Positions 1 to 64,000 of a stretch of DNA of 64,000 nucleotides are shown here, one piece after another. The notes under the pieces are model-generated. The model did no database searches and was not told the origin of the DNA. It saw only the letters and a program-made list of their open reading frames with translations. The position numbers and the translations under genes are program-made. Every line of letters starts with the position of its first letter. Within the stretch, counting starts at the first letter, position 1. The DNA comes from Halorubrum yunnanense (GTDB lineage Archaea; Halobacteriota; Halobacteria; Halobacteriales; Haloferacaceae). The DNA is taken from assembly GCF_026586675.1 (NCBI RefSeq), contig NZ_JAODIX010000019.1, forward strand, positions 131,603 through 195,602, in the 5' to 3' direction.

Positions 1-380
1 GGAGGTGAGAGGTGCGGTCGCTGTGGGGGTGGGACTCAAACGGGCAGTCGCGAGGACGGCGGAGGCGACGCAAGCACTGGAAGGAGCGAACGCAGTGAGC
101 GACTGAAGCGCGCAGCGAGCGTGCGCCGTCCTCGCGGCTGGGGGTTTGGAGGTGTTTGCCGCTGAGTTCACGTGTCGCCGAGCAGCTGGGGGTTTGGAGG
201 TGTTTGCCGCTGAGTTCACGTGTCGCCGAGCAGCTGGGGGTTTGGAGGTGTTTGCCGCTGAGTTCACGTGTCGCCGAGCGGCTGGGGGTTTGGAGGTGTT
301 TGCCGCTGAGTTCACGTGTCGCCGAGCGGCTGGGGGTTTGGAGGTGTTTGCCGGCACGACTACGGATTCTGTTTATAAAT
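1..380 (-). repeat. Structured intergenic element, copy 1 (truncated by window start)
   Basis: This is the first of five related intergenic elements. It lies in reverse orientation, taking forward as the direction from the CAAAGCCCCAGCC-type box to the CTTTGAG-type box. Visible parts, from high to low coordinate, are TTTATAAAT at 372-380, a tandemly repeated box (137-353), stem I and the reverse complement of GTTTGAGTCCCACC near 30-43. Stem I pairs 49-61 with 124-136 over 13 perfect base pairs, and 45-48 with 137-140 extends it with one T-G pair. The rest of the element lies before position 1. No plausible protein is encoded; the frame open at 146-382 is only the translated repeat. Confidence 0.8.
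137..353. repeat. 48-bp tandem repeat, four units plus a partial fifth
   Basis: The core GCTGGGGGTTTGGAGG begins at 137, 185, 233, 281 and 329, an exact 48-bp period. The unit also contains GAGTTCACGTGTCGCC. The base before the core is A at the second and third units and G at the fourth and fifth, which suggests stepwise duplication. The array is the expanded outer module of element copy 1. The repeats are contiguous with no unique spacers, so it is not a CRISPR. Confidence 0.95.
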
Positions 381-462
381 AGTCGCCTCACTCACCAACC
401 GCCTCTCCGCACGCCACGTACAGAGCCAAACCGCTTTACGACCGCCCCTGTAAGTGACGGCA

Positions 463-1431
463 ATGGCGACGTGCGACGTGTGCGGGGAGTACGAGAACCT
501 CCCGTATCAGTGTAAGCGGTGCGGCCAGACCTTCTGCGCCGAGCACCGCCTGCCGGAGAACCACGACTGCCCGGGGCTCTCGCAGTGGAACGACCCGGGG
601 GGCGTCTTCGACAGCGGCTTCGACGAGAGCGTCGAGGCCGGCTCCGGGGGATCGGCCGACGCGTCCGCGGGCGTCGCGGACCGCGTCAAGCAGCGGATCG
701 ACCGCGAGACCGGCACCGGCGGGTTCGTGAGCTTCTTCCGCGGGAACGCGACGTACGCCCTGCTGTTGGCGATGTGGGCCACGTTCGTCGCGCAGTGGGT
801 CGCGCTGTTCGTCGGCGGCCAGCCCCTGCACAACACCCTGTTCGTGCTCCAGTCGGACGCGATCGGTAACGTCTGGACGTGGGTGACCTCGGTGTTCTCG
901 CACGCCCCCGGGCAGCTGTTCCACATCATCGGCAACAGCATCGTGATCCTGTTCTTCGGCCCGCTCGTCGAGCGCGCGGTCGGATCCAAGCGCTTCGTCG
1001 GGTTCTTCCTCGGCGCCGGGATCCTCGCCGGTCTGGGCCACGTCCTCTTCGCGATCGCGACGAACGCGCCGACGACGGGCGTGCTCGGGGCCAGCGGCGC
1101 CGGCTTCGCGATCCTCGGCGTGCTCACCGTGTGGCGCCCGAATATGCAGGTCCTGCTCTTCTTCGTCATCCCGATGAAGATCAAGTACCTGACCTGGGGA
1201 ATCGCGCTCGTCTCGGCGGTGCTCGTGGTCCAGAGCGGTACGGGCGGGGTCGGCGGCATCGCCCACCTCGCGCACCTGATCGGGTTCGCCATCGGGCTCG
1301 CGTTCGGAAAGCGCAACGAGGGCCTCGCGCGCTCCGCCGGCGGCGCCGGCGGGATGAACGTGGGCGGCGTGCGCGGGCCGGGCGGCCCGGGCGGTCCGGG
1401 CGGTCCGGGCGGTCCCGGCGGACGCATTTAA
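463..1431 (+). CDS. Rhomboid-family intramembrane serine protease with N-terminal AN1-type zinc finger
   Basis: A membrane protease of 322 residues. Residues 4-36 form an AN1-like zinc finger (Cys4, Cys7, Cys17, Cys20, Cys25, His28, His34, Cys36). A low-complexity acidic stretch and about six membrane helices follow. The rhomboid catalytic serine is in GASGAGF (Ser211), and the partner histidine is in the AHLAH segment of the last helix (His268 or His271). The C-terminus is a Gly-Pro run encoded by a 9-bp repeat. I chose ATG 463 over GTG 454 because TTTA at 435-438 lies about 26 nt upstream, the spacing of a leaderless transcript. Fusion of the zinc finger to rhomboid is seen in other haloarchaea; the substrate is unknown. 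The next gene starts on the base after the stop codon. Confidence 0.9.
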   Translation: MATCDVCGEYENLPYQCKRCGQTFCAEHRLPENHDCPGLSQWNDPGGVFDSGFDESVEAGSGGSADASAGVADRVKQRIDRETGTGGFVSFFRGNATYALLLAMWATFVAQWVALFVGGQPLHNTLFVLQSDAIGNVWTWVTSVFSHAPGQLFHIIGNSIVILFFGPLVERAVGSKRFVGFFLGAGILAGLGHVLFAIATNAPTTGVLGASGAGFAILGVLTVWRPNMQVLLFFVIPMKIKYLTWGIALVSAVLVVQSGTGGVGGIAHLAHLIGFAIGLAFGKRNEGLARSAGGAGGMNVGGVRGPGGPGGPGGPGGPGGRI

Positions 1432-2364
1432 ATGTCGCCGACGGACGGATCGCCGACGCGCTCGCCTCCGGTCGACCCGGATACCGTCGCCGCTCCGGAG
1501 TTCCTCCCCGACCCCACGCTCTCCCGGGCCGAGATGGAGTCGCTCCAGCGCGAGCTGGCCGCGACGGCGACGTTCGCGGACGACCACGCTATCGAGCCGG
1601 CCGCGGTCGCGATCGACGAGCCGGCCGACCTCACAGACGGACTCCCGCCCGCTCGGGCGAACGCGAGCGACGCCGACTCACGGATCGACCCGGACCGCCC
1701 GGCCGGTCCCGACCCGAACGCGCCCGTCGTCGTCGGCGTCGATCAGGCGTTTCTGACGCCCGAGGACGGGGCCGACAGAGCGGTCTCCGCCGCGGTCGCG
1801 GTCCGCGACGGCGTCGTGACGGAGTACGCGAGCGCGACCACGCCGCTCTCGATCCCCTATATCCCCGGCCTCCTCGCGTTCCGCGAGGGGGAGCCGGTGC
1901 TGGCCGCGCTCGACGCGCTCGACGCCGAGCCGGACCTGCTGGTCTGTGACGGCTCCGGCCGGATCCACTTCCGCGAGGCCGGCATCGCGACGCACGTCGG
2001 CGTCCTGCTCGACGTCCCGAGCGTCGGCGTCGCCAAGAGCCTGCTGTGCGGCGACCCCGACGAGTCGACCGAGGAGCGACCCGAGGGGTGGCGGACGCCG
2101 GTCCGCGCCGACGACTCGGTGGAGACGGCGGCGGCGCGGTCGGCGGCCGACTCCGACGACGCCCCCGTCATCGGCCACGCCTTCCAGTCGCGGCAGTACC
2201 CGAACAGCCGGCGGGTGAACCCCCTGTACGTGAGTCCCGGCCACCGAGTCTCGGCCGAGACGACCGTCGGGCTTACCGACGCGCTGTGCGCGGGGTACAA
2301 GCTCCCGGAACCCACTCGGCTGGCGGACGCGTCCGCCGACGCCGCGAAGCGCGAGCGCGACTGA
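1432..2364 (+). CDS. nfi: Endonuclease V
   Basis: A DNA repair nuclease that cleaves near deaminated purines, chiefly hypoxanthine. The family motifs are present: GVDQAF (Asp104), YIPGLLAFREGE (Glu152), CDGSGRIH (Asp173) and VGVAKS (Lys202). At 310 residues it is longer than the bacterial enzyme because of an N-terminal extension of about 90 residues and a C-terminal acidic insert, as is common in halophiles. The start codon follows the rhomboid stop directly, so the two genes are probably cotranscribed. No functional link between them is known to me. Confidence 0.93.
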   Translation: MSPTDGSPTRSPPVDPDTVAAPEFLPDPTLSRAEMESLQRELAATATFADDHAIEPAAVAIDEPADLTDGLPPARANASDADSRIDPDRPAGPDPNAPVVVGVDQAFLTPEDGADRAVSAAVAVRDGVVTEYASATTPLSIPYIPGLLAFREGEPVLAALDALDAEPDLLVCDGSGRIHFREAGIATHVGVLLDVPSVGVAKSLLCGDPDESTEERPEGWRTPVRADDSVETAAARSAADSDDAPVIGHAFQSRQYPNSRRVNPLYVSPGHRVSAETTVGLTDALCAGYKLPEPTRLADASADAAKRERD

Positions 2365-2441
2365 CCGGGGTGCGACCCCGCCCGACGCCCGAGTCGACCA
2401 CCGGTTCGGATAACCCTGACAGCGACTGTCGCGGCCCCTCG

Positions 2442-2449
2442 GTTTATAT
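2442..2449 (+). promoter_or_regulatory. TATA box for the 90-residue protein
   Basis: TTTATATA lies 25-32 nt before ATG 2474. This fits a leaderless haloarchaeal transcript and selects 2474 over the out-of-frame ATG at 2470. Confidence 0.65.
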
Positions 2450-2473
2450 ATCCTGGCCCGCGAACGCGAATGT

Positions 2474-2746
2474 ATGGGAGACGAGGACACGGACGGACCG
2501 ATGTCTGCAGAGGAGTTTCGCTCGCTGCGCGACGGCCTAGTGCGTCAGAGCTCCGGCGGTGGGACGACCGTTTACAAGAACGCCGCCGGCGTCGGCTGCC
2601 CGAACCCCGACTGCGACCGCGGCGTGTTCCAGACGCTGTTCGTCAGCGACCACGGCTGGCAGCAGATCGGCGCCACCCGCGACGGGATCGACCTGTGCCT
2701 GTGTAACACCGAGACGAAGCGGCTCGTCTTCATCCACGACGAGTAG
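2474..2746 (+). CDS. Small haloarchaeal protein with a putative zinc site
   Basis: A 90-residue acidic protein that I recognise only as a haloarchaeal conserved type. Its middle carries CPNPDC and its C-terminal part carries CLC, four cysteines able to bind one zinc ion in a ribbon-like fold. No membrane segment or signal peptide is visible. The gene has its own TATA box and ends about 70 nt before the convergent stop of the rhodanese gene. Function unknown. Confidence 0.75.
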   Translation: MGDEDTDGPMSAEEFRSLRDGLVRQSSGGGTTVYKNAAGVGCPNPDCDRGVFQTLFVSDHGWQQIGATRDGIDLCLCNTETKRLVFIHDE

Positions 2747-2814
2747 GGCGAACCCCGCCGGACGGCCTCGGCGCCCTCGACGGCCGGGGGCTCTGCCCTC
2801 GGCTCAGACCCGTC

Positions 2815-4101
2815 TCAGTCGTCGTCAGCCGCCGACTCCGCCCCGCTGTCGGCGGCGCAGCGGTTCGGCCCCAACTCCAGCTCAATCGCCGCGGTCTCGT
2901 CCTGGGGCTCCTCGACGCCGCGGTTCGCCGCGATGACGGCCTCGTAGTTCGGCGGCTTCTCCGGCAGCGTCGCTGTGATCCGCTCCACGAACGCCTCGCG
3001 GTCGAGCCCGAGCACGTCGAGCCTCCGGCGCACCGAGCCGACCGTCGCCGCCACCGGCTCGCCCGGCACGACGTCGCCGGTCGTCCCGTCGTTCGCGACC
3101 GCGAAGTGGCCGGGGCAGACGACGACCCCGTCGGGCTCGGCGAGCAGCGTCCCGTGGAGCGAGTCGTAGAGGCGCTCGGCGCCGGTCGCCGCGCCGGCGG
3201 TCTCGTCCCCCTCTTTATCAGGCGCGCCGTCGTCCGCCTCGTCCTCGCCCGCCGCGAACTGCAGCTCCGTCCGGCCGACGCTGTCGGTGAAGAGCGTGTC
3301 GCCGGTGAGCAGCGCCGACCGCCCGACGAGGTAGCTCGCGCCGTCGCCGGTGTGACCGGGGGTCGCGAGCGCCTTCACCTCGACGCCGCCGACGTCGAGC
3401 GTCTCGTTGCGCGCGAGCGGCTCGAAGTCGTACGCCACGTCGCGCTCGGTGGCCGCCGCCGGGAGGTAGTAGGGCACGCTGAGCTCGTCGGCGAGGTCCC
3501 GCCCGCCGGAGAGGTGGTCGGCGTGGACGTGCGTGTCGAGGACCGCCGCGATCGACGCGTCGCGCTCGGCGGCCGCCGCCCGCCACTCGTCGCCGTGCCG
3601 GGAGACGTCGACGGCGATGGCGACGCGGTCGGAGCCGTCGGAATCGGCTTTTTCCTCGGAGTTCTGGCCCCCTACCACGAGATACCCGAGACACCCCTTC
3701 GCGCGCCGCTGGATCTGGACGACGTCGAGCGGCTCGTCGCCCGCGTTGGGGAGCGGGGCCGCGGTCCGGTCGTAGACGCCCGACCAGCCGCGCATTCCGT
3801 CCGCGAGGACGGTGACGTCGTCGTAGCCCGCCGCCTCGAGCCCCTCGGCGAAGTCGAGCGAGGCCTTCCCTTTCGCGCAGGCCGTGACGATCGCGTCGTC
3901 GGGACCGAGCCCGGTCTCGGCCTCGAAGTCGGCGACGTCGAACTCGTGGAACGGCTTGTAGAAGTAGTGGACCGAGTCGGCGATCCGCCAGCTCTCGTAG
4001 CTCTCGCGGGGTCGCGTGTCGACGAGCGCGAACGACTGCTCGCCGCGTCGGCGCTCGTCTATCCTGTCGCGGAACGCGTCCGCGTCGATGACAGTCGGCA
4101 T
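2815..4101 (-). CDS. Rhodanese-metallo-beta-lactamase fusion (sulfur transfer or persulfide-type hydrolase)
   Basis: A 428-residue two-domain protein. Residues 1-115 form a rhodanese domain whose active-site loop carries TACAKGKAS (Cys75). From about residue 125 a metallo-beta-lactamase domain follows, with HVHADH at 191-196, then ATPGHTGD, TGDTLF and CPGHF as further metal-ligand motifs. An acidic insert near residues 310-330 looks like a halophile loop. ATG 4101 is chosen because the rhodanese fold begins there; the upstream extension is arginine-rich and unlike the rest. Related proteins act as persulfide dioxygenases or glyoxalase-II-like hydrolases, and the exact substrate cannot be read from sequence. 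Having the rhodanese domain N-terminal is the reverse of many bacterial fusions. Confidence 0.85.
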   Translation of the reverse strand: MPTVIDADAFRDRIDERRRGEQSFALVDTRPRESYESWRIADSVHYFYKPFHEFDVADFEAETGLGPDDAIVTACAKGKASLDFAEGLEAAGYDDVTVLADGMRGWSGVYDRTAAPLPNAGDEPLDVVQIQRRAKGCLGYLVVGGQNSEEKADSDGSDRVAIAVDVSRHGDEWRAAAAERDASIAAVLDTHVHADHLSGGRDLADELSVPYYLPAAATERDVAYDFEPLARNETLDVGGVEVKALATPGHTGDGASYLVGRSALLTGDTLFTDSVGRTELQFAAGEDEADDGAPDKEGDETAGAATGAERLYDSLHGTLLAEPDGVVVCPGHFAVANDGTTGDVVPGEPVAATVGSVRRRLDVLGLDREAFVERITATLPEKPPNYEAVIAANRGVEEPQDETAAIELELGPNRCAADSGAESAADDD

Positions 4102-4292
4102 GCCCCACGGTTGGGGCCGGAGGGCAAAACGCTGTGTGGTGAGGTCCGGGCCGCGACGAGCGCCTCCCGGCGTGTCCACGGTACCCCCTCTCGGCGCGTC
4201 CGAGACGGGCGTTCTCGACGGGTCCTCAAGGGGGCGCCCTCGACGCGCCGGCGATGGACAGGCTTTAGCCGAGCGACCGGACAGATGGCCGC

Positions 4293-5060
4293 ATGGTCGA
4301 GGCGTTCGCGGTCGCCAGCGGGAAAGGCGGCACGGGCAAGACGACGAGCACGCTCGCGCTCGGCATGGCGCTGGCGGACGAGTACGACGTCACCGTCGTC
4401 GACGCCGACACGGGGATGGCGAACCTCCTCTTTCACGCCGGCCTCGACGACGCGACGGTCACCCTCCACGACCTGCTCGTCGAGGGGACCGCGACCGACG
4501 TCGCGGAGGCGACGTACGACCGCTTCGGGCTCTCGGTCGTCCCCTGCGGCACGTCGCTCGCCGGGTTCGAGGCCGCCGAGCCGAGCCGGCTCCGAGACGT
4601 CGTCGCCGAGCTCGCGAGCGACACCGACGTCCTCCTGCTCGACTCGCCGGCCGCGCTCGGCTCGAAGTCGGCGGTACTCCCGGTCGTCCTCGCGGACCGC
4701 GTCGTCGTCGTCGTGGAGCCGACGATCCCCGCGCTCTCGGACGGGCTGAAGGTCCAGGAGTACGCCCGGTCGTACGGCACGGAGACCGCGGGCGTCCTGT
4801 TCAACAAGGTCCGGGACGAGGCCGCCGACGTCGCCGAACAGGCCGAGCGCCACTTCGGCGGGCCGGTGCTCGCGCGCGTCCCCGACAGCGACGTGGTCCG
4901 GGACGCCCGTCGCGCGGGCGAACCCCTCCTGGCGCACGCGCCGGAGAGCGACGCGGCGGCCCGGTACCGACGGGCGGCGAGCCGGCTCGACGTGCGCGAC
5001 GGCGACGGCGACGCGGTCGCGGACCGCTTCCGCAGCGCGGTCGTCCCCGACACGCCATGA
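4293..5060 (+). CDS. ParA/MinD-family ATPase
   Basis: A deviant-Walker ATPase of 255 residues. KGGTGKTT (residues 11-18) is the deviant Walker A motif, DADTGMANL the second nucleotide-binding motif, and LLLDSPAALG the Walker B region. Proteins of this class form ATP-dependent dimers that position cell structures. MinD2 and MinD4 of Haloferax affect motility structures and cell shape rather than FtsZ placement. No clear C-terminal amphipathic membrane-targeting helix is seen. The stop overlaps the start of the next gene by 4 nt, so the two are translationally coupled. I would guess the MinD2 group but cannot prove it. Confidence 0.85.
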   Translation: MVEAFAVASGKGGTGKTTSTLALGMALADEYDVTVVDADTGMANLLFHAGLDDATVTLHDLLVEGTATDVAEATYDRFGLSVVPCGTSLAGFEAAEPSRLRDVVAELASDTDVLLLDSPAALGSKSAVLPVVLADRVVVVVEPTIPALSDGLKVQEYARSYGTETAGVLFNKVRDEAADVAEQAERHFGGPVLARVPDSDVVRDARRAGEPLLAHAPESDAAARYRRAASRLDVRDGDGDAVADRFRSAVVPDTP

Positions 5061-5758
5061 CGGGTCGCTCCGGCGGGGCGGAGCGGTCCGGGGGCGACGG
5101 GTCGGGGGAGGCGAGCGACGCGCCGGAGCTCCGGATCCCCCGCGGCACCCTCCTCCGGTCGCGGGTCGTCTCCGACGTTGCCACGACGCTCTCTCGGGCC
5201 CTCGAGAGGGGACTGACCGGCTATGCGACGCTCGTTCCGCAGGAGACGCTCTTACTGGAGGGGGAGGCGCGCGGCGTGCTCACCTTCGCGGACGGGGTCC
5301 CCGTGCTCGCGTATAACACGGTGAGCGACAGCGGCGGGTCCGACGCGCTCGCGGAACTCGCGGTCCCCGGGCCCTATCGGGTCGAACTGTACGCGGTCGA
5401 CGATGACGGGCTCGCGACGGCCCACGGGGAAGAGGCGCTCCGCGTCGCGCCGGGCGCGACGGCGACAGAGCTCGCGGACGACCCGTCGCTCGCCGACCGC
5501 ACCCGCGAGGCGGCGCCGGACGAGCGGCTGGCGGACCCGGACGCGGAGGACGCCGACGCCGTCGCCGCCTTCCTCGAGGACGACGACCGCATCGAGGCGA
5601 TCCGTGAGCAGGCCCGCGAAGAGGCCGCCGAGCGCGCCGACGAGTGGGGGCTCGACGGGGCGCTCGGCGACGAGACCGGCGGCCCCGAGGATGAGGGGGT
5701 CGGTACCGGAGTCGGCGGAAACGACCCGGTCGAGAACGACTCCCAGTCGAACCGCTGA
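5057..5758 (+). CDS. Conserved haloarchaeal protein cotranscribed with the MinD-like ATPase
   Basis: A 233-residue acidic soluble protein starting at the ATGA overlap with the ATPase gene. Residues 30-140 look like a compact folded domain; the rest is Asp/Glu/Ala-rich and probably largely helical or disordered. There is no signal peptide or membrane segment. Its tight coupling to a MinD-type ATPase suggests a partner or regulator. From memory, haloarchaeal minD2 is followed by such a gene (HVO_0596 in Haloferax). No enzyme motif is recognised. Confidence 0.75.
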   Translation: MTGRSGGAERSGGDGSGEASDAPELRIPRGTLLRSRVVSDVATTLSRALERGLTGYATLVPQETLLLEGEARGVLTFADGVPVLAYNTVSDSGGSDALAELAVPGPYRVELYAVDDDGLATAHGEEALRVAPGATATELADDPSLADRTREAAPDERLADPDAEDADAVAAFLEDDDRIEAIREQAREEAAERADEWGLDGALGDETGGPEDEGVGTGVGGNDPVENDSQSNR

Positions 5759-5795
5759 GCGGAGCGGTTTTGTCGCCCGCGGCCGTAAATCGGCC

Positions 5796-6521
5796 ATCAC
5801 GGTCCTCCGACTCCTCCGGCTGACGGCGCCCGCCGACTTCGCCGACTGGTACGCGGCGAGCCGGGCGTACACCCGGCACGTCGCCGACGGCATGGGACTC
5901 GACGACGCCGACGCGATCGACGGCGCGCGGGTCGTAGAGCGGCTCCGGGCCGACCACGCGAGGCTGTCGCCGGCGGAGGCGCGGTCGGTCGCGGCGACGC
6001 TCCTCGCCGACGGCGCCTTCTCCGAGCCGTACTGCGAGTGGCTGCCGACGTGGTACGAGCTCGCGCTGCTCGCGCCGGTGCGGTACGGCGACTGGCGCCT
6101 CCGGCGCGTGGCCGCGACGGTCGCCGGGGCCGCCGACGTGACGGTGACGGCCCCGCGGTTCTCTCGCCCCCACGACGTGACCATCGACGGGCGCTCGGCG
6201 CTCGCCCGCGTCTCGGGGTTCCGCGAGCGCTTCCTGCTGGCCGACGCGCTGTTGCACCTGGAGTGGTTCGTCCACGCCGCCGCGGCCGACGGGATCGAGG
6301 TCCCGCCCGCCCTCGTTGACCGGACGCGGCGGGAGTCGCTGTCGTACTACGGCGGCGACCGGGAGTCGCTGTCGCCGGAAGTGCGGCGGTTTCAGCGCCT
6401 CCTGTTCGCCGACGACGCGTGGGTAGCTCGAGTGAACGACCGATACGACCTGCGCAGTCCGCTGTTCGGCGTCTGGGAGCGGCTTCTCCGCGCGGAGCGC
6501 GACCGGCTCGCCGCCGAGTGA
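5796..6521 (+). CDS. Conserved haloarchaeal protein, start codon unclear
   Basis: An open frame encoding about 241 residues, rich in Leu, Arg and Trp, with no recognised motif. The protein-like part begins around ITVLRLLRLTAPADF at 5796. However, there is no in-frame ATG, GTG or TTG between ATG 5691, which lies deep inside the previous gene, and ATG 5892. Translation may start at a rare codon (ATC 5796), at 5892 with loss of about 32 residues, or at 5691. The C-terminal half has two YYGGDRESL-like stretches and ends in an Arg/Glu-rich helix. Its gene follows the MinD pair by 37 nt and may belong to that operon. Confidence 0.6.
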   Translation: MTVLRLLRLTAPADFADWYAASRAYTRHVADGMGLDDADAIDGARVVERLRADHARLSPAEARSVAATLLADGAFSEPYCEWLPTWYELALLAPVRYGDWRLRRVAATVAGAADVTVTAPRFSRPHDVTIDGRSALARVSGFRERFLLADALLHLEWFVHAAAADGIEVPPALVDRTRRESLSYYGGDRESLSPEVRRFQRLLFADDAWVARVNDRYDLRSPLFGVWERLLRAERDRLAAE

Positions 6522-6536
6522 CCGCCTCTCCCATTA

Positions 6537-6562
6537 GTGTTACAACACCTGTAACGTGTTAC
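6537..6562. promoter_or_regulatory. Possible operator: direct repeat GTGTTAC with interleaved GTAAC
   Basis: GTGTTAC occurs at 6537-6543 and 6556-6562, 19 bp apart. GTAAC at 6551-6555 forms inverted pairs with both copies. The site sits just after a stop codon at the beginning of a 427-nt gene-free stretch and is followed by AT-rich sequence. Two sites on one DNA face are typical of regulator binding, but no regulator is known. Confidence 0.35.
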
Positions 6563-6669
6563 GGGACCTAATTTAGTTGTTCGAGGGTAAGTATAGAACG
6601 AACAGGCGCATATCAGGAGTTACGAACCGACGATCGGTTCGTGGTTCCCGACTGCTTCGGCCCTCTCCG

Positions 6670-6772
6670 CGTTCGATCCTCTCGGCTCCCTCCCCACGTT
6701 CGATCCTCTCGGCTCTCTCCCCACGTTCGATCCTCTCGGCTCTCTCCCCACGTTCGATCCTCTCGGCACCTC
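6670..6772. repeat. 27-bp tandem repeat, about four units
   Basis: CGTTCGATCCTCTCGGC begins at 6670, 6697, 6724 and 6751, an exact 27-bp period. The linker is CTCTCTCCCCA or a one-base variant. It lies between the stop codon at 6521 and the PEP synthase start. It is unrelated to the GGCTGGGG-type element repeats elsewhere in the window. Confidence 0.95.
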
Positions 6773-6948
6773 TTTCACCTCGATCGTTTCGCTGCTCCCG
6801 CCGCGCTCGCCGGGCACGGGCGATCGACCCCATGGATTTCGGACGGTCCGATCGTCCGATCCGTAACTCGTGACTGAGTAATATTTTATTCACCGACGGA
6901 TCGGCCGGAAGCTTCATAGGTCGGCTCGCGGATCCTGCGAATACACGA

Positions 6949-9297
6949 ATGGCAGTACTTTGGCTGGAGGACGTCGACGCCGACGACGTCGGGACCGTCG
7001 GCGGAAAGGCCGCCTCGCTCGGTGAACTCATCGGTGCCGGACTCCCGGTTCCCCCGGGATTCGCCGTCACTGCGGGCACGTACCGGACCTTCATCGAGGA
7101 GGCGGGGATCGACGACGAGCTGTTCTCAGCTGTCGACGTCGACCCCGAGGACTCCGCGGCGCTCCGCGCGGCCGAGGAGCGCGCGGAAGAGCTCATCCTC
7201 GAGACCCCGTTCCCCGACGAGGTCCGCGAGGAGATCGTGGAGCGGTACCGCTCGATGGGGAGCGACGGCGAGGAGGCGTTCGTCGCCGTGCGCTCCTCCG
7301 CGACCGCCGAGGACCTCCCGGACTCCTCGTTCGCCGGGCAGCAGGAGACGTTCCTCAACGTCCGCGAGGACGACCTCCTGCGCCGGGTGAAGGAGTGCTG
7401 GGCCTCGCTTTTCACTCAGCGGGCGATCTACTACCGCCAGCAGCGAGGGTTCCCGCACGCCGACGTCGATATCGCAGTCGTCGTCCAGCGGATGGTCGAC
7501 GCCGAGAAGTCCGGCGTGATGTTCACCAGTCACCCCTCGACCGGCGACCCGCAGATCACCATCGAGGCCGCGTGGGGGCTCGGCGAGGCGGTCGTCTCCG
7601 GCACGGTCTCGCCCGACAACTACGTGTACGACCGCGGGCGCGGCGAGGTCGACGAGGTCACCGTCGCGGACAAGAAAGTCGAGATGGTGAAAGACGAGGA
7701 GACCGGCGAGACCGTCCAGCTCGACGTCGAGGAGGACCGGCGCACCGCGCGGGTCCTCTCCGACGAAGAGATCGAGGAGCTGGTCGCGCTCGGCGAGCGC
7801 GTCGAGGACCACTACGGCACGCCCCAGGACGTCGAGTGGGCGATCTACGAGGGCGACATCTACATGCTCCAGTCGCGCCCGATCACGACGATTCAGGAGG
7901 GCGAGAGCGACCAAGGCGACGCGAACGCGGGCGGAACCGGGGGAGAGACTCCGAAGAAGTCCGCCGCCGGGGACGCGTCGGGTCGTCCCGGCGCGACCAA
8001 CGGCGGCGCCGACGACGAGGACGTCCTCGTCGACGGGCTCGGCGCGAGTCCGGGGGTCGTCTCCGGCGCGGTCCGGCTCGTCCACAAGCTCGACCAGCTC
8101 GACCAGGTCCAGGAGGGCGACGTGATGGTCACGGAGATGACGATGCCGGACATGGTCCCGGCGATGAAACGCGCCGCGGGGATCGTCACCGACGAGGGCG
8201 GGATGACGAGCCACGCCGCGATCATCTCCCGCGAGCTCGGGGTCCCGGCGGTCGTCGGGACCGGGAACGGGACGCGAGTCCTCGAGGACGGCCAGCAGGT
8301 CACGCTCGACGGCGACAAGGGGACCGTCCGCGCCGGGGCCGACGACGAGGCCGAGCCCGGCGAGGAGTTCGAGCCCGTGGAGGCGGCCCGTCCCGAGACG
8401 CCGGTGAAGCCGATGACGGCGGCGGAGGTGAAGGTGAACGTCTCCATCCCCGAGGCCGCCGAGCGCGCAGCCGCGACCGGCGCTGACGGCGTCGGTCTCC
8501 TCCGGATCGAGCACATGGTGCTCTCGCTCGGGAAGACCCCGGAGAAGTACATCAACGACCACGGCGCCCGCGCGTACCAAGACGAGCTGATCGAGGGCGT
8601 CCGCCGCGTCGCCGACGAGTTCTACCCGCGGCCGGTCCGCGTCCGGACCATCGACGCGCCCACCGACGAGTTCAGCGAACTGGAGGGCGGCGAGGGCGAG
8701 CCGAACGAGCACAACCCGATGCTCGGCTGGCGCGGGATCCGGCGGAGCCTCGACAAGCCCGAGCCGTTCCGACAGGAGCTCGCGGCGTTCGCGCGCCTCT
8801 TCGAGATGGGATACGACAACCTGGAGGTGATGTTCCCGCTGGTCAACGACGCGAGCGATCTCGAAGGGGTGAAGCGCCACATGCGCGACGCCGGCATCGA
8901 CCCCGAGTCGCACCGGTGGGGCGTGATGATCGAGACCCCGGCGAGCGCGCTGCAGATAGCGGATCTCGCGGCCGCCGGCATCGACTTCGCTTCCTTCGGC
9001 ACCAACGACCTCACGCAGTACACGCTGGCGGTCGACCGGAACAACGAGCACGTCGCCGACCGGTTCGACGAGCTCCACCCGGCCGTGCTCCAGCTGATCG
9101 GCGACACGATCGAGACGTGCCGCGAGCTCGGCGTCGACACGAGCATCTGCGGGCAGGCCGGCTCGAAGTCGGAGATGGTCGACTTCCTCGTCGAGGAGGG
9201 CGTCTCCTCTATCTCGGCGAACATCGACGCCGTCCGCGACGTGCAACACGAGGTGAAGCGGACCGAACAGCGGCTCCTCCTCGACTCGGTGCGCTGA
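6949..9297 (+). CDS. ppsA: Phosphoenolpyruvate synthase (pyruvate, water dikinase)
   Basis: Converts pyruvate, ATP and water to PEP, AMP and phosphate, the gluconeogenic entry from pyruvate. The 782 residues show the expected order: an ATP-grasp pyruvate/PEP-binding domain (about 1-330), an acidic Gly/Ala linker (about 325-360), a mobile phosphohistidine domain with [14 protein letters not shown] (His422), and a C-terminal PEP-binding TIM barrel with [10 protein letters not shown] and SICGQAG. The length is close to the E. coli enzyme (792). The gene stands alone behind the 27-bp repeat region. Pyruvate kinase, which runs the opposite way, is also in the window. Confidence 0.97.
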
Positions 9298-9431
9298 GGC
9301 GCCCTTTTGAAGCGTCCGTTCCGGTCGGCGGCCGCACCCCCCGTTCGGACGCATCTCACTCTCGGCCACCCGTCCGGCCGAGAGGCCCGAGAACGGAACG
9401 AGTAAGACCCTCCGCGGCGAGGATCCGTCGA

Positions 9432-10499
9432 ATGCAGCGTCCCGAGCCGCAGTCGTTCGACCGGGTGCTCTCCTCGATGTGCACCGAACCGCACCCCGCG
9501 GCGCGGGAGGCCGCCGAGCGCTACCTCGCGACGAACCCGGGCGATCCGGCCACCTACGAAGCGGTCGCGTCGCTGGAGGAGCGCGCGGTCGAGCTGCTCG
9601 CGACCCTCGCGGACCACCCGACGCCGACCGACGCGGCCGGCTACGTCACCTCCGGCGGGACCGAGGCGAACGTCCAGGCGGTCCGCTCCGCACGGAACCG
9701 CCACGACGCGAGCGATGTCAACGCCGTCGTCCCCGAGAGCGGCCACTTCTCGTTTCACAAAGCCGCCGAGATACTCGACGTCGAGCTCCGGACGGTCCCG
9801 GTCGACGACGGCTACCGGGCCCGGACCGACGCGGTCGCGGCCGCGGTCGACTCCGATACCGCCCTCGTCGTCGGCGTCGCCGGCAGCACGGAGTACGGGC
9901 GCGTCGACCCCATCCCGGCGCTGGCCGATATCGCCCACGACGCCGGCGCGTTACTGCACGTCGACGCCGCGTGGGGCGGCTTCCTCCTCCCCTTCACCGA
10001 CCACGCGTGGTCGTTCGGCGACGCCCCGGTCGACACGCTGACGATCGACCCCCACAAGTTCGGGCAGGCACCGGTGCCGGCCGGCGGGCTCCTCGCCCGC
10101 GAGTCGGCCGCGCTCGACGCGCTCGCGGTCGACACGCCGTACCTGGAGACGCGGTCGCAGGCGACGCTGACCGGCACCCGGAGCGGCGCGGGCGTCGCCG
10201 GCGCGGTCGCCGCGATGGAGGCGCTGTGGCCCGACGGCTACCGAGAGGCGGCCGAGCGCGCGACCGAGAACGCCGCGTGGCTCGCCGACACCCTCGCGGA
10301 GCGCGGCACCGACGTCGTCGAGCCGACGCTCCCGCTCGTCGCCGCGGCGCTGCCCGAGTCCGAGTTCGACGCGCTCCGCGAGGCGGGGTGGAAGGTCTCG
10401 CGGACGGCGGCGGGCGAGCTCCGCGTCGTCTGCATGCCGCACGTCACCCGCGACGCGCTCCGGGCGTTCGTCGCCGACCTCGACCGGATCCGGGAGTGA
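9432..10499 (+). CDS. mfnA: Group II PLP decarboxylase, MfnA type (tyrosine/aspartate decarboxylase)
   Basis: A 355-residue pyridoxal-phosphate enzyme. [11 protein letters not shown] contains the Schiff-base lysine (Lys209); HVDAAWGG carries the ring-stacking and nitrogen-binding residues. In methanogens MfnA decarboxylates tyrosine for methanofuran. In haloarchaea, which lack that cofactor, the homologue is generally taken as aspartate 1-decarboxylase making beta-alanine for coenzyme A. ATG 9432 is chosen because the conserved SSMCTEPHP segment follows about 15 residues later. A weak TATA-like GAGTAAGA lies near 9399-9406. Confidence 0.9.
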
Positions 10500-10512
10500 G
10501 GGCGAATTCGGC

Positions 10513-10920
10513 TTATCGATACGTTTCGACGGTGACACCAGGAATACTGTCAAAGTGACTGTCACCGGCGAGAACCGGCTCGTCACGCTCCAAGGCGGCT
10601 GCGGCGATAGCCGCGTCACCTTTTCCGATACCGGGTCCGCGACCTTCGCCCGCGTCGGCCATTCGTTCACCGAGCAATCGCCCGGCGCGTCGAGAGATGC
10701 TGGGCGTCATATCCACCAGCGGATAGGAATCGAGCACGGCTTCCACTTTCTGACGCTCTTCGCGGGTGCTCGTCACCTTCCCGACGCCGATGTAGAGCTC
10801 CAAGACGGTCATCGAAGGGATCACCAGCGGGACGCTCTCGGATTCTAGTTCTCGTTCCTTCGCGACGGCCGCATCGACGCCGTCGATGACGTCCAAGATG
10901 AAGCTCGTATCGACGATCAT
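10513..10920 (-). CDS. vapC: PIN-domain ribonuclease toxin (VapC)
   Basis: A 135-residue PIN-domain protein, expected to be a metal-dependent endoribonuclease that cleaves tRNA or rRNA when free of its antitoxin. The acidic active-site residues are visible: Asp4 (MIVDTSF), Glu41 (LELYIG), Asp102 (KGDAAIA) and Asp120 (AGDSHF). The gene overlaps its antitoxin gene by 4 nt (ATGA), so the pair is translationally coupled. All four acidic positions are intact, so the toxin is probably active. Confidence 0.92.
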   Translation of the reverse strand: MIVDTSFILDVIDGVDAAVAKERELESESVPLVIPSMTVLELYIGVGKVTSTREERQKVEAVLDSYPLVDMTPSISRRAGRLLGERMADAGEGRGPGIGKGDAAIAAAALERDEPVLAGDSHFDSIPGVTVETYR

Positions 10921-11147
10921 TCGAAGCGCTCCGCGACCTCGCGGGTCTCGTCGCGGTCCTCCTCGTCAGCGGCCTCGATGGCGTCTCGCATCTCGCTCAC
11001 TTGGTCCCCATCGAATACCTCGCGGAGATCCCGGAGCGACCGGCCTCCGATGAGCCGCTCCACGGCGTCACTGAACGATTCGTCGTCTCGTTTATTCGCC
11101 TTGATTCGCTCGTACACGTCGTCTTCGAGCCGTACCTGATGTGACAT
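10917..11147 (-). CDS. vapB: VapB-type antitoxin
   Basis: A 76-residue protein. The N-terminus (MSHQVRLEDDVYERI) matches the short DNA-binding strand and helix of haloarchaeal VapB antitoxins, and the acidic C-terminus would wrap the toxin. ATG 11147 is preferred over an upstream in-frame extension because the extension is unlike any antitoxin. It precedes vapC with a 4-nt overlap. A GTTGAC direct repeat immediately upstream may be the autoregulatory operator. Confidence 0.88.
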   Translation of the reverse strand: MSHQVRLEDDVYERIKANKRDDESFSDAVERLIGGRSLRDLREVFDGDQVSEMRDAIEAADEEDRDETREVAERFE

Positions 11148-11151
11148 CCTT

Positions 11152-11166
11152 GTTGACAGCGTTGAC
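11152..11166. promoter_or_regulatory. Possible VapBC operator, GTTGAC direct repeat
   Basis: GTTGAC occurs at 11152-11157 and 11161-11166, starting 4 nt before the vapB start codon. VapBC complexes usually repress their own promoter, and the position fits. The assignment is inference. Confidence 0.35.
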
Positions 11167-11266
11167 GCTCTGCGGAAATGAAGATTGGGGGGACGCAAGG
11201 CAGCTATTGATAACACGAGAGCGACGGGAGAAGTTGGATGAACGGACAAGAGAACGATTTGCGGTA

Positions 11267-11608
11267 CTAGACGTACGTCTCCAGCGCGGCGAGCCGCCCG
11301 TCCGCGACGTCGAAGACGTCGACGAACGCGAACACCTCGTCGCCGTCGGCGCCCAGCAGCCGGCCGCGGACCGCGACGCCGGGGCCCTTCGGGTACACCG
11401 CGTCGACGGCGTGGGTCGTGTCCGTCATCGGCCGCTCGTCGCGCATGAACGCCACGAAGCGGTCGCGGCCCTCGAACGTCCGGTCCGAGCGATGCTGGAC
11501 GAACTCCGGGTCCAGCAGGCCTCGGAGCCGCTCGTAGTCGCCGGCGTCGAGCGCGTCGTAGTAGTCGCGGACGAGGCGCTCGCGGTCCGCGGTCGACGGG
11601 TCGGTCAC
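11267..11608 (-). CDS. SnoaL/NTF2-like small protein
   Basis: A 113-residue protein with the pattern of the NTF2-like alpha+beta cone fold. DYYDALDAGDYERLRGLLD near the N-terminus is the typical first helices, followed by FEGRDRFVAFM and a final beta segment. The family includes isomerases, polyketide cyclases and many binding proteins, so the reaction is not predictable. The GTG start (11606-11608) overlaps the stop of the PhoU/RCK gene by 4 nt, so it is read with it. Confidence 0.8.
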   Translation of the reverse strand: MTDPSTADRERLVRDYYDALDAGDYERLRGLLDPEFVQHRSDRTFEGRDRFVAFMRDERPMTDTTHAVDAVYPKGPGVAVRGRLLGADGDEVFAFVDVFDVADGRLAALETYV

Positions 11609-12810
11609 GACGCGAGCGCCTCGAACTCCTCGGCAGAGGTGCGGGTCCCCTTGGCGATCACGGCGTCGCCGGGCCGCAGGACCGTGTCGATGTCGTGGCC
11701 GATCATCCACCCGTCGTCGGGGCGGCGGACCGCGATCACGCTCGTCGAGACGTCGGTCGTCGGGATCCCGTTCTCGACGCTCGTGCCGGCGAGGTCGCTC
11801 CCCTCCCGGACCACCGTGCGCGTGATGATCTCGTCGGACTCCTGGACCGCCATCTCCACGACCGGGTGGACGCCGAGGTCGCGCGCGACCCCCTCGGAGA
11901 TCTCCAAGGCGGCGTCGGAGATCTCCTCGGTGGCGACGCCGAGGTGGATCAGCCCGCGGAGCGAGACGGGGTCGTCCGCCTCGCGGGCCGCTCGGAGGGT
12001 CCACGCCTCGAACCGCGACTGGAGTGCGTCGACCTCGATCTCCAGGTTCGACACCTCCTCGGCGAGCGCCTCGTTGTTGAACAGGACCGAGCCGTACGCC
12101 AGGTCGACCGCGAGCTCGGAGAGGTCCTTCATCAGCACGATGGAGTCGACCGCGCGCTCTAAGTCGTCGATCGCGGGCTCGACCGGCGCCTCGGGCTCGA
12201 ACGGCTCGCCCGCCAGCTCGGGGTACGCCTCGGCCACGCCCGTCTCCGGGCCGCGGAGGAGGGCCACGTCCCCGGACTCGATCCGGGTCTTGGGTCCGGG
12301 GTTGAGGATCCAGTCGTCGTCGCGGCGGACCGCGATGACCCGGACCCCCGTCTTCGACTCGAGGTCGATGTCCGCGAGCGTCCGGGTCGCGTAGCCAGAG
12401 TCCGGGGCGACGGTGCCGCGGACGAGCGTCTCGACGCCCTCGGTGAGCGCGCCGCGCATCGCGTCGGGGAGCCCGATCTCCTCGCTGACGATCTTCGCGA
12501 TGTCGCCCGCGGCGTCGGAGATCTTGTCGGCCGCGCCGACCACGCCGAGCACCGGCGCGAGCGTCTCGGCCTCGTCGGGGCTCCGGGCCGCGAGCATGAG
12601 GCTCATCCGCGCGCGCATCTGGAGGACGTCCATCCGGTGTTCCAGTTCGACGACCTCCTCGGCGATCCTGGGGCTGCCGTGGAGCACCGCCGAGTACGAG
12701 AGGTCGATCAGCAGCTCCGCGGTGTCTTTCATCTCCACGAGCAGGTCCTTCACGCTCGTCGGCTCGTACGTGACCGACAGCGGCGACTCCCGCCGGTCGA
12801 ATCGTCCCAT
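11605..12810 (-). CDS. Duplicated PhoU-RCK_C protein, likely potassium or ion transport regulator
   Basis: A 401-residue soluble protein with the order PhoU-like helical domain, RCK_C (TrkA-C) domain, PhoU-like domain, RCK_C domain. The two halves resemble each other: KDTAELLIDLSYSAVLHG versus KDLSELAVDLAYGSVLFN, and VRVIAVRRDDDWILNPG versus SVIAVRRPDDGWMIGHD. RCK_C domains bind ligands and gate K+ channels or transporters, and such PhoU-RCK_C proteins occur widely in haloarchaea. No channel gene is adjacent here, and the only close partner is the NTF2-like gene. Role in ion transport control is inferred from domains. Confidence 0.85.
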   Translation of the reverse strand: MGRFDRRESPLSVTYEPTSVKDLLVEMKDTAELLIDLSYSAVLHGSPRIAEEVVELEHRMDVLQMRARMSLMLAARSPDEAETLAPVLGVVGAADKISDAAGDIAKIVSEEIGLPDAMRGALTEGVETLVRGTVAPDSGYATRTLADIDLESKTGVRVIAVRRDDDWILNPGPKTRIESGDVALLRGPETGVAEAYPELAGEPFEPEAPVEPAIDDLERAVDSIVLMKDLSELAVDLAYGSVLFNNEALAEEVSNLEIEVDALQSRFEAWTLRAAREADDPVSLRGLIHLGVATEEISDAALEISEGVARDLGVHPVVEMAVQESDEIITRTVVREGSDLAGTSVENGIPTTDVSTSVIAVRRPDDGWMIGHDIDTVLRPGDAVIAKGTRTSAEEFEALAS

Positions 12811-12882
12811 GCGAACACCGTCTCCGGCGCCGAGTAAAAGGCTTGTCGCGGCGCGTTCGCGCCGATTCGGCGCGGGCGGCGC

Positions 12883-13425
12883 TCAGTCGCCCGTCCCGGC
12901 GGCGTCGCCGGCGACGTAGGCGGGCGAGCCTGCCGGATCGCCCGTTTCGTCCCCGTCGACCCGTTCCGCGAGGTCGACGAGCGCGAGCCACTCGAGCAGT
13001 CGGGCCGCCCGGGCGCGCCACGTCGCCTCCCACTGCGGGTCGCGGGCGCGGTCGTGTCGCGGGACCGACTCCCGGGTCGCTTCGAACAGCGCGTCGGCCG
13101 TGAGCGGGTCCTCGGGCGTGGCCGCCCGCAGGGCCCCGAGCGCCTCCGGCGCGAGCAGGACGCCCTCGCGGAGCCCCTCGCGGACCAGCTCGGGGGTCGG
13201 GTCGGCGTCGGCCCGCACGAACCCGCGGGAGGTCTCCCGCACGAGTCCGAGCGCGCGGAGGAACGCGAGCCAGTCGTTCGCGGTCTGCCGGTCGGGCAGC
13301 CCGCGGCGGTCGTGGAGTCGAGCGCAGCAGTCGTCGGTGCTCCCGGGCACGAGCGGCACCGCCCGCTGCAGGTCGCGGAGGTCGTCGAGGTCGGTCGGGG
13401 GGTCGGGGACGGGTTTGAGTCGCAT
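12883..13425 (-). CDS. Conserved haloarchaeal protein of unknown function
   Basis: A 180-residue protein, mostly helical by composition. The start ATG 13425 begins a clear acidic, soluble sequence. The motif TANDWLAFLRALGLV resembles the second and third helices of a winged-helix domain, so a DNA-binding role is possible but weakly supported. It lies 20 nt downstream of mch on the same strand and may be in its operon. No enzyme motif recognised. Confidence 0.7.
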   Translation of the reverse strand: MRLKPVPDPPTDLDDLRDLQRAVPLVPGSTDDCCARLHDRRGLPDRQTANDWLAFLRALGLVRETSRGFVRADADPTPELVREGLREGVLLAPEALGALRAATPEDPLTADALFEATRESVPRHDRARDPQWEATWRARAARLLEWLALVDLAERVDGDETGDPAGSPAYVAGDAAGTGD

Positions 13426-13445
13426 CGGCGTCGATCGCGACCGGC

Positions 13446-14384
13446 TCAGCGGTAGTCGAACGACTCGGCGAGCAGCGCCTCGTCCGTCTCGCCGACGGTG
13501 TAGACGGGCCCGTCGACGACGTCGACGGTGACCGTCGCGGGCGCGAAGACGCGCTCGTCGACCTCGTAGAAGTCCCAATCGGCGTCTTCGAACACCTCGA
13601 CGAAGGGGGTGCCGTACTCCTCGCGGGCGGTCGAGACGATCTGGTCGAACCGGTCGTCGTCGCGCGCGACCTGCAGGTGGACCTCCCCGCCGTACGCGAG
13701 GGCGTCGTTCGTCCGGCCCATCGCGAGGTCCTCGTCGCGGGTCACGGGCGCCATCGGCGCGGCGCCGGAGGCGTGGAGGACGTCGGTCGGCTCGTAGCCG
13801 AGCTCCAGCAGGCGGAAGACGGCCAGCTCCGCGGCGCGGGCCGCGGTGGCGACCGAGCCCGCGGTCGAGCCGGTGGCGTACGCCGGGAGGAAGACGCCCT
13901 CGGGGTCGACCTCGGCGAGGTCGGCGACGTGCTCGGCGACCTCCTCGGTCGGGAGCGCGGTCGACTCCACCGCGAGCGTGGCGAACTCCGAGGAGTCGTA
14001 GTAGCCGACGCGCTCGAACTCCGCCTCTTCCCCGACGAGCGCGCGGGCGGGGCCGGAGCCGAGCCCCTCGTAGCCGGACTCGAAGCCGAGCTCCCAGCCG
14101 GCCTTCTGCGAGCAGAGCAAGGCGATCGCGGGGTGGTCCGTCGACAGCTCGACGTACTGACGCGGCGCGCCGGCGACCTCGCCCATGCGGGTGCGGAGGT
14201 TCGCGAGGCCGGCGGTCTGGATCTCGGCGAGCAGGAGCCCTGCCTCGACGCCCCCGGCGGCGTCGATCCCGAAGTCGACGATCGTGGCGCCGTTCTCCAG
14301 CTCGTAGCCGACGACGTCGAGTTCGCCGGCGAAGTCGAGCGCCTCGTCGACGAGCTCGATCGCGGTCCGATTGATGCTTTCCAT
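13446..14384 (-). CDS. mch: Methenyltetrahydromethanopterin cyclohydrolase
   Basis: Interconverts methenyl- and formyl-pterin in C1 metabolism; 312 residues, close to the methanogen enzyme. Recognised by its N-terminal NRTAIELVDEAL, FGIDAAGGVEAGLLLAEI, the serine/threonine-rich substrate region and ASGAAPMAPV. Haloarchaea lack methanogenesis but keep mch, where it is thought to serve folate-type C1 chemistry. The neighbouring genes are hypothetical, so the context adds nothing. Confidence 0.92.
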   Translation of the reverse strand: MESINRTAIELVDEALDFAGELDVVGYELENGATIVDFGIDAAGGVEAGLLLAEIQTAGLANLRTRMGEVAGAPRQYVELSTDHPAIALLCSQKAGWELGFESGYEGLGSGPARALVGEEAEFERVGYYDSSEFATLAVESTALPTEEVAEHVADLAEVDPEGVFLPAYATGSTAGSVATAARAAELAVFRLLELGYEPTDVLHASGAAPMAPVTRDEDLAMGRTNDALAYGGEVHLQVARDDDRFDQIVSTAREEYGTPFVEVFEDADWDFYEVDERVFAPATVTVDVVDGPVYTVGETDEALLAESFDYR

Positions 14385-14447
14385 ACCCGACCGTTCTCGC
14401 TCCCGGATTAAGGGGCTTGTCAGTCGTCGCCGTCGACGCCCACCCCG

Positions 14448-14777
14448 TCAGTCCCGGTCGCCGGCGCCGACCGGCTCGACGCGGAACGCGTAGCCCTCGT
14501 ACGCGTCGTCGACGTTCACCGGGGACTCCTCTGCGGTGTGGTCCACGCAGAGGAACGCGGTCGCCTCCACGGCGCCGGCCCCGGTCTCCTCCTGGTACCG
14601 CTCGGTGACCGAGAACGCCGCCGGCTCCGAGCAGCCCCGGCGGTGGCACTCGGCCGGCGGGTCGGCGGTCGGTTCCGGCTCGTCGCCGCGCTCACGGGCC
14701 TCCGAGATGTCCCGCTCGACCTGCCGACGCTCCTCGTCGCGCGCCTGCTCGTCGCGCCCCGATTTGGTGTCCGCCAT
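14448..14777 (-). CDS. Small haloarchaeal protein with Cys/His cluster
   Basis: A 109-residue protein. The first 45 residues are charged and probably coiled or disordered (Arg/Glu/Asp-rich). The second half has CHRRGC and LCVDH, which could bind one zinc ion. No signal peptide or membrane segment. It lies upstream of mch on the same strand. Function unknown. Confidence 0.65.
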   Translation of the reverse strand: MADTKSGRDEQARDEERRQVERDISEARERGDEPEPTADPPAECHRRGCSEPAAFSVTERYQEETGAGAVEATAFLCVDHTAEESPVNVDDAYEGYAFRVEPVGAGDRD

Positions 14778-14840
14778 ACGTTAACGTCGCGCCTCAGCGC
14801 TATAACGCTACGGCCGATTCCGCCGGGGCTCGCTCGCCCC

Positions 14841-15332
14841 CTACCAGAACCCGCCGTCGGACCCGTCAGAGTCACCGACGCCGCCCGGCCCGCTCGGTCC
14901 CCGGGGACCGCTCGGGCGCGGGTCGGGGTCAATCTCGACGAGCTCGCTCTCGTCGCGCGGGTCGACCTCTCGTCCCTCCTCGTAGCGGACGAACGAGAGG
15001 TAGAACGCCTCGCCGCAGCCCGGGTCGTTGCCGTCGTCGACCTCGCCGTCGCTCCCGCCCTCGGCTTCCCCGCTACCGGTATCGTCCACCTCCCCGCCGA
15101 CGTCCGTCCCGCGCAGCCCGTCGCGGGGGTCCCAGAGGACGCCGTCGCTCTCGCCGCAGACGAACCGGACGCCGTCGACGTCGTCCGCGTCCTCGAACGG
15201 CTCCGCGGGGGCGACGTACGCCCACCCTTCGAGGGGGTACGGCGTCACGGTCTTGTCGGCGAGGTAGCCGTCGCGCTCCAGCTCGACGAGGGTCCCGCAG
15301 CGCGGGCAGTAGTAGGTGACCGGGTAGCTCAT
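14841..15332 (-). CDS. Zinc-ribbon protein of unknown function
   Basis: A 163-residue protein. YYCPRCGTL at residues 7-15 is the first half of a zinc ribbon; later cysteines (FVCGESD, DPGCGEAF) may complete it. A Gly/Asp/Ser-rich linker lies in the middle, and the C-terminus is a disordered GPRGPSGPGG-type tail. ATG 15332 is chosen over an upstream M because CPRCG follows closely. It is divergent from the peroxiredoxin gene; the 77-nt gap holds promoters for both. Confidence 0.7.
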   Translation of the reverse strand: MSYPVTYYCPRCGTLVELERDGYLADKTVTPYPLEGWAYVAPAEPFEDADDVDGVRFVCGESDGVLWDPRDGLRGTDVGGEVDDTGSGEAEGGSDGEVDDGNDPGCGEAFYLSFVRYEEGREVDPRDESELVEIDPDPRPSGPRGPSGPGGVGDSDGSDGGFW

Positions 15333-15377
15333 GGCGGGAGTACGGGCCCCGTTTGTAAACGGGTATCGCCGACAACG

Positions 15378-15386
15378 CTTATGCAA
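15378..15386 (+). promoter_or_regulatory. TATA-like box for the peroxiredoxin gene
   Basis: GCTTATGCA lies about 28 nt before ATG 15410, the spacing of leaderless haloarchaeal transcripts. This supports 15410 over GTG 15404. Confidence 0.5.
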
Positions 15387-15409
15387 GTTGCGTCCGAAAC
15401 GCAGTGTCG

Positions 15410-15883
15410 ATGGTATCCACCGGCGACACCGCGCCCGACATCTCCGCGACGATCGGCACGAGCGACCACGAGCCGTTCGAGCTCTCCGAGCACCTCGGGG
15501 ACGGCCCCGTCGTCGTCGCCTTCTTCCCGGCGGCGTTCGCGCCGGTCTGCTCGAACGAGATGGTCGCGATCGAAGAGCGGATCGACCGCCTCGAGGCGGC
15601 CGGCGCGACCGTGTTCGGGGTCAGCGCCGACGCCGCCTACTCGCTCGGCGCGTTCGGCGACGAGCACGACCTCTCGTTCGACCTCGTCAGCGACACCCGC
15701 GGCGACGCGCTCCGGGCGTACGGAGTGGAGACGGACGTCCCCGAGACGGGTCGCTACGGCATCGCCAAGCGCGCCGTCTTCGTGATCGACGCGGACGGCG
15801 AGGTCGTCTACGACTGGGTCGGTGACGAACTGGCCGACGAGCCCGACTACGAGGCGGTCCTCGCGGCGGTCGAGGCCGCGTGA
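15410..15883 (+). CDS. Peroxiredoxin (AhpC/TSA, AhpE/BCP-like)
   Basis: A 157-residue thioredoxin-fold peroxidase expected to reduce hydroperoxides. The peroxidatic cysteine is Cys47 in FFPAAFAPVCSNEM. In the family motif PxxxTxxC the threonine position is Ala44 here, an unusual substitution in the active site. There is no obvious resolving cysteine, so it would be a 1-Cys type. The conserved later region (YGIAKRAVFVIDADG) is present. Activity is therefore probable but not certain. Confidence 0.88.
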   Translation: MVSTGDTAPDISATIGTSDHEPFELSEHLGDGPVVVAFFPAAFAPVCSNEMVAIEERIDRLEAAGATVFGVSADAAYSLGAFGDEHDLSFDLVSDTRGDALRAYGVETDVPETGRYGIAKRAVFVIDADGEVVYDWVGDELADEPDYEAVLAAVEAA

Positions 15884-15984
15884 GGCCGTGGCGGCCGAGG
15901 AGGCCTGACGGCTGCCGCCTCGGTCGCCGCGCCGCCCGCGTCCGGATCAACATATTCACTACAGCCCGTCACGAAGCGGAGGGT

Positions 15985-16620
15985 ATGAGCTCGGACGATG
16001 TCTCCCGGCGCGCGTTCATGCGGACCATGGGCGGCGCGACCGCCGCCGCGGGGGCGGCGACCGCGACGGCGGGGACCGCGGCGGCACAGGAGGTACAACC
16101 GGACTGGCCGAGCGGGGTCACGGGCGGGAACCTCGGGTCCTATCAGGACGCCCGCGGCGGGAGCGAGGTCAGCGTGGCGGTCGGCGGGGGCGACGGCGGA
16201 CTCGCGTTCGACCCGACCCAGCTGTGGGTCGACCCCGGAACGACCATCACGTTCGAGTGGACCGGAAACGGCGGCGCACACAACGTCCAGACGGTCGAGG
16301 GCGGCGGCCCGGCCGACCTCGCGAGCGGCGACCCGGTCGGCGAGGAGGGGGCGACCTACGAGTACGAGGTGACCGAGGAGGACGTCGGCATCACTCACTA
16401 CCACTGCGTCCCCCACACCGCGGTGGGGATGCACGGCGGGCTCGCCGTCGGCGAGGACATCGAGACCGTCGAGGTCGGCGGCGGCGGCGACTCGAACGCC
16501 GTCTTCGTGCCGCAGGGCGCCCGCGCGCTCGGCGTCGCGACGTTCATCGCGATGGTGAGTACGCTCGGGCTGGCGTTCGTCTTCATGAAGTACGGCGGCA
16601 CGATCACGCGAGACGAGTAG
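15985..16620 (+). CDS. Halocyanin-type blue copper protein with Tat signal and C-terminal membrane anchor
   Basis: A 211-residue exported cupredoxin, probably an electron carrier on the outer face of the membrane. The N-terminus has a twin-arginine signal (SRRAFMRTMGG). Type-1 copper ligands are visible: His in GAHNV, Cys and His in HYHCVPHTAVGMHGG, and Met in the same segment. The C-terminus has one transmembrane helix (VATFIAMVSTLGLAFVF) followed by a short charged tail. An AT-rich box (CATATTCAC, about 15949-15957) lies upstream. No operon partner. Confidence 0.93.
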   Translation: MSSDDVSRRAFMRTMGGATAAAGAATATAGTAAAQEVQPDWPSGVTGGNLGSYQDARGGSEVSVAVGGGDGGLAFDPTQLWVDPGTTITFEWTGNGGAHNVQTVEGGGPADLASGDPVGEEGATYEYEVTEEDVGITHYHCVPHTAVGMHGGLAVGEDIETVEVGGGGDSNAVFVPQGARALGVATFIAMVSTLGLAFVFMKYGGTITRDE

Positions 16621-16667
16621 TCGACGGCCGGCGCCCGGCGCCGCGACTCCGGCTCCTTCTCTCCGGT

Positions 16668-17717
16668 TCACTCGTCGCCCGACAGCCCCCGGTACGCCTC
16701 GACGTATCGGTCCAACACCGCGTCGTGGTCGTAGCTCGCGAAGTCGCGATCGATCGACTTCCGTTCGAGGCCGCCGACGGCGACGAACTCGTCCGCGAGC
16801 TCGGCCGGGCTCGTGACGAGGCGGCCGCGCTCGCGGCCCTCTACGAGTTCGTGGGCGCTGGAGTCCGCCTGGTACTCGACGAGGCCGACGCAGCCGCACG
16901 CGAGCGCCCACAGCAGCTCCGTCGCGAACGTCTCCCACGTCGCCGTCGCCGCGACGACGTGAGTGCCCTTAAATAACGCTACGCGCTCGCGGCGCGGGAG
17001 GTCCCCGAGGAACGACACCCGGTCGTCGATCCGGAGGTCGCTCGCCGTCGCCTCCACCCGCTCGCGCTCGGGGCCGTCGCCGACGACGGCGGCGGTCCAG
17101 TCGCGCCCCCGGAGCTCCGCGAGCCCGAGCAGGAACGTCTCGACGTTGGCGTGGCGGTCCAGTCGTCGGGCGTACACCGCGTCGAACCGGTCGTCGACCC
17201 CGACCGACTCGACGAGGTCGAAGTCGACGCTCTCGGGGACGACCCGCACGTCGTCGCCGTCGGCGCCGTGCTCCCGGACTCGCGTCTTCGTCGTCCGTGA
17301 GGGGGTCGTGACCGCGTCGGCGCCCCGAGCCAGCAGGCGGTAGCGGCGGGCGGCGTCCGCGGGGTGGTCGCGCCACCAGTCGACGACGACGGGCGTCCGC
17401 GTCAGCGTCCCGGCCACCGCCGCGCCGAGCCCGGGCGTCGGCGGGCTGTTGACCGCGTGGACGACGTCGGGATCGGCCCGGCGGAGCGCGAGCGGGAGCC
17501 TCGCGGCGAACCCCGTCGGCGACGGGTCGGCCGTCACCGACCGGTACTCGATCCCCTCCTCCTCGAAGACGCCGTGGTCGCCGCCCCACCAGCGCGCGCA
17601 GAGCCAGACGACCTCGTGGCCGCGGTCGGCGAGCCCGCGGGCGACCCGCCGCGTCCGCGCCCGAGCCGGGGTGTCGCCGTGGCCGGGTGCCAAAAGCGAG
17701 ACGAACGCGACGCGCAT
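16668..17717 (-). CDS. GT4-family glycosyltransferase
   Basis: A 349-residue GT-B fold glycosyltransferase. The N-terminal half begins with MRVAFVSLLAPGHGDTPARA, typical of group-1 transferases. The C-terminal half carries VVGDGPERERVEA and a variant of the EX7E donor-binding motif. No membrane helices. Start ATG 17717 removes an unrelated upstream extension. The sugar and acceptor are unknown; surface polysaccharide or glycolipid synthesis is likely. It is divergent from the S9 peptidase gene. Confidence 0.85.
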   Translation of the reverse strand: MRVAFVSLLAPGHGDTPARARTRRVARGLADRGHEVVWLCARWWGGDHGVFEEEGIEYRSVTADPSPTGFAARLPLALRRADPDVVHAVNSPPTPGLGAAVAGTLTRTPVVVDWWRDHPADAARRYRLLARGADAVTTPSRTTKTRVREHGADGDDVRVVPESVDFDLVESVGVDDRFDAVYARRLDRHANVETFLLGLAELRGRDWTAAVVGDGPERERVEATASDLRIDDRVSFLGDLPRRERVALFKGTHVVAATATWETFATELLWALACGCVGLVEYQADSSAHELVEGRERGRLVTSPAELADEFVAVGGLERKSIDRDFASYDHDAVLDRYVEAYRGLSGDE

Positions 17718-17850
17718 ACGGCGACCGGACGGCGGGCCCGGGTAAAAAGACACGGCATCGCGGCGGGGTCGCTCGGGGCGGGGAGGCGCGGGGAGAGCGG
17801 GTCGCCCCCCACCCCGAAACGATTTCCCACCGCGGCCAGAATCGGACCCC

Positions 17851-19767
17851 ATGCACCGATACGACATCGAGCGGTACCTCAACGTGCGCAGCGCCGGCGG
17901 CGCGGACCTGGGCCCCGACGGCCGGCTCTCCTTCCTGCTGAACACGACCGGCACCGGGCAGGTGTGGTCGGTCGACGAGCCGCTCGGGTGGCCCGAGCAG
18001 CACACGTTCTTCGAGGAGTCGGTCTCGTTCGTGGACTCCTCGCCCCAGCGCGCGGAGGCCGTCTTCGGCATGGACGAGGGCGGCAACGAGCGCGCGCAGC
18101 TGTACCTGCTCAACTACGAGTCCGGGGAGATCGCCGACCTCACCGGCCGCCCGGAAGCCAAGCACCGCTGGGGCGGCTGGGACTCCGAGGGCGACCGCTT
18201 CGCGTTCGCCTCGAACCGGCGCGACGAGTCCGTGTTCGACGTGTACGTCCAAGAGCGGGACGCGACCGGCGACGACGCCGAACTGGTGTACGAGGGCGAC
18301 GGCTGGCTCTCGGTCGCGGGCTGGTCGCCGAGCGACGACCGGCTGATCGTCCACGAGGCGCACTCCTCGTTCGACCACGACGTGTACACCCTCGACGTCG
18401 ACAGCGGCGACCGCTTCTACCACACGCCTCACGAGGGCGACGTCCGGTACGGCAGCCCGGAGTGGGGACCGGACGGAAAGGCGCTCTACCTCGTCACCGA
18501 CCGCGACAGCGACACGCTGCGCTTGGAGCGGCTCCACCTCGCGACCGGCGACTTCGCCGTCGTCGCGTCCGGAGCGGACGACCCCGAGCAGACCAACAAG
18601 AGCGGGGCCGACGACTCCCCCCCGAAGCCCGGCGGCGACGACGGCTGGAACGTCGACGGCGTCGCGGTCCACGAGGAGTCCCGACGGGTCGTCTACTCCC
18701 GGAACGTCGACGGCTACACCGAGATCACGGTCGGCGAGCTCGTCGAGCCCGACCGAATCGACCCGTTCCCGGCTCCCGACCTCCCCGATGGCGTCGCCGG
18801 CGGCGTGAGCTTCGGGCCGGACGGCGACCGCTTCGCGGTCACCGCGACCGGGAGCGCCCGCAACGCGAACGCCTACGTCGTCGACGCGACGACCGGCGAG
18901 ACGGAGCGCTGGACCGCGGCCTCGACCGCCGGGATCCCGCCGGACACGTTCGTCGAGCCCGAGCTCGTCGGCTATCCGACCTTCGACGTCGACGAACGGC
19001 GTTCGTCGGCCAGCGAGACGTCGTCTCGCGCCGGGCGGGAGATCCCCGCGTTCTTCTCCGTGCCGGAGACGGAGCCGCCCGAAGGCGGCTACCCCGTCGT
19101 CGTGGACATCCACGGCGGGCCGGAGTCCCAGCGCCGGCCTTCGTTCGCCTCGGTCAAGCAGTACCTGCTGAACAACGGCTACGCCGTCTTCGAGCCGAAC
19201 GTCCGCGGCTCCTCCGGGTACGGCAAGGCGTACGCCGCGCTCGACGACGTGGAAAAGCGGATGGACTCGGTCGCCGACGTCGAGGCCGGCGTCGAGTGGC
19301 TCCACGACCACCCCGAGGTCGACCCCGACCGCATCGTCGCGATGGGCGGCTCCTACGGCGGGTTCATGGTGCTCGCGGCGCTGACCGAGTACCCCGACCT
19401 CTGGGCCGCCGGCGTCGACGTCGTCGGCATCGCGAACTTCGTCACCTTCCTCGAGAACACCGGCGACTGGCGCCGGTCGCTGCGGGAGGCCGAGTACGGC
19501 TCGCTCGACGAGGACCGGGAGTTCCTGGAGTCGATCTCGCCGATCAACAACATCGAGCACATCGCCTCGCCGCTGTTCGTCCTCCACGGCGCGAACGACC
19601 CGCGGGTGCCCGTGGGCGAGGCCGAGCAGATCGTCGAGGAGGCGCGCGAGCAGGGCGTCCCGGTCCGGAAGCTGATCTTCGACGACGAGGGCCACGGCTT
19701 CGCGAAGCTAGAGAACCGCATCGAGGCGTACCGCGAGGTCGTGGACTTCCTCGCCGAGCACGTGTAG
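17851..19767 (+). CDS. S9-family (prolyl oligopeptidase-type) serine peptidase
   Basis: A 638-residue cytosolic peptidase, with an N-terminal beta-propeller (about 1-380) and a C-terminal alpha/beta-hydrolase domain. The catalytic triad is visible: Ser501 in GGSYGGF, Asp583 in GANDPRVP and His615 in DDEGHGF. The propeller contains an insert rich in Asp/Gly/Lys near residues 250-270. The family cleaves short peptides or acylated amino acids. A repeat element follows 77 nt after the stop. Confidence 0.93.
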   Translation: MHRYDIERYLNVRSAGGADLGPDGRLSFLLNTTGTGQVWSVDEPLGWPEQHTFFEESVSFVDSSPQRAEAVFGMDEGGNERAQLYLLNYESGEIADLTGRPEAKHRWGGWDSEGDRFAFASNRRDESVFDVYVQERDATGDDAELVYEGDGWLSVAGWSPSDDRLIVHEAHSSFDHDVYTLDVDSGDRFYHTPHEGDVRYGSPEWGPDGKALYLVTDRDSDTLRLERLHLATGDFAVVASGADDPEQTNKSGADDSPPKPGGDDGWNVDGVAVHEESRRVVYSRNVDGYTEITVGELVEPDRIDPFPAPDLPDGVAGGVSFGPDGDRFAVTATGSARNANAYVVDATTGETERWTAASTAGIPPDTFVEPELVGYPTFDVDERRSSASETSSRAGREIPAFFSVPETEPPEGGYPVVVDIHGGPESQRRPSFASVKQYLLNNGYAVFEPNVRGSSGYGKAYAALDDVEKRMDSVADVEAGVEWLHDHPEVDPDRIVAMGGSYGGFMVLAALTEYPDLWAAGVDVVGIANFVTFLENTGDWRRSLREAEYGSLDEDREFLESISPINNIEHIASPLFVLHGANDPRVPVGEAEQIVEEAREQGVPVRKLIFDDEGHGFAKLENRIEAYREVVDFLAEHV

Positions 19768-19844
19768 GACGGATACTCGGATCCGGTTTTTAAATCGGTG
19801 CGGGTGGTAGTGATCGGGATTTTCGTCGCGGTTGCGGTCGCCCA

Positions 19845-20204
19845 TTTATAAACAGCCGCCGCTGCACCGGCGGTGAACGCTTCCAAAGCCCCAGCCGATT
19901 GTTTATAAATAACTGGTCGCGGATCGGCGGTGAACGCTTCCAAAGCCCCAGCCGGGAGGACTCGCGCGACTCGCTGCGCGCTTCAGTCGCTCACTTCGCT
20001 CGCTCCCTGCAGTGCTTACGTCGTCGTGCTTCGTCCCCCCGGCTGCCCCTTTGAGCCCCGCCCCGCGTAGCACCGCAACCGCACCTCAAACCTCCCCAGC
20101 CTCGTCGGTCGCCCTCCGCGTTGCTCCGGGCGACCGACTCCCTCGCGCGCGCTCCTCGGCCGCGATGCGGCCTCGGAGGCACGCGCCACCGCAGTTATTT
20201 AAAA
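19845..20204 (+). repeat. Structured intergenic element, copy 2
   Basis: A forward copy with two 57-bp outer modules (19845-19901 and 19902-19958). Each begins TTTATAAA and ends at CTTCCAAAGCCCCAGCCG. Stem I pairs 19949-19961 with 20033-20045 (12 of 13). The CTTTGAG box is at 20049-20055. Stem II pairs 20104-20114 with 20128-20138 (11 perfect), and stem III is 20158-20172 (GGCCGC/GCGGCC). The end is GTTATTTAAAA at 20194-20204. Nothing protein-like is encoded. It fills the gap between the S9 peptidase and the aldo/keto reductase. Confidence 0.88.
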
Positions 20205-20219
20205 GGGATTTCTCGGAGC

Positions 20220-21050
20220 TTACCAGTCCGGGCCGAAGTCCGGGTTCAGCTGGCGGTCGGTCCGGCCGAGGGTGTCGATCTCCTCGACGTCCTCGTCGTC
20301 GAGTTCGAGCCCGAGGCTCGCCCAGTTGTCGGCGATGTGGGCCTCGCCCGTCGCCTTCGGGATGGCGGTCACGCCCTTCTCGCGGAGCCACGCGAGGCTC
20401 ACCTGCGCGGGGCTGACGCCGTGCTTCTCGGCCATGTGCGTGATCGCCGGGTCGTCGAGGACCTCACCGCGAGCGAGCGGGGAGTAGGCGACGAGCTCGA
20501 CGCCGTTGGCGGCGGCGTACTCGCGCAGCTCCGCCTGCCGGAGCAGCGGGTGCATCTCGACCTGGTTCGCGAACGGCGCCTCGCCGAGCGCGTCGGTCGC
20601 GGCGTCGAGGTGGTGCGGCTCGAAGTTCGAGACGCCGATCCGGTCGATCAGGCCGTCGTCGCGGAGCTCCGCGAACGCGGGCAGCGTCTCCGCGGGGTCG
20701 TACGCGCCGGCCGGCCAGTGGACGTACAGCAGGTCGACGTACTCGGTGCCGAGCTTCTCGAGGCTCTCCCGGGTGGACTCGACCACGTCCTCGGGCGCGA
20801 GCTGGTCGATCCACACCTTCGTCGCGAGGAAGACGTCGTCGCGGTCGACGTCGGCCGCGGCGATCCCGTCGCCGACGGCGGCCTCGTTGCCGTAGATCTG
20901 CGCGGTGTCGACGTGGCGGTAGCCGGTTTCGAGGGCCGTCTTCACCGACTCGGTGCACTGCGCGGGGGCGTCGTTCTCCCACGTGCCGAGCCCGAGGACG
21001 GGCATCCCGTCGCGGGTCGGAACGTCGAAGGACTGCTCTCGGTTCGACAT
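20220..21050 (-). CDS. Aldo/keto reductase
   Basis: A 276-residue NADPH-dependent carbonyl reductase. The catalytic tetrad is intact: Asp48 and Tyr53 (HVDTAQIYGNE), Lys78 (ATKVW) and His111 (YVHWP). GVSNFEP follows, and IPKATGEAHIADN is the cofactor-binding loop. The substrate is unknown; members reduce methylglyoxal and other aldehydes. The gene reads toward repeat copy 2, which ends 15 nt past its stop. Confidence 0.95.
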   Translation of the reverse strand: MSNREQSFDVPTRDGMPVLGLGTWENDAPAQCTESVKTALETGYRHVDTAQIYGNEAAVGDGIAAADVDRDDVFLATKVWIDQLAPEDVVESTRESLEKLGTEYVDLLYVHWPAGAYDPAETLPAFAELRDDGLIDRIGVSNFEPHHLDAATDALGEAPFANQVEMHPLLRQAELREYAAANGVELVAYSPLARGEVLDDPAITHMAEKHGVSPAQVSLAWLREKGVTAIPKATGEAHIADNWASLGLELDDEDVEEIDTLGRTDRQLNPDFGPDW

Positions 21051-21132
21051 GGTCGACGCTACTCGCGTGAGGGGAAAATCGCTTGCGGTCGCCGCGTCGC
21101 CCGTCGCCCCCGGTGGGCTTCCGCTCTCGGCC

Positions 21133-23688
21133 TCAGTCGTCGCTCAGCAACGCCCGCGAGGAGTTCGTCACGACGAGCAGGCTCGAGGCGCCCATCGCGA
21201 CGGCGGCGAAGAGCGGGTTTAAAAGTCCCGTCACGGCGAGCGGGATGGCGGCCGCGTTGTACAGGAACGCCCAGCCGATGTTTCCCTTCACGCGCCGCCC
21301 TGCGGCCCGCGAGAGCTCGAACACGGTCGCGACCGACCCCAGGTCGTCGTCGACGATCGCCACGTCGGCGGCGTCGGCCGCCATCGCCGTGCCGCCGCCG
21401 AGCGCGATCCCGAGGTCGGCCGCGGCCAGTGCGGGCGCGTCGTTGGTCCCGTCGCCGACCATCACCGTCAGCCCGCTCGCCTTCAGCCGCTCGATCGTCT
21501 CGGCTTTGCCCTCGGGCGGGACGCCCGCGAACACCGAGGCGACCGCGTCGTGCTCGCTGAAGACGGTTGCCGCGCGCTCGTCGTCGCCCGTCAGGACGAC
21601 GACGTCGACGCCCGAGTCGTCGAGCGCGGTCACCGTCTCCGCCCACCCCTCGCGCAGCTCGTCGCCGACCACGACGACGCCCTCGGCGGCGCCGTCCCGA
21701 CCCACGGCGACGGGGACGCGGCCCACGTCGCGCGCCTCCGCGACCGCCTCCCGGATCGCGTCCGGGACCGTCCAGCCGCGCTCGTCGAACAGGGCGGGGT
21801 GCCCTACGACGACCTCGACGCCGGCGACGACCCCGGAGACGCCGCGGGCGTGGCTCTCGAAGTCCTCGACCGCGAGCGCCTCGCCGGGGTCGCCTCCGGC
21901 GGTGGCGCCGGGCTCGCCGGCGGGCGACGCCGACTCGGTCGTCCCCCCGTCGGCGACCGCGGCCGGAGCGGGTGACCCGTCGGTATCCCCCGGTGCCTCG
22001 CTCGCGCTCGCCCGGGCCGCGGAGATGGCTCGGCCGACCGGGTGCGCCGAGCGCTCCTCCAGCGCGGCCGCGAGCCGGAGCAGGTCGTCGTCGACGTCGG
22101 CGGAGACCACCTCCATCTCCCCGGTGGTCAGCGTCCCCGTCTTGTCGAAGACGACCGTCGTCGCGTCGCGGACCCGCTCGAACACGGTGTCGTCGAAGAT
22201 CACGATGGAGCGCTCGAGCGCGTCGCGGATCCCCGCGGCGACCGCGAGGGGGGTCGCGAGCCCGAGCGCGCAGGGGCACGAGACGATGAGCACCGTGAGC
22301 CCGACGAGCATCGCCTCCGTGACCCCGTTGCCGAGCGCGAGGTTCGCGGCGGCGGCGACCACCGCGACCGCGAGGACGACGGGGACGAAAACGGTCGCGA
22401 GCCGGTCGGCGAGCTTCTGGACGCCGTGGTTCCCGCTCTGGAGGTCCCAGACGAGCTCCGCGACGCGGTCGAGGCTGGAGCTCGCGTCCGGCCCGACCGC
22501 GACCGTGAGCGAGCCGTCCGCGACGACGGAGCCGCCGACCACCTCGTCGCCGGGCGTCTTCCGGACCGGCATCGACTCGCCGGTGACGACCGACTCGTCG
22601 ACCGCGGCGTCGCCCGCGACGACGTCGCCGTCGACCGGGACGCGCTCGCCGGCCCGGACGAGGAGACGGTCGCCGGGCGAGAGCGCGTCGATGGCGACTT
22701 CCTCCGTCTCGCCGGCCGCGACGGCCCCGTCTCCGTCGTCGTCCTCGCCGCCGACCAGCCGCCGCGCGCTGTCGACCTGCACCGCGGTGAGGTCGGAGAG
22801 GAGCTCGGTCGCGCGCTTTTTGACCGAGTCCTCGTAGCTGTTGCCGACGGTGACGATCACGATGATCGCGACGGTCACGTCGTAGTAGATCGACGGCGAC
22901 TCGACGAATATCACCGCGAGCGTGCTGTAGACGTAGGCGCTCACCGCCGCAATGGCGACGAGGAGGTCCATGTTCGGCGACCGCGTCTTCGCGCTGACGT
23001 ACGCCCCCCGCAGTATCGGCTTGCCGGTGAACAGCAGGATGATCGTCGTCAGAACTCCGATCACGATGAAAAAGTACGTCCCCGACGACGACGACATCGC
23101 CTGGTTGAGGTACTCCAGCGTGCGCTCGTCATAAAAGGGGAACGCGAAGTACGTCGGGTAAATGATGACAATGTACTGCAGCATCACCGCCATTCCGACC
23201 ATGACGCCCGCCGCGAGCCGCGCCGTCGCCATGTTGTCCGCCTGCCGGCGCGCGAAGGCGTCGTCGCGGGGGTACGCGCTGTAGCCGAGCCCGCTCACCG
23301 CCTCGGAGAGGTCGTCGGTCGAGACCCCGTCCGGGTCGTGGTCGATCCGCACCGTGTCCGTGACGTAGCTGGCGCTCGCGGCGCTGACGCCCTCGGTCCG
23401 GGTGGCGACCGTCTCGATGAACGCCTCGCAGGTCGCGCAGTGCATCCCGTCGACCTCCAGGAACGTCGCCTCGTGGCCGGCGGGGACGTCGTCGGTCGCG
23501 TCCCCGCTGTCGTCGCCCTCCTCGCCCGCGTGACGCCGCTCGCGCACCGCGTCGGCGTCGACGTCGACGTCGCCGAGGGCGCCGTACACGTCCCGACAGC
23601 CGGGACAGCAGAACTCGTTGCCCTCGTCGTCGACCACGTCGACGCCGTCGGTCGGGAGCTCACAGAGGGTGCAGTCGGGCGCGCTCAT
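21133..23688 (-). CDS. copA: Copper-translocating P1B-type ATPase
   Basis: An 851-residue membrane pump that probably exports Cu(I). The N-terminus has a TRASH/YHS-like cysteine cluster (Cys6, Cys9, Cys27, Cys28, Cys31), followed by a heavy-metal-associated domain with MHCATC (residues 82-87). About eight membrane helices carry the transport motif CPCALG (near residue 471). The catalytic DKTGTLT (near 513) and the hinge GDGTNDAPAL are intact. Two acidic inserts, rich in Asp, Gly and Ala, are halophile features. The start overlaps the TauE/SafE-like gene by 4 nt. Confidence 0.95.
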   Translation of the reverse strand: MSAPDCTLCELPTDGVDVVDDEGNEFCCPGCRDVYGALGDVDVDADAVRERRHAGEEGDDSGDATDDVPAGHEATFLEVDGMHCATCEAFIETVATRTEGVSAASASYVTDTVRIDHDPDGVSTDDLSEAVSGLGYSAYPRDDAFARRQADNMATARLAAGVMVGMAVMLQYIVIIYPTYFAFPFYDERTLEYLNQAMSSSSGTYFFIVIGVLTTIILLFTGKPILRGAYVSAKTRSPNMDLLVAIAAVSAYVYSTLAVIFVESPSIYYDVTVAIIVIVTVGNSYEDSVKKRATELLSDLTAVQVDSARRLVGGEDDDGDGAVAAGETEEVAIDALSPGDRLLVRAGERVPVDGDVVAGDAAVDESVVTGESMPVRKTPGDEVVGGSVVADGSLTVAVGPDASSSLDRVAELVWDLQSGNHGVQKLADRLATVFVPVVLAVAVVAAAANLALGNGVTEAMLVGLTVLIVSCPCALGLATPLAVAAGIRDALERSIVIFDDTVFERVRDATTVVFDKTGTLTTGEMEVVSADVDDDLLRLAAALEERSAHPVGRAISAARASASEAPGDTDGSPAPAAVADGGTTESASPAGEPGATAGGDPGEALAVEDFESHARGVSGVVAGVEVVVGHPALFDERGWTVPDAIREAVAEARDVGRVPVAVGRDGAAEGVVVVGDELREGWAETVTALDDSGVDVVVLTGDDERAATVFSEHDAVASVFAGVPPEGKAETIERLKASGLTVMVGDGTNDAPALAAADLGIALGGGTAMAADAADVAIVDDDLGSVATVFELSRAAGRRVKGNIGWAFLYNAAAIPLAVTGLLNPLFAAVAMGASSLLVVTNSSRALLSDD

Positions 23689-24524
23689 TTATATACCCCC
23701 ACCATCCCGGCGTCGAGCGGGTTCCAGAACGGGAGCCGCGGGTGCGGCACGGAGATCCCGACCGACATCAGCCCGTGGGCGAACAGGACGTAGCCGAGCG
23801 CGACGAAGACGACGCCGAGCAGCCGGTGGACCCGGCGGCGGTGGACGGCGTCGACGCCCTCGATCACGGTGCCGTAGAGGAACACCGCGGGCATCGTGCC
23901 GATGCCCAAGGCCGCGAGCGCGACCCCGCCGCTGACCGCCGAGCCGCTGGCGAACGCGTAGAGGTACGCCGGGTAGAGGATCGGACAGGGGAGGAGCCCG
24001 TGGACCGCGCCGAGCCCGACGATCCCGGGCCCGTTCGCGAGCCGGTCGACGTGGCCGGTGAGCCAGCCGGTGACCCGTTCGAGCCCCGGGAGGTGGATCC
24101 CCCCGGTCGCGCCGCCGAGCGCGTACCGGACGCCGACGAGGATCACGGCCGCGCCGACGCCGAGGCCGACGACGCCGCGGACGACCGCCGCCGCGCCCGT
24201 CAGCGTCGCCGTCGTGACGAGGACGACCCCGCCGAGCGCGCCGAGCGCCGCGCCGATGACGGTGTAGCTCGTCGCGCGCCCCAGGTTGAACAGCGCGTGC
24301 TGGCGGACCTCGTAGGTGGTCAGGTGGCTCCCGGGGCGGTCGGCGGTCGCGGACGCGGCGCCGCCCGCCGCCCCGCCGCCGTCGGTCCGGCCGCCCCCCT
24401 CTTGCATCCGGCCGGCGTACACCGTGACGAGCGGGCCGCACATGCCGATGCAGTGGGCGCCGCCGAGCAGCCCGATGGCGAGGAACAGCAGGACGTCAGT
24501 CCCCAGCAGCGTCGAGATGTCCAT
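23685..24524 (-). CDS. TauE/SafE (DsbD-like) membrane protein of the copper island
   Basis: A 279-residue membrane protein with about six to seven helices. GGAHCIGMCGP near residue 20 is the conserved Cys pair of the 'urease accessory/SafE-like' family linked to copper and cytochrome oxidase maturation. An acidic linker (residues 43-70) separates the first helix pair from the rest. It overlaps copA by 4 nt, so the products likely act together in copper delivery or export. Annotated homologues are usually called sulfite exporters, but context argues for copper. Confidence 0.85.
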   Translation of the reverse strand: MDISTLLGTDVLLFLAIGLLGGAHCIGMCGPLVTVYAGRMQEGGGRTDGGGAAGGAASATADRPGSHLTTYEVRQHALFNLGRATSYTVIGAALGALGGVVLVTTATLTGAAAVVRGVVGLGVGAAVILVGVRYALGGATGGIHLPGLERVTGWLTGHVDRLANGPGIVGLGAVHGLLPCPILYPAYLYAFASGSAVSGGVALAALGIGTMPAVFLYGTVIEGVDAVHRRRVHRLLGVVFVALGYVLFAHGLMSVGISVPHPRLPFWNPLDAGMVGVYK

Positions 24525-24612
24525 GGGCGTTGGTTACCGCATCTTGGCGTCGCGGGCGGTAATGGGTTTCGTCGGAAGCGAGGGCGACGTCTCGGCCCGA
24601 CACCGACCCACG

Positions 24613-25041
24613 TCACTCCTCCACGAAGACGGTCGCGTACATCCCGCCCGTCTCGTGTGGGACGCAGACGTAGTCGTAGCGGCCCGCGACCTCGAACGTG
24701 TGGGAGAAGCGGTCGCCGCTCTCCAGGCCGCCGCCGAAGTCGGACTCCCACGCGTCCCGGGCCGTCTCCTCGTCGTCGTAGCCGCCGGAGGCGAAGTAGT
24801 CGGCCGCGTCGGGGATCGCCCCCTCGTAGGCGGTGACCGTGTGGGCCCGCGAGCTCGTGTTCTCCCAGACGACGGTGTCGCCCACGGACACGGTCAGCTC
24901 CTTGGGTCGGTACGCCGACGCGACCATCCCCACGTCGTAATCGGGCTCGCCGCCGACGCCGGCACAGCCGGCGAGGGCGACGGCCGATCCGGTCCCGATC
25001 CCGGCCGCGCCGACCCGCCGGAGGAACCCTCTGCGGTGCAT
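24613..25041 (-). CDS. Cupredoxin lipoprotein (halocyanin-like)
   Basis: A 142-residue exported copper protein. MHRRGFLRR is a Tat-type signal, and LAGCAG is a lipobox, so the mature protein is probably lipid-anchored. Copper ligands are visible: His in SRAHTV, Cys and His in YVCVPHETGGMY, and Met in the same segment. It is upstream of the TauE/SafE-like and copA genes on the same strand, 88 nt away. It may carry electrons or bind copper for the neighbouring transporters. Confidence 0.9.
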   Translation of the reverse strand: MHRRGFLRRVGAAGIGTGSAVALAGCAGVGGEPDYDVGMVASAYRPKELTVSVGDTVVWENTSSRAHTVTAYEGAIPDAADYFASGGYDDEETARDAWESDFGGGLESGDRFSHTFEVAGRYDYVCVPHETGGMYATVFVEE

Positions 25042-25147
25042 ACCGCGGATTGGGGCTTCGAGTGTTTCAATACCGCGGTTCCCCCCATCGGGCGGGAATC
25101 GCCCCCCGTCGGCGCCGGCGTCTCCGACCGCTCTCCGCGCGCCGCCG

Positions 25148-25885
25148 TCACGGGTCCACGAGCTCGTCGAACACCTGTCGCTGCGCGGCCGAGAGGTGCT
25201 CGGCGAACGTCGACCGCGCGATCCCGACGGCCGCCGCCACCGCCTCCGCGTCGGCCCCGCGCGGGTACTCGAAGTAGCCGAGCCGTTGGGCGGTCCGGAC
25301 GACCTCGCGCTGTCGGTCGGTAAGCCGCCCCCGGTCGACCACGACCGGATCGCAATCTCCCGACCCGCGAGAGCGGGTGAGCCGCTCGAGCGTGACCGAC
25401 GCCCCGGTGGCCTCGACGGTCTCGACGATCTCGCCGATCGGGTCCACGGAGGGCAGGGAGAGCGTGAGCACGATCCGGTCGGGGCTCGTCCGGACGGTGA
25501 CGTCGGAGACCGGGTGTCCGAGTGACTCGATCGAGCGGCAGGGGTACGGCTCGGTCGAGGGGCTCCGGACCCGGTAGACGTACTCGCCGTCGGCCGCGAA
25601 CACGGGACTCCCGCCGATCTCCCGGTCGGTACGGAACTCCGAGACGACGACGTCGTCGAGCCGGACGCGCTCCACGTCGGCGGCGACCGCCCCGTCGGGA
25701 AGCGCGTCCGCGACCGGCGCGTGCGGCGGGTCGCGGACGGCGAGCCGAGCGCGGACCCCCTCCGATCGGCCCGCGGGCGCCCCGTCGATCGCGCCCTCGC
25801 CGCCGCCGTCGCCGTCGGGAGCGTCCCCGGCGACGACGCCGGTCGAATCGTCGGGCGACGACGAGCGGCGTGACCCCTGCGACAT
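25148..25885 (-). CDS. HTH-10 (Bat-type) transcriptional regulator
   Basis: A 245-residue regulator. An acidic N-terminal tail (about 60 residues) precedes a sensing domain, and the C-terminus has the HTH-10 domain (LTDRQREVVRTAQRLGYFEYPRGADAEAVAAAVG...). It lacks the PAS and GAF domains of full-length Bat. CysCys or His motifs for metal are few (PCRS, GDCD). The gene lies between the copper island and crtI-hop, so the target could be copper genes or the rhodopsin genes. The sequence does not decide between them. Confidence 0.88.
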   Translation of the reverse strand: MSQGSRRSSSPDDSTGVVAGDAPDGDGGGEGAIDGAPAGRSEGVRARLAVRDPPHAPVADALPDGAVAADVERVRLDDVVVSEFRTDREIGGSPVFAADGEYVYRVRSPSTEPYPCRSIESLGHPVSDVTVRTSPDRIVLTLSLPSVDPIGEIVETVEATGASVTLERLTRSRGSGDCDPVVVDRGRLTDRQREVVRTAQRLGYFEYPRGADAEAVAAAVGIARSTFAEHLSAAQRQVFDELVDP

Positions 25886-25960
25886 GTTCGAAACGTGCCG
25901 ACGGACCCGTAAAAGAACGGTCCCGAACGAGTACGTCCCCGGCCGACGCGCCTCGCTCGA

Positions 25961-25968
25961 TTTATAAA
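25961..25968 (+). promoter_or_regulatory. TATA box for crtI
   Basis: TTTATAAA is the strongest promoter-like word in the gap between the regulator and crtI. It would start a transcript near 25988-25992, leaving a leader of about 30 nt before ATG 26022. Confidence 0.55.
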
Positions 25969-26021
25969 GTCCCGTCGTGGGATGGACACGACTCACGAGA
26001 CCGGGGTCCCTCTGATCGACG

Positions 26022-27545
26022 ATGACAACGCGCGGGCTCGACGGAGTCTCAGTCGGTGTCGTGGGCGGCGGAGTCGGCGGGCTCTCGGCGGCGGCGCACC
26101 TCGCCGACGAGGGGGCGGAGGTGACGCTGTACGAGCGCCACGAGCGCGTGGGCGGGGTCGCGGGCCGGCTCGAACGCGACGGGTTCCGGTTCGACACCGG
26201 CCCCTCGTGGTACCTCATGCCGGACGTGTTCGAGCGCTTCTTCGAGCGGTTCGGGCACGAGCCGAGCGACTTCTACGAGCTGGAGCGGCTCGACCCGCAC
26301 TACCGCGTGTTCTGGGACGACGGGGACCGGGTCGACGTCCCCGCCGACCCGGACGCGGCCGCGGGGCTGTTCGAGTCGTACGAGGAGGGGGCGGGCGACG
26401 CCTTCCGCCGGTACCTCGACGACGCCGAGACGGCCTACGAGGTCGGGATGGACCGGTTCGTGCTCCCGGGCCGATCGCGGCTCCGCGACTACCTGTCGAC
26501 CGACGTCCTCGCCGGCGGCCGGAAGCTCGACCTGCTCGACACGCTCGACGACCACGTGCGGTCGTACGTCGAACACCCGAAGCTCCGCCAGCTGCTCCAG
26601 TACACCCTCGTCTTCCTCGGCGGGTCGCCGTACAACACCCCGGCGCTGTACCAGCTGATGAGCCACGTCGACTTCGGGCTCGGGGTGTACTACCCGCTCG
26701 GCGGGATGTACGAGGTTATCGAGGCAATCGAGTCGGTCGCGACCGAGCGGGGGGCCGACGTCCACACAGGGGTCGCCGTCACGGGCGTCGAACCGGAGTC
26801 CGACGGGATCGCCGTCGAACTGGGCGGCGACCGCTACGTCCACGACCGGGTCGTCTGCAACGCGCCGCCCGAACACGTCGAGCGCGAGCTGCTCCCCGAC
26901 GGCGCGGTGCCGCGGCTCGGCGGCTACTGGGACCGGCGGACGTACGGTCCGAGCGCGTATCTGCTGTACCTCGGCGTGGAGGGGTCGCTCGACGGATTCG
27001 CGCACCACACGCTCGCGCTGCCCACCGACTGGAAGCCCCACTTCGACGCGATCTTCGACGACCCGGCGTGGCCCGAGGACCCGACGGTGTACGTGAACGT
27101 GCCCTCGCGCACCGACCCGTCGGTCGCGCCCGACGGCCACGAGGCGGTCGTGACGCTCGTCCCGCTCGCGCCGGGACTCGACGACGGGCCCGACCGCAGG
27201 GCCGCGTTCCGGGATCGCGTCCTCGACGCGGTCGCGTCGTACACCGGAACCGACCTCCGCGACCGGATCGTCGTCGAGGAGTCGGCCTGCGTCTCCGAGT
27301 TCGCGGAGCGGTTCGACCGACCGGGCGGGAGCGCGCTCGGCCTCGCGCACACCGCGACGCAGACGGGGCCGCTCCGGCCCGGCCCGCGAGTCCGAGGGGT
27401 CGACCGCCTCTACTACGTCGGCGGGAGCAGCAACCCCGGGATCGGCGTGCCGATGTGCCTGCTGAGCGGCGAGCACTGCGCCGACGCGGTCGCGGACGAC
27501 GTCGCGGGCGGGAGTCTCGACCGGATTCCGACGCTCGGACGCTGA
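26022..27545 (+). CDS. crtI: Phytoene desaturase / carotenoid dehydrogenase (CrtI type)
   Basis: A 507-residue FAD enzyme. GVVGGGVGGLSAAAHLADEG (residues 10-29) is the dinucleotide-binding fold, followed by ERHERVGGVAGR and FDTGPSW. Near the C-terminus VGGSSNPGIGVPMCLLSGE is the family signature. It desaturates phytoene toward lycopene and the carotenoids that give retinal and bacterioruberin. The next gene is halorhodopsin, whose chromophore is retinal, so the pairing makes metabolic sense. The start ATG 26022 is the only candidate before the FAD motif; an upstream ATG at 25982 is out of frame. Confidence 0.93.
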   Translation: MTTRGLDGVSVGVVGGGVGGLSAAAHLADEGAEVTLYERHERVGGVAGRLERDGFRFDTGPSWYLMPDVFERFFERFGHEPSDFYELERLDPHYRVFWDDGDRVDVPADPDAAAGLFESYEEGAGDAFRRYLDDAETAYEVGMDRFVLPGRSRLRDYLSTDVLAGGRKLDLLDTLDDHVRSYVEHPKLRQLLQYTLVFLGGSPYNTPALYQLMSHVDFGLGVYYPLGGMYEVIEAIESVATERGADVHTGVAVTGVEPESDGIAVELGGDRYVHDRVVCNAPPEHVERELLPDGAVPRLGGYWDRRTYGPSAYLLYLGVEGSLDGFAHHTLALPTDWKPHFDAIFDDPAWPEDPTVYVNVPSRTDPSVAPDGHEAVVTLVPLAPGLDDGPDRRAAFRDRVLDAVASYTGTDLRDRIVVEESACVSEFAERFDRPGGSALGLAHTATQTGPLRPGPRVRGVDRLYYVGGSSNPGIGVPMCLLSGEHCADAVADDVAGGSLDRIPTLGR

Positions 27546-27632
27546 GGGGGCCGCGATACCGCCCGTCGAGCGGTCGCTTCGAGCGCCGGACCGCTCCGAA
27601 CACTCGTCTCCGAGGCCGAAACCATCTCACAT

Positions 27633-27652
27633 ACCCTTACTCGTCAGGTTGG
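27633..27652 (+). promoter_or_regulatory. Candidate Bat-like upstream activator site of hop
   Basis: A site centred about 49 nt before ATG 27691 reads ACCCTTACTCGTCAGGTTGG. It partly resembles the UAS of the Halobacterium bop promoter (roughly ACCnnACTAGTTnGG, from memory), which sits at a similar distance. Two of the last matches fail. The assignment is tentative. Confidence 0.3.
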
Positions 27653-27655
27653 TGG

Positions 27656-27663
27656 ATTTAATT
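27656..27663 (+). promoter_or_regulatory. TATA box for halorhodopsin
   Basis: ATTTAATT lies 28-35 nt before ATG 27691. It fits a leaderless or nearly leaderless transcript and supports 27691 rather than the upstream in-frame GTG at 27649 or ATG at 27667. Confidence 0.6.
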
Positions 27664-27690
27664 ACCATGCAACGTTGTTATGAACGTCGT

Positions 27691-28545
27691 ATGATCGAAA
27701 CAGCAGCGGCTGATTTACTCGCAAGCGGAACAGTCCCGCTCGAAATGACGCAGACCCAGATCTTCGAGGCCATTCAGAGCAACCAGCTCCTGGCCTCGTC
27801 GCTCTGGATCAACATCGCCCTCGCCGGCCTGTCGATCCTCCTCTTCCTCTACATGGGGCGGAACTTGGAGGACCCGCGCGCACAGCTCATCTTCGTCGCC
27901 GCCATGATGGTGCCGCTGGTGTCCATCTCCAGCTACACCGGGCTCATCTCCGGACTCACGGTAAGCTTCCTCGAGATGCCGGCCGGACACGCCTTGGCCG
28001 GTCAAGAGGTGCTCACCCCGTGGGGTCGGTATCTCACGTGGGCGCTGTCGACGCCGATGATCCTCATCGCGCTCGGCCTACTCGCCGGCTCGAACATGAC
28101 GAAGCTGTTCACCGCCGTCACGGCCGATATCGGGATGTGCGTCACGGGCCTCGCGGCCGCGCTGACGACGTCTTCCTACATGCTGCGCTGGGTCTGGTAC
28201 GTCATCAGCTGCGCGTTCTTCGTCGTCGTCCTCTACATCCTGCTCGCCGAGTGGGCCGAGGACGCCGAGATCGCCGGCACCGCTGAGATCTTCAACACGC
28301 TAAAGGTGCTCACCGTGGTTCTCTGGCTCGGCTACCCGATCTTCTGGGCGCTCGGCGCCGAGGGGCTCGCGGTGCTCGACGTCGCGATCACCTCGTGGGC
28401 CTACAGCGGGATGGACATCATCGCGAAGTACCTCTTCGCGTTCCTCCTCCTGCGCTGGGTCGCCGATAACGAGCGCACGGTCTCCGACGTGGCGGCCGGC
28501 CTCGGCTCGGTCTCCCGCAGCGGCGCGGTCTCGGCGGACGACTGA
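27691..28545 (+). CDS. hop: Halorhodopsin, light-driven chloride pump
   Basis: A 284-residue, seven-helix retinal protein. Helix C reads RYLTWALSTPMILIALGLL (from Arg113): the proton-acceptor Asp of bacteriorhodopsin is Thr116, the TS/ST motif is present (Ser120) and the proton-donor Asp is Ala127. These are the hallmarks of a chloride pump rather than a proton pump. The Schiff-base lysine is Lys246 in YSGMDIIAKY. The N-terminus before helix A has about 35 residues. It follows crtI on the same strand, separated by 145 nt with its own TATA box. It helps offset osmotic and membrane potential stress in light. Confidence 0.97.
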   Translation: MIETAAADLLASGTVPLEMTQTQIFEAIQSNQLLASSLWINIALAGLSILLFLYMGRNLEDPRAQLIFVAAMMVPLVSISSYTGLISGLTVSFLEMPAGHALAGQEVLTPWGRYLTWALSTPMILIALGLLAGSNMTKLFTAVTADIGMCVTGLAAALTTSSYMLRWVWYVISCAFFVVVLYILLAEWAEDAEIAGTAEIFNTLKVLTVVLWLGYPIFWALGAEGLAVLDVAITSWAYSGMDIIAKYLFAFLLLRWVADNERTVSDVAAGLGSVSRSGAVSADD

Positions 28546-28555
28546 CGACGCGGTC

Positions 28556-28582
28556 GCGGTCTCTCTTTACCGCTCTCTTTTC
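28556..28582 (+). terminator. Pyrimidine-rich terminator after hop
   Basis: The hop stop is followed by GCGGTCTCTCTTTACC and then CTCTCTTTTCCGC. This T/C-rich stretch fits a haloarchaeal termination site, which relies on U-rich RNA. No stable hairpin is needed or seen. Confidence 0.45.
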
Positions 28583-28662
28583 CGCTGGCTCCGACGCCCG
28601 TCAGCCGCCGGCACGGCGGCTAAGAGACAAGCGCTAAACCCGCGGCGGCGGTGATACGGGAC

Positions 28663-29001
28663 ATGAAACAGGCCATCGTCGCCCGGACGGACATCGGCAT
28701 GGGCGAGGGGAAGCTCGCCGCGCAGGTCGCGCACGCCTCGCTGTCCGCGTATCAGGACGCGGGGCGGCGCGCCCGGAAGAAGTGGCAGGGGGAGGGACAG
28801 AAGAAGATCGTGTTGAAGGGCGACTCCGAGAGCCAGCTGTTCGCGCTGGCCGACAAGGCCGACACGGAGGGGCTCCCGTACGCGATCGTCCGGGACGCGG
28901 GCCACACCCAGCTGGAGCCGGGGACCGTCACCGCGCTCGCCGTGGGCCCCGCCCGCGACGACACCGTCGACCGCGTGACCGGCGACCTCTCGCTGTACTG
29001 A
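28663..29001 (+). CDS. pth2: Peptidyl-tRNA hydrolase, archaeal Pth2 type
   Basis: A 112-residue enzyme that frees tRNA from prematurely dropped peptidyl-tRNA. The family residues are present: [25 protein letters not shown] near the N-terminus and [16 protein letters not shown] near the C-terminus. ATG 28663 gives the usual start (MKQAIV). Its stop codon abuts the next start codon (29002), so the gene is cotranscribed with truD. Confidence 0.97.
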
Positions 29002-30537
29002 ATGGCCCCGCAACGCCCCCTCCGCGAGGCCCATCCGACCGAGCGCGCGGTCGGTCTCGACTACTACGTCAGCGGCGCCGACGGGATCGGCGGTCGACTC
29101 CGCGACTCCCCGGAGGATTTCCGGGTCCGCGAGCTGGAGGCGTTCGAGCCGGAGCCTCTGGGGGTCGACACGGGGAGCTACCCGGAGCTCGTCGTCCGCG
29201 TCACGCTGCGCGACTGGGACACGAACGACTTCGCGCGCCGGATCTCCGACGCGCTCGGCGTCAGCCGCGAGCGCGTCTCCTGGGCCGGCACGAAGGACAA
29301 GCGCGCGGTCACCACGCAGCTGTTCACGCTCCGCGAGGTCGACCCCGACGACCTCCCCGAGATCCGCGGCGCCGACATCGAACCGCTCGGGCGGGCGGGC
29401 CGGCGGCTCTCCTTCGGCGACCTCGCGGGCAACGCCTTCGAGATCCGCGTCGCCGACGCGGCCGACGAGGCGCCCGACCGCGTCGCGGACGCGGTGCGTG
29501 ACCTCCGGGCGTTCGCGGGTGACGAAGGCGACGACGCGGAGTCGGCGGCGGGCGACGGTGCCTCCGCGGACGCCGACCGATCCGCGATCGACGCGACCGT
29601 CGGCGTCCCGAACTACTTCGGCCAGCAGCGCTTCGGCAGCCGCCGGCCCGTCACCCACGTCGTCGGGCTCGCGGTCGCCCGGAACGACCCGCGCGAAGCG
29701 GTCCGGCTGTACGCGGGCAACCCGGCGGCGACGGAGCCGGACGACACCCGGGCCGCGCGGGACCGCGTCGACGCCGCGTTCGGGGTGGACGCCGACGCGG
29801 CCGAGGGAGGCGTCACCGGCGGGGTGGCCGCCGACGTCGACGACGCCGAGCGCTCCGCGGCCGACGGCACCGGCGACGGCGACTGGAGCGCCTGCCTCGA
29901 CGCGATCCCCGGCAAGCTCAGGTTCGAGCGCTCGATGGTCCACCGGCTCGCCGACCGCGGCGTCGACCCCGACGCGCCGCCCGATCACGAGGACTGGTGG
30001 CACGCGCTGGAGGCGGTCCCGTCGAACCTCCAGCGGCTGTTCGTCAACGCCGCGCAGTCGTTCTGCTTCAACCGGATCGCCAGCGAGCGGCTCCACCGGG
30101 GGCTCCCGTTCGACCGCCCCGTCCCCGGTGACGTCGTCTGCTTCGCCGACGGCGACGCCCCCGACGAGCTGTACGCGCCCGACACCGACCGGCTCCAGCG
30201 CGTCGACGCCGACCGCGTGTCGGTCGTCTCGCGGCACTGCGAGCGCGGGCGGGCGTTCGTTACCGCCCCGCTCGTCGGCACGGAGACCGAGCTCGGCGGC
30301 GGCGAGCCCGGCGAGATCGAGCGCGAGGTCCTCGCCGACGCCGGGATCGAGCCGGGCGACTTCGCGCTTCCGGGGGAGTTCGACTCGTCTGGCACCCGGC
30401 GGGCGATCCTCCTGCGGACCGACCTCGACGCGTCGTTCGACGACGGCGACCCGCGGTTCGCGTTCGCGCTCCCGAGCGGCTCGTACGCGACCGTGCTGCT
30501 CCGGGAGTTCACAAAGCGCGGTCCGCTCGACCTCTGA
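29002..30537 (+). CDS. truD: tRNA pseudouridine synthase TruD
   Basis: A 511-residue pseudouridine synthase acting on tRNA position 13. [13 protein letters not shown] carries the family's catalytic Asp; [17 protein letters not shown] is the TRUD-domain motif. It is longer than the E. coli enzyme because of two acidic, Asp/Ala-rich inserts (around residues 170-195 and 255-300) and an extended N-terminus. ATG 29002 follows the pth2 stop without a gap. Confidence 0.94.
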
Positions 30538-30660
30538 TCGGGGCGTCGACCTCGAATTGATCCGCGTTCGTGTATCGAACAGCCGTTCCAGACGCCGAGA
30601 CCCCCACGATACTGCGACCCGTTCCGAGCCGCTTTTGTGCGGGAGCCGTCAATCGAGGCC

Positions 30661-31215
30661 ATGACCCGGATCGTCGTCATCGACCTCCACGGCCAGTTCA
30701 CGCACCTCGAACGGCGCGCGCTCCGAGATATCGGCGTCGACACCGAGATCGTCTCCGCCGACGCGCCGGCCGGCGAGGTCGAGGCCGACGGGATCGTCCT
30801 CTCGGGCGGCCCCGACATGGACCGCGTCGGCAACGCGCCCGACTACCTCGACTTGGACGTTCCCGTCTTCGGGATCTGCCTCGGGATGCAGCTCATCGCG
30901 ACCGAGTGCGGCGGCGCGGTCGGCGGCGGCGACTACGGCGGCTACGCCGACGTCGACGTGGAGATCGTCGACGACGAGGACCCCCTCGTCGGGTCGCTCG
31001 CGCCCGAGACCCGCGTCTGGGCCTCCCACGCCGACGAGGTGAAAGAGCTCCCGGAGGGGTTCACCCGCGCCGCCACCTCCGACGTCTGCGGCATCGAGGC
31101 GATGTCGAACCCCGAGACCGACCGCTACGGCGTGCAGTGGCACCCGGAAGTCGCCCACACCGAGCGCGGCGAGGAGGTCTTCGAGAACTTCGTCGACATC
31201 TGCGAGTCCGCGTAG
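30661..31215 (+). CDS. guaAA: GMP synthase glutaminase subunit
   Basis: The glutamine amidotransferase half of archaeal split GMP synthase, 184 residues. The triad is Cys73 (FGICLGMQ), His161 and Glu163 (QWHPEVAHTE). SGGPDMDR provides the oxyanion region. Archaea encode the ATP-pyrophosphatase half elsewhere; it is not in this window. ATG 30661 is chosen because MTRIVVIDLHG begins the conserved fold. The gene is followed 7 nt later by the convergent uspA stop. Confidence 0.95.
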   Translation: MTRIVVIDLHGQFTHLERRALRDIGVDTEIVSADAPAGEVEADGIVLSGGPDMDRVGNAPDYLDLDVPVFGICLGMQLIATECGGAVGGGDYGGYADVDVEIVDDEDPLVGSLAPETRVWASHADEVKELPEGFTRAATSDVCGIEAMSNPETDRYGVQWHPEVAHTERGEEVFENFVDICESA

Positions 31216-31222
31216 GAGTTTC

Positions 31223-31648
31223 TCACCGCTTCAGCCGCGCGGTCAACACCGGGACCTCGCTGTGTCGCACGACCCGCTCGGCGACCGACCCGGCCGCGAG
31301 GAACCGACCGACGCCGGTCCGCCCGTGCGTCCCCATCACGATCAGGTCGACCTCGTAGTCGTCCGCGGCGTCCAGGATCTCCTCGTGCGGGCGACCCCGC
31401 CGGAGGTGTCGCTCGACCGGGACCTCGCGTCCTTCGCCGGCCGCCGCGACGGCGTCGAGCGCGCGCTCGCCGCGCTCCTCCTCCCGCTCGACGACTACGT
31501 CCCAGCCGTCGGCGCCCGCGATCGTCTCGTCGACCACGAACAGCGCGTGGATCCGCGCGTCCGCGAGCTCGGCGAGGTAACACGCGTGCTCGACGGCGGC
31601 GTCGCTCCCCGGGCTCCCGTCCGTCGGACAGAGGACCTCGTCGTACAT
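31223..31648 (-). CDS. Universal stress protein (UspA family)
   Basis: A 141-residue protein with the UspA fold: [21 protein letters not shown] at the N-terminus and the ATP-binding [16 protein letters not shown] near residues 108-123. It probably forms a dimer and binds ATP. Small soluble UspA proteins are numerous in haloarchaea, and their individual roles are unknown. The gene reads toward guaA, 7 nt away. Confidence 0.94.
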
Positions 31649-31672
31649 CGGGGGCGAGCCTCCCCGCCCGCC

Positions 31673-31870
31673 TCAGAGCCGATACCGCCGGACGTGTTCC
31701 GTCCCGCAGCTCGGGCACTCGCGGCGGTACTCGACGGTCGCGCCGGAGGTGGCCGCCTCCCACTCGCTCGCGTCGTCGACGAACCCGCACTCCTCACAGG
31801 CGTGCGACCCCTCGCCCAGCCGCGCGCGGAGCCGCTCGAACGCCGACCTGCCGCCGTGGCTCAGTGACAT
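31673..31870 (-). CDS. Small zinc-finger protein
   Basis: A 65-residue protein with two CxxC knuckles, CEECG and CPSCG, spaced to bind one zinc ion. Families of this kind are widespread in haloarchaea. The layout resembles the HVO_0649-type zinc-finger protein, a name taken from memory. AT-rich sequence ATATACAATAA (31879-31889) upstream is a plausible promoter for a short or absent leader. Function unknown. Confidence 0.75.
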   Translation of the reverse strand: MSLSHGGRSAFERLRARLGEGSHACEECGFVDDASEWEAATSGATVEYRRECPSCGTEHVRRYRL

Positions 31871-32000
31871 ACGGTACCAATATACAATAACACGATTAAT
31901 AATTACTGATGCTGCGGGGGACGCTCATCGCACACGTCCGTGACCGACACTCTCGGTGACAAGAACGAGCCGTCGGCTGGCGGTCGGATTCGTCGACCGC

Positions 32001-32015
32001 AAAAACGGGAGAAAA
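32001..32015 (-). terminator. T-rich terminator of the L37Ae-rpoP-pcc1-pfdB operon
   Basis: Read on the minus strand, TTTT and TTTTT tracts follow the DUF3194 stop (32023) within about 20 nt. Such runs of T terminate archaeal RNA polymerase. Confidence 0.5.
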
Positions 32016-32022
32016 CGGCCGC

Positions 32023-32265
32023 CTACTCGGCGAACAGCTCGTCGACCGCCTCGCCGGCGGTCTCGGCCGCCTCGCGGGCGACCGCGTCGGGGTCGGGGTC
32101 GTCGGGGGCGTTCAGGTAGACGTCGACGTCGAGTACGCCCTCCTCGAACGTCACCGTGACGTCAAGGTCGGTCACCGCCGACTGGTCGTAGTGGGCGAAA
32201 ACGACGCCCTCCGCGGCCTCGGCCGCGGTGCGGACCACTTCGTCGTCCGCCGGCTCGTCGCTCAT
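32023..32265 (-). CDS. DUF3194 family protein
   Basis: An 80-residue acidic protein found next to prefoldin beta in many archaea, classified as DUF3194. It looks like an alpha/beta fold with a conserved TVTFEEGVLDVDVYLN stretch. ATG 32265 starts just upstream of the first helix. Its fixed position beside pfdB suggests a chaperone or translation-linked role. It is the last gene of the operon. Confidence 0.8.
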   Translation of the reverse strand: MSDEPADDEVVRTAAEAAEGVVFAHYDQSAVTDLDVTVTFEEGVLDVDVYLNAPDDPDPDAVAREAAETAGEAVDELFAE

Positions 32266-32272
32266 CGACCGC

Positions 32273-32671
32273 TTACGCGCCGCCCGCGCCCGGACCGCCC
32301 GGGCCCATCGGACCGCCGCCGCCGGCGCCGCCCTGGAGCATCTGCTGCAGCTCGCCCTGAAGGTCGTCGAACTGCTCTTCCACGCGGTCCTCCTGCTTCT
32401 GGAGCTGCTCGGCGCGGACCTCCAGCGAGTCGACCTTGTTCTCGAGGTCGTCGTAGGCGGACTCGTAGTCCGTCTCCACGAGGACCTCGCCGATCTCGCG
32501 GTACATTCCGGCGTCCTCGTCGACGTCCTCGAGGGCGTCGAGCGCCGTCTTGGACTCGTTGAGCGCGGACTCCGCCTGCTCCTTCTGCTCGGCGACCTGC
32601 TGTGCGGTCTCCTGCAGCTCCTGCAGCTCCTCGATCTTCTCCTGTGCCTCGGGCGGCATGTTCCCTTGCAT
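32273..32671 (-). CDS. pfdB: Prefoldin subunit beta
   Basis: The 132-residue beta subunit of the archaeal prefoldin chaperone, which hands unfolded proteins to the thermosome. Two long coiled-coil helices (about 5-50 and 70-110) flank a beta-hairpin region. The C-terminal tail is Gly-Pro-rich ([15 protein letters not shown]). Start ATG 32671 ([13 protein letters not shown]) is conserved. The alpha subunit is elsewhere. Confidence 0.95.
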
Positions 32672-32774
32672 GGACGATAAGAGGCGACCCGGACAGAAAA
32701 ACCCCCGACTTCTCCGACAGGGACCGATTCGACCGACACAGCCCCGAAACGGCGGAATATCGCCGGGGAGACCG

Positions 32775-33038
32775 CTACTCCCGACCGCCTCTTTTCCCGA
32801 CCCGCTCCGCGACCTCAACGAGCCGGGACCAGCTGTTGATCCCGGCGCGGAGGGCGACGAGGTCGTCCGCGGTCACCCGCACCCGGACCGCGCCGCCGTC
32901 GCGGGAGACGGCCGCGGCCGAGCGGGCGTCGTCGATCTCGCCGATTTCGGGCCCGAGCGCGTCGGCGACGAGGCGTGCGCGCCGCTCGGAGGGGTAGGCG
33001 AACGAGAGGACGGTCTCGTGTGCGCGGGACGCCGTCAC
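32775..33038 (-). CDS. pcc1: KEOPS complex subunit Pcc1
   Basis: An 87-residue dimerisation subunit of the KEOPS complex, which makes t6A at position 37 of tRNAs that read ANN codons. The short alpha/beta sequence ends in [17 protein letters not shown], typical of Pcc1. The gene lies between rpoP and pfdB, its usual archaeal neighbourhood. It lies 16 nt downstream of rpoP. Confidence 0.9.
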
Positions 33039-33054
33039 GGTCGAGAAACCGACG

Positions 33055-33189
33055 TTACTCGACGTTGACTTCCTTCACGTCGGCGCCGCGCTCCTTCAGG
33101 AGGACGCGGTGGCCGCAGTACGGGCAGCGCACGCCGCCGTACTCGTCGAGGGTGACGTCGCGCTTACAGCGGGAGCACTTGTAGCTCAT
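33055..33189 (-). CDS. rpoP: DNA-directed RNA polymerase subunit P
   Basis: A 44-residue protein read by hand: [10 protein letters not shown] at the start and [14 protein letters not shown] later. Two CxxC pairs form the zinc ribbon of RNA polymerase subunit P (Rpb12 homologue), and the C-terminus is a conserved basic-acidic tail. The start ATG is at 33187-33189 and the stop TAA at 33055-33057. It lies 4 nt downstream of the L37Ae gene. Confidence 0.96.
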
Positions 33190-33193
33190 CGTC

Positions 33194-33460
33194 CTATTCC
33201 TCGTCGGCGAGCGCGGCGCGGATGGAGCGGCGGACGGTGCGGCCGCCGGGGGTCTCGGGGCGGTACGCGCCGCCCGTGAACGTCTCCCCGGTCTCCTCGT
33301 TCACCCAGATGCCTGTGCCCTTGCGCGTGACGTCGTCGCCGTCGACGGTAGCGTTCTGCATCTCCGCTTCGATGTCCTGGACGCGCTTCCGGGAAACCCG
33401 GCCGTAGCGAGCGCCGAATCGGCCCGCACTACCGGTGCTTCGTGCCTTGTCCTCAGCCAT
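33194..33460 (-). CDS. rpl37ae: Ribosomal protein L37Ae (eL43), zinc-less variant
   Basis: An 88-residue ribosomal protein. The N-terminus ([18 protein letters not shown]) and the C-terminus ([19 protein letters not shown]) match L37Ae. The central zinc ribbon has lost all its cysteines: the whole protein contains no Cys, and [20 protein letters not shown] replaces the usual CxxC...CxxC region. Zinc-binding versions are found in many archaea. A second copy with cysteines could exist elsewhere. It begins the operon with rpoP, pcc1, pfdB and the DUF3194 gene. Confidence 0.93.
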
Positions 33461-33487
33461 AGTGCATCCGTCTACCGCCAGCGCGCG

Positions 33488-33497
33488 TAAAAAGGCT
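33488..33497 (-). promoter_or_regulatory. TATA box of the L37Ae operon
   Basis: On the minus strand CCTTTTTACG lies about 32 nt before the L37Ae start codon, consistent with a leader of a few nucleotides. Confidence 0.5.
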
Positions 33498-33604
33498 ACG
33501 AGTCGGGGGCGTCACGGGAGACGGCGATCCGACCGACCCCGGACGCGGAATCGCGCCGTTTCGACAGCGATACGGCATTTAAATATTCGATCTCGACGGC
33601 GACA

Positions 33605-33991
33605 TTTATTTATAAATAGACGGTGCGGTGGCGTGTGCCGTCGAGCGGCCGGTGGCCGCGAGACGCACGCGCGAGGGACGCGGTGAGCGCTCGGAGAGCG
33701 CGAACCGCGAGGCTGGGGAGGCGTGAGGTGCGGTCGCGGTGCGGGTGGGTGGGACTCAAAGGGGCAGTCGCGAGGACGAAGCACGGCGTAGTAAGCACCG
33801 CAGCGAGGGAGCGTCAGCGACTGAGCGAGGAGCGCGACAAGCCGCGCGAGTCCTCGCGGCTGGGGCTTTGGAGTGGTTCGCCGTCGATCCGGTCTCATCG
33901 GCGTATGAGCGAGCGGCTGGGGCTTTATGAGCGCTCACGGTTGGTACAACGGTATCCCCTTATTAGTGAGCGGCTGGAGGGCTGTGGGCGT
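33605..33991 (-). repeat. Structured intergenic element, copy 3 (reverse), left flank of thi4
   Basis: A reverse copy. TTTATAAAT is at 33609-33617 (the element's far end). Stem III is 33643-33657 and stem II 33681-33707. The reverse complement of the GAGTCCCACC box is near 33750-33760, and stem I pairs 33765-33777 with 33850-33862. Three outer modules with a 57-bp period start at 33858, 33915 and 33972; the third is degenerate. Their GGCTGGGG ends point toward thi4. A 47-nt stretch (33668-33714) is exactly the reverse complement of 35102-35148 in copy 4. Confidence 0.88.
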
Positions 33992-34019
33992 CCACCGCGT
34001 ATCGACCGCAACGCCTTTC

Positions 34020-34045
34020 ACAACCAAGTAATACTACCAAGTTGT
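34020..34045 (+). promoter_or_regulatory. 26-bp palindrome abutting the thi4 start codon (candidate ThiR operator)
   Basis: The dyad reads ACAAC-N3-GTA-N-TA-N-TAC-N3-GTTGT, centred between 34032 and 34033. Sixteen of 26 positions are symmetric, and the last base directly precedes ATG 34046. The leaderless promoter of thi4 should lie in the same stretch, so a bound protein would block initiation. A thiamine-dependent repressor ThiR is encoded at 38974. Its known binding site was not compared. Confidence 0.6.
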
Positions 34046-34981
34046 ATGCACGGATTCGACGGCTTCAGCGACGTGAGCGAGACGGACGTGACGAAGGCAA
34101 TCGGCAACGAGTGGACCGACGGGTTCCTCGACTACACCGACTCCGAGGTTATCATTCTCGGCGGGGGGCCGTCCGGGCTGATGGCCGCCAAGGAGCTGGC
34201 CGAGCGCGGCGTGAAGGTGATGATAGTCGAGAAGAACAACTACCTCGGCGGCGGCTTCTGGCTCGGTGGCTTCCTGATGAACACGGTGACGGTCCGGGAC
34301 CCCGCCCAGGAGATCCTCGACGACCTCGACGTGGACTACGAGCCGGTCGACGACGTGGACGGCCTGTACACGGCGGCCGGCCCGGAGGCCTGCTCCGGGC
34401 TGATCAAGGCGGCCTGCGACGCCGGCGCGCGCGTCCAGAATATGACCGAGTTCACCGACCTGGTCGTGCGCGAGGACCACCGCGTCGGCGGGATCGTGAT
34501 GAACTGGACCCCGGTCCACGCGCTCCCGCGCGAGATCACCTGCGTCGACCCGATCGCGGTCGAGTCCGAGCTCGTGATCGACGCGACCGGTCACGACGCG
34601 GTCGCGATCAGCAAGCTCGACGAGCGCGGCGTCCTCTCGGCGCCGGGCATCGAGCACGCGAAAGAGAACAACACCGGGATGGACCAGACGGGCGACGGCG
34701 AGTACGGCGCCCCCGGCCACGACTCGCCCGGGCACGACTCGATGTGGGTCGGCGAGAGCGAGGACAAGGTCGTTGAGCACACCGGCGTCGTTCACGACGG
34801 GCTGATCGCCTCCGGGATGGCCGTCGCGACCGCCCACGGGCTCCCGCGGATGGGTCCGACGTTCGGCGCCATGCTCGTCTCCGGGAAGCGCGCCGCGCAG
34901 TCCGCGCTCGACGAGCTCGGCGTCGACGAGCCCGCGGTCCAGCTCTCCGCGGGTGACGCGCCCGCCCCTGCCGACGACTGA
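34046..34981 (+). CDS. thi4: Thiamine thiazole synthase Thi4
   Basis: A 311-residue enzyme that builds the thiazole half of thiamine from NAD and glycine. [20 protein letters not shown] (residues 35-54) is the dinucleotide-binding fold. Cys166 in ITCVDP corresponds to the residue that donates sulfur in yeast and, by published work on Haloferax, to Cys165; methanogens have His. So this is expected to be the suicide type. ATG 34046 is directly behind the 26-bp dyad. The gene stands alone between repeat copies 3 and 4. Confidence 0.95.
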
Positions 34982-35015
34982 GAGGCCGACCGGGAGATCG
35001 TCGGGCCTCCGGTCG

Positions 35016-35215
35016 TTTATTTATAAATAGCTGAGAACGGATCGGCGGCGAACACCGCCAAAGCCCCAGCCGGCACAGCAACCGCAGCCTCACACCTCCA
35101 CAGCCTCGCGGTTCGCGCTCTCCGAGCGCTCACCGCGTCCCTCGCGCGGTACTGAGTCACGGCCGCCTTCGGCGGCCGCTCGCAGGCACGCGCCACCGCC
35201 TCGTTCGTTTATAAA
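35016..35215 (+). repeat. Structured intergenic element, copy 4 (short form), right flank of thi4
   Basis: A 200-bp forward copy lacking stem I and the CTTTGAG box. TTTATAAAT at 35020-35028 is followed by CCAAAGCCCCAGCC, then directly by the CCTCACACCTCC box, stem II (35109-35135), stem III (35160-35178: CGGCCGCC/GGCGGCCG) and GCACGCGCCACCGC, ending at TTTATAAA (35208-35215). Its CAAAGCCCCAGCC end faces thi4, as in copy 3 but inverted. The missing middle looks like an internal deletion. Confidence 0.85.
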
Positions 35216-35339
35216 CAAAGGTCGTCACGACTCTCGACTTCGGGGCCACGCCCGAGTCGTTCGAGAGATTATCACGAACGTTCACTCGATCGCGACTCAA
35301 CCGTGTGCCTTTTTGCGGCGGTGTATCGAAGCCGGCGGT

Positions 35340-37097
35340 ATGCGAAACGCCAAGATCGTCTGTACGATCGGCCCCGCCTCGGACGAGCGGGACACGATCC
35401 GCCGCCTCGCCGAGGCGGGGATGTCCGTCGTCCGGCTGAACGCCAGCCACGGGACGACGGCCCACCGCGAGAAAGTCATCGAACGTGCCCGCGAGGTCGA
35501 CGACGAGATCGACGACCCGCTGGCGGTGATGGTCGACCTGCAGGGACCGGAGGTCCGCACCGCCGAGCTCGAGGAGCCGATCTCGCTCCCGACGGGCTCC
35601 GAGGTCACGTTCGCGGAGGGCGACGACGCCACCCCCGAGCGTGTGGGGCTCACCCACTCCATCGCGGCCGCGGGGCCGGGCGACACGATCCTCCTCGACG
35701 ACGGTCGGATCGAGTGCCGCGTCGAGCGCGTCGACGGCGAGTCGGTCGTCGCCACCGTCGTCTCCGGCGGGAAGCTCAGCTCGCGGAAGGGAGTTAACCT
35801 CCCGGGCGTCGCCATCGACGTCGACCTGATCACGCCCGCGGACGAGGCCGAACTCGACCTGGCGGTCAGGGCGAACGCCGACTTCGTCGCGGCCTCCTTC
35901 GTGCGCAACGCCGCCGACGTCTACCAGATCGCCGACGAGCTGGAGGAGCGCGGGGGCGACGACATCCCCGTCATCGCGAAGATCGAGCGGGCCGGCGCGG
36001 TCGAGAACCTCGACGGTATCGTCGACGCCGCGGACGGCGTGATGGTCGCGCGCGGCGACCTCGGCGTCGAGTGCCCGCTGGAGGACGTCCCGGTCATTCA
36101 AAAGCGGATCATCCGGACGTGCGTCAACGCGGGCGTCCCCGTCATCACCGCGACGGAGATGCTCGACTCGATGGTCCACTCCCGCCGCCCCACCCGCGCC
36201 GAAGCCTCCGACGTCGCCAACGCGGTCCTCGACGGCACCGACGCGGTGATGCTCTCCGGCGAGACCGCGATCGGCGACGACCCCGTCAACGTCGTGGAGA
36301 CCATGGACCGGATCGTCCGCGAGATCGAGTCCAGCGACGAGTACGCCGAAACGCGCGAGCAGCGCGTCCCGACCGCCGCGGAGGGGTCCCGGACCGAGGC
36401 GCTGGCGCGCTCGGCGCGCTACCTCGCCCGCGACATCGGCGCCTCCACCGTGGTCGCGGTCTCCGAGTCCGGCTTCACGGCCCGCAAGACCGCGATGTTC
36501 CGACCGGGCGTTCCCGTGGTCGCGACGACCCCGAACGACCGGGTCCGGCGGCAGCTCGCGCTCTCGTGGGGGGTCCGCCCCGTCCTGACGGAGTACGCCC
36601 GCGACATGGAGGCGATCCTCGACAACGCGGTCGACGCCGCGCTCGACACCGGCGGCGCCTCCTCGGGCGACACGCTCGTCGTGCTCTCCGGGATGCTGAC
36701 CGAGTTGGAGGGAACGAACACGACCAACACGCTGAAAGTCCACGTTGCGGCCGAAACGCTGGTGACCGGGAAAGCGGCCGTCGCAGGACGGATCGCGGCG
36801 CCCGTCTTCCGGACCGACGACGGCGACCTAACGGAGATTCCCGAGGGATCGATCGTCGCGCTCGGCTCCGACTTCGAGGGGGAGTTCTCCGGCGACCTCG
36901 GCGCGCTCGCCGGGATCGTCGACGCCCGGGAGGGGATGACCGGCTACCCCGCGGTCGTCGCCCGCGAACTGGGCGTTCCGATGGTCTCCGGTGCGACGCT
37001 CCCCGGAGGTGTCGCCGACGGGACCGTGATCACGCTCGACGGCGAGCGCGGCATCGTCTACGACGGCGACGTGATCGCGCCGGCCCGGAAGCGGTAG
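35340..37097 (+). CDS. pyk: Pyruvate kinase with C-terminal PEP-utiliser-like domain
   Basis: Converts PEP and ADP to pyruvate and ATP; 585 residues. MRNAKIVCTIGPASDER starts the TIM barrel. MVDLQGPEVRT, VARGDLGVE and ITATEMLDSMV (substrate and metal region) are intact. The extra C-terminal domain (about 485-585) resembles the phosphohistidine domain of PEP synthase, but the histidine segment reads EGMTGYPAVVAREL where TSHAA is expected, so it cannot be phosphorylated there. Such a domain is known in some PKs (for example Bacillus) and may be regulatory. ATG 35340 begins the conserved fold. Confidence 0.95.
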   Translation: MRNAKIVCTIGPASDERDTIRRLAEAGMSVVRLNASHGTTAHREKVIERAREVDDEIDDPLAVMVDLQGPEVRTAELEEPISLPTGSEVTFAEGDDATPERVGLTHSIAAAGPGDTILLDDGRIECRVERVDGESVVATVVSGGKLSSRKGVNLPGVAIDVDLITPADEAELDLAVRANADFVAASFVRNAADVYQIADELEERGGDDIPVIAKIERAGAVENLDGIVDAADGVMVARGDLGVECPLEDVPVIQKRIIRTCVNAGVPVITATEMLDSMVHSRRPTRAEASDVANAVLDGTDAVMLSGETAIGDDPVNVVETMDRIVREIESSDEYAETREQRVPTAAEGSRTEALARSARYLARDIGASTVVAVSESGFTARKTAMFRPGVPVVATTPNDRVRRQLALSWGVRPVLTEYARDMEAILDNAVDAALDTGGASSGDTLVVLSGMLTELEGTNTTNTLKVHVAAETLVTGKAAVAGRIAAPVFRTDDGDLTEIPEGSIVALGSDFEGEFSGDLGALAGIVDAREGMTGYPAVVARELGVPMVSGATLPGGVADGTVITLDGERGIVYDGDVIAPARKR

Positions 37098-37181
37098 CTC
37101 GCGTTCTCGCGAATCGCACGCTCGCCTTCCCACCGAACCCTACCCGCCAGCCATTTACCCACGACGCGCCTACCGAGAGGT

Positions 37182-37475
37182 ATGTCCAGCGACGACGACG
37201 TCGGTGACACCGCCGACGTCGATGATATCGACGCCGACGACGTCGACGCCGGCGGCAACACGCGGAGCCGGGCGAACGAGTCCCGGGACGCGGACGGCGA
37301 CGACGAGCGTCAGTGGCGCTTCGCCGTCGACGACGTCGGGCCGGACGGCGTCACGGAGGACACTGCCACTCCCGAGGACGAACCGATCGAGCCGGGCTCG
37401 ATCGACGCGGAAAACGCCGCGCTCGTCGCCCTCGGTGTCGCGGTCACGGTCGGCGTGCTGCTGTTCGGGTTCTGA
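37182..37475 (+). CDS. Small acidic protein with C-terminal membrane helix
   Basis: A 97-residue protein. The first 75 residues are very Asp-rich and likely disordered. A single membrane helix (ENAALVALGVAVTVGVLLFGF) ends the chain. The C-terminus is probably tail-anchored. Similar proteins occur upstream of NfeD genes in haloarchaea. Function unknown. Confidence 0.7.
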   Translation: MSSDDDVGDTADVDDIDADDVDAGGNTRSRANESRDADGDDERQWRFAVDDVGPDGVTEDTATPEDEPIEPGSIDAENAALVALGVAVTVGVLLFGF

Positions 37476-37550
37476 GGCGTCGACGCTCGCCTCACCGCTC
37501 TCGCCGGCGCTCGTACCACCACTTATACCGACGCGGCCGTACGTCCGGAC

Positions 37551-38186
37551 ATGGATCTGCTCTCGGGACTCGGACCGCTCCTCCAGTCCGGGCTGATCGG
37601 ACCGGACACGCTCCCCCTCCTGCTGTTGACCGCCGGCCTGCTGCTCTCGATGGCGGAGGCGCTCGCGCCGGGCGCGAACTTCATCGTCGTCGGCATCGCG
37701 CTGATCGGGGCGGGGCTCGGTGGGCTCCTCCTCGCGCCGCTCGTCGCCGGTGCCGGACTGACCGTGGTCATGGCGGTCCTCACGCTCGTTTTCGGCGCGG
37801 CCGCCTTCTACGGCTACCACGAGTTCGACCTGTACGGCGGGAAGGGCCAACAGCAGACGAGCGACAGCGACTCGCTGAAGGGGAAGACCGGCACCGTCAC
37901 TGAGCCGGTGACCGACTCCGACGGCGAGGTGAAGCTCTCCGGCGCCGGCTTCAACCCCAACTACTCCGCGCGCTCGATCGAGGGGACGATCGAGGAGGGC
38001 GAGGAGGTGATGGTCGTCGACCCCGGCGGCGGCAACGTCGTCACCGTCCAGTCGATGGGGTACGTTGAGGACGACATCGACAGGGAGCTCGCGGCCGACC
38101 GCGCCCAGAAGGAGGCCGCCGAGTCCCCCGGCGGGGAGGATTTCGGGGTCGAGACCGACGCGGAGACCGAGACCGAACGCGAGTGA
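37551..38186 (+). CDS. NfeD family membrane protein
   Basis: A 211-residue membrane protein with three to four helices (about 10-90) and a C-terminal OB-fold (about 100-175), followed by an acidic tail. NfeD proteins normally pair with an SPFH/stomatin protein, which is absent nearby, so a partner may be encoded elsewhere. It starts 75 nt after the acidic tail-anchored protein. Confidence 0.85.
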   Translation: MDLLSGLGPLLQSGLIGPDTLPLLLLTAGLLLSMAEALAPGANFIVVGIALIGAGLGGLLLAPLVAGAGLTVVMAVLTLVFGAAAFYGYHEFDLYGGKGQQQTSDSDSLKGKTGTVTEPVTDSDGEVKLSGAGFNPNYSARSIEGTIEEGEEVMVVDPGGGNVVTVQSMGYVEDDIDRELAADRAQKEAAESPGGEDFGVETDAETETERE

Positions 38187-38347
38187 CCCCGCCCGGGGAA
38201 TCCGCGGCTCGGACGGACGAGACGCCTGTTCGGCATCGCGGACGCCCCGGCTCTGCCCTCCGCGGTCGGGCCCGCGGCCCCGACGACCCCGGAGTGCCCG
38301 CCGCCGCATTCGGGAGTTTTTAAGCCGAGCGGGCTCCGTCTCCCGAC

Positions 38348-38977
38348 ATGATCCTGTCGGACGCGGACATCCTCGACCGCCTCGCGGAGGGGGACCTCGT
38401 GGTCGAGCCCTTGGACGACATCGACCAGCAGGTCCAGCCCGCGAGCGTCGACCTGCGGCTCGGCGAGCGCTTCCTGGAGTTCCAGCGCACCAACATCCCC
38501 TGTATCCACCCGACCGAGGCCGACGAGGTCGGCGAGTACGTCACGGAGACGACCGTGGCGGAGGGCGACGAGTTCATCCTCCACCCCGGCGACTTCGTCC
38601 TCGGGACGACGACAGAGCGCGTCGAGGTCCCCTCGGACCTGCTCGCGACCGTGCAGGGGCGCTCGTCGCTCGGGCGGCTCGCGATCGTCATCCACGCCAC
38701 CGCGGGGATCGTCGACCCCGGGTATAAGGGCCAGATCACGCTCGAACTCTCGAACCTCGGCGCCGCGCCCGTCGCGCTCTCGCCCGGGATGCGCGTCTCG
38801 CAGCTCATCTTCACGGAGCTCAAGTCCCCCGCGAACCGCCCGTACGGGACCGATCGGGACTCGAAGTATCAAGACCAGGACGGTCCGCAGGCGTCCCGGA
38901 TCGGCGACGATCCGGAGTTCGACGGCGACGACGCGGCGAGCGACCCGAGCGAGACCGCCGCGGAGGACAGCCCATGA
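38348..38977 (+). CDS. dcd: dCTP deaminase
   Basis: A 209-residue trimeric enzyme that deaminates dCTP to dUTP in thymidylate supply. The motifs [19 protein letters not shown] and IDAGF-type [19 protein letters not shown] are present. A C-terminal acidic tail (about 190-209) is a halophile addition. Its stop overlaps the start of the regulator gene thiR by 4 nt. Confidence 0.95.
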
Positions 38978-39882
38978 AGTTCATCGAGGAGGTCGTCGTC
39001 GACGAGTTCCTCCCCACGGTCCGCTCGATGCTGGCAGAGGACCTCCGCGACCGCGGCTTCACCCAGCGGGAGGTCGCCGACGCCCTCGGGATCTCGCAGT
39101 CGGCGGTCTCGAAGTACGCCCACGGCGACGTGGCGCGCCACGAGCGAATCGTCGACGACGACCGCGTCCGCGACCTGGTCGACCGCGTGGGCGAGGGGCT
39201 CGCCGCCGGCGACCTGAGCCCGGTCGCCGCGCTCGTCGAGATCGAGGTGCTGATCCGGCGGTTGGAGGAGGGCGACCTCCTCGCGGACCTCCACGAGGCG
39301 GCGATGCCGGCGCTCGCGGACGCCGACCTGGAGTTCTCGGTTCACGACCCGGACAGTGGGCTCCGCGAACGCGAGCGCGTCCTCGGCTCGGTGCGGCGCG
39401 GGCTCCGGACCCTGACGAACGCCTCCGGGTTCGCCGGCCTCATCCCGAACGTCGGCGCCAACGTCGCCGAGTGCCTCGACGACGCCCGAACAATCGACGG
39501 CGTCGCCGCGGTCCCCGGCCGCCTCGTCGACGTGAAGGGGCGGGCGATGGTCCCCGGCGAGCCCGAGTTCGGGGTGAGCGAGCACGTCGCGACGGTCCTG
39601 CTCGCGGCGCGCGAGGCGGGCGCGGACGTCCGGGGCGCGGTCAACCTCCGGTATGACCCCGAGACGGTCGAGGCCCTCGGGGGATCGCACCCAACCGTCG
39701 AGTTCGACGCCGAGCGCTCGACGGCCGAGGCGGTCGCCGACGCGGTCGCGGACGCGGAGCGCTTGACCGGCGACGACGCCCTCGTCCTCTACCAGACGGG
39801 CGCCGTCGGCGTCGAGCCGATCGTCTACGTCCTCGCGCCCACCGCGGCCGAGGCGGCGCGGGTCGTCCGCGGTCTGCTGTAG
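38974..39882 (+). CDS. thiR: Thiamine-phosphate-binding regulator ThiR
   Basis: A 302-residue regulator. Residues 25-55 carry a helix-turn-helix ([20 protein letters not shown]), and the C-terminal part is a ThiN-type thiamine-phosphate-binding domain ([42 protein letters not shown]). The fold order HTH-ThiN is that of archaeal ThiR, which represses thiamine biosynthesis and uptake genes when thiamine phosphate is present. It overlaps dcd by 4 nt, which is unexpected for its role. Its likely target thi4 is 4 kb upstream. Confidence 0.88.
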
Positions 39883-39980
39883 TCATCGGCGGTCCCCGGC
39901 CGGCCTTGGGCGCACCCCTCGACGGCCCCGAACCAGCGGGCTTTAGGCCCGTATCCACGATAACTCGAGACACACACCAC

Positions 39981-42182
39981 ATGAGCCACGACGACTTCCC
40001 CACGGACGACCCGGCGGTGGTGACCTGTGGGCTGCCGTACGCCAACGGCGACCTCCACATCGGTCACCTCCGCACCTACGTCGGCGGCGACGTGTACAGC
40101 CGCGCGCTCGAACGACTCGGCCAAGAGACCGCCTTCGTCTCCGGCTCGGACATGCACGGGACGCCCGTCGCGGTCAACGCCGAGCAGGAGGGCGTCTCCC
40201 CGGAGGACTTCGCGCTCGACTGGCACGAGCGGTACGCCGCGACGTTCCCGAAGTTCAACGTCGAGTTCGACAACTACGGTCACACCCACGACGAGACGAA
40301 CACCGCGGTCACCCAGGGGCTCGTCCGCGACCTCGACGAGGCCGGCCACGTCTACGAGAAGGAGATCATGGTCGCGTACGACCCCGTCGACGACCAGTAC
40401 CTCCCCGACCGCTACGTCGAGGGGACCTGCCCGTACTGCGGGGCTCACGCCCGCGGCGACGAGTGCGACGAGGGGTGCCAGCGCCACCTCGAACCCGGCG
40501 AGGTCGAGGACCCCGAGTCGACGATCACCGGCAACCCCGCCGAATACCGCGAGCGCACCCACAAGTTCTTCGCGGTCTCGGAGTTCTCGGAGTATCTCTC
40601 CGGCTTCCTCGACCGGCTGGAGGGCACCTCGAACGCCCGGAACCAGCCCCGCGAGTGGATCGAGCAGGGGCTCCAGGACTGGTGTATCACCCGCGACATG
40701 GACTGGGGGATCGACTATCCGGGTGGCGAGGCGACGGAGTCGCCTCGGGGAGGCGGTGAAACCGCCGACCACGACCTCGTCTTATACGTCTGGGTGGACG
40801 CCCCGATCGAGTACATCTCTTCGACGAAGCAGTACTCCGACCGCGTCGGCGCCGACGCCTTCGACTGGGAGGCCGCGTGGAAGGCGGGCGCGAGCGACGA
40901 TCACCCCGAGGGCGGCGAGGTCGTCCACGTGATCGGCCGCGACATCATCCAGCATCACACGATCTTCTGGCCCGCGATGCTGGAGGCGACCGACCACGCC
41001 GAACCCCGCGCGGTGATGGCGAGCGGCTTCGTCACCCTCGGCGGGAAGGGATTCTCCACGAGCCGCGACCGCGCCGTCTGGGCCGACGAGTACCTCGACG
41101 AGGGGTTCCACCCCGACCCGCTGCGCTACTACCTCGCGACCAACGGCGGCTTCCAGCAGGACGTCGACTTCTCGTGGGAGAAGTTCCGCGACCGCGTCAA
41201 CACCGAGCTAGTGGGCACCGTCGGCAACTTCCTCTACCGCTCCCTGCTGTTCGCCCACCGCAACTACGACGACGCGCCGATCGCGGACGCGACGAGCGAC
41301 GAGGTCGACGCGCGGATCGAGGAGGCGATCGACGACGTCGAGGCCGCGGTCAACGACTACTCCGTGCGCGCGCTCGGCGACGCCGTCACCGACCTCGCGC
41401 GCTTCGGCAACGAGTACATCCAGCGCAGCGAGCCGTGGAACCTCGTCGACGAGGACCCCGAGGAGGCCGCGCAGGTCATCCACGACTGCGTCGCGATCGC
41501 GAAGGCGATCGCGGTCCTCTTCGAGCCGATCGCCCCCGAGAAGTGCGAGCGCCTGTGGGCCCAGCTCGGCGAGGACGACTCGGTCCACGAGGTCACCGTC
41601 GACGCCGCCCGCGAGGGGCCGGCGGGCGACCTCGCCGAGCCGACCGAGCTGTTCGAGCAGATCGAAGACGAGCGCGTCGAGGCGTTAAACGAGAAGCTGG
41701 AGTCGCGGGTCGCCGAGGCGGAGGCGAGCGACGAGGGTGACGCCGGGGACGCCGACGGCGACGAGAGCGGAGAGGAATCGGCCGACGACGCGACCGACGA
41801 CGAGGCGACCGACGACGAGGCGACCGACGACACCGACATGACCGACATCGAGCCCCTCAGCGACGACCGGATCAGCTTCGACGACTTCCAGGAACTGGAC
41901 ATCCGGATCGGCCGGATCGAGGAGGCCGAGGGGATCGAGGGCGCCGACGACCTCCTGAAGCTCCGTGTCGACCTCGGCGCCGAGGCCCGGACGATCGTCG
42001 CGGGACTGAAACAGCTCCACGACGTCGACAACCTCCCCGACACGAAGGTCGTCGTGCTCGCGAACATGGAGAAGGCGGAGCTGTTCGGCGTGGAGTCGAA
42101 CGGGATGGTGCTCGCCGCCGGCGACGAGGCCGACCTCCTCACCACCCACGAGGACGCCGGCCCGGGGACGAAGGTGAAGTGA
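39981..42182 (+). CDS. metG: Methionyl-tRNA synthetase with fused C-terminal tRNA-binding domain
   Basis: Charges tRNA-Met. LHIGHLRTY is the HIGH motif, CPYCG and CDEGC form the zinc knuckle, and GKGFSTSRD is the KMSKS loop (KFSTS). The catalytic and anticodon domains end near residue 575. An acidic linker (about 580-630) with a 15-bp tandem repeat (ATDDE, 41790-41834) joins a Trbp111/EMAP-II-like domain (633-733). This fusion is typical of bacterial and some archaeal enzymes. ATG 39981 removes an unrelated 25-residue extension. Confidence 0.96.
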   Translation: MSHDDFPTDDPAVVTCGLPYANGDLHIGHLRTYVGGDVYSRALERLGQETAFVSGSDMHGTPVAVNAEQEGVSPEDFALDWHERYAATFPKFNVEFDNYGHTHDETNTAVTQGLVRDLDEAGHVYEKEIMVAYDPVDDQYLPDRYVEGTCPYCGAHARGDECDEGCQRHLEPGEVEDPESTITGNPAEYRERTHKFFAVSEFSEYLSGFLDRLEGTSNARNQPREWIEQGLQDWCITRDMDWGIDYPGGEATESPRGGGETADHDLVLYVWVDAPIEYISSTKQYSDRVGADAFDWEAAWKAGASDDHPEGGEVVHVIGRDIIQHHTIFWPAMLEATDHAEPRAVMASGFVTLGGKGFSTSRDRAVWADEYLDEGFHPDPLRYYLATNGGFQQDVDFSWEKFRDRVNTELVGTVGNFLYRSLLFAHRNYDDAPIADATSDEVDARIEEAIDDVEAAVNDYSVRALGDAVTDLARFGNEYIQRSEPWNLVDEDPEEAAQVIHDCVAIAKAIAVLFEPIAPEKCERLWAQLGEDDSVHEVTVDAAREGPAGDLAEPTELFEQIEDERVEALNEKLESRVAEAEASDEGDAGDADGDESGEESADDATDDEATDDEATDDTDMTDIEPLSDDRISFDDFQELDIRIGRIEEAEGIEGADDLLKLRVDLGAEARTIVAGLKQLHDVDNLPDTKVVVLANMEKAELFGVESNGMVLAAGDEADLLTTHEDAGPGTKVK

Positions 42183-42341
42183 GAGGCGGTCGGGGCCCGA
42201 TCGAGTGCGCCGGCGGCGCCACGCACCGGGCGTCCGGACGCATCGAACGCCGAGACGCACCGAATGCCTGGACGCACCGAGCGGTCGGCGGATCGCGGGT
42301 CCCGAACTATTATGTTCGCGTCGGAACACGAGACGCTCGCA

Positions 42342-42548
42342 ATGGCCCTCCTCCCGTGGTTCGAGGCGCTCTCGCTTCAGGCACAGCTCGTTCTCGTCGC
42401 GGCCGTGTTCGATCCGATCGGGTTCGCAGCCGGCTACCTGTTCGCCCCCGAGTTCGGCGTCGAGCCGATCCTCGGCGGCGCCTACGGACTGGTGGCCGCG
42501 AGCCTGCCGCTGTCGCTGCTCGTGCTGCGCGAGGCGAGCGGCGCGTAA
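42342..42548 (+). CDS. Small membrane protein, two helices
   Basis: A 68-residue protein with two hydrophobic helices (about 12-32 and 40-60) and little else. ATG 42342 is chosen over 42312 and 42264 because ACTATTATG (42306-42314) looks like a TATA box about 30 nt upstream. Function unknown; no neighbour suggests one. Confidence 0.6.
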   Translation: MALLPWFEALSLQAQLVLVAAVFDPIGFAAGYLFAPEFGVEPILGGAYGLVAASLPLSLLVLREASGA

Positions 42549-42588
42549 CCGGCTCTGACGGCGCCGACCGAGCGCGTTCGGCGACGAA

Positions 42589-43020
42589 TCACGCGTCCAG
42601 CATTTCGATCAGGTTGCCGTCGGGATCGACGACGAACAGGATAGTCGTCCCGCTCTCGGTCGTTCGCGGCTCGCTGAGCGTCTCCACGTCGCCGTCGAGG
42701 TCGCGGTAGAACTCCTCTACGTCGTCGACGGAGAGCCCGAGGTGGATCGCGCCCGGTCGGTTCAGCTCCGGGTCCGCGGTCGGTTCGCCCTCGGGCTCGT
42801 ACGCGACGAGCTCGACGACCGTCTCGCCGTCCTCGCCGCCGGCGACGAGGTGCGCGAACTCGGCGGCCGCGCCGTCGACGGCGACGGCGTCCGCGAACGC
42901 CTCGCCGCCCACGGCGAACTCGGTGGCGACGTCGAGGTCGAACGTACTGGTATAAAAATCGACGGCGCGGTCGAGATCGGAGACGGTGACGCCGACGTGG
43001 TGGGGAGTCGGATCGGACAA
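42589..43020 (-). CDS. Glyoxalase/VOC-family protein
   Basis: A 143-residue vicinal-oxygen-chelate protein built from two paired beta-alpha units (residues 5-60 and 85-140). Its metal-site residues (HHVGVTV, VVELVAY, HLGLSV, LIEML) match lactoylglutathione-lyase-like proteins. Haloarchaea lack glutathione, so the true substrate is unknown; gamma-glutamylcysteine adducts or another dicarbonyl are possible. Confidence 0.85.
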   Translation of the reverse strand: MSDPTPHHVGVTVSDLDRAVDFYTSTFDLDVATEFAVGGEAFADAVAVDGAAAEFAHLVAGGEDGETVVELVAYEPEGEPTADPELNRPGAIHLGLSVDDVEEFYRDLDGDVETLSEPRTTESGTTILFVVDPDGNLIEMLDA

Positions 43021-43098
43021 GGGTCGAACGACGGGGACCGATTTAAAAATCGTGTCGGCCGGCGGGCGCGACGGACGCGCCGCGATTCGCTCTGTCCC

Positions 43099-44103
43099 TC
43101 AGAGGAACCCGACGAGCCCCGTCGCCTTCGCGAGCGGGACGCCGGCGACGACGGAGCCGATCAGGTAGCCGCTGATGGCGCCGCCGTTCAGCAGAGGGAG
43201 CCCGGCGTGCGGCCGGCCCTTTATCACCCAGCTCATCAGCACGAGCAGCCCGGCGAGGCTCCCGACCATCGCGAGCAGCGCCGGGAGGTTGATCCCGACG
43301 AGCGGGACCCCGAGCCCGGTCGCGGGCGAGAACGTCGCCGCGCTCGCGACCAGCACGGCCGGGATCACGGCGTCGCCGAGCCCGATGAAAAAGGCGTCCC
43401 GATCCTCGATCGCGGTGGGGTCGGAGACGTCGGCGTCGTCGGGGTCGCTCTCTCCGGCCTCGTTGGGGGTTGCGGGGTCCTCGGCGGCCTCGTCGCCGCC
43501 GAGGTCCGTTTCCTCCCCCTCCTCGTCCCCGGCCAGCAGCGAGTATGACAGCGACAGCGGGATGACGAGCACCACCGGGATGTTCAGGTCCATGACGCCC
43601 TCGGCCAGCGACAGCATGTGCTCCGTGCCGTACACCGAGACGGCGTCGTAGACGGCGAGGACCGCCAGCAGGATCAGCGCCGGGAGCAGCCCGAACGAGA
43701 TGCCGAACAGCCCGGCCGCGCCGGCCCCCATCAACACCCCGGCCGTGTCGATCACGTACCACTCGGGGTAGACGAGCAGCCCGACGCCGACCGCGGCCGC
43801 CGGCACGGTCGCCGCCGCCGGCGACACCAGCGCGGAGAAGACGTACCAGGAGAGCCACGCGGAGGTCCCGACGATGAGGAGCCGGACCGCGCCGTCGAAG
43901 TTGTATTTAAAGGCCGCGAGCATTACGCCCGTCATGACGAGGATCGCGAGGACGTACACGACGCTGTTCGTCGGGTCGTCCGGGTTCTCGACCGCCTGAT
44001 AGCCGCTCTCGGCGAACTCGGGGACCAGTGCCAGCGCGCCGAGCTGGACGGCGAGGAACAGGCCGACGACGAAGGCGACGCCGCGGTACTCGCGGGGGAA
44101 CAT
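43099..44103 (-). CDS. Presenilin-type intramembrane aspartyl protease
   Basis: A 334-residue polytopic membrane protease of the A22/PSH family. The two catalytic aspartates are Asp153 in VYDAVSVYG and Asp244 in IGLGDAVIP; NLPALLAM is the PAL motif. About nine helices are visible, and an acidic cytosolic loop (191-235) separates the sixth and seventh. It cuts membrane-spanning segments. Start ATG is at 44101-44103. No operon partner. Confidence 0.92.
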   Translation of the reverse strand: MFPREYRGVAFVVGLFLAVQLGALALVPEFAESGYQAVENPDDPTNSVVYVLAILVMTGVMLAAFKYNFDGAVRLLIVGTSAWLSWYVFSALVSPAAATVPAAAVGVGLLVYPEWYVIDTAGVLMGAGAAGLFGISFGLLPALILLAVLAVYDAVSVYGTEHMLSLAEGVMDLNIPVVLVIPLSLSYSLLAGDEEGEETDLGGDEAAEDPATPNEAGESDPDDADVSDPTAIEDRDAFFIGLGDAVIPAVLVASAATFSPATGLGVPLVGINLPALLAMVGSLAGLLVLMSWVIKGRPHAGLPLLNGGAISGYLIGSVVAGVPLAKATGLVGFL

Positions 44104-44749
44104 TCGAACGGGAGTTCGGGATCCGAGGGTTTCGTCCTTGCGTTTCGGCCCGGCCTCGGTCGAGGTCGATCCGACCGGCGTCGGTTCGGAAAGCCGCCGA
44201 CTCGTCGCGAGAGGGATCCGGTGCCGCGAACGTCGGTACGGTGACGTCGTCCCGAGTCGCAGAAGGGGTTCGGGTACGGTGTGGGAGCGGGTCGGACCCG
44301 AACCCGAGAGCCGACGGACGACGGACGGTGGAAGCGAGTGTCCGGCCGACCCGCCCGAAGTCGGACGGGCCGGCCGGGCTCGTCCGCGGCGTTTACCACC
44401 AACTCGATCCGAAACAAGAAGCTATCGCCCGGATTATCGGAAGCGATACTGGACGCCGACGCCGGCCGCGGCTACAGGGAGCACGGCGCGGAGAGGTAAC
44501 TGGAGTGAAGCGGAGAGCGGGAAGGCGAGTTGAGGCGAAGGTGGGCGGGAGGCGGGCGGGCGGCAGCCGGACAGCGGACCCCCGGGCTGTCGTCGGCGTC
44601 GCCGCCCGAGTGGTCGGGACAGGCGCGTTGTGTTGTCGCCGAACTCCAACGAGAAAAGCGTCGGACTTCGGCATGTGTATGTAAGCGCTTCTCCGGTATA
44701 AACCAGGCGGTTCCGACACGTCGGTCGCGGTCCGAACGCGGGGCGGGGG
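44104..44749. other. Gene-free region, 646 nt
   Basis: No protein is convincing here. Frames are arginine-rich and low in Asp/Glu, unlike the proteins of this genome. A TATA-like TTTATA on the minus strand at 44698-44703 could drive an RNA starting near 44674. TATCGC (44423-44428) and GCGATA (44443-44448) form a possible short stem. No match to tRNA, SRP RNA or RNase P RNA was recognised by eye. Confidence 0.5.
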
Positions 44750-45556
44750 TCAGCGCCGGTCCCGCAGCGCGGGGAACTCCTCGCGCACCGACGCCACGCG
44801 CTCCGGGTCGACCTCGGCGGTCACCGTCGCCGGCTCCTCCCCCGCGGACGCGAGCGTGGTCCCCCACGGGTCGTAGACGGCCGTCCGCCCGCAGAGCGCG
44901 TCGCCGTCGAAGGCGCCGCTCCCGTTGACGGCGGCGACGTACGCGAGGTTCTCGATGGCGCGTGCCCGACCGAGCGTCCGCCAGTGCTCCACGCGCGGGT
45001 ACGGCCACGCGCTCGGCACCAGCACGCACTCGACGCCGGCTTCGACCATCTCGCGGAACTGCTCCGGGAACCGGAGGTCGTAACACGTCGTCACGCCGAG
45101 CCGGACGCCCTCTAAGTCGATCACCGGGACCCGCTCGCCGGGCACCATCCGGTCGGTCTCCTCGGAGCCGTAGCCGAACAGGTGGTGCTTCCGGTAGACG
45201 AGCCGGCGCTCCCCCTCGCGGTCGAAGAGGACCGCCGCGTTCGCGAGCCCCGCTCCGGCCGGAACGTCGATCCCGTCCGCGGCGGAGGCCCCGAGGTCCT
45301 CGACGACCGTCCCCGCGAGGACGTTGACGTCGCCGTCGGCCGCGGCCGCCGCGAACCGCGACAGCCGGTCGCCGGCGAGGCTCTCGGCCGCACGGGCGTA
45401 CGCCTCGAACGCGAAGTAGCCGACGTCGAACAGCTCCGGGAGGACCACCAGGTCCGCCCCGTCGGCGGCGGCCTCTCGCACCCGTTCGATCGCGCTCTCG
45501 ACGTTGTCAGCGACCGCGCCTCCCTCGACGCCGAGCTGGACGCAGGCTATCTTCAT
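44750..45556 (-). CDS. Carbon-nitrogen hydrolase (nitrilase superfamily)
   Basis: A 268-residue amidase-type enzyme. The Glu-Lys-Cys triad is Glu41 (LPELFD), Lys123 (YRKHHLFG) and Cys158 (TTCYDLRFPE). Members hydrolyse amides such as omega-amido acids or N-carbamoyl compounds; the exact substrate is not predictable. The start overlaps the SRPBCC gene by 4 nt. Confidence 0.92.
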   Translation of the reverse strand: MKIACVQLGVEGGAVADNVESAIERVREAAADGADLVVLPELFDVGYFAFEAYARAAESLAGDRLSRFAAAAADGDVNVLAGTVVEDLGASAADGIDVPAGAGLANAAVLFDREGERRLVYRKHHLFGYGSEETDRMVPGERVPVIDLEGVRLGVTTCYDLRFPEQFREMVEAGVECVLVPSAWPYPRVEHWRTLGRARAIENLAYVAAVNGSGAFDGDALCGRTAVYDPWGTTLASAGEEPATVTAEVDPERVASVREEFPALRDRR

Positions 45557-45981
45557 ACCGCGGAGCCCAGGGAGGCGCGGAGCGCGTCCTCGAGGTTGTC
45601 GAGCTCCGCGTCGAAGTTGCGCTCGAAGAACGACTCGACCCCCGGGAGCCGACCGTTGACGACGAACTCGTTGGCCAGCCGACAGCTCCCGTCGGCCTCG
45701 GTGATCGTGTGCTCGCCGGTCACGCGGAACGCCTTCGACTTCCCGACGAACTTCACCCGGTTCGGCGGGTCGCGCTCGACCTCCTCGGTCTCGACGGAGA
45801 TCGTCGATCGGATCATCGGTATCGGGAGCGCGACGTGCCAGGTCGCGCGCCTTTCGTCGTGGACCTCGAAGGTGTCGACCACGCTGATCGCGCCGGCGCG
45901 CTTCTCGGCGTCCGAGATGAACGCCCACACGTCTTCCGCGGGCGCGTCGAACTCGAACGTCCGGGAGACTCGGACGGTCAT
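45553..45981 (-). CDS. SRPBCC/polyketide-cyclase-type protein
   Basis: A 142-residue START-like protein with the helix-grip fold: MTVRVSRTFEFDAPAEDVWAF at the N-terminus and a long C-terminal helix. Ligands are typically hydrophobic molecules. It overlaps the nitrilase gene by 4 nt, so the two are cotranscribed. Whether they act on a common compound is unknown. Confidence 0.85.
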   Translation of the reverse strand: MTVRVSRTFEFDAPAEDVWAFISDAEKRAGAISVVDTFEVHDERRATWHVALPIPMIRSTISVETEEVERDPPNRVKFVGKSKAFRVTGEHTITEADGSCRLANEFVVNGRLPGVESFFERNFDAELDNLEDALRASLGSAV

Positions 45982-46111
45982 ACCCCCCTGTTGGTGCCAC
46001 GGGGTTTAAAAACACGCGAGTCCGGCAGGACGGGGACGGCGGGGGTCCGGTAGGATGCGGGAGGTCCGGCAGAAAGGACGAAGAGAGTTCGACGCCACCG
46101 CGTCCCCGACC

Positions 46112-46339
46112 TCAGCCCTGAGGGGTCACGCGCCACGTCGTCGACCGCGCTCGGCCCCACTTCTCGATGTCGACGTCGTCGGACTTCTCTGCGAGTCGGG
46201 GGAGCCGCGAGCCGACCTGCTTGGCCGTGAGGCCGATGGCGTCGGCGATCGTCTTCGAGCGGACGTACCGCTCGCCACGGGTGACGCTGTCCGTGAGGTA
46301 CGCGAGGATCCGCTGCTCCTCCTCGGTGTACTCGCTCAT
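46112..46339 (-). CDS. Small winged-helix protein
   Basis: A 75-residue winged-helix domain: EEEQRILAYLTDSV, then IADAIGLTAKQVGSRLPRLAEK as the recognition helix and a short wing with TTWRVTP. A DNA-binding role is likely. From memory it resembles a widespread haloarchaeal small family (DUF7123 type). Targets unknown. Confidence 0.75.
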   Translation of the reverse strand: MSEYTEEEQRILAYLTDSVTRGERYVRSKTIADAIGLTAKQVGSRLPRLAEKSDDVDIEKWGRARSTTWRVTPQG

Positions 46340-46391
46340 ATCGCTAACGTTGGTGTCTGACGTCCTTAACGGTTTCTCGTCGCTCGGCCGC

Positions 46392-46574
46392 TCAATCGAA
46401 CAGCTGTACGGCGGCGACCGAACAGAGGGCGAAGACGAACGCCGCCGCGAACCCCCACGCGCGACCGATCTGCGACGGGTACCCGAACATTAGCACTGTA
46501 CCGACGAGCGCGACGGCCCCCAACGCGAGCGCCACGCCGATCTCCATGTCTGAGTCGATGGATGCCTCGCTCAT
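46392..46574 (-). CDS. Small membrane protein, two helices
   Basis: A 60-residue protein with two hydrophobic helices (about 12-30 and 38-58) separated by a short basic loop (PSQIGRAWG). Topology and function unknown. It lies between the small winged-helix gene and the PhoU-type gene on the same strand. Confidence 0.6.
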   Translation of the reverse strand: MSEASIDSDMEIGVALALGAVALVGTVLMFGYPSQIGRAWGFAAAFVFALCSVAAVQLFD

Positions 46575-46643
46575 ACCCGTCGCTTCGCGGGCGGCTACTT
46601 AGTTCATGCGAAGGACGCGACCGCACCGACGAGACCGCCTCTC

Positions 46644-47675
46644 TCAGATGATCTCGACGTGTTCGGACTCCTCGTTGAGCGCGAGGTTCGCGGCGATCTC
46701 GGCGTTCCGCATCGCGTACTCGGCGGTGTGCTGGAGGCTCACGAGCACCTCCCGGGTCATCAGCAGCGTCTCGTTGTCGAGGTCGTCGGGCAGCTCGCCG
46801 AGGATCCCCTGCTCGCGGTCCTCGAGGCGGGCGAACAGGTCGCGGCACTCGACGGTGAGGTCGTAGTCGCGCTCGACGACCGCCCGGACCGCGACCGCCG
46901 TCAGCTCGTCCACCTGGTCGGTGAACTCGCGGACCTGGCGCATTGTCGCGCTGTCGACGTCGAGGGTGTGACCGTCGGCCTCCATCACGATGTCGGCGAT
47001 ATCCTCCGCGTTGTCGGCGGTGAGCTCCAGGTTCTTCGCCACGGAGCGGTAGCCGATGAGGGGGAACCCCTCCTCTAAGCCTATCGCGCGCGCGAGGTTC
47101 GGGTTCTGGTACGCCGTGAAGATGAGCCGCAGGAGGAGCACGAATATCTTGTTCGCCTGCCGCTCGCGGTTGAGCGCGCGCTGCGCGAGGTCGGGGTTGC
47201 CGTGGGCGAGCGCCTTCACCGCCTCGCCGCGCATCGTCGACCCCGTGTTTTCCAGCCGCTCGAGCAGGTTGTCGAGGGTGAAGTCCTCCGGGTCGACCGA
47301 ACACCGGATGGAGATGTCCTCCGGCGTCTCCTCGATGACGCCGAGCCCCATCAGCTGCGTTTCGGCTTTATAAACCGCGTTGATATGCTCGCTGTCGAGC
47401 GTGCCCTCGCTCCGGACGTGGATCACGCGCCGCCCGAGCACGTACTGCGCGACGATAGCGCGCTCCAGCGACCGCGCGTCGAGCCCGTCGGCGTTGATGA
47501 CCGCCTCCGACTCCTCCGTGCTCACCGACTCCGGGAGCACGGTGAGCGTTCCTTTCCCCCCCATCCGGAGCGACACCTCGTCGCCCTTGTTGACGCCGTG
47601 TTCCTGCGCCCACTCGGCGGGGAGGGTCATCGCCAGCGTCGACGGACCCAGCCGTTGGACCTTCCGCGTTTCCAT
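46644..47675 (-). CDS. PhoU-type regulator with N-terminal AbrB-like domain
   Basis: A 343-residue regulator. Residues 1-45 form a SpoVT-AbrB DNA-binding domain (METRKVQRLGPSTLAMTLPAEW), and two PhoU helical domains follow (about 110-335). In archaea this architecture is linked to phosphate uptake control. ATG 47675 is the family-typical start; GTG 47699 with a TATA-like element 26 nt upstream is an alternative. No phosphate transport gene is nearby. It is divergent from the CheY-like gene. Confidence 0.88.
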   Translation of the reverse strand: METRKVQRLGPSTLAMTLPAEWAQEHGVNKGDEVSLRMGGKGTLTVLPESVSTEESEAVINADGLDARSLERAIVAQYVLGRRVIHVRSEGTLDSEHINAVYKAETQLMGLGVIEETPEDISIRCSVDPEDFTLDNLLERLENTGSTMRGEAVKALAHGNPDLAQRALNRERQANKIFVLLLRLIFTAYQNPNLARAIGLEEGFPLIGYRSVAKNLELTADNAEDIADIVMEADGHTLDVDSATMRQVREFTDQVDELTAVAVRAVVERDYDLTVECRDLFARLEDREQGILGELPDDLDNETLLMTREVLVSLQHTAEYAMRNAEIAANLALNEESEHVEII

Positions 47676-47755
47676 GCCGTCAGATACCGCCGGATACACC
47701 TTAACGTTGTTCCTATGTTCATTATACGCTTCGTCGAATATACAAGGGATTGGTA

Positions 47756-47796
47756 CGCGGGTCGACGGCGCTCCGCGGGTCGACGGCGCTCCGCGG
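47756..47796. repeat. 18-bp tandem repeat (two units and a part)
   Basis: CGCGGGTCGACGGCGCTC at 47756-47773 is repeated exactly at 47774-47791, followed by CGCGG. The array is between the phoU-type and CheY-like genes, upstream of the latter's start, and could be a binding site or slippage product. Confidence 0.9.
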
Positions 47797-47851
47797 AACC
47801 GGACGCCGGCGGATCCGCGCGCTTTTTGAGTCCAGCCACCGACTCCTATCT

Positions 47852-48211
47852 ATGACCGAGCGGGTGCTCGTCGTCGACGACTCCTCCTTCCAGCGGACCG
47901 TGGTTCGGGACGCGCTGGAGGGGTCGTTCGACGTCGTCGGCGAGGCGGAGAACGGCGCGGAGGCCGTGGAGCTGTTCGAGGCCCACGAGCCCGACGCCGT
48001 GTCGATGGACGTCGTGATGCCGGAGATGACCGGAATCGAGGCCACGCGGGCCATCAAGGAACGCTGGCCCGACACCGTGATCGTGATGTGCACGAGCGTC
48101 GACCAGCAGGAGAAGATGATGGAGGCCGTGAAGGCCGGCGCCGACGGCTACGTCACCAAGCCGGTCGACCCCGATGAACTGGTCCCCGAGATGAAGAGTC
48201 ACCTCGGCTGA
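47852..48211 (+). CDS. CheY-like single-domain response regulator
   Basis: A 119-residue receiver domain. The phosphorylation pocket is complete: Asp9, Asp10, Asp53 (SMDVVMPEM), Thr81 and Lys103 (TKPVD). There is no output domain, so it acts by binding partners, as CheY does. No histidine kinase or che gene is adjacent. ATG 47852 starts the fold. It is divergent from the PhoU-type gene. Confidence 0.9.
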   Translation: MTERVLVVDDSSFQRTVVRDALEGSFDVVGEAENGAEAVELFEAHEPDAVSMDVVMPEMTGIEATRAIKERWPDTVIVMCTSVDQQEKMMEAVKAGADGYVTKPVDPDELVPEMKSHLG

Positions 48212-48244
48212 GCGCGCTCCCCTCCCGCTCGATCGCCCCGGGAC

Positions 48245-48625
48245 TCACGCCGGGTCGAACGACCGGAGGATCGACGAGAGCGCGCTGGTGAGCTCCTCGA
48301 ACCGGTCCATCTCCATCGAGTCGGTCGTCACCCAGATCCCGTGTTCCCCGGTTATCACCCGCGTGAGATACCCGTTCTCGAACACGCGGACCGTGAACTG
48401 GTAATCGCCCAGCTGCGTGTTGGCGTACAGCGACTGCGAGTGGAACCCCTGGCGCTCGTTCTCCGCGAAGCCGACGAGGTCTGCCGTCCGGCTCAGGTCG
48501 CTGCGGAGGTACAGCTGCGTGACCTCGTTCTCGGTGAAGTACGTGAGGCTCCGGAGCTCGTCCCCGATCGCGGTCCGCGTCGCGCTGAGCAGTTCGTCGA
48601 CCTGGGAGTCGGGTGGCTGTGACAT
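48245..48625 (-). CDS. Conserved haloarchaeal protein
   Basis: A 126-residue soluble acidic protein with an alpha+beta composition. RSLTYFTENEVTQLYLRSDL near residues 25-44 is probably a conserved core. No motif for an enzyme or DNA binding is visible. It may be a DUF7522-type protein, but I am not certain. It is transcribed opposite to and just after the CheY-like gene. Confidence 0.7.
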   Translation of the reverse strand: MSQPPDSQVDELLSATRTAIGDELRSLTYFTENEVTQLYLRSDLSRTADLVGFAENERQGFHSQSLYANTQLGDYQFTVRVFENGYLTRVITGEHGIWVTTDSMEMDRFEELTSALSSILRSFDPA

Positions 48626-48769
48626 GTTCACACGATCTGTCGTCGGATATATGAGCGTATGGGTGGCCGCAGGACCGGCGACGGAGCGCCGCCTCGACTC
48701 GACCGCCCCGGACTCGATTCGCCGCGCCGGAAGGGCAGAGTTTAGGGACTCCCCCGCCGTCGACCCGCC

Positions 48770-49768
48770 ATGAGCGACTACGACGACGTCTGCGTCCTCC
48801 TGCCCACGATGGACGAAGTCGAGACGGTCGCGCGCGTCGTCGGCGCCTTCCGCGACGTCGGGATCGAGGAGGTCCTCGTGATCGACGGCGGCTCCACCGA
48901 TGGGACGCGGGCGGCCGCCACCGAGGCCGGTGCCCGCGTCGTCGAGCAGTCCGGCCGCGGAAAGGGACAGGCGGTCCGCGAGGCGGTGCGCGAGCACGTC
49001 GACGCGCAGTACGTCGTGATGGCTGACGCCGACGCGACGTACGACGCGGCCGACGTCGACGCGATGCTTGATCCCCTGTTCGCCGGCGAGGCCGACCACG
49101 TCATCGGGAATCGCTTCGCCGACATGCGGCCGGGGGCGATGACCCGACTGAACCGGATCGGCAACCGGATCATCAACCTCGCGTTCCGCGGGATCCACAG
49201 GGAGGGCTACCGGGACATCCTCTCGGGGTACCGGGCGTTCACCCGGGAGTCGTTCCTCCGACTCCACCTCACCGCTGACGGGTTCGGGGTCGAGACCGAG
49301 ATGGCGGTCGAATGCGTCAAAAACCAGGTCCCGGTCGCGGTCGTTCCGGTCACCTACCGCGAGCGCCCCGGCGGCTCCGCGACCAACCTCCATCCCATCC
49401 GCGACGGCGGCGTGATCTTCCTGGAGCTGTATCGGAAGGCGAAGACGAACAACCCCCTGTTCTACTTCGGCAGCGTCGGCGCGGTTTCGACCGCGGCGGG
49501 CGCGGTCATGACCGCGTACGTCCTCTACGAATGGCTCGTGTTTCGCGTGACTCACGAAGTGATCACCATCGGTGCCGTCGGTGCGGCCATCCTCGGGATC
49601 CAACTGCTGATCTTCGGCGTGCTCGCGGACATGATCCTCTCGCTGCACCGCGAACAGGTGGCGCGGCTCGAGCGGGCACTCGGGGAGCGCGACTCCGACG
49701 AGCCGCGCGAGACAGATGAGTCGCGCGGGCGGGACGAGGTCGAGCGGTCGATCGAGGGGGACGACTGA
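48770..49768 (+). CDS. aglJ: GT2-family glycosyltransferase, AglJ type
   Basis: A 332-residue transferase. The catalytic GT2 domain has VLLPTMDEVETV, VIDGGSTDGT, DADATYD (metal-binding DxD) and a conserved GGSATN loop. Two C-terminal membrane helices (about 235-300) and a charged tail follow. AglJ adds the first hexose to dolichol phosphate in N-glycosylation of the S-layer protein in Haloferax. No other agl gene is in the window. Confidence 0.9.
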   Translation: MSDYDDVCVLLPTMDEVETVARVVGAFRDVGIEEVLVIDGGSTDGTRAAATEAGARVVEQSGRGKGQAVREAVREHVDAQYVVMADADATYDAADVDAMLDPLFAGEADHVIGNRFADMRPGAMTRLNRIGNRIINLAFRGIHREGYRDILSGYRAFTRESFLRLHLTADGFGVETEMAVECVKNQVPVAVVPVTYRERPGGSATNLHPIRDGGVIFLELYRKAKTNNPLFYFGSVGAVSTAAGAVMTAYVLYEWLVFRVTHEVITIGAVGAAILGIQLLIFGVLADMILSLHREQVARLERALGERDSDEPRETDESRGRDEVERSIEGDD

Positions 49769-49853
49769 CACCGATCGTCGGCCCGTCGACACCGACCCCC
49801 GGCGCCCGGCCCGGAGGCACATGGTTTATTTCGACTCGCTGAGATAAGCGCCC

Positions 49854-50975
49854 ATGGATGAGAAGCGGCTCGTCATCGCCCTCTTCGGCATCGCGGTCGC
49901 GCTCGTCGTCGGGTTCATCGGGTACCGGTTCATCGCCCCCCTCACGGTCGCCGTGTTCCTCTACTACTCGACGCGGCGGCTCTTCCACCGGCTCGAACGC
50001 TTCCGGCTCCCGGCGCGCGTCCGGGCTGTCGCCTCCCTGTCGCTCATCGGGGTCCCGCTGATCGGCCTCATCGGCTACACCGTCCTGCTGGTGTTGATCG
50101 AGGCCCGCCGGTTCATCGGCCGGTACCCGGTCGCCGAGACGGTCGGCGCCGAGAACTCCTGGGTCGGGGACCTGGCCCGGCTCTCGAACCCCACCCTCGA
50201 CGGGGCCGTCGGCGCGTATCGCTCCGGGCAACTCGACCCGCTGATCGAGTTCGTCTCCGAGCAGGCGCCGCTCCTGGCGAGCACGCTCGGCGGGCTCGCC
50301 CTCAACCTCCTGATCGTCGTCGTCGTCACGTACTACCTGCTGCTCGACGGCTCGAAGTTCCACGAGTGGCTCCTCACGTTCGACGACGACGCGGTGGTTC
50401 GCGAATACCTCGAGACGGCCGACGCCGAGCTGGAGGCGGTGCTGTACGGGAACCTGCTCAACGTCATCGCCATCTCGATCATCGCGGTCATCACGTACAC
50501 CGCGTACAACGTGGTCGCGCCGACACCTGTCGAGGTCCCGTATCCGGCGCTCGCGGGCGCGCTCACCGGCATCGCGAGCCTGATCCCAGTGATCGGAATG
50601 AAGATCGTGTACGTCCCGCTGGCGGCGGTGACCTCGGTACCGACGGTCCTCGACGGCAGTGACCTCGCGCTGCTCGCCTACGTGGCCGGCTTCCTCGTCG
50701 TCGCGGCGGTCGTCGTCGACACGGTCCCCGACATCGTGCTCCGGCCGTACTTCAGCGGGGAGACGACCCACGTCGGGCTGCTCATGCTCGCGTACATCTT
50801 CGGCCCGGTCGTCTTCGGCTTCCACGGGCTGTTCCTCGCGCCGATCGTGTTGGTGTTGGCGCTCACGTTCGCCAGCACGGCGCTGGTCCGACTGCTCGGC
50901 GGCAACCCCGACGAGGCCGGCGCCGAGCGCCCCGCGTCGGTTCCCCAGGGACAGCGGCGGCTCGACGAGTTCTGA
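49854..50975 (+). CDS. AI-2E family transporter-like protein
   Basis: A 373-residue membrane protein with about seven to eight helices and an extracytosolic or cytosolic domain between the third and fourth. It belongs to the PF01594 (AI-2E/YdiK) family; members include TqsA and Na+/H+ antiporters. Autoinducer-2 export is not established in archaea, so the substrate is unknown. It lies 85 nt after aglJ on the same strand. Confidence 0.9.
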   Translation: MDEKRLVIALFGIAVALVVGFIGYRFIAPLTVAVFLYYSTRRLFHRLERFRLPARVRAVASLSLIGVPLIGLIGYTVLLVLIEARRFIGRYPVAETVGAENSWVGDLARLSNPTLDGAVGAYRSGQLDPLIEFVSEQAPLLASTLGGLALNLLIVVVVTYYLLLDGSKFHEWLLTFDDDAVVREYLETADAELEAVLYGNLLNVIAISIIAVITYTAYNVVAPTPVEVPYPALAGALTGIASLIPVIGMKIVYVPLAAVTSVPTVLDGSDLALLAYVAGFLVVAAVVVDTVPDIVLRPYFSGETTHVGLLMLAYIFGPVVFGFHGLFLAPIVLVLALTFASTALVRLLGGNPDEAGAERPASVPQGQRRLDEF

Positions 50976-51054
50976 GCCCGGGGGACGCCACGCAGACCTC
51001 CTCACGACCGCCGAGCCGAAGAGATAAGCCCCCGCTCGCCGACCGGGGTGACGT

Positions 51055-52200
51055 ATGCGCCTTCACGTCATCGGTCTCGGCGGCGCCGGTGGCCGGATCG
51101 TCGACCGGCTCGCGGCCGATCACGGCAGCGACCGGTTCCTGCAGGGGATCAACGCGTTCGACACGGACGCGGCGGCCCTCGACGCGCTCCGGTCGATCGA
51201 CGAGTCGCGCCGCTACCGCTTCGGCGACGCGGCCGACGGGAGCGGACTCGACGGGGACCTCCACGCCGCCCGGCGGCTCGGGGACGCCCACGCGAGCGAG
51301 CTCGGCCGCGTCATGGATGACGAGAACCCGTCGATCGCAGAGGCGTTCGCGCTCGTCGTCGGTCTCGGGGGCGGCGCGGGCGCCGGGGCCGCGCCGGCGC
51401 TCGCCGAGGAGCTGTCGCGGCTCTACGACGCCCCGGTGTACGCCGTCGGCCTGCTCCCGACGCCCGCGGAGTCGGCGGCCAGCGAGGTCGACCCCGTCCG
51501 CGGGAGCGCGACCGACCCCGGGGAGCGCGAGCCCGACAGCCCGCTGGCGGAGAAGAACGCGGCCAGAACGCTCGACGCCCTCTCGGACCGCTGCGCGGCC
51601 GTCTTCCCGTTCGACAACGACGCGTGGCTCCGGCCGGGCGAGAATCTCCCCGACGCCCGGGACCGGTTGAACGGCGTCGTCGCCGAGCGGGTCGCGGCGC
51701 TGTTCGGGGCCGGCGAGTCGGACGACGAGACGTCGACCCCGCAGCAGGTGCTCGACGCGAGCGACGTCGCCCGCGCGGTCGGGGACGACGGGGAGATCGC
51801 CGCGCTCGGCCACGCGACGCAGGCGGTCGACGCGCCGGAGTCGGGGTCGCGGTTCGGGCTCGGGCTGTTCGGCTCGGACGAGCCCGCCGAGGTCGACACC
51901 AGCGCCGCGGTGTCGGCGATCGAGACGACGATCCGGAAGGCGGCCCGCGGGAAGTCGACCGTCGAGGTCCCCGACGGGCGCGCGGACCGGACGCTGCTCG
52001 TCGTCGGCGGGCCGGCGGCGTGGCTCAACCGACAGGCGATCGCCGACGGCCGGCGGTGGCTCGCCGAGGAGACCGGGTCGGACGCGATCTTGAGCGGGGA
52101 CGCGCCGCAGCCGGACGCGGAGGCGGTGTTCGCCGTCGTGCTGCGCTCGGGGATCGACGAGCCGGCGCGGCTCCGGGAGATCCGGGAGTCTATCGCGTGA
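51055..52200 (+). CDS. Divergent tubulin/FtsZ-superfamily protein
   Basis: A 381-residue protein of the tubulin/FtsZ superfamily. MRLHVIGLGGAGGRIV is the first nucleotide-binding loop. The tubulin signature GGGTGSG reads GGGAGAG (residues 105-111), so the usual Thr and Ser are lost. The C-terminal half is only distantly like FtsZ and includes an insert rich in Asp/Glu. It is not canonical FtsZ1, FtsZ2 or CetZ; haloarchaea have such outlying members. GTP binding and polymerisation are uncertain. Confidence 0.8.
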   Translation: MRLHVIGLGGAGGRIVDRLAADHGSDRFLQGINAFDTDAAALDALRSIDESRRYRFGDAADGSGLDGDLHAARRLGDAHASELGRVMDDENPSIAEAFALVVGLGGGAGAGAAPALAEELSRLYDAPVYAVGLLPTPAESAASEVDPVRGSATDPGEREPDSPLAEKNAARTLDALSDRCAAVFPFDNDAWLRPGENLPDARDRLNGVVAERVAALFGAGESDDETSTPQQVLDASDVARAVGDDGEIAALGHATQAVDAPESGSRFGLGLFGSDEPAEVDTSAAVSAIETTIRKAARGKSTVEVPDGRADRTLLVVGGPAAWLNRQAIADGRRWLAEETGSDAILSGDAPQPDAEAVFAVVLRSGIDEPARLREIRESIA

Positions 52201-52288
52201 CCGCCGAAAGGGTCGGACCGTCTGGCGCGGCCCGGGCGACTCTCCACCCACCCGAATCGATTAACCCCTTGTGGCGCCCAGAACGGTC

Positions 52289-53023
52289 GTGACCACTCAC
52301 GCCGATCTCGGACTTGACCTCGACGTGCGCGACACGGACGCGGTCGCCGACCGGCGCGACGAGCTCGTCGCCGCCGTGCGGGACCACGCCGGGACGATCG
52401 CCTACCAGCTCGCGAAGCTGCAGGGCGGCGACTACGGCCGACGCGAGCTGTCGACGCCGAGCGGGACGTGGACCGTCAAACACGAGGCCGGCGAACTGGA
52501 GTTCCTGCTGTTCTCGCCGACCTCGGGCTCGGACGTGTACGTCATCTCGACGAAGCAGCCGCCGGACCCGGAAGACCTGGCGGCCGCGCTCGACGACTAC
52601 GCGAACTTCGTCGCCGCGTGGAACGAGTACGTCGCGTCGCTGTCGGGCGTCCTCGACGGTGTCAGCGCCGAGTTCCCGGACCCCGTCTCGACCGACGGCG
52701 TCGTCGCCGAGCGCGACCGCGTGCTGGACGCGATCCGCGAGGCCTGCACCGTCATGGCCGGCGAGATCTATCGGTACGAGGGCGACGACTACGGAACGTA
52801 CACCGCCCGCGTCGACGGCGACCGCTGGGAGCTGAAGTGGGACGAAGGGGCCGTCTCGTACCTCCGCGTCGGCGGCTCCGGCGGGCTCTACCTCCTCTCG
52901 CAGTACGAGGCGCCTTCCGCGGCCGACGTGCGCCAGTACGCCGACTCGTTCCGGGGGTTCGTCGACGCGTACAACGAGTTCGTGGCGGGGCTGGAGAGCG
53001 ACCTCGCGACGGTCGAGCTGTAG
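52289..53023 (+). CDS. Haloarchaeal protein with an internally duplicated domain
   Basis: A 244-residue acidic protein made of two similar halves of about 110 residues. In the first half GGDYGRRELSTPSG, VYVISTKQPPDPEDL and YANFVAAWNEYVASL align with GDDYGTYTARVDG, LYLLSQYEAPSAADV and YADSFRGFVDAYNEFVAGL in the second. No family recognised. GTG 52289 is chosen because TTAAC near 52260-52264 fits a TATA-like element about 26 nt before it. It follows the tubulin-like gene by 88 nt on the same strand and may be functionally related. Confidence 0.7.
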   Translation: MTTHADLGLDLDVRDTDAVADRRDELVAAVRDHAGTIAYQLAKLQGGDYGRRELSTPSGTWTVKHEAGELEFLLFSPTSGSDVYVISTKQPPDPEDLAAALDDYANFVAAWNEYVASLSGVLDGVSAEFPDPVSTDGVVAERDRVLDAIREACTVMAGEIYRYEGDDYGTYTARVDGDRWELKWDEGAVSYLRVGGSGGLYLLSQYEAPSAADVRQYADSFRGFVDAYNEFVAGLESDLATVEL

Positions 53024-53118
53024 ACGACGGGGAACGACTCTGAGCGATTGCCGGTGTGAGTATACTAGATCGGTCTGGGTGTTGTTTGTAAGCGGACGAG
53101 ATGTGTTGCTGTCGGTTG

Positions 53119-53459
53119 TTTATAAATGATTGACTCCGTGATGAACACTTCCAAAGCCCCAGCCGGCGAGGCGGGCGCACGCTCGCTGCGCTCCTCACTC
53201 GGTCGCTCACTTCGTTCGCTCCCTCGTTGCGGTGTCGCCGGCGGCGAAGCCGCCGGCTGCCCGTGGCGCTATGCGCCACGGTGCTTACGTCGCCTGCGCC
53301 CGCCTCGCCGGCTGCCCCTTTGAGTCCCACCCGACCGCACCGCACAGCCTCACGCCTCCCCAGCCTCGCCGCTCGCTGCGCTCGCGGCGTCCCTCGCACC
53401 GTCGGTTCGCGGCCTATCGGCCGCTCACCGGGGCGCGCCGCCGCACCGATCTTTATAAG
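53119..53459 (+). repeat. Structured intergenic element, copy 5
   Basis: A forward copy. TTTATAAAT is at 53119-53127, then ACTTCCAAAGCCCCAGCCG (53147-53165). Stem I pairs 53160-53179 with 53295-53314 over 20 perfect base pairs. Two further hairpins lie inside it (53236-53256 and 53261-53281). CCTTTGAGTCCCACC is near 53318-53332. Stem II is CGCCGC/GCGGCG (53367-53372 with 53384-53389) and stem III GCGGCC/GGCCGC (53409-53424). The end is TTTATAAG at 53452-53459. The whole lies in the gap between the duplicated-domain protein and purK. Confidence 0.9.
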
Positions 53460-53624
53460 CGCTCGCCGCTGTCGTTCACGGCTATTTAAATGCTGAATAA
53501 CCACCGACAAACTGCAACACCCAGTCCCGCTCTCGATCAAGAGTTCGTCTTCAGCAACTGACCGTGCCAAAATTTGGTATGTTTGAACAAGACGAGTTCA
53601 ACGAAGTCGCGTAGTCTATACACA

Positions 53625-53652
53625 AATGTGAACATTCTCTCGTGCAATGTGA
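53625..53652 (+). promoter_or_regulatory. Direct repeat AATGTGA upstream of purK
   Basis: AATGTGA occurs at 53625-53631 and 53646-53652, 21 bp apart, about two helical turns. The pair sits directly upstream of the purK TATA-like sequence. ATTCTC and GAGAAT also form an inverted repeat across the second site. This may be a binding site for a regulator of purine synthesis; none is identified. Confidence 0.4.
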
Positions 53653-53653
53653 G

Positions 53654-53661
53654 AATATTTA
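53654..53661 (+). promoter_or_regulatory. TATA box for purK
   Basis: AATATTTA lies about 30 nt before ATG 53688, the expected spacing for a leaderless transcript. Confidence 0.55.
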
Positions 53662-53687
53662 TGCAGTAACGTCGGGTACGGCCGCGC

Positions 53688-54869
53688 ATGTCGATCACTC
53701 TGCCGGGACCGACCCTCGGCGTCGTCGGCGGCGGACAGCTGGGTCGGATGATGGGCGAGGCGGTCGCGCGCCTCGGGATTGAGGTCGTCGTGCTGGACCC
53801 GACGCCGGACTGTCCCGCATCGCCGGTCGTGAGCGACCAGATCGTCGGCGACTTCGACGACCCCGACGCGGTCCACGAGCTCGCGAGCCGGGTCGACGCG
53901 CTGACCTTCGAGATCGAGCTGGCCGACCCCGAGCTACTGGCCGAGGCGAGCGCGGAGCACGACGTCCCGGTCCAGCCGGACCCCGCGACCCTCGAGACGA
54001 TCCAGGACAAGCTGGTGCAGAAGGAGTCGCTCGCCGACGCCGGCATCCCCGTCCCGGAGTTCGTGGCGGTCGCGACCGCGGAGGGGCTCGAGCGCGTCGT
54101 CGAGGAGTTCGGCGGCGTCATGCTGAAGGCCCGCGAGGGCGGTTACGACGGCCGCGGGAACGTCCCGGTCGACGACCCCGCGGACGCCGCCGACGCGCTC
54201 GACGAGGTCGGGGGGAACGCGATGGCCGAGGAGTTCCTCGACTTCGAGCGCGAGATCGCCGTGATGGGCCTGAAGGGCGTCGACGGCGAGACGCGGACCT
54301 ACCCCGTCACGGAGACGATCCACCGCGAAGAGATCCTCCGCGAGAGCGTCGCGCCGGCCCGCGCCGACGACGCGGTCGTCGCCGAGGCCGAGTCGGTCGC
54401 CCGCGACGTGCTGGAGTTCCTCGACGGCCGCGGCGTCTACGGGATCGAGCTGTTCGAGACCCGCGACGGCGACGTGCTCGTCAACGAGATCGCGCCACGC
54501 CCGCACAACTCCGGCCACTGGACGATCGAGGGCGCGCGCACCTCGCAGTTCGAGAACCACGTCCGCGCCGTGCTCGGGTGGCCGCTCGCCCCGACCGACC
54601 TCGTCGCGCCCGCGGTCACCGCGAACGCGCTCGGGGACACCGAGGAGACCCGGCCCGCCACGCTCCGCGGCGTCGACGACGTCCTCGCGGCGCCCGGCGC
54701 CGACCTCCACTGGTACGGCAAAGCCGACGTGTACCCGCTCCGGAAGATGGGGCACCTGACGGCGACGGCCGGAGGCGACGACGCGAACACCGCCGCCGAG
54801 GTCGACCGCGACGCCCTGCTCTCCCGGGCGCGAGCGCTCCGCGACGGCCTGACGTTCCGGGACGCCTGA
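53688..54869 (+). CDS. purK: 5-(carboxyamino)imidazole ribonucleotide synthase
   Basis: A 393-residue ATP-grasp enzyme. It carboxylates AIR to N5-CAIR using ATP and bicarbonate, in purine biosynthesis. GVVGGGQLGRMMGEAVARLG is the N-terminal motif; the ATP-grasp loops include KAREGGYDGRGN and NEIAPRPHNSGHWTIEGA. purE follows on the same strand and performs the next step. Confidence 0.96.
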   Translation: MSITLPGPTLGVVGGGQLGRMMGEAVARLGIEVVVLDPTPDCPASPVVSDQIVGDFDDPDAVHELASRVDALTFEIELADPELLAEASAEHDVPVQPDPATLETIQDKLVQKESLADAGIPVPEFVAVATAEGLERVVEEFGGVMLKAREGGYDGRGNVPVDDPADAADALDEVGGNAMAEEFLDFEREIAVMGLKGVDGETRTYPVTETIHREEILRESVAPARADDAVVAEAESVARDVLEFLDGRGVYGIELFETRDGDVLVNEIAPRPHNSGHWTIEGARTSQFENHVRAVLGWPLAPTDLVAPAVTANALGDTEETRPATLRGVDDVLAAPGADLHWYGKADVYPLRKMGHLTATAGGDDANTAAEVDRDALLSRARALRDGLTFRDA

Positions 54870-54921
54870 CACCGGTACCGCATCCGGCACTTCCTTATCC
54901 GCTACCACCGAACCCACGTCT

Positions 54922-55539
54922 ATGACTACGGTCCAGGACCTCATCGACCGACTCGAAGCGGAAGCGAACGCCGACGCCGACCCCGAAACGACGCCGGACG
55001 TAGGGATCATCATGGGCTCCGACTCGGACCTCCCCGTCATGGAGGACGCGTACGAGGCGCTCGACGACCTCGGCTTCGCGGAGCAGATCGACTTCGACGC
55101 GGCGCCGGATTCGCGGTTCACCTACGAGAGCTACGTCGTCTCCGCGCATCGGACCCCGGAGCTCATGTACGCGTACGGCGAGACCGCGACCGATCGCGGG
55201 CTCGACGTGATCGTCGCGGGCGCGGGCGGGAAGTCCGCCGACCTGCCGAACATGACCGCGTCGATCGCGTACCCCGTGCCCGTCATCGGGGTGCCGGTAC
55301 AGGAGAAGTCGGTCGACTCGGTCATCGGGATGCCGACGGGCGCCCCGATCGTCGCGGTCGACGCGGGGAAGTCGTACAACGCCGCCCTCTCGGCCGCGCA
55401 GGTGCTCGCTCGCGAGCACGACGCCGTCGAGGAACGGCTGATCGACCTCCACGACGATCGGAAGGCAGGGGTCGCCGACGTCTCCGCCGACCTCCACGAC
55501 CTCGGCGTCGACGGGTTCCGCGCGCGGGACGGGGAGTAG
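54922..55539 (+). CDS. purE: N5-CAIR mutase
   Basis: A 205-residue class I PurE that converts N5-CAIR to CAIR. GSDSDLPVM and SAHRTPELMYAY are the substrate-binding motifs; GMPTGAPI and ARGAGGKSADL-type segments complete the fold. The N-terminal 25 residues are an acidic halophile extension. It starts 52 nt after purK, and the two enzymes catalyse consecutive steps. Confidence 0.95.
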   Translation: MTTVQDLIDRLEAEANADADPETTPDVGIIMGSDSDLPVMEDAYEALDDLGFAEQIDFDAAPDSRFTYESYVVSAHRTPELMYAYGETATDRGLDVIVAGAGGKSADLPNMTASIAYPVPVIGVPVQEKSVDSVIGMPTGAPIVAVDAGKSYNAALSAAQVLAREHDAVEERLIDLHDDRKAGVADVSADLHDLGVDGFRARDGE

Positions 55540-55694
55540 CTCCCGGCAGAGGTCGGTATCGCGGTCGAATCGAGATCGCCCGGACCAGGTATTGTGCTGT
55601 CTCGCGGTCGTCTGCGGCGGGATCGGGCCGCTGCCGTGAAGACTCAACGCTTATGAGGGGCCGGTCCAAACCCCAGCATGTTACGGAGACCTAT

Positions 55695-56111
55695 ATGAGC
55701 GATTGGATAGCGATCGGCGCCTTGGCGGCCGTCGGCCTGCTCATCCCGATAGGGATGATGAGCGTGTCGGCGTTGCTCCGTCCGAGCGTGCCTGAGACCG
55801 GTAAAAGTACCACCTACGAGTCCGGCGAGACCCCGACTGGCGGGACGCGGATCCGGTTCAACATCCAGTACTACATGGTCGCGCTGTTGTTCGTCGTGTT
55901 CGACATCGAGACCGTGTTGCTGTTCCCGTGGGCCGTCATCTACCGCCCGGCGATCGAGGCCGGCGTGCCGATGACTGCCCTACTGTGGCCGATGTTGGCC
56001 TTCGTCGGGGTCCTCGCGATCGGGCTCGTCTGGGCGTGGCGGTCGGGAGCGATCAGCTGGGCCCGCAGCCCCCGCGCGACCAGCAAAAAAACGGAGCGTG
56101 ATCTCAACTAA
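55695..56111 (+). CDS. nuoA: NADH-quinone oxidoreductase subunit A
   Basis: A 138-residue membrane subunit of complex I with three helices. TTYESGETPTGGTRIRFNIQYY contains the conserved NuoA loop. GGAG (55685-55688) lies about 6 nt before ATG 55695 as a possible ribosome binding site. The gene starts the nuo operon; its stop overlaps the nuoB start by one base. Confidence 0.93.
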   Translation: MSDWIAIGALAAVGLLIPIGMMSVSALLRPSVPETGKSTTYESGETPTGGTRIRFNIQYYMVALLFVVFDIETVLLFPWAVIYRPAIEAGVPMTALLWPMLAFVGVLAIGLVWAWRSGAISWARSPRATSKKTERDLN

Positions 56112-56809
56112 TGAGCAGCGATCAACCATTCATCACCGACGAATCGCAAGTCGTAACGGAGACCCGAGACGCCCGGATGACCGGGCAGGGAGACCGATTC
56201 AACTCTCGGCTCCGCGAGGCGTTCGGCTCCTCGCCGTTCATCCTCACCAAGTTCGACAAGTTCCTGAACTGGTGTCGCGGCTCCTCGATGTTCATGCTGC
56301 AGTTCGGCATCGCCTGCTGCAGCATCGAGATGATGCACACCTATGCGGTGAAACACGACCTCGACCGGTTCGGGAGCGGGGTCCCCCGCGCGTCGCCGCG
56401 ACAGGCCGACGTGATGATCGTCCCCGGGACGATCGTCTCGAAGTTCGCGCCGCGGATGAAGCGTGTCTACGACCAGATGCCCGAGCCGAAGTTCGTCGTT
56501 GGCATGGGCTCGTGTACCATTTCCGGCGGCCCGTTCCAGGAGGGGTACAACGTCATCAAGGGCGCCGAGGAGGTCATTCCGATCGACATCCACGTCCCCG
56601 GCTGCCCGCCGCGCCCCGAGGCCCTCGTCTACGGCGTCGTGAAGCTGCAGGAGCGCGTCGCCAACGGCGAGGCCTCGCCCGTGACAGTCAAGCCGTACGA
56701 GCTGGAGGAGTTCTCCGACCTCGAACGCGACGAGCTCGTCGACAAGCTCGCCGACCAGATAGACGAGGACGAACTCGTCATGCGGTACAACTTCGCTGAT
56801 TCACCATGA
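56111..56809 (+). CDS. nuoB: NADH-quinone oxidoreductase subunit B
   Basis: A 232-residue peripheral subunit carrying the N2 iron-sulfur cluster. The ligands are in [18 protein letters not shown] and [11 protein letters not shown]. It links the electron donor side to the quinone site with NuoCD. The N-terminal 45 residues are an acidic extension. Overlaps nuoCD by 4 nt. Confidence 0.96.
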
Positions 56810-58470
56810 GCCTCGAACGACCGGACACCACCGACGACGCCGCGATCGAGCGCACTCCCGACGAGCTGGAGGCGCTGCTGGGCGACCTCGTCGTCAAGCG
56901 CGACGACCACCTGAACGCGCCCGGCTTCGTCATCCGCCCGGACACCGTTCAGGAGACCCTCTCGATCCTGAAAGAGCAGGCGGGGTACGACCACCTCTCG
57001 GTGGTCTCCGCCCAGGAGTACGAGAATCGTTACGAGTCGATCTACCACCTGAAGAAGTTCGACGACCCGACCCAGGAGGTCAGCGTCGTCGTCCCCGCCG
57101 ACAAGGACGATCCCGTCTCCGAGTCGGCCGAGCCCGTCTTCCGCACCGCCGACTGGCACGAGCGGGAGGCGTACGACCTGATCGGGATCGAGTACGACGA
57201 CCACCCCGACCTGCGCCGGATCCTCCTGCCGGAGACCTGGCAGGGTCACCCCCTGTCGATGGACTACGACAAGGACCGGCCGCAGATCGCCACGCTGCCG
57301 GAGCACGCGAACCCGCTGCAGGAGCACTACAAGGACTCCGAGTCCGACACGATGTTCCTCAACATCGGGCCGCACCACCCGGCGACCCACGGGGTGCTCC
57401 ACCTGAAGACGGTCCTCGACGGCGAGCAGGTCGTCGACGTCGAGCCCGACATCGGCTACCTCCACCGCTGCGAGGAGCAGATGGCGCAGGCCGGGACCTA
57501 CCGCCACCAGATCATGCCGTACCCGGACCGCTGGGACTACATTTCGGCGGGCCTGCTCAACGAGTGGGCGTACGCCCGCGCGGCCGAGGACCTCGCGGAG
57601 ATCGAGGTGCCGGAGTACGCGCAGGTCATCCGCACGATGGGCGCCGAGATGTGTCGGATCGCCGCGCACATGCTCGCGCTCGCCACGTTCGCGCTCGACG
57701 TGAACGGGGACTTCACGGCGACGTTCATGTACGCGATCAACGACCGCGAGCGCGTGCAGGACCTACTGGAGGACCTGACGGGCCAGCGGCTGATGTTCAA
57801 CTACTTCCGGCTCGGCGGCGTCGTCTGGGACCTGCCGGAGCCGCGCGAGGAGTTCTTCTCGAAGACCCGCGACTTCCTGGACCAGCTGCCGGAGTCCGTC
57901 GAGGAGTACCACAACCTCGTCACTTCCAACGAGATCTTCCAGATGCGGACGATCGACACGGGGGTCCTCCCGCCGGACGTCGCCAAGGACTACGGCGCGA
58001 CCGGCCCCGTCGCCCGCGGCTCGGGCGTCGACTACGACCTCCGCCGCGACGACCCGTACGGCTACTACGACGAGCTCGACTGGGACGTCGTCACCGAGGA
58101 GGGCTGCGACAACTTCAGCCGCCTCCTCGTCCGGATGCGCGAGGTCGAGGAGTCGGCGAAGATCATCGAGCAGTGCGTCGATCTGCTCGAGGATTGGCCC
58201 GAAGACGAGCGCAACATCCAGGCGAACGTGCCCCGCACGCTCCGCCCCGACGACGACGCCGAGATCTACCGGGCCGTCGAGGGCGCGAAGGGCGAGCTCG
58301 GCATCTACATCCGATCCGACGGCACCGACAAGCCGGGCCGGTTCAAGATCCGGTCGCCGTGCTTCTCGAACCTCCAGACGCTGCCGGAGATGGCTAACGG
58401 GGAGTACATCCCCGACGTCATCGCGGCGCTCGGGAGCCTCGACATCGTGCTTGGGGAGGTGGACCGCTGA
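56806..58470 (+). CDS. nuoCD: NADH-quinone oxidoreductase subunit CD fusion
   Basis: A 554-residue fusion. Residues 1-170 form the NuoC part and 180-554 the NuoD part, which lines the quinone pocket. GPHHPATHGV (His pair) and the C-terminal FKIRSPCFSNL are typical. Fused CD subunits are known in haloarchaea and some bacteria. It overlaps nuoB by 4 nt and nuoH by one base. Confidence 0.95.
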   Translation: MSLERPDTTDDAAIERTPDELEALLGDLVVKRDDHLNAPGFVIRPDTVQETLSILKEQAGYDHLSVVSAQEYENRYESIYHLKKFDDPTQEVSVVVPADKDDPVSESAEPVFRTADWHEREAYDLIGIEYDDHPDLRRILLPETWQGHPLSMDYDKDRPQIATLPEHANPLQEHYKDSESDTMFLNIGPHHPATHGVLHLKTVLDGEQVVDVEPDIGYLHRCEEQMAQAGTYRHQIMPYPDRWDYISAGLLNEWAYARAAEDLAEIEVPEYAQVIRTMGAEMCRIAAHMLALATFALDVNGDFTATFMYAINDRERVQDLLEDLTGQRLMFNYFRLGGVVWDLPEPREEFFSKTRDFLDQLPESVEEYHNLVTSNEIFQMRTIDTGVLPPDVAKDYGATGPVARGSGVDYDLRRDDPYGYYDELDWDVVTEEGCDNFSRLLVRMREVEESAKIIEQCVDLLEDWPEDERNIQANVPRTLRPDDDAEIYRAVEGAKGELGIYIRSDGTDKPGRFKIRSPCFSNLQTLPEMANGEYIPDVIAALGSLDIVLGEVDR

Positions 58471-59543
58471 TGGGGACGGCACCCGCACAGCTGTTCCCCG
58501 AGTTCCTCGTCGACACGTTCGGGCTGCCGGGCGTGCTCGGCGAGGTGGTCGCGGCGCTGATCGCGGCCGCCGTCGTCGGGAACATCGTCCTCGCGTTCAC
58601 CGGCGTCGCCGGGCCGTGGGCGAAACGGAAGATCACGGCGGCGTTCACCGACCGGATCGCGGTCAACCGGGTCGGGCCGTTCGGGCTCCTGATCATCCCG
58701 GCGGCCGCCGTCCAGCTGCTCGCGAAGGAGCTGATCGTCCCGGAGGGCGTCGACCGCCCCTCGTGGGACATCGCCCCGGTCATCCTGCCCGCGTCGGCGC
58801 TGCTCGGCTTCTCGGTGATTCCGATGGGCCGTCTCGGCCCGATCAACTTCCACCTCGCGGACCCCGAAGTCGGGTTCGCGCTGGTGTTCGCGTTCGCGTC
58901 CATCGCCTCGGTGTCGCTGGTGATGGCCGGCTACGCGTCGAACAACAAGTACTCGTTGCTCGGCGGCCTCCGCGCGGTCGCGCAGAACCTCGCCTACGAG
59001 ATCCCGCTCATCGTCACCGCGATGTCAGTCGTGATCTTCGCGGGCACCCTCCAGATGAGCGGCATCGTCGGCGCGCAGACGACGACCTTAGTGACCATCG
59101 CCGGGATCGACATCCCGGCGTGGTACGCCTTCGTGAACCCGTTCGCGTTCGTGCTGTTCGTCACGGCGAACATGGCGGAGGTCGGACGGAACCCGTTCGA
59201 CATCCCCGAGGCGCCGACCGAGATCGTCGGCGGTTACCAGACCGAGTACTCCTCCGCGTACTTCGTCCTCTTCTACCTCGGCGAGTTCGTGCACATCTTC
59301 CTCGGCGGCGCGATCGTCGCCGTGACGTTCCTCGGCGGCGCCTCCGGGCCGGGCCCGGAGAGCATCGGCTTCATCTGGTTCGTGGTGAAGATCTGGGGCT
59401 TCTTCCTGTTCACGCAGTGGGCCCGCGCCGCGATGCCGCGCGTCCGTATCGACCAGCTGATCGAGATCGGCTGGAAGGGAATGCTGGTGCTGTCGTTCGC
59501 GAACCTGGTGCTCACGGCCGTAATCGTGGGAGTGATCGCGTAA
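58470..59543 (+). CDS. nuoH: NADH-quinone oxidoreductase subunit H
   Basis: A 357-residue membrane subunit with about eight helices at the quinone-binding interface. NPFAFVLFVTANMAEVGRNPFDIPEAPTEIVGGYQTEYSS contains the conserved quinone and proton-path loop of NuoH. It follows nuoCD with a one-base overlap. Confidence 0.95.
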   Translation: MGTAPAQLFPEFLVDTFGLPGVLGEVVAALIAAAVVGNIVLAFTGVAGPWAKRKITAAFTDRIAVNRVGPFGLLIIPAAAVQLLAKELIVPEGVDRPSWDIAPVILPASALLGFSVIPMGRLGPINFHLADPEVGFALVFAFASIASVSLVMAGYASNNKYSLLGGLRAVAQNLAYEIPLIVTAMSVVIFAGTLQMSGIVGAQTTTLVTIAGIDIPAWYAFVNPFAFVLFVTANMAEVGRNPFDIPEAPTEIVGGYQTEYSSAYFVLFYLGEFVHIFLGGAIVAVTFLGGASGPGPESIGFIWFVVKIWGFFLFTQWARAAMPRVRIDQLIEIGWKGMLVLSFANLVLTAVIVGVIA

Positions 59544-59544
59544 C

Positions 59545-60006
59545 ATGATCGGACTCATGAAATCCATGGCGACGACGATGAAACACGCGCTGGACGGGAA
59601 CACGTTCACGGTGGAATACCCGGAGGACGCGCCCGAGGTGAGCCCGCGGTTCCGCGGGGTCCACAAGTTCAGCCAGGAGCGGTGCATCTGGTGCCGCCAG
59701 TGCGAGAACGTCTGCCCAAACGACACGATCCAGATCGTGCAGGACGACCAGCGGAACGGGGAGCAGTACAACCTCCACATCGGACAGTGCATCTACTGCC
59801 GGCTCTGCGAGGAGGTCTGCCCCGTCGACGCCATCCTGTTGACGCAGAACTTCGAGTTCACCGCGGACACGAAAGACGACTTCGTGTTCAACAAAGAACA
59901 GCTCAAAAACGTCCCGTGGTACAAGGGAATCGACCCGCTGGAGTCCCGGAACCCCGATCGCGGCGCGTGGATCGGGGAGGGCGACGGCGAGGTTGACTAC
60001 CAGTAG
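59545..60006 (+). CDS. nuoI: NADH-quinone oxidoreductase subunit I
   Basis: A 153-residue iron-sulfur protein with two [4Fe-4S] motifs: CIWCRQCENVCP and CIYCRLCEEVCP. It passes electrons to the N2 cluster in NuoB. Because NuoEFG are absent, this is the most exposed electron entry point in the operon, and a ferredoxin-like donor is possible. It starts at the base after the nuoH stop. Confidence 0.96.
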   Translation: MIGLMKSMATTMKHALDGNTFTVEYPEDAPEVSPRFRGVHKFSQERCIWCRQCENVCPNDTIQIVQDDQRNGEQYNLHIGQCIYCRLCEEVCPVDAILLTQNFEFTADTKDDFVFNKEQLKNVPWYKGIDPLESRNPDRGAWIGEGDGEVDYQ

Positions 60007-60055
60007 CGGGCGCGTCTCGAAATCTTCAAAGGGGTTCTCATAGGAGACAAACACA

Positions 60056-60322
60056 ATGGTTTATCCTACTATCGCGTTCGGGCTGTTCGCCGCCGTCACG
60101 CTGGCGTTCGGCCTCGGGGTCGTCTTGGCGCGCGACGTGTTCCACGCCGCGCTGCTTCTGGGCGGAGCCCTGACGAGCGTCGCGGTACACTACGTGATGT
60201 TACAGGCGGAGTTCATCGCCGCCATGCAGATCCTCGTCTACGTGGGCGGGGTTCTCATCCTCGTCACGTTCGGCGTGATGCTCACGCGATCGGACGCGGA
60301 AACGGAGGTGAATAGCGTATGA
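60056..60322 (+). CDS. nuoJ1: NADH-quinone oxidoreductase subunit J, N-terminal part (J1)
   Basis: An 88-residue protein corresponding to the N-terminal half of NuoJ, with three membrane helices. Splitting of nuoJ into two genes is known in haloarchaea. GGAG (60043-60046) lies 9 nt before ATG 60056. The stop overlaps the J2 start by 4 nt. Confidence 0.9.
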   Translation: MVYPTIAFGLFAAVTLAFGLGVVLARDVFHAALLLGGALTSVAVHYVMLQAEFIAAMQILVYVGGVLILVTFGVMLTRSDAETEVNSV

Positions 60323-60681
60323 ACGACGACGACTCGGATCGGGGCGGGCGCATCGTGCCCGCTGTGGTGGTCGGACTCCTCTTCGGAACGATGGCTCTGA
60401 CGACGCTTTCGGCCGACTTCGCGCCTGAGGGGGCCGGATTCCCCGCCGACGCGTCGGTCGTTCACAACATCGGCTACGCCCTCTTCAACCTCGGCGCGTA
60501 CGACGTCGCGACGATTCCCTCCGAGGGGTTCCTCGCCGCGTTCCTGATCGCCGCCGTCGCCCTCGACGTCGCCGTCGACGGGGCGGTGTACCTTGCGAAA
60601 CGCGAGGAGGACGGCTCCATCATCTCCGCGATGGGCACGGCGTTCACCGACGGCGGGCGCGAGGGGGGTGAGCGGCGATGA
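60319..60681 (+). CDS. nuoJ2: NADH-quinone oxidoreductase subunit J, C-terminal part (J2)
   Basis: A 120-residue protein corresponding to the C-terminal half of NuoJ, with two membrane helices and a charged C-terminus. It follows J1 with an ATGA overlap and overlaps nuoK by 4 nt. The reading is a continuous operon, so the split is not a frameshift: both parts have their own start codons. Confidence 0.85.
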   Translation: MNDDDSDRGGRIVPAVVVGLLFGTMALTTLSADFAPEGAGFPADASVVHNIGYALFNLGAYDVATIPSEGFLAAFLIAAVALDVAVDGAVYLAKREEDGSIISAMGTAFTDGGREGGERR

Positions 60682-60998
60682 CGGCCGTCGCCTCCTCGAT
60701 TCCCCCGGAGTGGTACCTGCTGCTCGCGGCCGCCGTCTTCTGTGTCGGGCTGTTCGGCGTGCTCACGCGGCGCGACGCGCTGTACTTCCTGATGAGCGTC
60801 GAGCTCATGATGAACGCGGCGAACATCAACTTCGTCGCGTTCGCGCTGTACTACGGCGACCTCACGGGGCAGGTGTTCGCGCTGTTCGTCATCGCGCTCG
60901 CCGCCGCGGAAGTCGCGATCGGTATCGGCATTATCCTCGTGCTGTACCGCAACTTCGGGGTCACGGACGTGACCGTCCCAACGGAGATGAGGTGGTAA
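60678..60998 (+). CDS. nuoK: NADH-quinone oxidoreductase subunit K
   Basis: A 106-residue membrane subunit with three helices. The second helix carries MSVELMMNAANINFVAF with the conserved glutamate of the proton path. Its stop is one base before the nuoL start. Confidence 0.95.
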   Translation: MTAVASSIPPEWYLLLAAAVFCVGLFGVLTRRDALYFLMSVELMMNAANINFVAFALYYGDLTGQVFALFVIALAAAEVAIGIGIILVLYRNFGVTDVTVPTEMRW

Positions 60999-60999
60999 C

Positions 61000-63042
61000 A
61001 TGATTGATGTGTTCTCATACGTTCCAGCGATCGTCCTCCTGCCGTTCTTCTCGTTCCTGATCGCGCTCGGTGCCGGCAAGTACCTCCCCAAGGGAGGCGC
61101 CTTCGGCGGGGTCGCGGCGACGGCGGGTTCGTTCCTGCTCTCGCTGTGGGTGCTCGCGACGGTCGCGGGCGGCGGCGCGGTGAACCGCACCATCTACACG
61201 TGGGCCAGCGCCGGCGGGATCGGCCCGACGGACGTCGAGCTCTCCTTCGGGATCCTGATCGACCCGCTGTCGGCGCTCATGCTCGTCATCGTGACGCTCG
61301 TCGCGCTGCTCGTCCACGTGTTCTCGCTCGGCTACATGAACGACGAGGGCGAGACGGGTCTGCCCCGGTACTACGCCGGGCTCGGCCTGTTCACGGCGTC
61401 GATGCTCGGCTTCGTCGTCGCCGACAATCTGCTGATGGCGTTCATGTTCTTCGAGCTGGTCGGGCTCTGCTCGTACCTGCTCATCGGCTTCCACTTCCGG
61501 GAGCCCGGGCCGCCGTCGGCGGCCAAGAAGGCGTTCCTCGTCACCCGGTTCGGCGACTACTTCTTCCTCATCGGCGTCGTCGCGGTGATCGGGACGTTCG
61601 GCACCGCGCAGTTCGCGGGTCCGGAGTCGTTCCCGGCGCTCGCGGACGCGGCGCTCAACGGCTCCGGATCGGTCGCGTGGACGCCCGGTGGCGTCGAGCT
61701 ACAGACGTGGCTCACCGTCGTCGGCCTGCTGATCCTGGGCGGCGTCGTCGGGAAGTCCGCGCAGTTCCCGCTGCACACGTGGCTCCCCGACGCGATGGAG
61801 GGCCCGACGCCCGTCTCCGCGCTCATCCACGCCGCGACGATGGTCGCGGCCGGCGTCTACCTCGTCGCGCGGATGTACGGCTTCTACGCGCTGACCCCGA
61901 CGACGCTCGCGGTGATCGCCTTCATCGGCGGCTTCACGGCGCTGTTCGCGGCGACGATGGGTCTCGTGAAAGACGAGCTGAAGCAGGTGCTCGCGTACTC
62001 CACCATCTCGCAGTACGGCTACATGATGCTCGCGCTCGGCGCGGGCGGCTACGTGGCGGCGGTCTTCCACCTGACCACCCACGCCTTCTTCAAGGCCCTG
62101 CTGTTCCTCGGGGCGGGCGCAGTGATCATCGCGATGCACCACAACGAGGACATGTGGGATATGGGCGGGCTGAAATCGGAGATGCCCGTCACGTACGTCA
62201 CCTTCCTTGCCGGGTCGCTGGCGCTCGCGGGCATCTTCCCGTTCGCCGGCTTCTGGTCGAAAGACGAGATCCTCTACGAGGCGCTCGTCCACGCGCCCGG
62301 CGAGCCGCTGCTGTTCGGCGGCTACCTGATGGGGCTGCTCGCGGTCCCAGTCACCGCGTTCTACACCTTCCGGATGGTCTTCTTAACCTTCCACGGCGAA
62401 CCTCGGAGCGACACCGCGCGTGACCCCGAACCCGTTCGCTGGAACGTGAAGGGGCCGCTCGCGGTCCTCGGGTCGCTCGCGGTCGTCACCGGCCTCATCA
62501 ACATGGTGCCGGTCCAGAAGGTCCTCGGCCTGGAGGGGATCGACCTGCTCCACCGCTGGCTCGACAACGAGTGGGGCGGCATTGCGGGCCTCTCCTCGCA
62601 CCACTACGCCGACATCGGGCCGTACAGCAGCCAGTACATCGTCGGCGGCGAAGTCGCCACGGTGCTCGTCGGCGCGGCCGTCTCGCTCGGCTTGGCGCTG
62701 ACCGGTCTGCTGGTGGCGTGGCAGCTCTACAACGTTCCGTCGCCGACGGAGCACACGGCGAAGCTCGGCGGGATCAAAGACGTGCTGTACAACAACTACT
62801 ACCTCGACGAACTGCAGGTATGGCTCGCGTATCGCACCGAGGACGTCGCCGGCGGCGCCGACACCTTCGACCAAGGCATCATCGACGGCGTCGTCAACGG
62901 TGTCTCCTCGGTGAGTCTCATCGGCGGTGACCGGATCCGGCAGGTCCAGAACGGCGTGGTCTCGCAGTACGCCGCGCTGCTCACGCTGGGGCTGGTCGCG
63001 CTCATCGTACTGCTCGGCGTCACCGGGGGGTGGTTCCTGTGA
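61000..63042 (+). CDS. nuoL: NADH-quinone oxidoreductase subunit L
   Basis: A 680-residue antiporter-like subunit of the proton-pumping arm, with about 14-16 helices and the long lateral helix near the C-terminus. LPDAMEGPTPVSALIHAATMVAAG is the family's central motif with the lysine and histidine of the proton channel. The stop overlaps the nuoM start by 4 nt. Confidence 0.96.
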   Translation: MIDVFSYVPAIVLLPFFSFLIALGAGKYLPKGGAFGGVAATAGSFLLSLWVLATVAGGGAVNRTIYTWASAGGIGPTDVELSFGILIDPLSALMLVIVTLVALLVHVFSLGYMNDEGETGLPRYYAGLGLFTASMLGFVVADNLLMAFMFFELVGLCSYLLIGFHFREPGPPSAAKKAFLVTRFGDYFFLIGVVAVIGTFGTAQFAGPESFPALADAALNGSGSVAWTPGGVELQTWLTVVGLLILGGVVGKSAQFPLHTWLPDAMEGPTPVSALIHAATMVAAGVYLVARMYGFYALTPTTLAVIAFIGGFTALFAATMGLVKDELKQVLAYSTISQYGYMMLALGAGGYVAAVFHLTTHAFFKALLFLGAGAVIIAMHHNEDMWDMGGLKSEMPVTYVTFLAGSLALAGIFPFAGFWSKDEILYEALVHAPGEPLLFGGYLMGLLAVPVTAFYTFRMVFLTFHGEPRSDTARDPEPVRWNVKGPLAVLGSLAVVTGLINMVPVQKVLGLEGIDLLHRWLDNEWGGIAGLSSHHYADIGPYSSQYIVGGEVATVLVGAAVSLGLALTGLLVAWQLYNVPSPTEHTAKLGGIKDVLYNNYYLDELQVWLAYRTEDVAGGADTFDQGIIDGVVNGVSSVSLIGGDRIRQVQNGVVSQYAALLTLGLVALIVLLGVTGGWFL

Positions 63043-64000
63043 TACTCGAAGCGCTCATCGCGGTCGCGTTCGCGAGCGCGCTCGTCGTCCTCCTCTCGCC
63101 GAACGAGTGGGCGGGACGGCTCGCCTTCGCCCTGAGCCTGATCCCGTTCGCCGGGTCGCTGTACCTCTGGTCCGGCTTCGACGGCTCCGGGAACGCCCTC
63201 ACGGGCGGCGACATCGCCTATCAGACCCAGATCGAGTGGCTCGAGGTCGGCGGCCGCTCAGTCTCGTGGTTCGTCGGGCTGGACGGGATCAGCCTCCCGC
63301 TCGTCGTGCTCACGACGTTCCTCGTCCCGCTGGCGATCCTCAGCGCGTGGACGCCGATCGACTCGCGCCAGAGCCAGTTCTACGGGCTCATGCTGTTCAT
63401 GCAGGCGAACCTCCTCGGCGTGTTCACGGCGCTGGACTTCTTCCTCTGGTTCGTCTTCTGGGAGGCCGTCCTCGTCCCGATGTACTTCCTCATCGGCATC
63501 TGGGGCGGCCCTCGCCGGAAGTACGCCGCGATCAAGTTCTTCGTCTACACGAACGCGGCCTCGCTGCTGATGTTCATCGGGTTCATGTCCCTGACGTTCG
63601 CGCTCGGTGACTCGGTGAGTTCGTTCGCGCTCCCGGAGATCACGGGCGCGATCGCGGACGGCGGGCTCGGTTCATTTGCCGGACTCGCGCCGGAGACGCT
63701 CGCCATGGCCGCGTTCCTCGCGATGTTCCTCGGGTTCGCGGTGAAGGTCCCCATCGTCCCGTTCCACACGTGGCTGCCGGACGCCCACGTGGAGGCGCCG
63801 ACCCCCGTGTCGGTGCTCCTGGCGGGCGTCCTCCTGAAGATGGGGACGTACGCGCTGCTCCGATACAACTTCACGATGCTCCCCGAGCAGGCTTCTGCCC
63901 TCGCGATTCCGATCGCCGCCATCGCCGTGATCAGCGTCATCTACGGCGCGATGCTGGCGCTGGCACAGAAGGACCTCAAGCGCATCGTCGCCTACTCCTC
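63039..64000 (+). CDS. nuoM: NADH-quinone oxidoreductase subunit M (partial, runs off window)
   Basis: The first 320 codons of a proton-pumping antiporter-like subunit, read by hand from GTG 63039, which overlaps the nuoL stop. FHTWLPDAHVEAPTPVSVLLAG is the central motif, and LAQKDLKRIVAYS ends the visible part. The C-terminus lies beyond position 64000. Confidence 0.94.
   Translation, partial: MILEALIAVAFASALVVLLSPNEWAGRLAFALSLIPFAGSLYLWSGFDGSGNALTGGDIAYQTQIEWLEVGGRSVSWFVGLDGISLPLVVLTTFLVPLAILSAWTPIDSRQSQFYGLMLFMQANLLGVFTALDFFLWFVFWEAVLVPMYFLIGIWGGPRRKYAAIKFFVYTNAASLLMFIGFMSLTFALGDSVSSFALPEITGAIADGGLGSFAGLAPETLAMAAFLAMFLGFAVKVPIVPFHTWLPDAHVEAPTPVSVLLAGVLLKMGTYALLRYNFTMLPEQASALAIPIAAIAVISVIYGAMLALAQKDLKRIVAYS

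Follow-up and report, generated by a model that had tools for sequence, protein, structure and literature searches.

The short palindromic repeats of prokaryotes are familiar mainly as DNA sequences. Bacterial repeats of the REP/ERIC type are intergenic, palindromic and present in many copies without coding capacity, and the BOX elements of Streptococcus pneumoniae are short modular intergenic repeats with a variable number of tandem modules and stable stem-loops. The closest described kind to the element considered here is the palindrome-associated transposable elements (PATEs) of haloarchaea (PMC3119063), an expressed PATE being known from HRTV-DL1 (PMC10544981); the SMR-A small mobile repeats of Haloquadratum, of ~110 bp, have inverted ends (PMC3119063).

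In the window (the whole stretch of 64 kb from Halorubrum yunnanense that was analysed), the hairpins previously designated stems II and III are modules of an interspersed non-coding element of ~330 nt. Five copies lie in the window (Table 1) and at least 113 in the genome as a whole; this count is a lower bound, based on 113 matches per covariance model with 150 candidates scored. The family was collected by blastn within the source assembly, a draft genome of 3.17 Mb, and modeled as a 5' domain comprising stems III and II (model R1) and a 3' domain comprising stem I and an inner rod (model R2), with E-values that are rough. We consider it fairly probable that these hairpins are part of a short, non-coding and non-autonomous mobile element in which one strand is preserved for its fold, be it as RNA or as single-stranded DNA.

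On the minus strand, a full copy begins with an A+T box (often TTTATAAA), followed by GCGGTGG, stem III, GAGGGA, stem II and CGAGGCTGGGGAGG; a variable linker leads to the second half, in which GGGTGGGACTCAAAGGGGC, stem I with the inner rod, and GGGGCTTTGGAGGTGTTC precede a set of tandem units. Conservation is lost ~8 nt past the last helix, which defines the end of the element. The tandem units at the 3' end number one to five per copy and are mostly 57 bp long (also 54, 51 and 48); they repeat the element end and often a TATTTATAA-like box, and are near-identical inside one locus and divergent across loci. Tandem arrays occupy the 3' end of the element at 138-345 of the window and at L012, L013, L027, L029, L034, L044 and L045. 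The unit lengths are all multiples of 3, and a convincing reading frame is absent: a coding frame through the units was rejected on finding stops in 6 of 52 units even in the best frame, and no coding-like open frame was found in the element. A similar terminal duplication, of element end plus flank, is present in Haloarcula rara and Haloglomus (L273, L220, L262), so that the duplication is not special to Halorubrum. Copy 2, the locus under study, sits between convergent genes that read as S9 peptidase-like and aldo/keto reductase-like, names given from the sequence.

Table 1. Copies of the element, and parts of copy 2, by position in the 64-kb window.
Feature	Position	Strand	Basis or detail
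Copy 1, cut by the window start	1..379	+	3' domain 32-152; 48-bp unit array from 138
Copy 2, whole	19845..20205	-	blastn family, models R1 and R2
Copy 2, two 57-bp tandem units at the 3' end, TTTATAAA box in each	19845..19954	-	
Copy 2, 3' domain (stem I, inner rod with tandem G-A pairs)	19937..20058	-	model R2, 138.1 bits
Copy 2, 5' domain (stems III, II)	20087..20192	-	model R1, 112.2 bits
Copy 2, stem II: 11 bp, GGA/GGA internal loop, 2-bp tip	20104..20138	-	fold, covariation
Copy 2, stem III: 8 + 3 bp, tandem G-A pairs, 6-bp tip helix	20145..20186	-	fold, covariation
Copy 2, A+T box adjoining the 5' domain (TTATTTAAAAG)	20195..20205	-	
Copy 3	33625..33960	+	5' domain 33625-33725, 3' domain 33752-33874 (models R1, R2)
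Copy 4, without 3' (stem-I) domain	35014..35215	-	5' domain 35091-35199
Copy 5	53113..53465	-	5' domain 53351-53444; 3' domain 53148-53327, nested insert at ~53234-53281

The original prediction held that stem II varies in sequence and not in place, and that a third hairpin follows it. The arms quoted for copy 2, GTCGGTCGCCC/GGGCGACCGAC, are indeed found at 20104-20138, as are CGGT..GCGCTC/GAGCGC..ACCG in copies 3 and 4 and CGCCGC/GCGGCG in copy 5, and the third hairpin, with its GGCC arms and 3-4 nt loop, was recovered in copies 2-5. Constancy of place with variability of sequence holds for stem II genome-wide, with two-sided changes in 10 of the 11 main-helix pairs and 92.7% of cells paired; the paired-column test over aligned copies was positive, and its signal disappeared when the partner was slid by 1-3 columns. 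Against dinucleotide shuffles, the stem stood out in copies 2, 3 and 4 (z of -3.1, -3.6 and -2.9; 0 of 200 shuffles as good in copy 2) but not in the short copy 5 (z of +0.07; 94 of 200 as good), where stem II taken alone is not beyond chance; copy 1 ends at the window start before stem II. Copy 5, no better here than its own shuffles, is what would be expected of chance palindromes in G+C-rich intergenic DNA, an explanation that is nonetheless extremely improbable, being contradicted by the genome-wide covariation, by the slid-partner controls and by an arm-swap test, in which 33 of 47 copies had the six outer pairs of stem II complete, as against 15% when arms from different copies were combined. 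Averaged over 47 gap-free copies, z is -2.68; it lies below -2 in 33 of them and above 0 in one. The draft assembly has N runs or single-base runs at stem II in L030, L031, L036, L046, L074, L075, L079 and L090, as expected for a strong hairpin that is hard to sequence.

Covariation extends over both domains. For the 5' domain (stems II and III), 95.8% of pair cells are paired in 42 copies and two-sided changes occur in 21 of 30 pairs, with a covariation of 0.373 against 0.120 when shuffled, and no slid control above 0.056. The 3' (stem-I) domain, taken from 89 sites in other haloarchaeal genera, is paired in 96.0% and shows two-sided changes in 32 of 37 pairs, with a covariation of 0.519 against 0.145 when shuffled. 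These alignments were model-fitted; MAFFT alignments made without the models show the same pairs. The fold, and not its letters, appears to be conserved by selection.

The two strands are not equivalent. On the minus strand, one-sided changes favor G-U over A-C by 44:9 in the 5' domain and by 112:21 in the 3' domain; given that the same changes would be A-C on the plus strand, the minus strand is the folding strand. It is the complement of the strand used in the original prediction, and carries both tandem G-A and G-U pairs. In stem III, each side of the inner loop shows G-A, without variation among the first 25 copies aligned, and the 3'-domain rod is ladder-like, 2-bp helices alternating with tandem G-A steps. 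From the sequence context, we infer that these G-A pairs would be of the sheared type. Both hallmarks of a structured RNA, compensatory changes in the stems and one favored strand, are present, and since G-U and G-T are both tolerated, RNA and single-stranded DNA are inseparable by sequence alone.

A fold of this kind raises the main rival to the mobile-element reading, a functional RNA found throughout the class, which we regard as possible and not as probable. The element would then be a structured non-coding RNA or a 3'-UTR module that serves a cellular function and was multiplied by duplication in Halorubrum; its minus-strand transcript might bind a putative protein via the G-A rods. The elaborate multi-domain fold, the strong covariation and the use of a single strand all favor it, as do the A+T boxes, which lie upstream at a fixed distance and could be promoters. 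A second such box (TTTAAA) occurs ~22-31 nt upstream of the TTTATAAA box in about one third to one half of the own-genome copies (upstream of the 5' domain in L023, L024, L032, L034, L068, L077, L088, L091 and L092), and could be a candidate promoter for the folded strand.

The distribution of the 3' (stem-I) domain bears on this rival in both directions. It was found in 162 of 194 Halobacteria and 57 of 65 genera, carriers including Haloarcula, Halorussus, Natrinema, Halobaculum, Natronococcus and Haladaptatus, and many genomes have 1-3 copies (up to >100 in others), a pattern favorable to a class-wide RNA. Against it, 32 of the 194 genomes have no 3' domain detected at the search sensitivity used, site occupancy varies, and the neighbors are not conserved. 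Outside Halobacteria the 3' domain was not found in a phylum sample of 196 genomes, all 28 positives belonging to the order of the source genome. The 5' domain was seen by eye beyond Halorubrum in Haloarcula rara and Halobaculum. Outside Halorubrum, the 3' domain often forms a head-to-head inverted pair, mostly with ~35 nt spacing, at ~10 loci at least; in such a pair, each strand has in its 3' half one module in the correct orientation. A distinct sub-form (GGCTTCGAAAGGGCGAGG...GAGGGCTTTCGGTGG), with a longer conserved stretch in front, is present at L149, L150, L195 and L197, and two Natrinema zhouii plasmids have a gene annotated as a DNA-binding protein a few hundred bases from it.

Our preferred reading, that of a mobile element, draws on the high copy number, the presence or absence of the element at given sites in different species, its defined end and the head-to-head inverted pairs, together with covariation above the shuffled and slid controls, the strand asymmetry, a bias to convergent gaps and the finding of the element in all 22 same-genus genomes searched. 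At the gap occupied by copy 2, the element is present in its own genome and in two others (G002, G006), degraded in G005 and absent in G014, G017, G011 and G008, genomes with other genes beside the marker gene being uninformative for this comparison; the gaps around thi4 show similar differences among species. The stems found at one site are not alike across species, a point against the mobile-element reading in that replacement by other copies (gene conversion) could produce such differences as well as independent insertion. In the own genome, 17 gaps with convergent genes contrast with 4 divergent ones (p 0.007), these counts being taken from acidic-residue composition and not from annotation; counts based on GC3 were conflicting, as antisense frames confuse them.

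Several observations count against the mobile-element reading. Exact ends and a target duplication were not resolved in the compared gaps, and the own-genome copies are old, the closest match to copy 2 being 86% identical, so that recent movement is not seen. Other genera do not show the bias to convergent gaps (4 convergent versus 10 divergent). Nor was an autonomous partner found: four gaps that were read between divergent copies 0.3-0.9 kb apart, where an autonomous version might lie, hold short frames only and no transposase by eye. Among the proteins at ~100 class-wide sites there was no recurrent neighbor gene, with clusters never above 4. Separately, viral carriage was considered and rejected, there being no matching phage record and 5 pattern matches in IMG/VR of which none was confirmed by the model.

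If the element is mobile, a protein supplied in trans would recognize the folded single strand, whether a transcript or single-stranded DNA; recognition near the conserved ...CTTTNNAGGTGTT end would allow the element to spread, and selection against insertion upstream of genes would leave the convergent-gap bias of the own genome. The family may alternatively represent an undescribed class-wide haloarchaeal RNA with a dedicated protein binding its G-A rods, which would act via RNA (for example as the substrate of its own mobilization) and not as a DNA end, a suggestion that we put forward with some reserve. In the window, Rfam 15 gave zero matches at the gathering score, and relaxed limits added only a sub-threshold match to a CRISPR repeat; no published description of the element was found in a literature search of open-access papers. 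From the comparative evidence, an elaborate one-strand fold has been kept across an entire archaeal class, at 1 to >100 copies per genome. Its conservation points to a putative protein that reads the fold, and the family is large enough for comparison or pull-down; an action of such repeats as RNA can now be tested directly against one as single-stranded DNA.

The element is itself host to a smaller one. A two-hairpin repeat of ~48 nt (e.g., AGCGAGGGACCTCCGGTCCCTCTGGCAGCCGGCGCGTAGCGCCGGCGA), the stems of which vary too, is nested inside it at 53234-53281 of the window and at L013, L025, L027, L028, L035, L043, L060, L065, L072, L082, L092 and L096. It recurs at the same sites, beside stem II or within the stem II loop (L025), and looks like a second mobile palindromic repeat targeting the larger element.

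Such insertions invite an explanation by PATEs, in which the element would be a degenerate IS605/IS1341-type element mobilized by TnpA, with the module serving as its near-terminal palindrome or as a TnpB guide RNA. Haloarchaea are rich in PATEs, nested repeats enter PATE palindromes (PMC3119063) much as the two-hairpin inserts enter the stems here, and an expressed PATE has been reported in a Halorubrum virus (PMC10544981). We judge this explanation improbable, however: the models R1 and R2 placed the element near tnpB at only 2 of 20 own-genome tnpB loci, at none of which it forms the locus's own end, and the inverted ends of the head-to-head form have no counterpart in PATEs. A TnpB guide RNA or IS1341 end was also rejected directly, as the module is absent downstream of the tnpB frames read at the clear loci of the own genome.

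REP/ERIC-type repeats are shorter than, or built otherwise from, the element described here, and tandem G-A rods are to our knowledge not a feature of them. The BOX elements, from an unrelated host, share a modular build with a tandemly repeated module (here 1-5 units at the 3' end), an analogy for which no homology is claimed. The likeness to SMR-A concerns the nested inserts only: in both cases small repeats enter palindromes of a larger element, although the inserts are ~48 bp with two hairpins and SMR-A ~110 bp. With PATEs, the element shares its non-coding, multi-copy and haloarchaeal nature, palindromes that are near-terminal (the last helix is ~8 nt from the loss of conservation) and a susceptibility to smaller nested repeats. 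We do not file it as a PATE because two defining features were not found on testing: its palindromes do not resemble those of an IS605-type transposon, judged by the 20 own tnpB loci, and terminal inverted repeats do occur in head-to-head forms outside Halorubrum, as at L274, where the outer ends form an inverted repeat of ~21 nt. In MITEs, inverted ends are related to those of a known transposon and often come with a target duplication; here, inverted ends were observed only in the paired head-to-head form. The element differs from PATEs in that no link to IS605/IS1341 ends was found, and in its covarying stems, which two papers on PATEs (PMC3119063, PMC10544981) do not describe and which here extend over most of the length.

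Follow-up and report, generated by a model that had tools for sequence, protein, structure and literature searches.

Copy 5 of a repeated hairpin in the window (the whole 64,000-nucleotide stretch of Halorubrum DNA analysed here) belongs to a haloarchaeal folded element with a core of about 123 bases, in which it is pairing, not sequence, that is preserved at individual genomic sites. The element is gained and lost, its copies being present or absent at orthologous sites, and the family of structured repeats that it represents is apparently undescribed as far as could be searched, lacking a name, an Rfam model and a known partner. We regard it as an even call whether this family is a haloarchaea-wide, high-copy, REP-like non-autonomous mobile element that is mobilised in trans and acts as a folded single strand; its mobility and its recognition are inferred. 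The folding strand, further covarying helices and the multiplicity in the genome and across the order go beyond the initial annotation of this DNA, which had been concerned with stem I of the hairpin.

The whole core of copy 5 lies at positions 53151 to 53332, with the minus strand as the folding strand, and is matched by the covariance model with 83.8 bits (E 2e-14). Its predicted fold has an energy of -119 kcal/mol, with z -7.0 as RNA and z -6.7 as DNA. An outer helix is formed by the arm CAAAG (53152-53156) and its partner CTTTG (53318-53322, in plus-strand letters), both assigned to the minus strand, a pair that covaries between genera. The arms of stem I at 53160-53179 and 53295-53314 (minus strand) proved complementary over 20 of 20 bp when checked base by base, as had been proposed; the arms stand, but not the plus strand on which they had been read, the complement being the better-folding strand. 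An apical ladder (53190-53232, minus strand) of 2-bp Watson-Crick steps alternating with tandem G.A/A.G carries a GNA-type apical loop. Copy 5 is atypical in that its stem arms enclose, at 53235-53283, an insert of about 50 bp that standard copies lack; this insert consists of two perfect hairpins, at 53238-53256 and at 53261-53281, and is flanked by repeated GGTG, with no strand assigned. A flanking module at 53333-53448 (minus strand) with CTCCCCAGCC and GC-rich hairpins is found in Halorubrum and, in other genera, with some of the copies, and a TTTATAA box at 53452-53458 (strand unassigned) lies at the right edge of the element, where AT boxes recur in most copies. To the left of the core, the last 57-bp-type unit holds a TTTATAAA box at approximately 53119-53128, likewise without an assigned strand.

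A two-hairpin module of about 50 bp is also found in L097, L098, L106, L122 and L250, within the core or the flanking module; its sequences differ among copies, and the two-hairpin form recurs. Possibly, it is a second small mobile repeat. The SMR-A elements of Haloquadratum, small repeats that insert inside the palindromes of other repeats (PMC3119063), resemble the insert of copy 5, but they measure about 110 bp and have terminal inverted repeats, whereas the insert has about 50 bp and two hairpins.

On the minus strand of copy 5, the conserved unit reads GGGTGGGACT(S)(R)AAGGGGC, a long imperfect hairpin and GGGGCTTY, and the unit common to the genera is GGGTGGGACTGAAAGGGGC-hairpin-GGGGGCTTTCG. 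Halorubrum copies are ordered as tandem units, hairpin core, CTGCCCCTTTGAGTCCCACCC and a GC-rich module with an AT box at its end. The tandem units, one to five per element and 57 bp long (51-57; 48 in copy 1), each end in CCAAAGCCCCAGCCG, so that each could stand in as a partner for the outer helix, and many carry a box like that of copy 5 (window 134-373 and 19823-19954; L063-L129). The 57-bp units were seen in Halorubrum only, and in other genera some copies have a GGCTGGGGAGG module ahead of them; the TATA-containing tandem units would be a Halorubrum add-on.

Elsewhere in the window, the core of copy 1 occupies 27-149 (the plus strand folds, with the element on the minus strand; covariance model 137.8 bits) and is preceded by five 48-bp units at 134-373, that of copy 2 occupies 19940-20063 (minus strand, 101.7 bits) and is preceded by two 57-bp units, and that of copy 3 occupies 33747-33871 (plus strand, 100.9 bits). 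For these three copies, 13-bp windows of stem I had been listed, and their pairing is as claimed: 49-61 with 124-136 in copy 1 (13 of 13), 19949-19961 with 20033-20045 in copy 2 (12 of 13), and 33765-33777 with 33850-33862 in copy 3 (12 Watson-Crick pairs and one T-G). The windows belong, however, to a single aligned stem, which begins at a shared CAG/CTG. Copy 4 (35045-35180, minus strand) is an element whose hairpin core has been deleted and which gives no covariance-model match; it lacks stem I, as had been noted, the core of this copy (35057-35072 onward) having been lost by deletion. Inverted repeats of such length and spacing are not expected by chance, because five perfect ones of at least 16 bp with loops of up to 140 occur in the window and none in any of ten shuffles; a perfect repeat of 20 bp is found once, against zero in the shuffles. 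A 27-bp tandem repeat, CTCCCCACGTTCGATCCTCTCGGCTCT, at 6663-6767 has no relation to the folded element.

In 191 standard cores, which comprise 102 distinct arm pairs, the pairing of stem I amounts to 97.6%; exchanging arms among copies lowers it to 78.0 ± 0.8% (maximum 81.2% over 1000 swaps), which bears out the earlier suggestion that the stem is maintained by compensatory change. Covariation at background level over many genomic copies would have refuted this suggestion; an R-scape-like, tree-aware test (FastTree tree, Fitch reconstruction, per-branch substitutions put at random columns, APC-corrected G as the statistic, 100 null alignments) instead gave 16 covarying pairs at E<0.05, well above background and all nested in one hairpin, six of them in stem I and the rest further in. 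Six stem-I pairs have E<=0.01 under this null and a seventh has E about 6, the outermost pairs being uninformative because they hardly vary. Since the MAFFT alignment A1, which contains both stem classes, misregisters class B within stem I, pair counts were taken from anchored arms or from class A only. In the class-A alignment A2 (50 sequences), 98.6% of cells are paired versus 86.2% after shuffling, and changes on both sides affect 26 of 39 pairs, a number reached by none of 500 shuffles; if the partner is slid by one to three columns, pairing falls to 27-46%.

The same holds outside Halorubrum. Twelve genomes of 11 other genera supplied 39 model-aligned matches, in which pairing reaches 94.7%; both sides have changed in 32 of 38 pairs, and nearly all stem-I pairs show several pair types. 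This alignment is drawn towards the model, but pairing after shuffling or sliding remains far lower. The outer helix covaries between genera as CAAAG/CTTTG, GAAAG/CTTTC and GGAAG/CTTCC. Where copies at the same locus in different species were compared (76 comparisons with both flanks shared, not all of them independent), stem-I differences were two-sided in 190 and one-sided in 72 instances at 98% pairing, with one to three compensated sites in 36 comparisons and four or more in 25. Single compensated sites were seen at the orthologous loci L213/L254, L079/L230 and L081/L287, and such changes indicate selection at fixed sites.

The genome that contains the window (Halorubrum, 3.17 Mb) has 86 anchor clusters, with at least 72 complete cores having both ends among the copies listed. 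At least 150 copies were counted on the complete Halorubrum chromosome G022 and at least 80 in other genera (G193/G204), and numbers range from 0 to over 150 per genome between related genomes. An exact 15-mer motif is present in 49 of 52 Halorubrum genomes and, in a family-wide sample, in 30 of 30 Halorubrum and none of 118 other genomes, while, within the order, covariance model R1 at E<=0.01 finds matches in 162 of 243 genomes and 57 of 78 genera. Sampling across the phylum gave 24 matching genomes, every one of them in this order; roughly 164 genomes outside it have no match, so that this sample serves as a control for chance matches, albeit one unmatched in GC content. Plasmids carry the element rarely (six records). 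A viral origin was rejected, as BLAST against phage records and strict patterns run on the IMG/VR viral collection gave no match. On G022, 12 of 13 listed copies between 0 and 250 kb lie on one strand and those between 250 and 1000 kb mostly on the other, but a runs test for strand bias along this complete chromosome was not significant.

Filled and empty orthologous sites were found at three loci (L119 and L190 versus L195; L226 versus L192; L220 versus L159). Of 30 genomes examined at the purK locus, six have a forward element, one has an inverted element without the hairpin, and the others have none; the inverted one, L251, is opposite in orientation to L245/L250/L256 and lies between a 24-bp inverted repeat, GCGGGAGTGAGTATTGCAGATCGG. 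This pair is local, and inverted repeats in the flanks are at control level, so that terminal inverted repeats as a general border of the element were rejected. The three empty sites viewed show no target duplication, and insertion junctions are not base-exact. In some other genera, inverted core pairs with a REPIN-like arrangement occur at a spacing of about 25 to 180 bp (L292, L304, L312, L314, L316).

High copy number, conserved pairing, strand preference, gain and loss, selection in place and convergent placement all speak for the REP-like mobile reading, as does the lack of a conserved promoter upstream of the minimal unit in other genera. Against it, no mobilising enzyme has been found, no recent insertion between near-identical strains has been shown, and the inexact junctions come without a visible target duplication; moreover, purifying selection on pairing at fixed sites exceeds what a purely selfish element needs, unless recent spread or gene conversion refreshes the copies. 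The likeness to the REP/REPIN sequences and their RAYT partners of bacteria (PMC3116915, PMC3733652, PMC6006769) is considerable: both are high-copy intergenic imperfect palindromes with short loops and tolerated G-T, both have stem sub-families with alternative complementary bases, and both sometimes form inverted pairs; the high copy number, extragenic position and conserved stem pairing expected of REP/RAYT elements are all present. Yet REPs have 20-40 nt and a GTAG/CGTC tag, in contrast to about 123 nt, a G.A ladder and a G-tract box in the haloarchaeal element. Membership of the REP/RAYT class was rejected on these grounds, there being no 20-40 bp palindrome with a GTAG or CGTC tag, while the 123-position core ends in GGGTGGGAC and GGGGCTTYS. 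A dedicated RAYT-type Y1 transposase was likewise rejected, since 11 of 52 Halorubrum genomes, several of them rich in copies, have no PF01797 match. Of the Y1 proteins, no subclass other than IS200 has been reported from Archaea (PMC6006769).

When folded as RNA, the minus strand (complementary to the plus-strand form) does better in 189 of 191 cores, with mean energies of -65.9 versus -57.8 kcal/mol, and extended elements agree in 169 of 169 cases (-171 versus -143 kcal/mol), while random segments of the window fold symmetrically on both strands; with DNA parameters, it is favoured in 116 of 120 cores. Pairing exceptions on this strand comprise 46 G.U versus 8 A.C among distinct rows. Most of the G.U excess comes from two positions, at one of which only one arm is free to vary, which is why energy together with mismatch identity provides the stronger strand arguments. 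As a single strand, the minus strand is thus predicted to form one long hairpin. Its apical part consists of two Watson-Crick pairs, tandem G.A/A.G, two further Watson-Crick pairs, tandem G.A and the loop, with the G and A of the tandem columns 92-98% conserved and the adjoining pairs covarying, and a GGG/GGG internal loop is nearly invariant. Cores differ in length by increments of close to 8 nt (anchor spacings 96, 102 and 110), as the addition of one 4+4 step would produce. The flanking bases that we take to be favourable for tandem G.A in DNA are not present at all G.A steps.

Apical loops are of the GNA type in 96 of 138 triloops and of the GNNA type in 38 of 40 tetraloops, usually on G-C pairs. 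In this they resemble DNA mini-hairpins that are extraordinarily stable when two or more G-C pairs carry a GNA or GNNA loop (PMC4686876); those are designed oligonucleotides, whereas the haloarchaeal loop caps a natural G.A ladder. By this analogy, the loops lean towards single-stranded DNA, with RNA not excluded. Conserved G-tracts (GGGTGGG, GGGG and GGGG) flank the outer helix at core positions 1-7 and 16-18 and in the G-run before CTTTG on the folding strand, where they could form a quadruplex; in some genera, they are reduced to GG. We hold only tentatively the more specific proposal of a mobile class that acts as folded single-stranded DNA, with a sheared G.A ladder, GNA/GNNA loops, a quadruplex of G-tracts possible in high intracellular potassium, and a non-Y1 enzyme.

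It is also possible, though doubtful, that the family is a structured noncoding RNA which is present in many copies, each transcribed from its minus strand, and which has a cellular role; there are no expression data for such an RNA. The preference for this strand with its tolerance of G.U, the larger folding energy gap for RNA than for DNA, and the AT boxes near the right edge in Halorubrum would suit a transcript; the minimal unit of other genera, however, lacks a conserved upstream promoter, the rarity of GNRA (5 of 38) among the GNNA tetraloops is unusual for RNA, and copy number differs too widely between related genomes. Nor is there a sense bias to neighbouring genes, co-directional neighbours being '--' in 43 and '++' in 39 of 170 cases (18 are divergent); a 3'UTR or sense-oriented cis element was rejected on the same ground.

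That the complementarity of the arms is kept up by mutation alone, through quasi-palindrome correction or template switching together with gene conversion and without structural selection, seems improbable. Whole-stem class switches at one locus (L119 class A versus L190 class B) would fit conversion or template switching, and the larger same-locus replacements of this kind could indeed be conversion. Correction would, however, erase mismatches, yet the tandem G.A columns and the GGG/GGG loop are kept; the exceptions are G.U rather than A.C on one strand, and the structure persists across genera despite different stem sequences. Quasi-palindrome correction as the sole cause is disfavoured because the conserved mismatches rank among the best conserved positions.

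The placement of the copies, which are intergenic and have convergent neighbours in 70 of 170 cases versus a background of 103 of 525 (20%), raises the further prospect of an architectural or transcription-ending element acting at the DNA level between convergent genes. Its rarity on plasmids and absence from the viral collections scanned would agree with this, but we judge it unlikely, as a double-stranded or cruciform role would favour neither strand, many copies lie between co-directional genes, and many haloarchaeal genomes have none.

Among named families, Rfam 15 gave no relevant match at the gathering score or at E up to 10, a tRNA scan gave none, and open-access PMC literature searched by topic or sequence string yielded no description of the element (subscription papers being outside reach). 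MITEs fail, as terminal inverted repeats are not above control and no target duplication was seen. PATEs of Haloquadratum walsbyi, which are numerous transposase-free repeats with palindromes, no TIR, no target duplication and core deletions (PMC3119063), come closer: these features, except the palindromes, are shared, the criterion of no TIR and no target duplication being met at the three empty sites viewed. PATEs differ in their near-terminal palindromes related to IS605 ends, whereas the haloarchaeal element is built on one long covarying hairpin and is still present where Y1 genes are lacking. Two Y1 genes of its own genome adjoin tnpB-like ORFs, and IS200/605 ends were rejected after comparison with these loci only, no match being found save to a nearby element copy. 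Because several copy-rich Halorubrum genomes, among them G019 (86 motif copies), G029 (60) and G045 (51), have no Y1 match, an IS200/605 Y1 transposase is not required for the presence of the element. A PATE or other IS200/IS605 derivative mobilised by TnpA is hence scarcely credible, its agreement in TIR and duplication notwithstanding, given one long internal hairpin instead of two near-terminal palindromes, the dissimilar ends and the genomes without Y1. The nearest kinds are the PATEs and SMRs of Haloquadratum (PMC3119063) and the bacterial REPs (PMC3733652), and PATE, REP and MITE each fail at least one defining feature tested.

Under the favoured reading of a REP-like mobile element, the folded single strand, either DNA exposed during replication or repair or a transcript, would be the form recognised by an unidentified trans-acting enzyme of the host or of an element. 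Its recognition features may be the tandem G.A steps, which are conserved, together with the GGG/GGG internal loop and the 5' GGGTGGG, while stem I would be a sequence-neutral spacer. As the copies are natural variants, each constrained to pair, they amount to a ready-made mutational scan that reveals which positions vary, which mismatches may not, and which species are without the element. Both the recognition rule and the missing enzyme are directly testable in genetically tractable haloarchaea.
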